Source: Fibrobacter sp.
GTDB lineage: Bacteria > Fibrobacterota > Chitinivibrionia > Chitinivibrionales > Chitinispirillaceae
Reading direction: 5' to 3'
Length of the DNA stretch: 37,711 bases
NCBI GenBank assembly: GCA_012728995.1
Contig: JAAYEB010000065.1
Coordinates: 1-37,711, forward strand
Below the pieces are notes generated by a model. That model was not told the DNA's origin, ran no database searches, and saw nothing but the letters and a program-made list of their open reading frames with translations. Position numbers and translations under genes: made by a program. Of the stretch, positions 1 to 37,711 are shown in pieces (positions within the stretch are counted from its first letter, which is position 1; each line of letters starts with the position of its first letter).

Positions 1-328
1 ATTTTTTAATATTTTTACACCCAGTCATTTTCTTCATGTATCACATTTCCAACTATATATTTTCCTTCTCTTTCTCCAGCCTCTGTGTCCTCTGCGATCT
101 CTGCGTTTTACTATCTCCAGATTCTATCTCTGTATTCAGAGTCTCCCTTCCGGAGACTGCCCAGAATCACCAAATTCTATATCAAACCGATTTCATTAAA
201 ATAATACCAGCAATATTCTATAAATGGGAAAAGGCCGAGTTTTCGCAAAAACTATAAATCTAAAGGGCCCTTAATCGTAATAACTAATCTGATAATCTAT
301 CTAACATATTAATCTAAAGAGAGTTATA
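1..328. other. Left-edge non-coding stretch
   Basis: No supportable gene lies here. An open frame at 36-257 on the plus strand exists, but it is low-complexity, has no ribosome binding site and reads through a tandem repeat (81-107), so it is not called. The last 20 bases hold the Shine-Dalgarno-like AAAGAGAG for the next gene. Confidence 0.6.
81..107. repeat. Three tandem 9-mers, CTCTGYGNN type
   Basis: Three consecutive 9-base units are visible: CTCTGTGTC, CTCTGCGAT and CTCTGCGTT. They lie inside a pyrimidine-rich stretch and are GC-richer than the surroundings. Short CTCTG(T/C)G tandem runs of this kind occur in non-coding DNA of many environmental bacteria. No function is assigned. Confidence 0.55.
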
Positions 329-1135
329 TTGCCAATTACAATATCTCATCCTGCCGCTGCTATTCCGTTCAGATGTTTCGACCTTGTTTTATCCGCATTG
401 ATTGTCGGGAGTATGATCCCGGATTTTGAATTTTTTTTAAAACTATCGGATGGCAAGGTCATAGGACACACCATTCCTGGAATTTTCCTTTTTTGTATAC
501 CATTAGGTTTAACAGTACTATTTGTTTTTCATAAACTGATAAAGTTTCCCCTTCTATCACTGTTACCATATAAACATCAGGCAAAACTATACCCTTTTGC
601 AAAAAAGTTTCATTTTTTTCCTGCAAGAAGATTTATTCACATTATTCTGTCTCTTTTTACAGGAATCGCTTCCCATCTGATTTGGGACAGTTTTACACAT
701 CATGACGGGTTTATGGTAAAATTATTCCCGTTTTTAAGCAATACCGTTTTTTCATTTCCACAAGGAGACATACGTTTATATTTTATTCTCCAGTATGCTG
801 GATCAGTACTTGGTTTAATAATGATTATATACTGGTACAGAAAATGGTTTTATCATGCCAAACCAGTGGATAATTTTGTACCATATAAATTTCATTTACC
901 CCATAAATTCAAAATTCTTTCCGCAATCCTGTTTTTCAGCGCATCAGGTGGACTGACTTTTGGTTATTTCACCTTTGATGGTAAAAATTCAACTGAATTA
1001 ATTAAGAGCTTTATCACTCAATCATCGATTGCTTCATTTTCCGGTTTTCTATTTGCACTTTTAATATTCGGCATAATGTGGCATTATTTCTTACCACACA
1101 ATAAAAAATCAATTGATATAAAAAATGAAATTTAA
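329..1135 (+). CDS. DUF4184 family membrane protein
   Basis: A 268-residue protein that matches my recollection of the DUF4184 family: the N-terminus reads MPITISHPAAAIPF, followed by GSMIPDFEFF and later HLIWDSFTHHDG (about residues 116-127). The family's histidine/aspartate-rich motifs suggest a membrane-bound metal-dependent enzyme, but its function is not established. Five or six hydrophobic segments are visible (about 17-35, 48-66, 105-122, 150-168, 196-215 and 232-252), so it should sit in the inner membrane. The start is TTG, chosen because the conserved N-terminus begins exactly there and AGAGAG lies about 6 bases upstream. It is monocistronic and is followed by a long hairpin at 1183-1246. 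Confidence 0.75.
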   Translation: MPITISHPAAAIPFRCFDLVLSALIVGSMIPDFEFFLKLSDGKVIGHTIPGIFLFCIPLGLTVLFVFHKLIKFPLLSLLPYKHQAKLYPFAKKFHFFPARRFIHIILSLFTGIASHLIWDSFTHHDGFMVKLFPFLSNTVFSFPQGDIRLYFILQYAGSVLGLIMIIYWYRKWFYHAKPVDNFVPYKFHLPHKFKILSAILFFSASGGLTFGYFTFDGKNSTELIKSFITQSSIASFSGFLFALLIFGIMWHYFLPHNKKSIDIKNEI

Positions 1136-1182
1136 TTACATGTTTCATCATATTTAATATCTTAAACTCTGCAACCTTTAGA

Positions 1183-1246
1183 AAAATAAGCTGCAATAGA
1201 TAAAAACATGTTCATTCTGTTTTTAACTGCTATTGCAGCTTATTTT
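1183..1246 (+). terminator. Long stem-loop downstream of the DUF4184 gene
   Basis: A perfect 17-bp inverted repeat (1183-1199 with 1230-1246) encloses a second perfect 7-bp pair (TAAAAAC 1201-1207 with GTTTTTA 1219-1225) and an 11-base loop. The outer arm is AT-rich at its base and is followed by GTTTTATT, giving a U-rich tail on the plus strand. It is likely an intrinsic terminator for the gene ending at 1135. Confidence 0.7.
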
Positions 1247-1322
1247 GTTTTATTGGCTAAAACTACCAATTAATTTTTTTATAATTTCCTTTTTTCCTTT
1301 TAAAATCAAGGTCGGGTTGATC

Positions 1323-1379
1323 TTTCTCAAAATAAAAATTATGAAAATATTTTTTTCCCATTTTGAGAAATAATTTTTT
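1323..1379 (+). terminator. Second hairpin with T tract
   Basis: TTTCTCAAAAT (1323-1333) pairs perfectly with ATTTTGAGAAA (1360-1370). The 26-base spacer is AT-rich, and TAATTTTTT follows directly. The shape resembles an intrinsic terminator, but the loop is long and no second gene lies upstream, so its target is unclear. It may be a back-up terminator or a structured untranslated region. Confidence 0.4.
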
Positions 1380-1702
1380 CAACCATTTTACTTTTACTGA
1401 AATCACATAATTTTAGTAACGTTTATCAGGTACATTTTTTGCGTAGCAAAGAAACTTAATTTAACAGCTTTTACTCATTATACCTGTTTATCAGAATTTG
1501 AAATGAATACGGACTATCTAAAATGTGAATTTTAACTTCATATAATTAACAAGTTAAAAAAAACTATCGGTCGATTTCAAAAATATCTGTTTAAATTTAT
1601 CTACCGACAGCATTTTCTAATAAACGTGCTTTCCCACTCAATTTTCAGTTTTTTTGATTTCAAAACATATAAATATCAAAAAGTTTAGAAAGGAGACAAA
1701 GC

Positions 1703-2956
1703 ATGTCTGTTAAAATATTTTTTTCTTCCATTTTAATTACTTTAGTATCTCTTCTCAATTTTTGTGGTGTTACCCCTGATGTATTGGAAGTTATTGAAAG
1801 CCATCTGGAAATTAACGCGATATTTGCCAACCATCAAAATCTTTCAAAAATAAAAGAAACTTCTTTTGACAGTCTTGTAGTTGAAATAAAAGCTGATGAT
1901 ATGGAAATTTTAAGAAAGAGCATAAAAATTGACCCGAATAATCTTGTATTAAAAGATACTATAAGAAATGTTCCTGCTGGTAAGAAACGGATAATAAATG
2001 TATATACAGTTAATAAATCAGGTCAAAAGACACATATAGATTCCGTAAAAAACAGGGTGATTGATATTGAGCCAAAATCTGTTAATGTTTTAAATGTAAC
2101 TCTGATTCCTGTCTGTGGCTCAATTTATCTACAAGTTGGAGGTACTCCAACAAATATTAAAACTATCTATGCTAAATTTACCTCCAATAACAACCTTGTG
2201 TGGGAAACTGCCATTAAAAGAAATAGTCCGCGATCGTTCATAAGTTTAGACAACATTCCTGATGGCGAAATTGGAGTTGTTGAAATTTTTGAAGTCGATT
2301 CTTCCGGAGATACTCTTTATTATGCCAAAAATGATATAAAAATTGATGTAAATAATTCAGAGATTATTAATCTTTCTATTAAAGCTTTTGACAGTGATTT
2401 TCTATTGAACATTGATGTCAGAAAACCAGAGTTAACCATTATCTCCATCGGCAATGATATGTACATACCTGCTGATACAGAAACCGGTGAACTAGTTATA
2501 ACCGAAATAATGTATGCCGCTGATGGTAATGAATATATTGAAATTCATAACACAAAAAATACAAAACAAACATTTGATTCTATGTACATTGACATTGACG
2601 GAAAATATTATTTGTTTACGGATGTCACAATTGAACCTGACAGTTTTTATGTTTTTGGAAGAAATGAAAATTCCAGGTGGGTTAATCAGTCCCATGGAAC
2701 CAAATCAGCACTTAACCTTTCCTCAAAAGGAAACTGGATTACATTGAGGAATAATGATTCAACAGTAATAGATCAGGTAGTATTTACGGGAGATAACAAC
2801 AACCTGGAATGGCCAAAAACAACAGGTAAACAGGCAATTTTACTGATAAAAGATAAAGCAACTTGCGGTTTGAATAACTTTGGTCGCAACTGGATATTAG
2901 CAGAAACATTAATCGACAGTACTTTGGATATGTACGGTACACCCCAAAACTGGTAA
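1703..2956 (+). CDS. Secreted protein with C-terminal lamin-tail domain
   Basis: A 417-residue protein. A signal sequence covers about residues 4-20 and ends LLNFC. Cys21 could be a lipidation site, but Phe at -1 is atypical of a lipobox. Residues about 30-250 form a beta-rich region with no family I can name. From about residue 262 a lamin-tail domain is readable: GELVITEIMY, then EYIEIHN, LSSKGNWITLRN and IDQVVFTG, which is the usual order for the Ig-like LTD fold. Such domains occur in secreted or surface-attached bacterial proteins and often anchor or bind other surface partners; the role here is unknown. The AAAGGAGA Shine-Dalgarno just upstream fixes the ATG. It is a single gene, convergent with the glycogen phosphorylase gene. 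Confidence 0.75.
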   Translation: MSVKIFFSSILITLVSLLNFCGVTPDVLEVIESHLEINAIFANHQNLSKIKETSFDSLVVEIKADDMEILRKSIKIDPNNLVLKDTIRNVPAGKKRIINVYTVNKSGQKTHIDSVKNRVIDIEPKSVNVLNVTLIPVCGSIYLQVGGTPTNIKTIYAKFTSNNNLVWETAIKRNSPRSFISLDNIPDGEIGVVEIFEVDSSGDTLYYAKNDIKIDVNNSEIINLSIKAFDSDFLLNIDVRKPELTIISIGNDMYIPADTETGELVITEIMYAADGNEYIEIHNTKNTKQTFDSMYIDIDGKYYLFTDVTIEPDSFYVFGRNENSRWVNQSHGTKSALNLSSKGNWITLRNNDSTVIDQVVFTGDNNNLEWPKTTGKQAILLIKDKATCGLNNFGRNWILAETLIDSTLDMYGTPQNW

Positions 2957-2988
2957 CTCTGATAATTTAATTTCTTCTCAAGGATAAA

Positions 2989-3027
2989 CTTCCCTGTACA
3001 TCAGAAAAATTATGATGTGCAGGGAAG
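2989..3027. terminator. Hairpin between convergent genes
   Basis: CTTCCCTGTACATCA (2989-3003) pairs with TGATGTGCAGGGAAG (3013-3027) over 15 positions, one of them G-U, with a 9-base loop. It lies between the convergent lamin-tail gene and glgP and could serve both strands. Neither side has a long U run, so the termination strength is uncertain. Confidence 0.55.
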
Positions 3028-3055
3028 AAATAAAACAATGCATATGGTTTTAAGA

Positions 3056-5593
3056 TCAAGACAGATCAGGATTGTCAAGTTCGACATCTACCGGATTTAC
3101 ATTCCATATCTCTTCAGCATATTCTTTTATTGCTCTGTCTGAAGAGAAAGTGCCCATGTTTGCAACATTAATAATTGACTTTTTAGTCCAGACTTCAGGT
3201 TCGTTAATATAAAGTTGCTCTACATATTCCTGGCATTTCATATAAGATTCGAAATCTGCCATTATCATATATTTATCACCATGCTTCAGTAAAGAATCGT
3301 AAATTGGTAAAAACATATGTGGTTCCTCAGGACTAAAATAACCCGAGGAAATTAAATCTATTACCTTTTTAAGCTGTTGATTGCTGTTATAAAAATCCCA
3401 TGGATTATAACCTTTTTTCTGAAATTCTTCAATTTCTTCTGTATGCAAACCAAAAATAAATATGTTATTATCCCCTACCTGTTCCTTTATTTCAATATTT
3501 GCTCCATCCATAGTACCAACAGTCAAAGCACCATTTAATGCAAATTTCATATTACCGGTTCCTGATGCTTCTGTACCGGCTGTTGATATTTGTTCAGATA
3601 TATCAGTTGCGGGAATTACATACTCGGCTAATGAAACCCGATAATTCGGTAGGAAATGAACTTCCAGCAAACCCTTAGTATCCGGATCGTTATTGATCAC
3701 ACCAGAAACATTATTAATAAACTTAATTATTAATTTGGCCATATAATACCCGGGTGCTGCTTTACCTCCAAATAATATTGCTCTTGGAACAAAATTTTCT
3801 GTTTCTCCAGATTTTATTTTATTGTACAAAGCAATCGCATGAAGAACCTTTAGCAGTTGACGTTTATATTCATGAATTCTTTTCACATGAACATCAAATA
3901 ACATATTCGAATCCAGATGAATACCTTCCCATTTAAGCATCTTTTCTACAAAAAGTTTCTTACAGAAATTCTTTGCTTCACGCCACCTTTTTAAAAATTC
4001 CGGATCATCTACAAAAGAAAGAAGCTTTTTTAATTCAAACAGATCTGTAACCCACTTGTCGCCAATTTTGCTGCATATCAAATCTCTCAGGAATGGATTT
4101 GATTTATAAAGCCATCTTCTCTGCGTAACCCCGTTTGTTTTACTGTTAAACTTTGAAGGCCACATATCAGAAAAATCACGTACAAGTCCGTTTTTTAATA
4201 ACTCAGTATGCAGTTTGGACACTCCGTTTACAGAATGACTACCTACTATCGCAAGAAAGGCCATCCGTACTTTTGGCTCACAGTCCTCTTCAATTATTGA
4301 CATTCTACGTAAACGGTCTGTATCTCCCGGAAATTTATATGATACCTGACGTAAAAATCTGGCGTTTATCTCGAAAATTATTTCCATATGCCTGGGAAGA
4401 AGCGTTTTCATTAAAACTACCGGCCATTTCTCAAGTGCTTCAGGCATAAGTGTATGATTAGTATATGCAAATGTTTTGGTTGTAATGTCCCACGATGTAT
4501 CCCAACCCAAATTATGTTCATCAAGCAGAAGCCGCATTAGTTCAACAATAGCTATTGCAGGATGAGTATCATTAAGCTGAATTGAAACTTTCTCGGGGAA
4601 ATTATCAAAATCATTATTCAATTGAAGATATCTTCGTATTATATCCTGAAGTGATGCAGAAGTAAAAAAATACTGTTGTTTCAATCTTAATTCTTTACCT
4701 GATACATTGTTGTCATTAGGATACAAAACTTTTGATATGTTTTCACTGTTTATTTTATCCTGACATGCACCAATATAATCTCCATTGTTAAAGTACTGCA
4801 GGTTAAACTCCTCTGCAGCTCTTGCAGACCATAACCGAAGTGTATTCACATTATTAACACCATAACCAGGAACAGGAATATCATACGGCAAAGCAATGAC
4901 ATCTTCTGTATCTATCCAGGCAATTTTCAAATTACCACCATCATGGTAAAACATGGTTTTGCCATAATATTTGATTTTAACCTTATATTCAGGTCTTTCT
5001 ATTTCCCACGGATTAATATACTGCAGCCATAACTCGGGCGTTTCGTGTTGTTGCCCGTTAATAATTTTCTGATTGAAAATGCCAAAATCATATCTTATGC
5101 CATATCCAACAGAAGGAAGTTTTAAAGTTGCCATTGAATCGAGATAACAGGCAGCTAATCTTCCGAGCCCACCATTCCCAAGACCGGCATCATGCTCCTG
5201 ATCAATAATGTCTTCGAAATTTAATTTAAGATCATTTAAAGCTTTTTCACATGAATTACCAATTTTAAGGTTAAGGATATTATCGGCCAATAACCTGCCA
5301 AGCAAGAACTCCATTGATAGATAGTAAACCCTCTTTACATTATTTGTATGATACTGTTGCCTGCTGGATATCCACCTCTCAATTAGACGCTCCCTTACTG
5401 AATATGACAAACTCAAATATTCATCATAAAGAGTTTGTGAATAATTGTCTTTAGCAATGTTATACTCAAGATTGCTCAAAAATGCTCTGCGAATATCCTC
5501 TGATGACATACCTTTATGATGGATATACCATTGGGGAAAATTGTTTTGTTTACCAGTCTCTTTTTGTTTTTGTCTTTTTGTTGTTTCATTCAT
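3056..5593 (-). CDS. glgP: Glycogen/starch phosphorylase
   Basis: An 845-residue enzyme, the full length of classical GT35 glycogen phosphorylases. It releases glucose-1-phosphate from alpha-1,4-glucan using phosphate and pyridoxal phosphate, in the cytoplasm. Family landmarks are readable: VYYLSMEFLLGR (about 90-101), GLGNGGLGRLAACYLDS (about 137-153), IHEYKRQLLK and the cofactor-binding region EASGTGNMKFALNGA. Lys683 in GNMKF is the expected Schiff-base lysine. The N-terminal regulatory region (WYIHHKGMSSEDIRRAF) is intact. The gene stands alone on the minus strand with 805 non-coding bases upstream. No glycogen synthase or branching enzyme lies in the window, so the pathway context is missing. 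Confidence 0.95.
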   Translation of the reverse strand: MNETTKRQKQKETGKQNNFPQWYIHHKGMSSEDIRRAFLSNLEYNIAKDNYSQTLYDEYLSLSYSVRERLIERWISSRQQYHTNNVKRVYYLSMEFLLGRLLADNILNLKIGNSCEKALNDLKLNFEDIIDQEHDAGLGNGGLGRLAACYLDSMATLKLPSVGYGIRYDFGIFNQKIINGQQHETPELWLQYINPWEIERPEYKVKIKYYGKTMFYHDGGNLKIAWIDTEDVIALPYDIPVPGYGVNNVNTLRLWSARAAEEFNLQYFNNGDYIGACQDKINSENISKVLYPNDNNVSGKELRLKQQYFFTSASLQDIIRRYLQLNNDFDNFPEKVSIQLNDTHPAIAIVELMRLLLDEHNLGWDTSWDITTKTFAYTNHTLMPEALEKWPVVLMKTLLPRHMEIIFEINARFLRQVSYKFPGDTDRLRRMSIIEEDCEPKVRMAFLAIVGSHSVNGVSKLHTELLKNGLVRDFSDMWPSKFNSKTNGVTQRRWLYKSNPFLRDLICSKIGDKWVTDLFELKKLLSFVDDPEFLKRWREAKNFCKKLFVEKMLKWEGIHLDSNMLFDVHVKRIHEYKRQLLKVLHAIALYNKIKSGETENFVPRAILFGGKAAPGYYMAKLIIKFINNVSGVINNDPDTKGLLEVHFLPNYRVSLAEYVIPATDISEQISTAGTEASGTGNMKFALNGALTVGTMDGANIEIKEQVGDNNIFIFGLHTEEIEEFQKKGYNPWDFYNSNQQLKKVIDLISSGYFSPEEPHMFLPIYDSLLKHGDKYMIMADFESYMKCQEYVEQLYINEPEVWTKKSIINVANMGTFSSDRAIKEYAEEIWNVNPVDVELDNPDLS

Positions 5594-5831
5594 TGTAAAA
5601 TCCCGAAGAATTAATTTTAAAAAAATTTAAGTATACCTTAAGTTTAAATAGAAAGAAATAAAAAAATGAATCATTTGTAATTTAAATTCTCATTTTTAAC
5701 CTGTTTAATAAAATTGAAAAATAACGGAGTCAGTATGTTTTGGTACGATAATTTAGATACATAACGCTTTTTAAAATATAGATTTAATTATCTCTTTTTT
5801 TTAAGAAAAAATGAGATTTTCATTAATTTAA

Positions 5832-5845
5832 TTGGATTAATCCAA
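5832..5845. promoter_or_regulatory. Perfect 14-bp palindrome
   Basis: TTGGATTAATCCAA equals its own reverse complement. It lies about 240 bases upstream of the glgP start and 13 bases outside the left inverted repeat of the GC-rich island. It could be an operator for a dimeric regulator or part of a decayed element. No neighbouring regulator gene supports either reading. Confidence 0.3.
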
Positions 5846-5858
5846 ACAAAAAAATTTG

Positions 5859-6085
5859 TTTATAAGAAATCTTATTTTAGTGTTCCTTTCGGGGATGGTT
5901 AAACCCCTGCGCCTTCAGACCTGTAGTGGTACTGCGACAAGAGAAATAAGATATATACTCCGGCTAAAGCCGATGGGTTTAAACGATGATTTTGACATTA
6001 AACTACGACAGACTAAAAGCGAATTGCATTTGCAATCGAATTCAAGTCGATATGTAACTCAGTTTATTACAAGATTTCTTTTAAC
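5859..6085. repeat. GC-richer inverted-repeat element, possible MITE-like remnant
   Basis: A 227-base segment bounded by imperfect inverted repeats (5859-5873 with 6071-6085, complementary at 13 of 15 positions, including the 10-mer AAGAAATCTT). Inside are TTAAACCC (5899-5906) with GGGTTTAA (5975-5982), a CGGC-TAAA-GCCG hairpin (5961-5972), ATCTTATTT (5869-5877) with AAATAAGAT (5944-5952), and an imperfect palindrome at 6011-6048 whose 18-base arms match at 12 positions. Base composition is unlike the flanks. A non-autonomous mobile element remnant is the simplest reading, and a structured RNA is possible. No target-site duplication is convincing: AATCC(C)AAACAA recurs at 5839 and 6086, but at unequal distances from the ends. 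Confidence 0.4.
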
Positions 6086-6398
6086 AATCCCAAACAATCA
6101 AAATACACTGAAAACCCCAATAGCCAAATAAAAGCTAAATCATATATGTCAGGATAATGACTCTTAAAGTACTAAACATAAAGAATTAAAATTTTGGCGA
6201 TTTAAATTCAAAGCATATTAATTATATAATGTCACTTCCGAGGATACTTTTATTTTTCTATTTTAGACCGGTTTGATACCAGATAAAACGATTTAATTAA
6301 AATCAAAAAAAAGAATGTTCTAAAAAACCTAAGATGTAAAAAATGAATTTGTTCTCTAAAAATTAAATAAAAAACGTGAGTTACATTTAAAAAATTTA

Positions 6399-6596
6399 TT
6401 AACTTATCATTTCTAAAATATTTTCTAATGATATTTTTATCATATGGGTACTATGGTCTTTTGTATTAAACCAAAATACCAGATTATTTTCATTTATTGT
6501 GAAACATTCATTAAATGAATCTTTATTACCACATGGATATATGTGATTATACAATTTTTTTGCCTGAAGAATTAATTTTAGTTTTAAGTCATCCAT
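6399..6596 (-). CDS. Hypothetical 65-residue protein
   Basis: I do not recognise this protein. It is a 65-residue soluble polypeptide with an amphipathic N-terminal helix (about residues 3-17, DLKLKLILQAKKLYNHI), a mid-section with two cysteines (CGNKDSFNECF) and a beta-like end (NNLVFWFNTKDHSTHMIKIS). Its residue mix looks like a folded protein and not like a random AT-rich frame. A TTAGGG stretch lies shortly upstream of its ATG as a weak Shine-Dalgarno. It is divergent from rimI across a 132-base gap that carries a palindrome. It may be a real small gene or a chance ORF. Confidence 0.45.
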   Translation of the reverse strand: MDDLKLKLILQAKKLYNHIYPCGNKDSFNECFTINENNLVFWFNTKDHSTHMIKISLENILEMIS

Positions 6597-6625
6597 AAAA
6601 ACCCTAATGACCTAACAGCAATTAT

Positions 6626-6638
6626 TATACCAGGTATA
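6626..6638. promoter_or_regulatory. 13-bp palindrome in divergent promoter region
   Basis: TATACC-A-GGTATA is a perfect inverted repeat around a single base, and a further GGTAT half-site follows at 6645-6649. It lies between the divergent 65-residue ORF and rimI, the usual place for an operator. No regulator gene is adjacent, so the role is a guess. Confidence 0.3.
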
Positions 6639-6728
6639 AAAATTGGTATTTATTAATAATTTGATAGATTAGAGGAAAAAATTACCCATATATTGGCTTT
6701 TTACAAGAAAATTTTTCATTAAATATTT

Positions 6729-7217
6729 ATGGAAAAAATTATCATAAGAGAAATAAACTGTTTGGATCTTGATACAATTTTTGATATTGAAAAGGATTCA
6801 TATTCTAATCCTTGGACTTTAAATGATTTAGAAACAGAAGTTCAGAATTCTTTTTCTAAGAATTATCTGATCAAAAAATCAAAAAATATAATCGGATATG
6901 CATTTACACACATAGTAATAGATCAAATGCAGATAAACAATTTTTGTATATCAGAGAAATTTAGAAGATGTGGATATGGAAAAATTTTACTAAATAGCAT
7001 ATTAGCTTATATAAGGACTGTGAATATTAAATGTGTGTACCTGGACGTACGCGAGGGTAATATTCCAGCTTTAAAATTATACAGTTCTTCGGGATTTAAA
7101 ATAGATTGTATAAGAAAAAACTATTACTCTGATGGAGAAAATGGGATATTGATGTCAAACAATATAGGGGGTTATACAGATACACTTTCTACCTGTTCCA
7201 TAGAACAATTACCGTGA
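6729..7217 (+). CDS. rimI: Ribosomal-protein S18 N-acetyltransferase RimI-like
   Basis: A 162-residue GNAT-fold acetyltransferase. The acetyl-CoA pyrophosphate-binding motif RRCGYG lies at about residues 79-84, preceded by the strand NNFCIS. The C-terminal half, YLDVREGNIPALKLYSSSGF then RKNYYSDGENGILM, is the standard RimI pattern. RimI acetylates the N-terminal alanine of S18, though close relatives act on other N-termini. The typical family end is just after ILMSNNI; here the frame runs on for 16 residues (GGYTDTLSTC and more) and overlaps the 3' end of the convergent bactofilin gene by 46 bp. That suggests loss of the ancestral stop codon. No clear Shine-Dalgarno precedes the ATG. Confidence 0.8.
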   Translation: MEKIIIREINCLDLDTIFDIEKDSYSNPWTLNDLETEVQNSFSKNYLIKKSKNIIGYAFTHIVIDQMQINNFCISEKFRRCGYGKILLNSILAYIRTVNIKCVYLDVREGNIPALKLYSSSGFKIDCIRKNYYSDGENGILMSNNIGGYTDTLSTCSIEQLP

Positions 7218-7522
7218 AAAACTGCTCCTTCATTGATTATCAGATCTTTTGTATGTATATCGCCAATTAATGAAGAATTGGCTTCTAATTCAACTCTGTC
7301 TTCAACTGTTAAATTTCCAATAACTTTTCCACCAACAATGGCACTTTTTGCAATAATATCAGCTTCAACAACACCAGAATTCCCTACAGTTAAGATTTCT
7401 GAAGTTTCAATTTTCCCTTTAAAATTACCATCAATACGAATACTGTGCGGTACTGTTATAGTTCCTTCGAATGAAGTTCCTTCACCAATAATCGTATAAA
7501 GTCCTTTATTTCCTTTATCCAT
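7172..7522 (-). CDS. Bactofilin
   Basis: A 116-residue bactofilin (DUF583): a short N-terminal tail, then a repetitive right-handed beta-helix seen as FEGTITVPHSIRIDGNFKGKI, VGNSGVVEADIIAKSAIVGG and GNLTVEDRVELEAN at roughly regular spacing. Bactofilins polymerise without nucleotide into filaments that scaffold cell-shape enzymes, including M23 peptidases, and in Myxococcus position ParABS components. The gene lies 15 bases behind an M23 peptidase gene and closes the parAB series, matching both known roles. A strong AAGGAGT Shine-Dalgarno supports the start. Its last 46 bases overlap the tail of rimI. Confidence 0.92.
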   Translation of the reverse strand: MDKGNKGLYTIIGEGTSFEGTITVPHSIRIDGNFKGKIETSEILTVGNSGVVEADIIAKSAIVGGKVIGNLTVEDRVELEANSSLIGDIHTKDLIINEGAVFHGNCSMEQVESVSV

Positions 7523-7537
7523 AATAACTCCTTGAGA

Positions 7538-8326
7538 TTATTCATTTTGAATCAATAAAAATTTTGACGGATCAATGTTTTTCTCATCTTTTAGTACTTC
7601 ATAATGAAGATGTGGAGCAGTTGATCTTCCAGTATTACCAACGAGAGCAATTGTTTGGCCTCGATTAACTCTTTCATGTTTTGAAATCAGAACCTGGGAA
7701 CAATGTCCATAACGTGTTGAATAACCATGTTCGTGTTTAATAGTTACAATTAATCCTAAATATTTATCAGTTTCAATTTCATCAATAATACCTGGAGCTG
7801 TTGCGCGAATAGGTGTTCCTCTTGATGCAGCAAAATCAACACCTTGATGACCATTAACAGAATCTGATGAAAATGTACGAGTAATCCACCCTTCAACAGG
7901 AGTTATATTAGGAATAGATACGATTTGCTCATTTAACAAGTCATTATTGGATTCAGTAATTTTAGAATTGCTTTTTGAATAGAGTATTTTTATTTCTGTA
8001 TCTATATCTTTTTTATCCTCATCAATAACTGCAAGATTTTCAATATATCTGCAGAATTTTTCAATGTTTTCAATTTTGTTTGAAAGAGAACATAATTGTG
8101 AATTTTCTAAAGCTAATTTTTCATTTTCAGATTTAATTACATGTAGAAGTTGTAATTTGGCAGCAATTTCACCTGATTTAAAAATCAAAATTAAAAGTCC
8201 TGCTATAAAGATAAAAAATAAAATAGAAATAGAAAAAATTATATATTTATGTATTCGTAATGTGAACGATTTTCCATTATTTTCGGGAAAAAACATGAGT
8301 GTAATTATTTTAGATTTTTTTTTCAT
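7538..8326 (-). CDS. M23 family metallopeptidase, membrane-anchored
   Basis: A 262-residue protein: cytoplasmic N-terminus, one transmembrane helix (about 28-50), a coiled-coil stretch (about 52-97) and a C-terminal LytM/M23 domain (about 145-255). The zinc-site motifs are complete: HQGVD with His160 and Asp164, and HLH with His239 and His241, plus His208 in YGHCS. It should therefore be an active peptidoglycan endopeptidase facing the periplasm. The start codon overlaps the parB stop by 4 bases (ATGA), indicating translational coupling, and a bactofilin gene follows. Bactofilin-M23 pairs are known cell-shape modules (for example in Helicobacter and Leptospira), which supports that role here. 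Confidence 0.9.
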   Translation of the reverse strand: MKKKSKIITLMFFPENNGKSFTLRIHKYIIFSISILFFIFIAGLLILIFKSGEIAAKLQLLHVIKSENEKLALENSQLCSLSNKIENIEKFCRYIENLAVIDEDKKDIDTEIKILYSKSNSKITESNNDLLNEQIVSIPNITPVEGWITRTFSSDSVNGHQGVDFAASRGTPIRATAPGIIDEIETDKYLGLIVTIKHEHGYSTRYGHCSQVLISKHERVNRGQTIALVGNTGRSTAPHLHYEVLKDEKNIDPSKFLLIQNE

Positions 8327-9198
8327 GCCAACAACAGGTCCACAATTCTTGTAAGGTCTGCTTGATTATAAAAGGATATTTCCAGTTTTCCTTTATCTTT
8401 AGATTGATTTTTAATTTCAACGGAAGTTCCAAATTTATAACGTAATTTATCCAAGACCTGTAATATATCTGGATCTTCAATTTCATTTTTTTTAGAAGAA
8501 TTAGTATTTTTATTCTTTTTAACTGAAATTTCCTGTGATTCTTTTTCGATATCCCGAACAGATAAATTATTATCAATAATTTTTTGAGCCAGTTTTAATT
8601 GTTCTTTTTCATTATTAATTGAAAGCAGTGCACGTGCATGGCCCATAGAGATTTTGTCTTTTCGAACAAACTCCTGGATTTTTTCAGGTAAATTTAATAA
8701 TCTCAAAGAATTCGTGATTGATGTCCTGCTTTTTCCAATCTGCTTTGAAAGTTGTTCATGAGTATAACTACACTCAAGAATAAGTTTTTGATATGCAACC
8801 GCTTTTTCTATTTCATTTAGTTGTTCACGTTGAATATTTTCAACAAGAGCAAGCTCAAGCATTTCCCGATCAGTAATATGGTTTTTAATTATACAGGGTA
8901 ATTTATTTTTCCCTAAAAACTTGAAGGCTCTAAATCTTCTTTCACCAGAAATAATCTCGAAAAAATTTTCTTTTTTTCTTACAACAACAGGCTGAAGAAG
9001 TCCTTGATTATCAATACTTTCTGCAAGTCCTTTGATTTCTTCATCATCAAAATCTGTTCTTGGCTGAAAGGGATTCGTTTTAACTGAATCTATATCAACA
9101 TAATGAATTTCCTCATTATTATCATTATTATCAAACTGGGTAGGAATTAGATTAGATAAACCTCGACCAAGAGCTTTGCGGGAATTTTGTTTATTCAT
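8323..9198 (-). CDS. parB: Chromosome partitioning protein ParB
   Basis: A 291-residue ParB/Spo0J. It starts with the basic KALGRGLSNLIPT typical of chromosomal ParBs. The CTP-binding core follows, with GERRFRA (85-91) and ENIQREQLN (120-128), then a helix-turn-helix (about 145-168, THEQLSKQIGKSRTSI) and a C-terminal dimerisation domain. It binds parS as a CTP-dependent sliding clamp. Two exact parS sites lie within 3.5 kb on the same strand series (10718-10733 and 12572-12587). It overlaps parA by 8 bases upstream and the M23 gene by 4 bases downstream. Confidence 0.96.
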   Translation of the reverse strand: MNKQNSRKALGRGLSNLIPTQFDNNDNNEEIHYVDIDSVKTNPFQPRTDFDDEEIKGLAESIDNQGLLQPVVVRKKENFFEIISGERRFRAFKFLGKNKLPCIIKNHITDREMLELALVENIQREQLNEIEKAVAYQKLILECSYTHEQLSKQIGKSRTSITNSLRLLNLPEKIQEFVRKDKISMGHARALLSINNEKEQLKLAQKIIDNNLSVRDIEKESQEISVKKNKNTNSSKKNEIEDPDILQVLDKLRYKFGTSVEIKNQSKDKGKLEISFYNQADLTRIVDLLLA

Positions 9199-9973
9199 TT
9201 TGCATAATTTCCTTAGCTAAATTGAGGTAATTTTCTGCTCCTGATGACATAATATCGTACAAAATGATAGGTTTTCCAAAAGAAGGAGATTCACTTAATT
9301 TTACATTTCTTGTAATAACCACATCGAAAACACGACCGGAAAAGCACGATCGAACATCATCTGCTACCTGTTTTGATAGATTTAATCTTCCATCGTACAT
9401 AGTCAACAATGCACCTTCAATAACAAGCTTTGAATTTAAATTTTTTTGAACAAGTCTGACAGTGTTTAATAATTCTGCCAATCCTTCTAGAGCATAATAT
9501 TCACATTGAATTGGAATCAAGACGGAATCCGCAGCAGTTAAGATATTAACTGTAAGAAGTCCTAAAGATGGAGGAGAATCAATAATAATATAGTCAAATT
9601 CCTCTCTCGCAGTTGCGAGTGCTTTTTCAAGTTTTTTTTCCCGAGCTATGACATTTACAAGCTCAATTTCGGCTCCAGCAAGATCAGGACTCGAGGGAAC
9701 TAAATACAGATAATCAATAGAATCACTTTTAATAATAATATCAGATAATTGAATTGATTTAGATTCAACTGTTCGTTCAGTTAAAACGTCATAGATTGAA
9801 TATTCAATATCATTTTTATCATAACCAAGCCCGGTAGTCGCATTGGATTGGGGATCCATATCCACAATTAATGTTTTTCTTTCTGCAGCAGAAAGACAAG
9901 AGGCCAGATTGATAGAAGTTGTTGTTTTACCAACTCCGCCTTTTTGATTACATACGGCTATGATTTTTGCCAC
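9191..9973 (-). CDS. parA: Chromosome partitioning ATPase ParA (Soj)
   Basis: A 260-residue deviant Walker ATPase. The P-loop KGGVGKTT (11-18) carries the signature lysine, DMDPQ lies near 38-42, and the Walker B region reads YIIIDSPPSLG at about 127-137. There is no N-terminal helix-turn-helix extension, so it is the chromosomal Soj-type ParA and not a plasmid type Ia protein. It binds DNA as an ATP dimer and drives movement of ParB-parS complexes. It lies 50 bases downstream of rsmG and overlaps parB, as in most bacterial origin regions. Confidence 0.96.
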   Translation of the reverse strand: MAKIIAVCNQKGGVGKTTTSINLASCLSAAERKTLIVDMDPQSNATTGLGYDKNDIEYSIYDVLTERTVESKSIQLSDIIIKSDSIDYLYLVPSSPDLAGAEIELVNVIAREKKLEKALATAREEFDYIIIDSPPSLGLLTVNILTAADSVLIPIQCEYYALEGLAELLNTVRLVQKNLNSKLVIEGALLTMYDGRLNLSKQVADDVRSCFSGRVFDVVITRNVKLSESPSFGKPIILYDIMSSGAENYLNLAKEIMQNE

Positions 9974-10023
9974 TAAAAATTTCCCCTAAGATTAATTGTA
10001 TAAAAGACGGTAAAGAAAATAAT

Positions 10024-10704
10024 TTATAAAAGTTCTAGGGACACTAAGTTTAAACCTGTTATTTGATTTCCCAAATCATATTCAGCAATTTCGCTGATTT
10101 TTACACCATCTTTTTCTTTATTGCTTGTTATAAGATCAAGTTCATTAGTAAATTGTTTTGTTTTAAATGTATACATATGGCCGTCTGATAAAAGAAATGG
10201 TTTGGCAAGTTGTGAAAATTTTTGAAGAGAACCTATTCCCCTGCTAATGACATAATTAAATTTATTTTCTGGTATTTCCATCTTTTCTACTTTGAAATTA
10301 AAAGTATTAATATTATCAAATTTTAGTACAGATATAACTTCTTTTAAGAATTTCATTTTTTTTCTGTTAGATTCTACCACAACAAAAGAAAGGTCTGGCC
10401 TGAATATTCTGATTGGAACAAAGGGAAACCCTCCACCTGAACCTATATCAAGCACTGTTGCATTTTTTTTAAAACCAAACAAAAGGAGGGGTTGCAGAGA
10501 ATCACAAAAATGACGAAGAAAGAGGTTATCAAATTCATTTTTTGGTATTAAATTGGAATAATCATTCCATTTAAGAATTAAACAGATATAGGTTAAAATC
10601 AATTCTCTTTGATCCATTTCAGGAGTTAAACCAAGACGTTCAAGCTCCTTTAATTCATAACATGATTTCGCTTTATCAAGATAAGATTCAAGTGAAGAGT
10701 TCAT
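10024..10704 (-). CDS. rsmG: 16S rRNA (G527-N7) methyltransferase RsmG
   Basis: A Rossmann-fold methyltransferase with the SAM loop LDIGSGGGFP and the flanking motifs RHFCDSLQPLL and VVESNRKKMKFLKEV. It methylates N7 of G527 in 16S rRNA. The frame opens 10 codons earlier at 10734 with MFHVKQWEV, but those codons are the parS site itself. The ATG at 10704 has GGGAAG close upstream and gives the more usual N-terminus, so I prefer it (226 residues). Either start overlaps the 3' end of mnmG, by 17 or 47 bases. Confidence 0.92.
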   Translation of the reverse strand: MNSSLESYLDKAKSCYELKELERLGLTPEMDQRELILTYICLILKWNDYSNLIPKNEFDNLFLRHFCDSLQPLLLFGFKKNATVLDIGSGGGFPFVPIRIFRPDLSFVVVESNRKKMKFLKEVISVLKFDNINTFNFKVEKMEIPENKFNYVISRGIGSLQKFSQLAKPFLLSDGHMYTFKTKQFTNELDLITSNKEKDGVKISEIAEYDLGNQITGLNLVSLELL

Positions 10705-12568
10705 AGTCACTTCCCATTGTTTCACGTGAAACATATTGATGATGATACTTTGATATATATAAAATAATTAAATTAATATCTGTTTGTGTTATCCCAGGTA
10801 TTCTCATCGCCTGTCCTAAATATATTGGTTTTATCTTATTTAATTTTTGTTTCGATTCGTTTGATAACCCATTTATGTTTTCATATTTAATTTCTTTTGG
10901 GATTCTTATATATTCACTTTTTTTATATTTATTTATTTCTAACTTCTGTTTTTCTATAAATCCTTCATATTTAATATCTGATTCAATGTTTATCATTAAT
11001 TCCTTATCATCTATATTAATATTCATTTTTTGCAATATATCTTCTATATTTATTTCAGGTCTTCTTATTAATTCAAATGCTGTAATTTTCTCATCTTTTA
11101 TCTTACCGTCATTTTCGCTATGTAATTTTATTTTTTTTGATTTTAGTATTTCTTTTATATTTTTCTTCTTTTCCCATTCTCTTTTTCTTTTTAAAAATAC
11201 TTTTTCATCTAAATAACCCAATTTATATGATATGGGCATTAATCTTTCATCGCTATTGTCTTGTCTTAATAAAATTCTCCATTCTGCCCTTGATGTAAAC
11301 ATTCTATATGGCTCATCAATACCTCTTGTAATTAAATCATCTATTAAAACTCCAATATATGAATTTTCTCTTCCTAAGATTATTTCTTCTTCCCCAATTA
11401 TTTTTTGTGCAGCATTTATACCTGCTATCAACCCTTGACATGCCGCCTCTTCATAACCAGATGTTCCATTTATTTGACCAGCAAAGAAAAGATTGTTTAT
11501 TATTTTTGATTCTAATGTTGATTTTAATTGAACCGGGAAAAAATAATCATATTCAATTCCATATCCAGGCCTTTGTATTTTTGCATTTTCAAGACCTTTT
11601 ATGCTTTTTACCATTTTTATTTGAGTATCAAATGGCAGTGATGTCGATAAGCCATTAAGGTAAAATTCATTATTTTCCAGATTTTCTGGTTCTAAAAATA
11701 ATGCATGCCCGTTTCTTTCTCCAAACCTTACTATTTTATCCTCAATAGATGGACAATACCTTGGACCTATACTTTTTATTTTGCCTGTATATAAAGGTGA
11801 TTTGTCTAAATTATCAAATATTATTTTATGTGTATTTTCATTTGTTTTACTTATCCAACATACAGCACTGTTTTTTATAGGAAAATCAGTTCTGTAAGAA
11901 AATCGCCAAGGATTTTTATCTCCCTCCTGCTTTTCCAATTTTTCAAAGTTTATTGTTCTTCCATCTATTCTTGGTGATGTTCCTGTTTTTAATACACCAC
12001 TTTTTATTCCTAATTCATTTATCGCTTCAGTAAGATTTTTTACAGCAGGCTCACCCATTCTCCCGGATGAATATGAGTATAAACCAATATGAATGATACC
12101 GTTTAAAAATGTTCCAGATGCAACAATAACAGCCTTTGTTTTTATTTTTTCTCCTGTTTCTAGTTCTACATGACTAATCGAATTGTTTTTTACTAAAATT
12201 CTTTTTACTATACTTTGTAGCAAGAACAAATTTTTATTATCTTCAAGCCTTTTTCTTGCTAATTTTCTATATTTCTCTTTATCTGCCTGAGCTCTATTCC
12301 CCCAAACTGCTGACCCTTTACTTAGATTTAGCATCTTAAAGTGAATCCCACAATTATCTATTAATTCACCCATCAAACCACCTAAGGCATCTATTTCTCT
12401 AACAATATTACCTTTAGCTATACCTCCAATTGATGGATTACAAGACATCTGCCCTATTAAATCCAGGTGATTTGTAATTAAAAGTATCTTTAAATTTTTT
12501 TTTGCAGCTATATATGCAGATTCTATTCCAGCATGTCCGCCGCCTATAACAACTATATCAAACTTCAT
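10688..12568 (-). CDS. mnmG: tRNA U34 carboxymethylaminomethyl synthase subunit MnmG
   Basis: A 626-residue protein of full family length. The N-terminal FAD-binding loop is GGGHAG (9-14), and PROSITE-type signatures follow: CNPSIGG, GNRAQADK, GTFLNG, TGTSPRIDGR and the C-terminal FAGQINGTSGYEEAACQGL. With MnmE it installs the carboxymethylaminomethyl group on wobble U34 of certain tRNAs. The ATG is preceded by a parS site that fills almost the whole 19-base gap to mnmE, and no Shine-Dalgarno is visible, so initiation probably depends on coupling to mnmE. Its last codons (VSRET) are themselves encoded by the second parS site. Confidence 0.96.
   Translation of the reverse strand: MKFDIVVIGGGHAGIESAYIAAKKNLKILLITNHLDLIGQMSCNPSIGGIAKGNIVREIDALGGLMGELIDNCGIHFKMLNLSKGSAVWGNRAQADKEKYRKLARKRLEDNKNLFLLQSIVKRILVKNNSISHVELETGEKIKTKAVIVASGTFLNGIIHIGLYSYSSGRMGEPAVKNLTEAINELGIKSGVLKTGTSPRIDGRTINFEKLEKQEGDKNPWRFSYRTDFPIKNSAVCWISKTNENTHKIIFDNLDKSPLYTGKIKSIGPRYCPSIEDKIVRFGERNGHALFLEPENLENNEFYLNGLSTSLPFDTQIKMVKSIKGLENAKIQRPGYGIEYDYFFPVQLKSTLESKIINNLFFAGQINGTSGYEEAACQGLIAGINAAQKIIGEEEIILGRENSYIGVLIDDLITRGIDEPYRMFTSRAEWRILLRQDNSDERLMPISYKLGYLDEKVFLKRKREWEKKKNIKEILKSKKIKLHSENDGKIKDEKITAFELIRRPEINIEDILQKMNINIDDKELMINIESDIKYEGFIEKQKLEINKYKKSEYIRIPKEIKYENINGLSNESKQKLNKIKPIYLGQAMRIPGITQTDINLIILYISKYHHQYVSRETMGSDYELFT
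10718..10733. promoter_or_regulatory. parS: parS centromere-like site 1
   Basis: An exact match to the conserved bacterial parS 16-mer TGTTTCACGTGAAACA. It lies inside coding sequence, where the 3' end of mnmG (VSRET frame) and the 5' extension of rsmG (MFHVKQ frame) overlap. It is the expected nucleation site for the ParB encoded nearby. Confidence 0.95.
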
Positions 12569-12571
12569 AAT

Positions 12572-12587
12572 TGTTTCACGTGAAACA
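12572..12587. promoter_or_regulatory. parS: parS centromere-like site 2
   Basis: A second exact TGTTTCACGTGAAACA, filling 16 of the 19 bases between the mnmE stop codon and the mnmG start codon. The site replaces the region where a ribosome binding site for mnmG would lie. It is 1,854 bases from site 1. Confidence 0.95.
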
Positions 12588-13946
12588 TTATTTTCCTATA
12601 CAAAATGTTTCAAAAACCTTATTATATATTTCTTCTTTATCTATCTTTCCTAAACATTCTTCAAAATACTCTATAATTTTATTTAAACTTATTGAAGCTA
12701 TTTCTTTTGTTTCCCAATGTTTTTTTACTTTTCCAATTTCGCTTTTTATTTCTCTTATTATTAAATCTTGTCTCTTTGTCTGAACTACGTCAGTAAATTC
12801 ATATTGTTCTAATATTTTCTCAATTTCTTCCTTTATTTTTTTTATTACTACATCTTCACTTTTTTCTTCCTTTAATGATATTTTTACGTATTCATTTTGT
12901 ATTTTTCCTATATCTGCTTCTTTTTCCTTTTCTTTTATTTCTTTATCTGATTTATTTATTACTACTATTTTTCTATTTATATTTATCAACTCTCTTCTTT
13001 CTTCATCAGACATTTTTTCATCAGCTGATGTAACCCATATTACAATATTTCCTTTTTCAATTTCTTTTTTTGTCCTTTTAATTCCTTCAATCTCTATTTC
13101 ATTATTTGTTTTTCTTATTCCTGCAGTATCGGTTATTTTTATCTGTTTTCCATAAAATATTACATTCTCTGATACAGTATCTCGTGTTGTTCCTTCATGT
13201 TTACTTGTTATCGATCTTTCAAATCCTAATATTTTATTAAATAATGTAGATTTTCCTGCATTTACGGGCCCTGCTATAATTATCTCTATTCCATCTTCAA
13301 TCCTTTGATTTCTTTCTCTTTTTTTTATTTCTTTATCTATTTCTCTTTCTATTTCTTCAAGATTTTTTAACTGTTCTTTTTCATTTTCTATTTCTATTTC
13401 TTCCCCAAATTCAATCTCTGTCTCTACCTCAGCAATTATTTTTATTATTTCATTTTTCCATTTTTCTATCACTTTTTTATGTTCACCGTTTATCTTTTTT
13501 AATGCATTTCTACTTTCTTTTTCATTTCTACTATTTATCAAACAATTGATTGCTTCTGCTTCTATTATATCAATTTTTTTATTTAAAAAAGCTCTCTTTG
13601 TAAATTCTCCTTTTTCTGCGCATCTTGCACCATTCTTTATTATCTCTTCTACTATTCTATTTATTGTGAATATTCCACCATGGCAAATTATTTCAACCAT
13701 TTCTTCACCTGTATATGATTTTGGTGCCAAATATTTTATTGTTGTTACTTTATCTATTTCTTCTCCTTTTTCATCTATTATTCCATATATTCCTAATATT
13801 CTCTCTTTTTCTTTTTCAAACTTTTCTTTTTCTTTTATCGATTTTTTTACAATTTGTTTTGCTTGTTTTCCTGATATTCTTATTACTGCTAAAGCACTCA
13901 CTCCTGGAGGTGTAGCTAATGCAACTATAGTCTCTCTTTCTTCCAT
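12588..13946 (-). CDS. mnmE: tRNA modification GTPase MnmE
   Basis: A 452-residue protein with the family layout: an N-terminal tetrahydrofolate-binding domain (1 to about 118), a helical domain, an inserted G domain (about 220-375) and the invariant C-terminal FCIGK with Cys449. G motifs are G1 GPVNAGKS (226-233), G2 GTTRDT, G3 DTAG (273-276) and G4 NKSD (331-334). G1 has Pro and Val where most homologues have Arg and Pro, but potassium-binding Asn229 is kept. It partners MnmG in U34 modification. By hand count about 67 Lys and 78 Glu make up nearly a third of the protein, far above ParA or GyrB in this window. The gap to yidC is 6 bases. Confidence 0.96.
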   Translation of the reverse strand: MEERETIVALATPPGVSALAVIRISGKQAKQIVKKSIKEKEKFEKEKERILGIYGIIDEKGEEIDKVTTIKYLAPKSYTGEEMVEIICHGGIFTINRIVEEIIKNGARCAEKGEFTKRAFLNKKIDIIEAEAINCLINSRNEKESRNALKKINGEHKKVIEKWKNEIIKIIAEVETEIEFGEEIEIENEKEQLKNLEEIEREIDKEIKKRERNQRIEDGIEIIIAGPVNAGKSTLFNKILGFERSITSKHEGTTRDTVSENVIFYGKQIKITDTAGIRKTNNEIEIEGIKRTKKEIEKGNIVIWVTSADEKMSDEERRELININRKIVVINKSDKEIKEKEKEADIGKIQNEYVKISLKEEKSEDVVIKKIKEEIEKILEQYEFTDVVQTKRQDLIIREIKSEIGKVKKHWETKEIASISLNKIIEYFEECLGKIDKEEIYNKVFETFCIGK

Positions 13947-13952
13947 TTTTCT

Positions 13953-15668
13953 CTACTTCTTTATTTCCTGTTTTTTTCCTGTTATATATTGCTGAAATAA
14001 CTGTATTGCACTTGATAATGTCCAATATAAAACCAAACCTGATGGAAAATTATTGAAAATAAATAATATAAAAACCGGCATTATGTATATCATTGCCTTT
14101 TGATTTGGATCTTTTATTGTCATTTTATTCTGTATAAACATCAACATCGCATTTATTATTGGTAATAATGCTATTTGTGACCCATATATAGGAATTCCCC
14201 CTGGTATTATACTTTTTAATGAAATTAAGACTTCTGGTTTTGATAAATCTTTTATCCAGGGTAAAAGTATTGTTTCGGCTCCTCTTAGTTCTATAGCTTT
14301 TCTTAATACCACAAACAATGCAATAAATATTGGCATTTGAAGAAACATTGGAAGACATCCTGGATTTAACGGATTTACACCCTCTTTTCTGTATATTTTC
14401 ATTATTTCTTCATTCATTTTTTGTGGATTATTTTTGTATTTACTCCTTATTTTATTTACTTTAGGTTGTATTTCCTTCATTTTGTTCATAGATTTTACAC
14501 TGCTTTGTGTCATTGGATATGTAACAATTCTTGAAATTATTGTTATTATCAATATTGCTACTCCATAATCTTTGACTATGCTTTTTAGCATAAGTAGCAA
14601 CCATAATACAAATTCTGCAATCCATGGAAACCATTTTTCCGACCAGAAAAAAATCTTTCCGAATCCCATGACAGGAAACAATACCTTTTCAAATCCCTCA
14701 TTATATTTTTTTAATTCTTCAAATTTTGTTGGCCCAACATAAAACCAGTATTTTTTATAATTTTCTTCTGCAACTGTCTTAAAACTTATATCATAATCAA
14801 TTTCTACAACTTTTTTTTCTTTTTCATTACCTGGTATCTTATATCCCGATATTCCCATATCTGCATCATTAATATTTTCAGATACTATGCTAACTAAAAA
14901 GTATTTTGATGTTATACCTATCCACTTATAAAACCCTGTTGTTTCTTCTTGTTTTTTATTTTTAAATTTTAAATGTTCTATGTTTTTTCCATTATAATAA
15001 TGTACTACTCTCTGTTCCTGTCTATTATCTTGTTTTTCACTTTCTACGATTCCACCTTCCCATCCTACATTAACAGATTTCCCTTTTATATTTTCGCTTT
15101 TTATTTCTAATCCTATTTTGTAACTATCTTCTTCAATTGTAAATATTTTTTCTACTATTTCCCCGTCTTTCTCGTATTTTAGTTTTATATCTTCTTTATT
15201 TTTTACTTTTATTTTTCTGTCCCCATCAATCCCATCATCAAATAACTTTTCGTTATATGATATTCCCCCTATATATAATTGTGCTCCACCTTTTTCCTGT
15301 TTTCTTATTATTTCTATATTTTCCTTTGTATCTTCATTTTGGTATTCTTTCATTTTTACTGATACTATTTTTCCACCCATTTCAGTTATTCCAATTGTCA
15401 TTTTTTTATTTTCTAACCATATAGTATCTACTTTTTTTTCATCATCTTCTTTTTTTATTTCTTCTGTTCCCTTAATTTCCTTATCATTTTTATATTCACT
15501 ATAGTTTTGTTCATTATCTTTTTTTGTTCTTTTCTCTTTTTTTATTTCCGGTTTTTTATACTCATTCTTCTTTATTTTTTCTGTATAAAATTTTTGATAT
15601 GTTTCACTTCCAAAAAATGATACAGTTATCATTATTAATAGTAGAGCAATTATGGTATTTTTATTCAT
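13953..15668 (-). CDS. yidC: Membrane protein insertase YidC
   Basis: A 571-residue insertase of the Gram-negative type: first transmembrane helix (about 6-22), a charged linker, a large periplasmic P1 domain (about 80-325) and the conserved five-helix core (about 350-565). Core landmarks are ISRIVTYPM with the groove arginine Arg380, KMKEIQPKVNKIRSKYK, NPLNPGCLPMFLQMPIF and FNNFPSGLVLYWTLS. It inserts and folds inner-membrane proteins with or without SecYEG. It sits 10 bases after yidD and 6 before mnmE. The P1 domain and linker are unusually rich in Lys, Glu and Ile, like neighbouring MnmE and RnpA. Confidence 0.96.
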   Translation of the reverse strand: MNKNTIIALLLIMITVSFFGSETYQKFYTEKIKKNEYKKPEIKKEKRTKKDNEQNYSEYKNDKEIKGTEEIKKEDDEKKVDTIWLENKKMTIGITEMGGKIVSVKMKEYQNEDTKENIEIIRKQEKGGAQLYIGGISYNEKLFDDGIDGDRKIKVKNKEDIKLKYEKDGEIVEKIFTIEEDSYKIGLEIKSENIKGKSVNVGWEGGIVESEKQDNRQEQRVVHYYNGKNIEHLKFKNKKQEETTGFYKWIGITSKYFLVSIVSENINDADMGISGYKIPGNEKEKKVVEIDYDISFKTVAEENYKKYWFYVGPTKFEELKKYNEGFEKVLFPVMGFGKIFFWSEKWFPWIAEFVLWLLLMLKSIVKDYGVAILIITIISRIVTYPMTQSSVKSMNKMKEIQPKVNKIRSKYKNNPQKMNEEIMKIYRKEGVNPLNPGCLPMFLQMPIFIALFVVLRKAIELRGAETILLPWIKDLSKPEVLISLKSIIPGGIPIYGSQIALLPIINAMLMFIQNKMTIKDPNQKAMIYIMPVFILFIFNNFPSGLVLYWTLSSAIQLFQQYITGKKQEIKK

Positions 15669-15678
15669 TTTTTACCTT

Positions 15679-15909
15679 TCATTTATTTGGATCATATCCA
15701 CCTTTTGAAAATGGATTACATCTTAGGATTCTCCATATTATTTTTATTATCGCTTTAAATAAGGAATATTTTTCAATAGCTTCTACTGCATATTCTGTAC
15801 ATGTTGGATTATACCTACAAGTTCCATCAGGTATCAGAAATAAATTCTTTATTATTCTGACAGTATTTTTGATTATTATTTTTATAATTTTTTTATTTTT
15901 CTCAGCCAT
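15679..15909 (-). CDS. yidD: Membrane protein insertion efficiency factor YidD
   Basis: A 76-residue protein with the full DUF37/YidD signature: [18 protein letters not shown] then [12 protein letters not shown]. It is a small membrane-associated protein with an amphipathic N-terminal helix that assists YidC-dependent insertion. The start at 15909 overlaps the 3' end of rnpA by 28 bases. No later Met gives a normal N-terminus, so the overlap appears real. The order rnpA-yidD-yidC is the widespread bacterial arrangement. Confidence 0.93.
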
Positions 15910-16250
15910 ATTTTTATAAAGCTGGTATTTGATTCGTCTTTATTTTTAATTCCACTTTTTGGCAGGACGAGGATATCAAAGTATGGTGGGTAATAAATTC
16001 TGTTTTTTCTTATTATTTCTCTATAATATCGTTTTGTTCTATTTCTTATATACGCTTTTCCACACCTTTTCGTAATTATTACGGCAAATCTGTCTCTTTG
16101 TTTTTTATTCTCTTTATATATTATATTATAATTTGGGTAAACTATTTTTTTTCCGTTTTTAAAAATATCTTTTATTTCTTTTTTTTTCTTTATTCGTTCG
16201 TTTTTTTTTAATGTTTTTTTAAAAAAATTATTTTTCCCTATATCTTCCAT
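15882..16250 (-). CDS. rnpA: Ribonuclease P protein component
   Basis: A 122-residue basic protein with the RnpA signature: [28 protein letters not shown] contains the RNxxKRxxRE RNA-contact motif ([10 protein letters not shown] at about residues 69-78). It assists the RNase P RNA in 5' tRNA maturation. A lysine-rich N-terminal extension (about 1-25) is longer than usual. It begins 11 bases after rpmH and runs into yidD. The ATG has only a weak AAGACT upstream, so coupling to rpmH is likely. Confidence 0.92.
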
Positions 16251-16261
16251 ATAGAGTCTTT

Positions 16262-16408
16262 TTATATAGAATCAGATACTGTTAATCTTTTTCTACACTT
16301 ATTTCTTCTATTTTTTAAAACTTTTCTACCATTAGCACTTTGCATTCTTGTCCTGAATCCATGCTTATTTACTCTTTTTCTTTTTGATGGTTGAAATGTC
16401 CTTTTCAT
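16262..16408 (-). CDS. rpmH: Ribosomal protein L34
   Basis: A 48-residue protein read from the reverse strand. It opens [20 protein letters not shown] and continues [15 protein letters not shown], matching L34 throughout. It is a component of the large ribosomal subunit near the exit tunnel. A clear AAGGAG lies 7-8 bases before the ATG. It is the first gene of the minus-strand series and is divergent from dnaA. Confidence 0.96.
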
Positions 16409-16585
16409 GATATTCTCCTTGTCTTTAAAATGATATAAAATATAATTTTTCCTTATTTATGTCAAATTCTTTAATTTTATTAATTAAACAACCTTTTTTC
16501 TATTTTTTTATCCCTTTTTTTTCTATTTTTTTATTTATTTCCATTCTCTTTCATTTTTTGCCTTTTTGTTTTATTTTTACTTTCT
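16409..16585. promoter_or_regulatory. Divergent rpmH-dnaA control region, pyrimidine-rich
   Basis: This 177-base gap must hold the promoters for both directions. The half next to dnaA (about 16490-16585) is almost uninterrupted T with some C on the plus strand, so the dnaA transcript would have a polypyrimidine leader and no purine-rich Shine-Dalgarno. I see no good DnaA box here; TTATCC at 16509-16514 continues CTT and does not match. Confidence 0.5.
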
Positions 16586-17932
16586 ATGCATACTTTATTA
16601 TGGAATAATGTTTTAGAAAAACTTTCAACTATTTTGGATCATCACAGATTTGAAACATGGATTAATCCATTAACACCAGATCCATCATCTTGCAGCGATT
16701 GTTTAATTCTTTTAGCTCCTAATCAATTTATTGCTGATTTCCTTGAACATCATTACAAAAAACTTGTTTTTTCTACTGTTCGAGAATTTTCTTCTTCTAT
16801 AAACAATGTTTTGTTTTTACATAAACCTTTTGTTTTTGATTCTAAAAATTCTGCTTTTTTAAATATTCCTCATTCAATAGATAATTCTTATAATAAAGCT
16901 TCTTTTTTTCCACAGCTTAATAAGAGATTTACTCTTGAATCTTTTGTAGTTGGTGCTGGTAATCAATTTGCAAAAAGTGCAGCATTAGCTGTAGCGGAAT
17001 CTCCTGGTAAAACTAAGTTTAATCCTCTTTTAATTTATGGTGGTGTAGGCCTTGGAAAAACACATTTGTTGCAATCAATAGGAAATTTTATCCTTTCAAC
17101 TTCAAAAAAACATAACGTAACTTATGTAACTTCTGAAGAATTTTATTTGAATTTTATTGACGCTATAAAAAATAATAATATAAAAAAATTTACTGCACAA
17201 TATCGCACATCGGATATTCTTCTTATGGATGATATTCAGTTTTTTTCTGGAAAAGAAAGCACCCAGGAAGAATTCTTCTATATTTTTAATACACTCTATC
17301 AAACAGGAAAACAAATTGTTCTTACATCAGATCTTCCTCCGGGTTCTTTAAAAGGTCTTCAGGATCGTTTAATTTCCCGTTTTCAATGGGGGTTATGCGT
17401 TGATATTCAACCTCCTGATCTCGAAACAAGAGTTGCTATATTAAAAAAAAGAGCTGAAGAAGACAATTTAAGTATTTCTCAGGATATTCTCTATTTTATT
17501 GCAGAAAATGTTTCCTCAAATATCAGAGAACTTGAAGGTGTTGTTATACGTCTTCTTGCTTTTGCTTCAATTACAAAGTCTGATATTGATATTGATTTGG
17601 TTAAAAATGTTTTAAAAGATTCTGTTAAAGCTGAAAATGTTAAAATATCAATCGATAAAATTATTGAAAAGGTTTCTGAATATTATAAAGTACCTGTTAA
17701 TAATATTCGCGAAAAAAACAGAAGAAAAGAAGTAGCTCTTTGTAGACAAATTGCTATGTATATCTCAAAAAAAGTTACTAATCATTCTTTAAAAACAATA
17801 GGTCTTAATTTTGGTGGTAGAGACCATAGTACAGTAATACATGCTATTAATAATATTGAAACTCTTAAATTATATGATGATACACTTTCGGCAGATATTG
17901 ATAGTATTATTTCAAATTTAAACTGTTACTAG
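16586..17932 (+). CDS. dnaA: Chromosomal replication initiator DnaA
   Basis: A 448-residue initiator. Domain I (about 1-75, WNNVLEKLSTIL and FETWINPL) is followed by a short linker, then the AAA+ domain (about 112-330) with Walker A GGVGLGKT (152-159), Walker B LLMDD (212-216) and an arginine finger in SRFQWG (Arg265). The DNA-binding domain IV has RQIAMYISKK and the signature GGRDHSTVIHA (410-420). It binds DnaA boxes and melts oriC, probably in the adjacent gap to dnaN. The ATG lacks any Shine-Dalgarno. Its coding strand is T-rich, opposite to recF and gyrB downstream. Confidence 0.97.
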   Translation: MHTLLWNNVLEKLSTILDHHRFETWINPLTPDPSSCSDCLILLAPNQFIADFLEHHYKKLVFSTVREFSSSINNVLFLHKPFVFDSKNSAFLNIPHSIDNSYNKASFFPQLNKRFTLESFVVGAGNQFAKSAALAVAESPGKTKFNPLLIYGGVGLGKTHLLQSIGNFILSTSKKHNVTYVTSEEFYLNFIDAIKNNNIKKFTAQYRTSDILLMDDIQFFSGKESTQEEFFYIFNTLYQTGKQIVLTSDLPPGSLKGLQDRLISRFQWGLCVDIQPPDLETRVAILKKRAEEDNLSISQDILYFIAENVSSNIRELEGVVIRLLAFASITKSDIDIDLVKNVLKDSVKAENVKISIDKIIEKVSEYYKVPVNNIREKNRRKEVALCRQIAMYISKKVTNHSLKTIGLNFGGRDHSTVIHAINNIETLKLYDDTLSADIDSIISNLNCY

Positions 17933-18016
17933 TTATTAATGTTAATAATTTGTTTATATCTATATTTTTTATGTTTTTAATGTTTTATACTCATTTTTTT
18001 TTTAACATGTAACTTA

Positions 18017-18025
18017 TTATCAACA
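18017..18025 (+). promoter_or_regulatory. DnaA box-like 9-mer 1
   Basis: TTATCAACA, one change (C to A at position 6) from the usual TTATCCACA. It is identical to the copy at 18070. Confidence 0.6.
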
Positions 18026-18069
18026 CAAGAAAAGTTATAATATTCAATGTGTTATGTATTTTCCCATAT

Positions 18070-18078
18070 TTATCAACA
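18070..18078 (+). promoter_or_regulatory. DnaA box-like 9-mer 2
   Basis: TTATCAACA again, immediately followed by the AT-only stretch with the repeats ACTATA, ACTTATA and ACTATA, where strand opening would be expected. Confidence 0.6.
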
Positions 18079-18130
18079 TTACTATATACTTATACTATAT
18101 TTATTAAATTATAATTATTAATTCTTTTTA
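18079..18130. other. AT-only stretch, candidate DNA unwinding element
   Basis: About 52 bases containing only a few C residues and no G on the plus strand, directly adjoining DnaA box 2. The spaced ACTATA-type repeats could act as DnaA-trio-like single-strand contacts on one strand, but the match is loose. Confidence 0.45.
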
Positions 18131-18163
18131 TATGTTGATTACATACTTTAAAGGGAGCATTAT

Positions 18164-19303
18164 ATGGCGATATCTATTCAAAAAAAAGATCTTTTTGACC
18201 TTATGCAAAAAGCATATCCAATAATTCCAACTAAAAGTTCTCTTCAAATTCTATCTAATTTTAAACTTTCCTTTACTGGTTTTCATCTTGAAATCTGTGC
18301 AACTGATCTTGATCATTATATGCGTGTTTCAGGAAACGCTTCTGGTGATGGTCCATTCGATATTACAGTTAACGCAAAAAAAGTTTTTGAAATTGTCAGA
18401 GAACTTCCTGATGGTTTAATAAACCTTGATATTGATGAAACAGTATTACTTATTAATTGTGAAAATGGATTCTCATGTAAAATTGCAGGCGCTGACTCAA
18501 GAGATTTTCCGGGTTTTCCTGAGATTAGTTCAGGTAATGAATTTGAAATTAGTTCATCTACTTTAAAAGATTTAATTTTAAAAAGCAGTTTTGCTGTTTC
18601 TAAAGATGAAACACGAGTCTGTCTTTGTGGAATATTGTGGGAAATAGATAACGAAAAAACCGGAATGGTAGCAACTGATGGACATAGATTAGGAAGTGTT
18701 TTTTATAATTCTTCTTTTTCTGTTCAAAATTCTTTTAACGGTATTATTTCCCCTAAAAGCGTGTTGAATATGGTAAGGGTAATTGACTCTAAAAATCCTG
18801 ATGAAAAAATTAAGGTCAATATTGATGAAAAGTATGTTACTTTTTCTACCCCTAATCTAACTATGTGTTCAAAATTGATTGATGGACCTTATCCTGATTA
18901 TACAAAAGTTATTCCAAGGAATAATCCAAAAAATGCGATTATAGAAAAAGCAATTCTACAAAATGCAGTTCGCAGAGTTTCCGTACTTTCAAACCAAAAG
19001 ACACATTTGGTAAAATTTTCTTTTTCAAAAGGAAAATTGGAAATTGTTGTTCTTAATAGGGACATTGGTGGTGAAGCCAGAGAAATAATAGATATAGATT
19101 ATGATGGAGACAATCACATAATTGGGTTTAATGGTCAGTATTTATTAGAGATAATTGATATAATAAAAGAGCCTAAGATAAGATTGGAGATGAACACACA
19201 AATAAGTGCTTGTTTAATATTTCCTGTATATGAAAAAGAAGAAGAAAAAACAAGTGAGGATCTATTTTTAATTATGCCATTGAGAATAATTGAAGAAATT
19301 TAA
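18164..19303 (+). CDS. dnaN: DNA polymerase III beta sliding clamp
   Basis: A 379-residue protein of clamp length with the three repeated clamp domains. Recognisable stretches are VSGNASGDGPFDITVNAKKV in domain I, MVATDGHRLG in domain II (a conserved clamp segment) and the C-terminal LIMPLRI, which matches the family ending (usually MPMRL). It encircles DNA and tethers the replicase. GGGAG about 8 bases upstream supports the ATG at 18164. It is separated from dnaA by the probable origin. Confidence 0.95.
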   Translation: MAISIQKKDLFDLMQKAYPIIPTKSSLQILSNFKLSFTGFHLEICATDLDHYMRVSGNASGDGPFDITVNAKKVFEIVRELPDGLINLDIDETVLLINCENGFSCKIAGADSRDFPGFPEISSGNEFEISSSTLKDLILKSSFAVSKDETRVCLCGILWEIDNEKTGMVATDGHRLGSVFYNSSFSVQNSFNGIISPKSVLNMVRVIDSKNPDEKIKVNIDEKYVTFSTPNLTMCSKLIDGPYPDYTKVIPRNNPKNAIIEKAILQNAVRRVSVLSNQKTHLVKFSFSKGKLEIVVLNRDIGGEAREIIDIDYDGDNHIIGFNGQYLLEIIDIIKEPKIRLEMNTQISACLIFPVYEKEEEKTSEDLFLIMPLRIIEEI

Positions 19304-19528
19304 ATTTATCTTTTTTTTTAAACTTACTTCAAGTTCCAGTAAGAGGGATGAGAATCCTTATTATGAATAACTGTTCAGGTAAATAAATTTCTGTTCTATT
19401 TAAAAAAATAAAAATCTAAAAATTTTCAAATAGAAGTATTACAAATTATACTTGAGTTGTTTAGTTTTAAACGTTTAATTTAATATATTAATATTTAAAC
19501 AACCATACTAACTATCCGTATTATAAGG

Positions 19529-20625
19529 ATGATTATACAAAATATTCAATTAAAAAATTATAGAAACTATAAAGAATTGGATATTGATTTACCTGAAAAT
19601 GGTGGGATCTTTGAAGGATCAAATGGATCGGGAAAAACAAATCTACTTGAAGCAATATACTTTCTTTGTACGGGACGGTCACAACGGGGAGCTAAAAAAT
19701 CAGAAATAATAAATTTTGATTCTGATTACTTATATTCAAATGGTGTTTTTCTAGACGATAATAAATTTAAAATAACCACATCAATTGGATTTAATCGTAA
19801 AAAAAATGTGGTTATGAAATTAAATGGAAATAAAATAAATAAATTTACAGAATGGTTTGGATACAGACCAATAATATCTTTTGGAGTTGATGATATTCAA
19901 ATTATTCGTGGATCACCTGAAAATAGAAGAAAATTCATAGATATACTTTGTAGTCAGATTGATAAAAAATATTTATCATCACTAATAGCATATCGTCATT
20001 TTCTACATTATAGAAACCTTTTATTATCAAAAAATAATAATTTTGATAAAATTCAGTGCGAAATTTATGAAGAAAAAATGGCAGAAGCCGGATCAATAAT
20101 ATTCAATACAAGAAATGAAATCATTTTATCATTAAAAAACATTTTCAGTGACAATTATAATATAATCAGTGGAAAAAAAGAGAATGTTAATATTGAATAT
20201 AATCCATCTATTTGCATTGAAATACCTTGTAAAGAGGATTGGAAAAATGTATTTTATAATTTACTCTCAGAGCGCAGGATTAAAGATACTGAGATGGGTT
20301 TTACCTCAATAGGTCCTCACCGGGATGATATAAATTTTTATATCGATCAAAAGCCAGCTAAAAGCTATGGATCACAAGGTCAATGTCGTTCATTAGTTTT
20401 AGCCCTGAAGTTAAGTTCAATATCCTGTTTAGAAAAAAATAGATCAGATAAAATGATATTTTTATTAGATGATGCAGTTTCTGAGCTTGATCCTGTCCGT
20501 ACTTCAAATGTTTATCCACTTATAGAAAATAGAGGCCAGGTTTTTATCGCTACACCTGAAATTAATAGAGGTTATAGTAATTCATTAACAAAATTTTATG
20601 TTTCCGACGGGAAAATAAAGAATAT

Positions 20626-20629
<4 letters not shown>
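19529..20629 (+). CDS. recF: DNA replication/repair protein RecF
   Basis: A 366-residue SMC-like ATPase. It opens IQNIQLKNYRNYKELDIDLP, with Walker A GSNGSGKT (30-37), the ABC signature SQGQCRSLVLALKL (about 281-294) and Walker B with D-loop FLLDDAVSELD (about 311-321). It loads RecA at gapped DNA with RecO and RecR. The only Shine-Dalgarno-like sequence (AAGG) abuts the ATG, so translation may be weak. Its last bases overlap the DUF721 start by 4 (ATGA). A 225-base gap with no recognisable gene separates it from dnaN. Confidence 0.95.
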
Positions 20630-22879
<2,250 letters not shown>

Positions 22880-22880
<1 letters not shown>

Positions 22881-23695
22881 TGGGAAAAAAAATGAAATCT
22901 AAATTAACGGTTTTGTTAACTAATGATGATGGGTATAATGCTCCAGGAATTAAATGTCTTTATGATCATTTAAAAAATATATTTAATGTTATAGCAGCAG
23001 CTCCCGATAAAGAACGCAGTGGGGCGGGCCATTCATTCACTTATTCAAAACCACTTCATTATGAAAAAAGTTCTTATATAAATGGAATTAATGGATATAT
23101 AATTTACGGTACTCCTGCCGATTGTGTTAAATTTGCTGTCAGCTATCTTTTACCACAAAGGCCGGATATAGTTGTATCAGGAATTAATTTTGGTGAAAAT
23201 AGCGGATTGTCAGCATTTTATTCTGGAACAGTAGCAGGTGCCCGTGAAGGAGCTTTCTGGAATATACCAAGTTTTTCTTTCTCGATATGTAAAGAAAGTA
23301 CAAAGTATTGCCAAGAATATGCTTCATTAGTTCCAGGTATAATCGAAAAACTATTATTTGCAATAAAAGAGTCTGACAAAAATGAAGAAAACTGCTATTA
23401 TAATATAAATTTTCCTCCATGTAAACCATCAGAAGTAAAAGGAACCCGTATAACCTGGCAAAGTATGGCATTTTTTGATGATCGCTATGAAAAAATTGAA
23501 GTTGAAACTCACCATACAGGCGAAGGGTATATGATAGTAGGTGATAAAAAAGATATTGAAAAATCAGATGCTTTTGATTCTTGCGCATTAATGAATAACT
23601 ACATAACAATAACACCACTTACCTTTGATGCAACAGCACATAATGCAATTCCACACCTTCGTTGGCTTGAAGATGAAGATTTTTTGAAGAGGTGA
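22880..23695 (+). CDS. surE: 5'-nucleotidase SurE
   Basis: A SurE-family metal-dependent phosphatase. The metal site reads VLLTNDDGYNAPGI, followed by DKERSGAGHSFT and the family block SGINFGENSGLSAFYSGTVAGAREG. It hydrolyses nucleoside 5'- and 3'-monophosphates and is linked to stationary-phase survival. The ATG at 22880 overlaps the gyrB stop by one base (TAATG) but lacks a Shine-Dalgarno. The ATG at 22892 has GGGA about 7 bases upstream and gives a more usual short N-terminus, so it may be the true start. Its position between gyrB and gyrA is unusual. Confidence 0.93.
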
Positions 23696-23703
23696 CATAT
23701 AAA

Positions 23704-26232
23704 ATGAATGAATTAGGCAAAATTTCTCCAGTCTTTTTAGAAGACGAAATGCAGAAGTCTTATCTTGATTACTCTATGAGCATGATAACTGCAAGAGCCT
23801 TGCCGGATGTCAGAGATGGACTTAAACCTGTACATCGCCGGGTTCTTTTTGGAATGAACGAACTTGGATTGGTTCACAACAAACCACCGAAAAAATGTGC
23901 TCGTGTTGTAGGTGATGTTATTGGTAAATATCATCCACATGGAGATGCAGCTGTTTATGATTCTCTTGTTCGTATGGCTCAGAATTTTTCATTACGCTAT
24001 ACAATGGTAAACGGACAGGGTAATTTCGGTTCGATTGATGGTGATCCTGCTGCAGCTATGAGATACACTGAGTGTAGAATGACTTCACTTGCAGAAGAAA
24101 TGCTTGAAGATCTTGATAAAAACACTGTCAATTTTGCGCCGAATTATGATGATTCACTAAAAGAACCAACGGTTCTTCCTGCAAAAATTCCATATTTACT
24201 AGTTAATGGTACAACTGGCATTGCTGTGGGTATGGCTACAAATATGGCACCTCATAATTTAACAGAAGTGATCAATGGAACTGTAGCGTATATAGATAAT
24301 CCGGAAATTACGATTGAAGAACTGTTTAAAATAATTCCAGGACCAGACTTTCCAACAGGCGGCATTATTTTTGGAAGATCGGGTATACTTGAAGCATATA
24401 GGACAGGACGGGGAAAAGTAATAATAAGGGCAAAAGCTGAAGTTGTTAAAAATTCAAATGACAGAGAAGAGATTATAATTACTGAAATTCCATACATGGT
24501 GAATAAATCAAACCTTTTGGAAAAAATTGCAGATCTAGTGCGGCAAAAAGTAATAGAGGGTATTTCTTTTATAAGAGACGAATCAGACAGACATGGTCTG
24601 AGAATTGTCATTGGAATTAAAAGAGATGACTATGGAGATATAGTTCTAAATAAATTGTACAAATATACACAAATGCAAACAACTTTTGGAATAATAAATC
24701 TTGCTTTGGTAAACTTAAAACCACGGCAGCTTAATTTAAAAGAATTGTTATCATATTTTATTGAACATAGACATGAAGTTGTTGTCAGACGAACTGAATA
24801 TGAGTTGAAAAAAGCAAGCGACAGGGCTCACATTCTTGAAGGTTTACGAATTGCATTGAATCATATCGATGAGATTGTATCAATAATTAAAAATTCTGAT
24901 TCTCCAGATAAAGCTCAAATCAGTCTGGAAGAAAAATTCGGGCTTACAAAAATTCAGTCCAAAGCAATACTCGAAATGCGTTTGCAGCGATTAACGGGTC
25001 TTGAAAGAGATAAAATTGAATCCGAGTATAATGAATTGTTAAAATTAATAGAAAAATTAAATGCCATACTGCAATCAAAAGAATTAAGAATGCAAATCAT
25101 AAAAGACGAGCTTCTGGAAATAAAAAAGCGATTTGGTGATGAGCGAAGGTCAGAAATAATCGATGCATCCAGTGATGTAGATATTGAAGATTTGATAGCT
25201 GAAGAAGACATGGTAGTTACATTGACTCATGAGGGTTATATTAAACGTACATCTTTATCTACCTATCGTGCTCAGGCAAGAGGAGGTAAAGGTGTTAAGG
25301 GTATGGATTCAAAAGAAAATGATTTTATTAATACACTTTTCGTAGCTTCAACACATGCATACATTCTGTTTTTCACAAATACAGGAAGATGTTATTGGTT
25401 AAAAGTGTATAAAATCCCAGAAACCGGAAGACAATCACGTGGTAGACCAATTATTAATCTTGTTAATTTGAGACCCGAAGAAAAAATTGCAGCATTTGTT
25501 CCTGTAAGAGAATTTGATGATAAACATTTTATAGTTATTGCAACAAAATTCGGAATAATAAATAAACAATTATTGTCTTCTTATTCAAATATTAGAAAAG
25601 ATGGAATTAATGCAATAAATCTGGATGATGGAGACAAGGTGATTGAATGCAAATTAACTTCTGGTGAAAGCGATATCATACTTGGAACAAAATTCGGGCA
25701 GGCAGTACGTTTTCATGAAAGTGCTACAAGAGAACTCGGCAGAAATACTCGAGGTGTCAAAGGAATTACTCTTCGTAATGGTGATATTGTTGTAAGCATG
25801 ATTATAATTAATGAAAAAGATCAGGTTTTAACAGTAACAGAAAAAGGATTTGGTAAAAAAACACAAGTTTCTGATTACAGAAAAACCAATAGAGGTGGTA
25901 CAGGTATTATAAACATAAAAGTCACCGAAAAAAATGGTAATGTAGTTGGACTAAAAGGAATTTTTGGTGATTATGATCTAATGTGTATTACCAAAAATGG
26001 AATAATAATAAGAGTTGATACTAATAAAATATCTGTAATTGGCAGAAATACGCAGGGAGTTAAATTGATGAGCCTTTCTGAAGGAGATGTTGTTATTGAT
26101 ATAGCTCTTTGTGAAAAGGATGCCAATACAAATGAAGATCAAATAATTGAAGCAGTACCAGAAAACATCGTATCCAACGTAGACAGTGAGAAATCAGAAT
26201 CTGAAGAAAACAATGACAAAACTGAAGAATAA
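23704..26232 (+). CDS. gyrA: DNA gyrase subunit A
   Basis: The DNA-breaking gyrase subunit, 842 residues from this start. It shows [18 protein letters not shown], the winged-helix core with catalytic Tyr121 in AMRYTECRM, and a C-terminal beta-pinwheel with GyrA box QARGGKG (about 522-528), which distinguishes it from ParC. An acidic tail ([19 protein letters not shown]) ends the protein. A GTG at 23692 inside the surE stop also opens the frame, but AGAGGTG sits 9 bases before the ATG at 23704, so I prefer the latter. The residue equivalent to E. coli Ser83 is Ala ([11 protein letters not shown]). Confidence 0.97.
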
Positions 26233-26538
26233 TTTAATTTAATATTAAAATATAAATCAGTCTGAAAGAGATTTCAGACTGATTTTTTTATACAAAGAAT
26301 AAAACATTTTAATTTCTGACACACGTTGTCACTGCGTCAACGATACTGTATGCTATTGTAATCGTTAACGACTAAAAAGAAGATGGAAATTTCAGAAATA
26401 ATATTTATTACTTTTTATAAATACAAAGTTGTTAAGAAACACAGATCTCATAAAAAAATAAGGATTAATACTTTAGCAGTTAAAGATTGTTTTATAAAAG
26501 AATATTTTTGGTAATTTTTAAAACTGTTTTCCAATGAT
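26233..26538. other. Convergent intergenic region
   Basis: A 306-base gap between convergent gyrA and the SLBB gene. It contains the terminator at 26254-26289. Further on, AACGAT and ATCGTT lie about 20 bases apart (roughly 26338-26370), a weak hairpin that could serve the minus strand. No gene is seen. Confidence 0.55.
26254..26289 (+). terminator. Intrinsic terminator after gyrA
   Basis: A perfect 14-bp stem (26254-26267 with 26272-26285; core AATCAGTCTGAAA) with a GAGA tetraloop, followed on the plus strand by a T run to 26289. This is a textbook Rho-independent terminator for the gyrB-surE-gyrA unit. The AT-rich flank on the other side could let it act in both directions. Confidence 0.9.
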
Positions 26539-28965
26539 TTACAGTTTTGATGCTGTAAGTATAAGAGTTAATATAGTAGCAAGGATAGATGATATTTTGA
26601 AAACTGCATCTGCAGTATCAACAAAACGTTTATGAGGATTTGAATACATGATTTTTTGAGGAACTATTATGGCATCTCCGGGTTCAATATTTGAATTCAA
26701 AACTTTTTTATTCGTTATTATAGAACCGTTTGCTTTAATAATGTATATATGTTTTTTATCTGAACTTTTCTTTAAACCTCCAGCTGCATTCAGATAATAA
26801 GAAACAAAAGAATTATTGGAATCAAAAATGAAAGTAGAAGGATTAAAAACTTCACCAAGAACTGAAATGGTGTTTGGCTTTCTTGGTACGAATAACTCAT
26901 CACCATTCTCAAGTATAAAATCTTTATAATTCTCCTTTTTTCTCATATCAATAATAACACGGCCGCTTTTTTCTTTTTTTTCAATTTGATGTTTCATTTC
27001 AATCTGTTGTGAAATTGCTTCCGGTAGATCATTTGAATTTTCTTTCACAGCCATCTCGGTAGAATATGCTAACAGATCCATTTCCATTTGTTTACTGTAT
27101 TCATTTAGATGTTTCGATTCAAGTTCTTTTACTGATTTTCTAGTAAATACAGCAGCTGCCAGATAAGCATCCTCCTTTAAACCACCAGCTCGTTTGATTA
27201 AATCTCCAAGACATTCACCTTCAAATAAAATATAATTACCAGGATAAACAAACTGACCACTTAGTTTAATTTTCTTTTCATCTTCCCATCCTTTTTTGTT
27301 TCGAATAAAAACCCTGTCCATTTTTTGTAGAGAGTAATTATGTTCAGGTAAATTGTCCATTGCCAGTTCAACAGAGAAATCATATTTTTCAGTTACTATT
27401 TCTATATTTTCAAGATATTTCCTTCTGTAGATTTCTCCACGTATCGGACTTGCTTCTTCAGTCAAGCCACCCGCCTGAAGTATCAAATCACGAATAGTCA
27501 TGTTGTTCAATAGTTTATATTCACCTGGATAAGTTACAGCACCCTCTATATATACGGTTCGTACAGGTTCAAAAAAGTCACGGTTATAAATAACTATCTG
27601 GTCTTTTGGCTTTAAAGTTAAATTATCAGCTGATAATGAATCGTCCAATACATTTTTAAGATTGAATGTAATTATTCTTTCAAGAAAATCAGGAGGATCT
27701 TGCCGTAAAATAACCGCATATTCAAAATATGTTTCCGGAAGTAATAATTCGTAGCTAAATAAGATATCTCTTATACGCATATTTTCTTTATATTCCAGTT
27801 TTCCGGGTCTCTTGACATTACCACTTAAATGGATTGCGTTGTGATTTTTTTCCAGTACAGGATAAATTTTAACAATGTCCCCATCCTTAATTTCAAAAGA
27901 TGGTAAATCATTATGTTCCGAATTGTAATCAAGCACTACCTGATAATCATTATTAATAAATCGTTCAATTTGAATTTTGTTTGTCCATGCAGAAGGAGTA
28001 AAACCACCGGCATACTTTACTAGCTGGTTTAAATTTAATTTATCATTGAATTCATATAGAGCACTTCTCCTTACATTTCCCGCAATTGCAGCCATATTTT
28101 TTACAATTGGTACAAGAATGACATCACCAGATTGTAACCTTAATCCAGTATTATCTATTCCATTAAATAAAAAGTCATAAAAATCAATACTGGTTTCTAT
28201 TTTCCCATTGCGTTTCAGTTGAATATTTCGCAGAGATCCATTTTTTGTAGGGCCTCCGGCAGCAAAAAGAGCATTTGTAACATTAGATAATGCACTTAAT
28301 GTATAATAACCGGGTGAAACGACTTCACCGACTATATATATTCCAATAGTTCTGAGTTCACCCATTGATACAGAAGCATTTACACCCTCTATTTTGCCAA
28401 CGCGATTAATAATATTTTCACGCATTGTATTGAAAGGGGTTCCTGCTACAGAAACAGGTCCGATTCTTGGAATATTGATTTTTCCATTTCTGTCAACCTT
28501 TAACCTGTATTCTTCATTTATTCTTCCCCAAAGCATCACAATAATTTCATCATCACTACCGATTGGATAATTAGACGGAACAGTAACAAAATCAGAAGGA
28601 GCAAATGTTGATGGCTTTGAATTGTTAAATATATCGTAACCAAAGTTTTTAAGGGTTGGTAATAAACTATCAGGATTAATATCTATGCCTTGAATTAATT
28701 TTTCGTAAACAGATAATTTTTTGGAATGTATAGAATCAATGCTGTTTGAATACATTGAATCAGTTTTGATGACTTGAGGAATTTTTGCGGTATCATTTTT
28801 AAAGCTATCAAATAATTTTTTTGATTCTAAAGAATTGACGTCTTTAGGAACCAAATTGTTTTTATAATATTGATTTATTAAGTTTGTATCAAGTTTTTGT
28901 GTAAGATTTGTAGCCTGTGGAATAGAGAAAATTCCAGTGAAAATAAATAATGCAAAAATTAACAT
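26539..28965 (-). CDS. Polysaccharide export protein with six SLBB domains (Wza-like)
   Basis: An 808-residue secreted protein. It has a signal sequence (about 1-18), a linker, a polysaccharide export domain (about 130-205, YPIGSDDEIIVMLWG then DRNGKINIPRIGP) and six SLBB repeats starting near 208, 291, 377, 470, 565 and 699. Each repeat shows a G-x-V-x-x-PG-like turn, and most end in an AGG motif. A hydrophobic helix (about 787-805) ends the protein. It is an outer-membrane or periplasmic channel component for capsule or exopolysaccharide, as in the Wza and GumB families. It overlaps the upstream UDP-sugar dehydrogenase by 7 bases, so precursor synthesis and export are co-expressed. No Wzc-type kinase lies in the window. 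Confidence 0.88.
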   Translation of the reverse strand: MLIFALFIFTGIFSIPQATNLTQKLDTNLINQYYKNNLVPKDVNSLESKKLFDSFKNDTAKIPQVIKTDSMYSNSIDSIHSKKLSVYEKLIQGIDINPDSLLPTLKNFGYDIFNNSKPSTFAPSDFVTVPSNYPIGSDDEIIVMLWGRINEEYRLKVDRNGKINIPRIGPVSVAGTPFNTMRENIINRVGKIEGVNASVSMGELRTIGIYIVGEVVSPGYYTLSALSNVTNALFAAGGPTKNGSLRNIQLKRNGKIETSIDFYDFLFNGIDNTGLRLQSGDVILVPIVKNMAAIAGNVRRSALYEFNDKLNLNQLVKYAGGFTPSAWTNKIQIERFINNDYQVVLDYNSEHNDLPSFEIKDGDIVKIYPVLEKNHNAIHLSGNVKRPGKLEYKENMRIRDILFSYELLLPETYFEYAVILRQDPPDFLERIITFNLKNVLDDSLSADNLTLKPKDQIVIYNRDFFEPVRTVYIEGAVTYPGEYKLLNNMTIRDLILQAGGLTEEASPIRGEIYRRKYLENIEIVTEKYDFSVELAMDNLPEHNYSLQKMDRVFIRNKKGWEDEKKIKLSGQFVYPGNYILFEGECLGDLIKRAGGLKEDAYLAAAVFTRKSVKELESKHLNEYSKQMEMDLLAYSTEMAVKENSNDLPEAISQQIEMKHQIEKKEKSGRVIIDMRKKENYKDFILENGDELFVPRKPNTISVLGEVFNPSTFIFDSNNSFVSYYLNAAGGLKKSSDKKHIYIIKANGSIITNKKVLNSNIEPGDAIIVPQKIMYSNPHKRFVDTADAVFKISSILATILTLILTASKL

Positions 28966-30206
28966 TTATTAGAAACCTCTTTAACGTCAAAGATAATACC
29001 ATTTTTTACAAGATATTTATTATAATAATCTATTCCTTTTGATATGAAAAAATTGTGTTTTACCGTAATAATTATTGCTTCATAAAAATTATCTTCAGGT
29101 GTTTCAATTAACTTGATTCCATATTCATTTTGCACATCTTCAGGATTTGCAACAGGATCCCACACATCAGCAATAACACCGAAACTTTCTAATTCCTGAA
29201 TAATATCAATTACTTTTGAGTTTCTGATATCCGGAACATTTTCTTTAAATGTAATACCAAGAACTAAAACTTTTCCCTCCATTACATTCAATTTTTTATG
29301 GATCATTTTTTTAATCAATTCTCTGGCGAAATATCTCCCCATTGCATCATTAATTCTTCTCCCTGCCATAATTATTTGTGGGTGATGACCGATTTCTTCT
29401 GCTTTATACGCAAGATAATATGGATCCACTCCAATGCAATGTCCTCCTACCAAACCGGGTTCAAATGGTAAAAAATTCCATTTTGTAGATGCTGCTTCAA
29501 GAACTTCTCTTGTAGAAATACCAAGTTTATCGAATATTATACGTAATTCATTCATTAAAGCTATATTGATATCCCTTTGAGTATTTTCAATCACTTTTGC
29601 AGCTTCTGCTACCTTTATAGATGAAGCTTTATGAATACCAGCTTTTACAGCAGTTCCATAGACAGTGGCTATTTTTTCGAGAGTATCATCTGTATCACCA
29701 GAGACAATTTTTTTTATTGTTGAAAAAGTATGAACCTTATCTCCTGGATTGATGCGTTCTGGGGAGTAACCAATATTGAAATTTTCTTTCCATTTTTTTT
29801 TCGAGTATTTTTCTAGAACAGGTACACATTCATCTTCAGTAACCCCGGGATATACCGTAGATTCGTAGACGACTATACTTCCATCAGAAAGATTTGACCC
29901 AACGGTTTCAGATGCTTTAAGAAGGGGTGTTAAATCTGGTCTTTTATTTTTATCTATAGGTGTAGGAACAGCAATAATTATAAAATTGCCTTTTCTGATT
30001 ACATCAGGATCTGTCGAGAAAACGGTTTTTGTTTCAGATAATAATTTATCAGATACTTCACCGGTTGGATCTTTCCCATCAAGCAGAGATTTAATACGAT
30101 TTTTGTTAATATCAAAACCAATAACATTAAAATACCTGGACAATTCTATTGCCAAAGGTAAACCAACATATCCAAGGCCAACAACACAAATCTCAGGTTT
30201 ATACAT
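28959..30206 (-). CDS. UDP-N-acetylhexosamine/UDP-glucose 6-dehydrogenase (TviB/WbpO-like)
   Basis: A 415-residue nucleotide-sugar dehydrogenase. The NAD site is VVGLGYVGLP (Gly10, Gly12, Gly15), the catalytic cysteine is Cys257 in GGHCIGVDPYYL, and the C-terminal UDP-binding domain includes GITFKENVPDIRNSK. The stretch HPQIIMAGRRINDAMG resembles TviB/WbpO (UDP-GlcNAc or UDP-GalNAc to the uronic acid) more than classical UDP-glucose dehydrogenase; the substrate is not certain. It supplies an acidic sugar nucleotide in the cytoplasm. It lies 81 bases after the epimerase gene and overlaps the export gene by 7 bases. Confidence 0.88.
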   Translation of the reverse strand: MYKPEICVVGLGYVGLPLAIELSRYFNVIGFDINKNRIKSLLDGKDPTGEVSDKLLSETKTVFSTDPDVIRKGNFIIIAVPTPIDKNKRPDLTPLLKASETVGSNLSDGSIVVYESTVYPGVTEDECVPVLEKYSKKKWKENFNIGYSPERINPGDKVHTFSTIKKIVSGDTDDTLEKIATVYGTAVKAGIHKASSIKVAEAAKVIENTQRDINIALMNELRIIFDKLGISTREVLEAASTKWNFLPFEPGLVGGHCIGVDPYYLAYKAEEIGHHPQIIMAGRRINDAMGRYFARELIKKMIHKKLNVMEGKVLVLGITFKENVPDIRNSKVIDIIQELESFGVIADVWDPVANPEDVQNEYGIKLIETPEDNFYEAIIITVKHNFFISKGIDYYNKYLVKNGIIFDVKEVSNKC

Positions 30207-30287
30207 TTTATCTCCATGTTGTGATAAATCATGATATTAAGAATAATGAGAAAATACAACAAGTTATGAAAATATGCGAGAACAAGT

Positions 30288-31235
30288 TCATGTTTTATAA
30301 AATGAATTATACCAGGAAATAAAATTTTTTATTCCCGAATCAATATTTGTTTCAGGCACATAACCAAGCTCTTTGATTTTTGAAATATCGGCAACAGTTT
30401 CAACAACATCACCAGGTTGAATTGGAGCAAATTCACGAATAGCTTTTTTACCGATATTTTTCTCAATTTCCGAGATGAAGTCCATGAGGTTCTCGGCTTT
30501 ATCATTTCCTATATTATAAATTTCATATGGTTTGGGATTATTAATAACCCTGATAACACCATCAACAATATCGTCAATGTATGTAAAGTTTCTGATCATT
30601 TTTCCATTATTAAAAATTTTAACCGGTTTATTTTCAACAATGGCTTTTGTAAAAATAAAGAGAGCCATGTCTGGTCTCCCCCATGGGCCATAAACGGTGA
30701 AAAATCTTAAACCGGAACAGGGAATCCCATATAAATGGTTGTAACAATGAGCTGTTAATTCATTACTTCTTTTTGTTGCAGCATATAAAGATATTGGTTT
30801 TTCAACAGGGTCAGATTCAGAGAATGGTAGTTTAGTATTACCACCATACACAGAAGAAGAAGAAGCATAAACAAAATTGTGTATATTGAATTTTCGAGCT
30901 ATTTCCAACATATTCAAAAATCCTTCATTGTTAGATTTTTGATATGCAAATGGATTTGTCAGTGAATAACGAACACCTGCTTGTGCAGCCAGGTGGCAAA
31001 TTTTTTGGGGTTTGAAATTTGTAAAGATTTTTCCAAGTTTTTCAAAATCACAAATATCAACTTTGAAAAAATGGAAATTTTCATATTTTTTTAGATTGGA
31101 TAGTCTGGCTTCCTTTAATGCGGGATCATAATAATTATTTATATTATCAATTCCAATAACATGTTCTCCGGAATCCAGTAATTTTAAACATACATGGTAT
31201 CCAATAAAACCAGCTGCACCAGTTATGGTAATCAT
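30288..31235 (-). CDS. NAD-dependent epimerase, UDP-glucuronate 4-epimerase-like
   Basis: A 315-residue extended short-chain dehydrogenase. The NAD motif is TGAAGFIG (5-12) and the catalytic pair is Tyr151 and Lys155 in YAATK. NINNYYDPALKEARL (about 31-45) is characteristic of UDP-glucuronate 4-epimerases of the CapI/LpsL type, so conversion of UDP-GlcA to UDP-GalA is the best guess. The C-terminal end, GYVPETNIDSGIKNFISWY, matches the family. Its ATG overlaps the ftsE-like stop by 4 bases. With the dehydrogenase downstream it forms a two-step acidic-sugar pathway. Confidence 0.88.
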   Translation of the reverse strand: MITITGAAGFIGYHVCLKLLDSGEHVIGIDNINNYYDPALKEARLSNLKKYENFHFFKVDICDFEKLGKIFTNFKPQKICHLAAQAGVRYSLTNPFAYQKSNNEGFLNMLEIARKFNIHNFVYASSSSVYGGNTKLPFSESDPVEKPISLYAATKRSNELTAHCYNHLYGIPCSGLRFFTVYGPWGRPDMALFIFTKAIVENKPVKIFNNGKMIRNFTYIDDIVDGVIRVINNPKPYEIYNIGNDKAENLMDFISEIEKNIGKKAIREFAPIQPGDVVETVADISKIKELGYVPETNIDSGIKNFISWYNSFYKT

Positions 31236-31936
31236 AGAGTATTCTCCGAAAATTTAGGTTTAACGTTTGCATCACCCCCCCTGATCAGGGCTCCTCTGGA
31301 CAGAACCAGTCGCCTGTAATGGTATTGATCTATCAGGAAAAGATCATGTGTAGCCAGGATAACAGTAGTTCCCCAACTGTTTATAGTTTGCAGTAGCTTA
31401 AAAATTTCCAAAGAAACATCTTTATCCAGATTTCCAGTTGGTTCATCTGCTAAAAGTACCCAGGGATCATTCACGATAGCTCTAGCGATACTTACTCGTT
31501 GTTGTTCTCCACCTGAGAGTTGGTTGGGATAATTGAAACACTTATGGCTTAAACCGGTTAAGGCAAGAACTTCAAATACCTTTCTTTTAATTTCTCTTTC
31601 TTTAGTACCTGTTACTCTTAAAGCAAAAGCAACATTTTCAAATACATTACGATCGTTAAGTAAACGAAAATCCTGAAAAACAATTCCCAGCTTTCGTCTT
31701 AAAAAAGGCAGATCCCGATTGCGTACATACTTTGAATCATATCCACATGTAAAAACATGGCCAGAAGAAGGTTTTTCCTCCATGTAGATATGTTTTAATA
31801 ATGTAGTTTTTCCGGCACCACTGGCACCGGTTAGAAATACAAATTCAGCTTTATCGATTAAAAAGGAAACATCATTTAGTGCCTCATATATACCATCATA
31901 GATTTTTGTTACATGCGTAAACTGTATCATGATCAA
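31232..31936 (-). CDS. ftsE: FtsE-like ABC transporter ATPase
   Basis: A 234-residue ABC ATPase with Walker A GASGAGKT (37-44), Q-loop FQD (87-89), signature LSGGEQQRV (140-148), Walker B WVLLADEP and the switch ATHD. IQFTHVTKIYDG and VFENVAFALRVTG are the FtsE pattern. FtsE works with the membrane protein FtsX to activate periplasmic peptidoglycan hydrolases at division. No ftsX follows here; an epimerase gene does. The gene overlaps its neighbours by 4 bases at both ends (ATGA). Met3 at 31930 is the alternative start. It could instead be a LolD-type ATPase, but the start region and Q-loop neighbourhood favour FtsE. Confidence 0.78.
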   Translation of the reverse strand: MIMIQFTHVTKIYDGIYEALNDVSFLIDKAEFVFLTGASGAGKTTLLKHIYMEEKPSSGHVFTCGYDSKYVRNRDLPFLRRKLGIVFQDFRLLNDRNVFENVAFALRVTGTKEREIKRKVFEVLALTGLSHKCFNYPNQLSGGEQQRVSIARAIVNDPWVLLADEPTGNLDKDVSLEIFKLLQTINSWGTTVILATHDLFLIDQYHYRRLVLSRGALIRGGDANVKPKFSENTL

Positions 31937-32676
31937 ATTTTCTGTAAAAGAAAATGAATTCTTTCTGATTCTAATGAATATTCATCAAAAGAATAATCAT
32001 CCCAAATTCCCAGAATCGAAAAATCAGACAAATTAATAGTTTTCTTAATTAACCTGGGAGAGAAAACTTTTTGAACATGGTGTTCTTCATATCTATTGTA
32101 TTCTGAATTATTATTGTTGGCTTTTCTAAAAATGGTAAAATCGTTATACTGTTTTGAATCACTTTTATTATAATAACTATGCCGTAAATAAAAACAATCG
32201 CCAAAATCTTCATAATCTACATAATCAGAAAAATAACGCAGTGAATTTGTTTCTGTAGTTATATCAAACAGGAATAACCCATCTCTGTCTAAACACATTG
32301 ATACTTGTTCAAAAAGCCTTGAGTAATCTTTGAGGTTTTGGAGATAATTTATACCATCATATAGAAATATCACGAGGTCAAACTTAGATGTAATGGGTAA
32401 ATAACGGCAATCGCAGCAGAAAAAAGGCAGATTTTTTTTTAGGGCTTCTCTGCACATGGAATAACTGTAATCTGAACCGGAATATGAGTATCCAGATTTT
32501 ATTAATTTTTTTGCAAGTGTACCGGTACCACCGCCGATTTCAAATATCCTGGGTTTTGTATTAAGGAAATATTTTGAATTTATCCTTTTTATTAACTTTA
32601 CCCAATCATCGTAATTAACATGACGCATTACCTTGTCGTATACAGGTGCAAGAGCATTGTATTTCACAAAAAGCAA
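31933..32676 (-). CDS. Class I SAM-dependent methyltransferase
   Basis: A 247-residue Rossmann-fold methyltransferase. Motif I is IFEIGGGTGTLA (44-55), followed by the acidic SDYSYSMCREAL and a motif IV-like DLVIFLYDGINYL. The N-terminal YDKVMRHVNYDDWVKLI matches many small-molecule or lipid methyltransferases of the Methyltransf_25 kind. The substrate cannot be told. It lies 41 bases after the SurA-like gene and overlaps ftsE by 4 bases, so it is part of this operon. Confidence 0.8.
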   Translation of the reverse strand: MLFVKYNALAPVYDKVMRHVNYDDWVKLIKRINSKYFLNTKPRIFEIGGGTGTLAKKLIKSGYSYSGSDYSYSMCREALKKNLPFFCCDCRYLPITSKFDLVIFLYDGINYLQNLKDYSRLFEQVSMCLDRDGLFLFDITTETNSLRYFSDYVDYEDFGDCFYLRHSYYNKSDSKQYNDFTIFRKANNNNSEYNRYEEHHVQKVFSPRLIKKTINLSDFSILGIWDDYSFDEYSLESERIHFLLQKI

Positions 32677-32717
32677 ATCCTTATTTTATGAAGCATATTC
32701 CCGAAAAATTAATACTG

Positions 32718-34004
32718 TTAAATCCTTATTTCAATAAAAATATCTTTACGCCATTTCTCTACCAAATCACGTAATTTCTTTTGTGCCATTATATCTATTG
32801 TTTTTTCTTCAAGAATTTTGTAATCATCTTCCAGAGTTAATTTTCGATTATCTTTTCTATCATTTATCCTGTAGATAGATACTATATTGTTTTCCTTAAT
32901 TGGTTTTGTAATTTCACCGGGTTTTAATTGTTCAATAGAAGTTCTTAATTGGGAAGATAAAGACAGGAGTATATTCCACCCGAGATATTCTTTTTTACTT
33001 TTTGTAGATTTATCTACGCAGTATTTAACTACGGCATTTTCAAAATCTTTTTTGGATTTGCAAGCTGAAGAAATTGAATCAAGAGTTGCATAAACGGCAT
33101 TAATTTCGTTTTCTGAAGGTTTTATTTCAATAAAAATTTGACGAATATGGACTTTTTGGTCTGTTTTTTCAACTACCTTAATAATATGGAAACCAAGGCG
33201 GGTTCTGAATGGTTCGCTTACCTTTCCAGGTGAGAGTTTAAAAGCTTTTTCTTCAAAGGTAAGTTCGTTTAAACTTCCTTTTTCAATAAACCCAAGATCC
33301 CCCCCAATTGATGCTTCCGGACCTTCAGAATATTTTTTTGCTAATTCCTCGAAACTTTCGCCATTGTCTAGTTTGTTCTTTATTGAATTAATTTTTTTAT
33401 ACGAATCCTGCAAAATAGATTCTGTTGGTTTAAGTTCGAGGGAAAGTTTTGATAAAGACACACTCTCTCCCACATCTGGCAGACTATCCTTGTATTCATT
33501 GAAAAAATTTTCAACATCTTTTCGTGTAATTTTTATGTCATAAAGATATGATTGATGTAATTTTTGTTTATAAAGCTGCTCTCTTATAGCTTTTCGTGCT
33601 TCTGTCTTAAATTTGGTTAACGAAATACCCTGTTGGCGACGGATTTCAGATTCAAGACTATCCAATGTAAGGTTGTTCTGCTGAAGTAACATATTAATAT
33701 GATTCTCAAGTGCTTTATCTACTTCCTGATCCTTTACAGATATCATGCTGTCATTTTTGGCATAAACTAACAACACTTTTCCATCAATTAATTCATTTAA
33801 AAACCGATTTCTGAAATCTGACAAATTAAGGGAATCTTTGTTATTGAAATCATTAAGCCGTAACATAGTGTATGCATCTAATTCAGATTTTAAAATTATT
33901 TCATCTCCAATAATCGCTGCGATCCCATCCAATCTATTGTCCTGGGCGTGAATGAAAAAAGCAAATACCAGTAAAATAAACCCTCTTGTTACTATGTTTT
34001 TCAT
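32718..34004 (-). CDS. SurA-like periplasmic peptidyl-prolyl isomerase/chaperone
   Basis: A 428-residue secreted protein. A signal peptide ends near FIHA-Q21. The SurA-type N-terminal helical domain (about 22-170) opens RLDGIAAIIGDEIILKSEL, the family hallmark. Parvulin domain 1 (about 182-280) shows EGPEASIGGDLGFIEKG and EPFRTRLGFHIIKV. A second parvulin-like module (about 286-383) is more degenerate. The role is outer-membrane protein folding in the periplasm. Its ATG shares one base with the stop of the preceding lipoprotein gene, and GAGGAG sits upstream. The symbol surA is plausible, but I leave it open. Confidence 0.85.
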   Translation of the reverse strand: MKNIVTRGFILLVFAFFIHAQDNRLDGIAAIIGDEIILKSELDAYTMLRLNDFNNKDSLNLSDFRNRFLNELIDGKVLLVYAKNDSMISVKDQEVDKALENHINMLLQQNNLTLDSLESEIRRQQGISLTKFKTEARKAIREQLYKQKLHQSYLYDIKITRKDVENFFNEYKDSLPDVGESVSLSKLSLELKPTESILQDSYKKINSIKNKLDNGESFEELAKKYSEGPEASIGGDLGFIEKGSLNELTFEEKAFKLSPGKVSEPFRTRLGFHIIKVVEKTDQKVHIRQIFIEIKPSENEINAVYATLDSISSACKSKKDFENAVVKYCVDKSTKSKKEYLGWNILLSLSSQLRTSIEQLKPGEITKPIKENNIVSIYRINDRKDNRKLTLEDDYKILEEKTIDIMAQKKLRDLVEKWRKDIFIEIRI

Positions 34005-34900
34005 TAATTCTCCTCATTTTCTTGTTTATTGGTCAAACTGTCCCTGATATTTTCATTTCTATTCCCAGGGATAAGATCCACATTAAATTCTACATCTGTT
34101 TTTAGTCTTAATTCAGAAAGCAGATTTTCCAGACTTTGCTTTTGCATTTTTGTAGATAATCTATTTATTATTTCATCTTTGACTTCTTCCTGAAGACATA
34201 TACCGCCTTTTTCCAGTTTGTCCAAAACAAGAATTACATGATATCCCATTTCTGAATATATAGGCCTGGTAATACCATTAATCCTGCAAGAACTAATAGC
34301 TTGTGCAATATCAGGTGGTATGTTCTCAAGAGCTAAATAAGGAACGTACGATAAATCGGAAACAGGAAGTTTGGAATAGTTTGAAGCAAACTCCAGGAAA
34401 TTTTCGGAGTCTGCATTCCTGATAATATGCCATGCAGTTTTTTGATCATCAACAATAACCTCAAGATATTTGGCTACATCACTTTCGCGAATGAATTCTT
34501 CTTTATGTTTAGAATAATACTCATTGATTATATTATCATCAATAATTGAAGACTCGTTAAGAGTTGAATATCTATTAATCATTTCTGCTGCAAGGAGATT
34601 TTTTTTCATTTCTTTCAAACGGTTTTTCATTTGTTGTTCACGGTCAATTTTACGTTGAATTGCTTCTCTATAGAGAAGTTCCGTATGAATCCATTGTTTT
34701 ACATAATTGATATTCTGTTCATGAGTAATCGCATTATTATATTCAGGTGGAATGGATTTATTCAAATCATCAATAGTAAGAATGCTTTTGCCAACTCTTG
34801 CAATAACTGGACTGGAAACTTTATTTTCACAATTCAATAAAAACAGAACCGGAAGTAATAAATTGATCAGAATGTAATATTTATTTTTAATTTTATTCAT
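34004..34900 (-). CDS. Parvulin-type peptidyl-prolyl isomerase lipoprotein
   Basis: A 298-residue secreted protein. The signal sequence ends in lipobox-like LLNC (Cys24), so it is probably a lipoprotein. A SurA/PrsA-like N-terminal helical part (about 30-135) precedes a parvulin-like domain (about 142-230, with EMGYHVILVLDKLEKG) that lacks some conserved active-site residues. The C-terminal tail is acidic and asparagine-rich. It is likely a chaperone for exported proteins, paired with the SurA-like gene that follows (TAATG overlap). An AAAGG about 7 bases upstream supports the start. A 195-base gap separates it from mfd. Confidence 0.8.
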   Translation of the reverse strand: MNKIKNKYYILINLLLPVLFLLNCENKVSSPVIARVGKSILTIDDLNKSIPPEYNNAITHEQNINYVKQWIHTELLYREAIQRKIDREQQMKNRLKEMKKNLLAAEMINRYSTLNESSIIDDNIINEYYSKHKEEFIRESDVAKYLEVIVDDQKTAWHIIRNADSENFLEFASNYSKLPVSDLSYVPYLALENIPPDIAQAISSCRINGITRPIYSEMGYHVILVLDKLEKGGICLQEEVKDEIINRLSTKMQKQSLENLLSELRLKTDVEFNVDLIPGNRNENIRDSLTNKQENEEN

Positions 34901-35095
34901 TTTCTACCTTTCAACTCAAAAGCACTGATTTTTTCTGTTTAAAACAATCCTGCCTTTTACCATCTCTATAATTGCGATAACCTAATATTGAAAAAGATAC
35001 ATGATGTTATAATCAAAATCCATGTAACTAATAAATAGAAAATTATAAAATAAAAAAGATAATATTACCATTTTTGAAAAAATTCTACTTACAAT

Positions 35096-37711
35096 TTAAA
35101 CTGGTGAAATTACATGAACAGATTCTTTTGGACCAAAACAGCTTAGAATATTTAAAACCTCCGAGACCTGTTCGCTATTAAATTTAGATAAAAGTGGGGT
35201 TTTTATTGAAACAGGAATTTCATTTTGAATTTCGAAATTTCTATTACATCTTTCAAACAGCATTTTTATACTGTCTTTAATTCTTTCCTCATTACCTTCA
35301 AATATTAGTATCAATTCATTATTTTTATTAATGGCCAGTCTCGAACATCCGGCATTTCCAGCCAAAATTTTAATTTTCATAAGTTTTAACAATGAATTTA
35401 CACATTCTGGAATTGGGCCAAATCTGTCGTTTAAATTTTCTTCAATGGTTGTAATCTCTTCTATTGATGATACAGAAGACAACTCCTGATAAATTGAGAT
35501 CCTTGTGGAGTTATCTGAAATATATTCTGAAGAGATATACGCATCGGTGTTAATTTCAATTTTCACTTCCTGTTTTCTTAAAACCGGTTTTTCTCCCTTT
35601 AACTCATTAACCGTATCTTGTAATAATCTGCAATAGAGTTCAAAACCGACAGCAGCAATAAATCCATGTTGTCTTGTTCCTAAAATATTACCAGCCCCCC
35701 GGATTTCAAGATCTCTCATTGCAATTTGAAAACCAGACCCTAAATCTGTATACTGTTCAAGTGCTTTTAGTCGTCTTAAGGAAATCTCACTGATTTTTTT
35801 AAATGATGGTACAAGAAAATAGGCAAAAGCCTGTTCTGATGATCGCCCAACCCTTCCCCGAAGCTGATACAACTGTGACAGCCCGAGAGTATCTGCTTTG
35901 TTTACGATAATGGTGTTAACATTGGGAATATCAAGGCCATTTTCAATAATAGCAGTTGAAAGCAGAATGTCGTATCGACCAGCTACGAACTCCTTCATAA
36001 TTGTTTCAAGTAATTTTTCATCCATTTGGCCATGTGCAGATATAACCCGGGCTTTTGGTACAAGCTGCTCAATTTTATCTTGTAAAAGGCTGAGATTTTT
36101 TATTCTGTTATTTACAAAGTACAATTGGCCACCTCGATCCAGTTCATGTTCAATTGCTGATTTCACAAGTTCATCATGATACTCAGAAACATTTGTCTCA
36201 ATTGGAAGGCGATTTCGGGGAGGGGTGTTAATGATTGACAAATCTCTTGCTCCAACTAGAGACATGTGAAGTGTACGAGGAATAGGAGTTGCAGTCATTG
36301 AAAGAACATCAACTTTATATCTGAACTGCTTTAATTTTTCTTTGTGATTTACACCAAAACGTTGTTCTTCATCTATGATTAATAAACCTAAATTTTTAAA
36401 GCTGATATCTGCAGAAAGGATTCGATGTGTTCCTATAAGAATGTCTATTTTACCATCCTTAAGATTTTGTATGATTGGTTTCTGTTCTCTACTTTTCAAA
36501 AAGCGGCTTAACATGGATATTTTAATTGGAAAATCTGCCATTCTTTCACAAAATGTGGAATAATGTTGTGCGGCAAGAATTGTAGTTGGTGCCAAAACTG
36601 CAACCTGATAGCCCGACATCACAGCTTTAAAAACAGCACGCATTGCTACTTCTGTTTTCCCGAAACCTACATCTCCACAAATTAACCTGTCCATTGGTTT
36701 TGATGATTCCATGTCGGTTTTTGCATCTTTTATTGCTTTAATTTGATCGGGTGTCTCCTCATAAATAAATGAGTCTTCAAACTCCTTTTGCCACAAATTA
36801 TCCGGTTGAAAACGGATGCCCTCAAGAAATTGACGTTTGGCATAAAGATCAATAAGCTCTTGTGCCATTTCCTTTAATGATTCACGAGTACGATTCTTTA
36901 GTTTTTCCCAACCTGAAGTTCCAATTTTAGAAAGAACTGGCGAACTGGAATCTTTTCCGACATATTTTTGAACTTTATAAAAATCTTCAACAGGAACGTA
37001 TACCTTTGAATTATCTGCATATAACAGAACCATACAATCATTCTGTGTTTCTCCGGTTTTAATACGTTCCACTCTTAAAAATCTGGCAATCCCATGATCT
37101 TCGTGAACAACGTAATCTTGAGGAGAAAGAGAATCAAAACTCAGAACAGGAATACTGCTTTTTTGTTTTTTGGTACGAACCGGTTTGGGAGGATGATTAT
37201 AAATCTGGGTTTCAGTATAAATTAAAAAACCGGTTTCTTTAATAACGAAACCCTTTTGAAGATAGCCGATCACAATTTCCAAACATGGGCAGCTCTCCTC
37301 TAAAAACTCCTGTATTCTTTCAGCATGTCCCAAATTATTACACAATAAAATGCAACGCAGGTTTTCTTTACAATGGCTGTTTATATTTTCAGTTAAAGCA
37401 TTAACATCCTGGGGAAATTGTGGCTGCCCGGTAACATCAACATTGAATATAACTGTATCATTGGGGATATCTATTGTATCCAGGTATATAGTATCAAACA
37501 AACTAAGATCATCATTTATTTGCTTTGGGTTGTATAAAAGTTGATCCGGATTGGATAAAAACGGGCGGTAAAGATCTGCAACACGTTCCAGGTGTCGTTG
37601 ATAATTTTGTCTGGATTCATCCAGACGACGATTTAATGGAATAATATCATCCCATACAACTACTGTGTTATCAGAAAGATAATCAAGTATGGAAGCATGA
37701 GATGGGTCGAA
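35096..37711 (-). CDS. mfd: Transcription-repair coupling factor Mfd (N-terminus beyond window)
   Basis: The visible part is 871 residues plus the stop. The frame stays open from 35096 to the right edge, so the gene is truncated by the window and not by mutation; an apparent start at 37501 is an internal TTG. Seen in order: the end of the UvrB-like domain, the RNA polymerase-interacting domain (SPQDYVVHEDHGIARF), Walker A GDVGFGKTEVAMRA, DEEQ box IIDEEQRFGV, SMTATPIPRTLHMSL, then STAIIENGLDIPNVNT and QLRGRVGRSSEQAFAYF. The C-terminal TRCF domain ends near SPV. It removes RNA polymerase stalled at lesions and recruits UvrA. Some Gram-negative Mfds run to about 1,150 residues, so roughly a quarter is missing. 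Confidence 0.97.
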   Translation of the reverse strand, partial: FDPSHASILDYLSDNTVVVWDDIIPLNRRLDESRQNYQRHLERVADLYRPFLSNPDQLLYNPKQINDDLSLFDTIYLDTIDIPNDTVIFNVDVTGQPQFPQDVNALTENINSHCKENLRCILLCNNLGHAERIQEFLEESCPCLEIVIGYLQKGFVIKETGFLIYTETQIYNHPPKPVRTKKQKSSIPVLSFDSLSPQDYVVHEDHGIARFLRVERIKTGETQNDCMVLLYADNSKVYVPVEDFYKVQKYVGKDSSSPVLSKIGTSGWEKLKNRTRESLKEMAQELIDLYAKRQFLEGIRFQPDNLWQKEFEDSFIYEETPDQIKAIKDAKTDMESSKPMDRLICGDVGFGKTEVAMRAVFKAVMSGYQVAVLAPTTILAAQHYSTFCERMADFPIKISMLSRFLKSREQKPIIQNLKDGKIDILIGTHRILSADISFKNLGLLIIDEEQRFGVNHKEKLKQFRYKVDVLSMTATPIPRTLHMSLVGARDLSIINTPPRNRLPIETNVSEYHDELVKSAIEHELDRGGQLYFVNNRIKNLSLLQDKIEQLVPKARVISAHGQMDEKLLETIMKEFVAGRYDILLSTAIIENGLDIPNVNTIIVNKADTLGLSQLYQLRGRVGRSSEQAFAYFLVPSFKKISEISLRRLKALEQYTDLGSGFQIAMRDLEIRGAGNILGTRQHGFIAAVGFELYCRLLQDTVNELKGEKPVLRKQEVKIEINTDAYISSEYISDNSTRISIYQELSSVSSIEEITTIEENLNDRFGPIPECVNSLLKLMKIKILAGNAGCSRLAINKNNELILIFEGNEERIKDSIKMLFERCNRNFEIQNEIPVSIKTPLLSKFNSEQVSEVLNILSCFGPKESVHVISPV

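Follow-up and report, generated by a model that had tools for sequence, protein, structure and literature searches.

The window, the whole stretch of 37,711 nucleotides analysed here, is contig C464 of a host draft genome of 4.97 Mb in 486 contigs (genome label G000). A carbohydrate phosphorylase gene (845 aa, 3056-5593, minus strand) and a GNAT acetyltransferase gene (6729-7217, plus strand), both assigned by Pfam, diverge from a gap of 1.1 kb. This gap holds an island that a sequence-only reading had outlined at 5859-6085 as GC-richer than its surroundings, rich in nested inverted repeats, marked by a CGGC-TAAA-GCCG tetraloop hairpin and without a coding explanation. These properties were borne out: positions 5881-6062 have 41.8% GC, compared with 18.5% at 5594-5880 and 23.2% at 6063-6398; the nested inverted repeats are present; the tetraloop hairpin lies at 5961-5972 and is unique in the window at up to one mismatch (0.02 expected); and the 91-aa frame that runs across the island matches no Pfam family. 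Promoter and terminator scans yielded no excess over shuffles. Further along the window, on the minus strand at 7172-8326, a bactofilin gene adjoins an M23 peptidase gene (Pfam).

The limits of the island had been drawn too generously, by about 20 bases at either end, because the matched ends used to define it fall outside the stretch common to other copies in the host genome (5876-6062); the shared unit is about 5881-6062, or 182 bp. These matched ends, 13 of 15 positions between 5859-5873 and 6071-6085, do exist, but they are at chance level, since a pair of at least 13/15 at a spacing of 100-260 was found in 102 of 200 dinucleotide shuffles of 5601-6340 (16 of 25 in a smaller run). The real 5601-6340 region contains three separate pairs of this quality, including the one reported, and two of the three are unrelated to the island; the total of eight overlapping registers in the region was matched by 4 of 200 shuffles. 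No terminal inverted repeats were seen by eye at 5881/6062, the exact limits being inferred from the shared ends and the IS608 model. The position of the matched ends beyond the shared unit, and their chance-level quality, led to the rejection of a classical MITE, which has terminal inverted repeats and target duplication. The case shows that matched ends in AT-rich DNA can mislead on the limits of an element. The parts of the window copy are as follows.

5877-5880, plus strand: TTAG in the flank, presumed target and left cleavage site (cleavage role by analogy with IS608)
5881-6062, plus strand: very likely a decayed copy of a non-autonomous IS200/IS605-type element, left to right end (homology to the copies on C84, C143, C182 and others)
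5881-5899, plus strand: conserved sequence TGTTCCTTTCGGGGATGGT of the left end, which matches its counterpart in the IS200-type element of genome G007
5901-5904, plus strand: AAAC, presumed left guide (by analogy with the IS608 guide AAAG)
5905-5921, plus strand: eroded left hairpin with the loop TTCA at 5914-5917 (sequence and copy alignment)
5936-5972, plus strand: conserved core GACAAGAGAAATA...CGGC-TAAA-GCCG, including the tetraloop hairpin at 5961-5972 (copy comparison and pattern)
6035-6051, plus strand: sole remaining right-end hairpin, ATCGA-ATTCAAG-TCGAT (sequence and alignment of copies)
6059-6062, plus strand: TCAG, presumed to end the element and to serve as its right cleavage site (right-end alignment; role by analogy)

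BLAST of the 227 bases against the host's own genome identified a second copy on C84 (72% identity over 121 bases, with a longer alignment also obtained), which ends in the palindrome CTCCTCAACTTAAGTCGAGGGAG followed by TATTCTCAG. Used as a pattern, the C84 right end occurs at 7 places in the host genome at up to 3 mismatches, and its reversed control at none. A profile (R1) built from four copies (the window, C84, C182 and C143) matched 22 places in the host at E ≤ 10 and 14 at E < 0.01; the latter comprised the four training copies, C50, C94, C76, C12, C69, C142, C312 and C128, as well as C73, a transposase tail, and C462, which was dropped. A second profile (R2), built from 13 copies, matched 16 places at E < 0.001, namely the 13 training copies together with C73, C37 and C7. 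With the apparent left-end remnants seen by eye on C30 and C284, the tally stands at 17 remnants without recognisable tnpA (the 13, C37, C128, C30 and C284) and two transposase tails (C73 and C7). Thus, what the host genome contains is a set of dispersed copies and not the single unconserved copy that the sequence-only reading had named as evidence against itself. Open reading frames of at least 100 aa are not overlapped by 12 of 15 copies, and are touched by the remaining three (C76, C69 and C142) only at the edges, over 48 nt at most; C126, C302, C128 and C30 were judged with short flanks only. Several matches were not counted as copies: C468, C452, C312:23180 and C52 (R1), C202, C156 and C94:43818 (R2), and C137 (right-end pattern). 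The R1 matches on C462 and C275 of the host were dropped, since both fall within long open frames, of 292 and 256 codons, that encode near-identical proteins; these two loci (L112 and L114) represent a repeated gene whose frames start near MENQKFTYSLGSIPGFTARTVRLVEKVYLQ.

BLAST of the 227 bases in 59 relatives gave no match at E ≤ 0.001, the core pattern was absent from 149 relatives, and searches of phage and plasmid DNA produced no matches. Neither the core nor the right-end pattern occurs in genome_contigs or viral_contigs, collections that may omit records of or near the host genome, so that they offer no independent lineage to confirm the family. The C84 copy gave BLAST matches at E 0.005-1 in 98 of the 149 relatives, which were short and scattered and were taken as chance; those in G010 and G133 were read and are not copies. 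Among five right-end matches in relatives, only the one in G007 is a right end; at those in G003, G031, G045 and G108 the palindrome is missing its upstream half (by eye). The two profiles point to the same place: R1 had one match at E < 0.01 in 40 other, related genomes and R2 one match in 38 other genomes, both in G007, a genome from the host's family and a different genus.

The G007 locus (C275:19353-19887 of that genome; L047, 1500-2034, minus strand) is a 535-bp IS200-type element, broken but nearly complete, extending from TTTAG to TCAG, which begins with TTTAGTGTCTCCTTTCGGGG and ends with GAACCCGTCGATTTAAAGTCGACGGAGAATTCTCAG. It contains a Y1 transposase gene, tnpA (PF01797, E = 1.5e-12), broken by three internal stops. 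The initial TTTAG is common to the window, C84, C182 and the G007 element. The family consensus aligns with the G007 left end over ~57 nt (more loosely to ~90) and with its right end over ~60 nt, and in neither case did any of 500 shuffles score as well; the window left end alone scores 33 against the G007 left end, with a shuffle maximum of 26 (0/500). The consensus middle (85-165), in contrast, could not be aligned with the G007 element, since 489 of 500 shuffles scored as well. Over the loci covered by a pattern check, this left end occurred in the window and G007 only; 16 other PF01797 loci of relatives were also read. In the host itself, C73 starts with the last transposase codons (TDEMIQQYIDEQEG...), followed by the same right end, and C7 carries a similar transposase tail and a similar right end (by eye). 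Sequence comparison thus suggests that the family consists of an IS200-type left end (~57-90 nt, to about the tnpA start), an IS200-type right end (~60 nt, starting in the tail of tnpA and closing with TCAG) and a middle of ~70 nt that the G007 element lacks.

An alternative is that the copies are full IS200-type elements that decayed independently, each losing tnpA by internal deletion, and that they never moved as a small unit. This account agrees with the strong divergence of the copies (47-73% identity to the window copy for the 12 others in alignment A5), with the tnpA-tail remnants C73 and C7, with the internal deletions that C182 and C94 have of their own, and with the alignment of C312 and C126 over the right-hand part only. 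However, about ten copies (C464, C84, C143, C50, C94, C76, C12 and C69, and in part C182 and C142) share the middle for which the IS200-type element has no aligning counterpart, and separate deletions would not yield an identical new middle. We therefore regard independent decay as unlikely.

The ends could be compared with those of IS608, in which, according to PMC5934647, the guides AAAG and GAAT pair with the cleavage sites TTAC at the left and TCAA at the right, respectively. The corresponding places in the family have TTAG with AAAC (left, in the window) and TCAG with GAAC (right), such that, by eye, the same positions can pair as in IS608, with both partners of the last pair exchanged. 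The tetranucleotides thus fit the IS608 pairing pattern by eye, and by analogy they would serve as guides and cleavage sites. At the right, GAAC and TCAG occur together in 4 of 11 ends (C73, C84, C142 and G007; by eye), whereas the other seven (C182, C12, C143, C312, C126, C302 and C128) depart at the guide, the site or both. The right guide of the window copy is gone, and recognisable guide/site pairs are kept in only part of the copies. Relative to IS608, the sites (TTAG/TCAG) and guides (AAAC/GAAC) of this IS200-type lineage appear to have changed in concert, in agreement with the model in which base pairing determines the choice of target. AAAC, a hairpin and TTAG can be made out by eye in that order, with an ambiguous stem foot, at the right ends of two distant plasmid loci of the IS200 type: L188, where the match has no annotated CDS, and L189, where tnpA is annotated. 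L187 and L190 show no clear fit to this arrangement. In protein comparisons, an 82-aa stretch of the G007 protein matched 29 of 150 genomes at E ≤ 0.001, including G007 itself; among the matches listed beyond G007, the best had E = 5.8e-7, with identities of 25-33% and one 33-residue match at 48%. The same stretch matched six plasmid records at 34-41%, three of which are named IS200/IS605 family transposase.

Of the palindromes near the ends, the right hairpin is evident in most of the 11 aligned right ends, the left one is eroded, and the fuller copies have two right-end hairpins, one equivalent to that of the window and a terminal one that the window lacks. In the window copy, the right hairpin is followed by 11 nt up to TCAG (6059-6062), the same distance as after the terminal hairpin in other copies. 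The simplest account is that two similar hairpins were fused into the one of the window by a deletion between them. Core deletions mediated by repeats are known from Haloquadratum PATEs (PMC3119063). The C94 copy (L105, 1660-1711) shows a like change, its two right-end hairpins apparently fused, perhaps by deletion between the palindromes.

An unrecognised structured RNA had also been suggested for the island; it could be a riboswitch, an IscB/TnpB guide RNA or another kind. In favour of this reading, the 227 bases fold better than shuffles as minus-strand RNA (z = -2.78) and as single-stranded DNA (z = -2.85); the plus-strand RNA gave z = -1.09, and three other copies folded as DNA gave z = -0.86, -1.78 and -2.12. 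The right-end hairpin is paired in 85.1% of the alignment cells, against 28-53% with slid partners. However, it shows no more covariation than shuffles do (191 of 500 reach the same level), as would be anticipated for copies in decay, and the copies decay freely. Rfam returned nothing at gathering score for the window, and the matches up to E 10 for the window and the C84 copy were irrelevant and far below gathering scores. Guide-RNA families such as HEARO are included in the Rfam library. The host genome has no RRXRR (IscB-type) domain, and a guide RNA of the IscB/TnpB kind was dropped on the basis of this absence and the Rfam result. Accordingly, we give a structured RNA almost no credence.

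The island had further been likened to a REP unit, and the family could in principle be REP/BIME-like and mobilised by a TnpA-REP (RAYT). The copies are intergenic, several of them lie beside convergent gene ends, and they contain hairpins. Moreover, the left and central hairpins show inverted similarity in the window copy (3 of 500 shuffles as good) and in C143 (1 of 500), yet the consensus does not show it (54 of 1000), and in six further copies it is weak or missing (23, 24, 70, 103, 191 and 483 of 500). An inverted left end inside the element is weakly supported and is not claimed here. REP units are described as shorter, with GTAG-type guides (PMC6006769; PMC3733652). The present unit is ~182 bp long with ~17 remnants, no GTAG/GTGG guide is recognised at a hairpin foot, its ends correspond to those of a full IS200-type element that encloses tnpA, and no Y1 domain (PF01797) was found in the assembly, which makes the REP reading highly improbable.

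With its dispersed copies and with both ends matching an element that contains a broken Y1 gene, the family agrees best with another suggestion of the sequence-only reading, a non-autonomous mobile element with IS200/IS605-type ends. The unit of 182 bp is too short for a transposase and has none inside. Transposase-free IS605-type elements are already known as PATEs (PMC3119063), and we conclude with high confidence that 5881-6062 is an old, degenerate copy of such an element. An odd non-coding island is thereby explained as the relic of a mobile element, an ordinary kind of bacterial remnant.

By analogy with IS608, the subterminal hairpins would fold when the strand is single during replication and would be bound by a TnpA (Y1/HUH) made elsewhere and acting in trans. 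Pairing of AAAC with TTAG at the left and of GAAC with TCAG at the right would set the cut positions, and the element would leave as a single-strand circle and insert again on the 3' side of another TTAG, with no target duplication. Probably an IS200-type TnpA mobilised the family in trans, after which it spread and then decayed. The mobilising enzyme itself was not seen, because neither the PF01797 domain nor an intact tnpA was found in the host draft assembly. This, together with the eroded left stem and the loss of the right guide and the terminal hairpin, indicates that the window copy is very probably immobile now. As for the ~70-nt middle, it might have been acquired as a hairpin module, perhaps an inverted left end, and have helped the element to compete for TnpA, or the host may later have used it as a 3'-end or regulatory element beside genes, but we consider either role improbable.

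No earlier description of this family was found in the literature covered, which left subscription journals mostly outside its scope. Since PATEs, ends-only IS605 sequences and stem loops are already known, we place the family among them as a new, decayed member. The PATEs of Haloquadratum walsbyi, as described in PMC3119063, likewise have no transposase. They have IS605-like near-terminal palindromes but no terminal inverted repeats, and their core deletions were put down to recombination between repeats, features that the window family seems to share. They differ in being archaeal and in that some types are homogeneous with strain-specific insertions, whereas every copy found here is old and diverged; in addition, the element related to the window family carries tnpA. 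The elements of the IS200 type (tnpA only) and IS608 (PMC5934647) share subterminal hairpins at both ends and, by eye, guide/site pairs in the same positions, and in G007 a Y1 gene lies between the same ends; the family differs from IS608 in lacking tnpA, in having TTAG/TCAG and AAAC/GAAC instead of TTAC/TCAA and AAAG/GAAT, and in the additional middle. An ends-only IS605 sequence of Halanaerobium hydrogeniformans is also bacterial and is called PATE-like by its authors, but one sequence is reported there (PMC7290912), whereas the window family is dispersed. The free-standing IS605 stem loops of Borrelia plasmids are, similarly, intergenic end hairpins without a transposase gene, but they are described as single stem loops (PMC2775950), unlike the two-ended elements found here. 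REP/BIME sequences with TnpA-REP are likewise hairpin repeats between genes, and the enzymes that recognise them belong to a related class, but these repeats are given as 21-65 nt long, with a GTAG-type guide and often a high copy number (PMC6006769), which does not hold for the window family.

The copies on C142 (L110), C182 (L103), C94 (L105) and C12 (L107) sit between convergent ORFs, and at the first three of these an ORF ends inside the copy or within ~20 nt of it; the copies may thus affect transcript 3' ends. Finally, the copies on C128 (L113, 508-672, minus strand) and C30 (L117, 210-372) combine the family left end with a seemingly different middle (GGGTAATT.AAA after the left end), and perhaps form a second subfamily.
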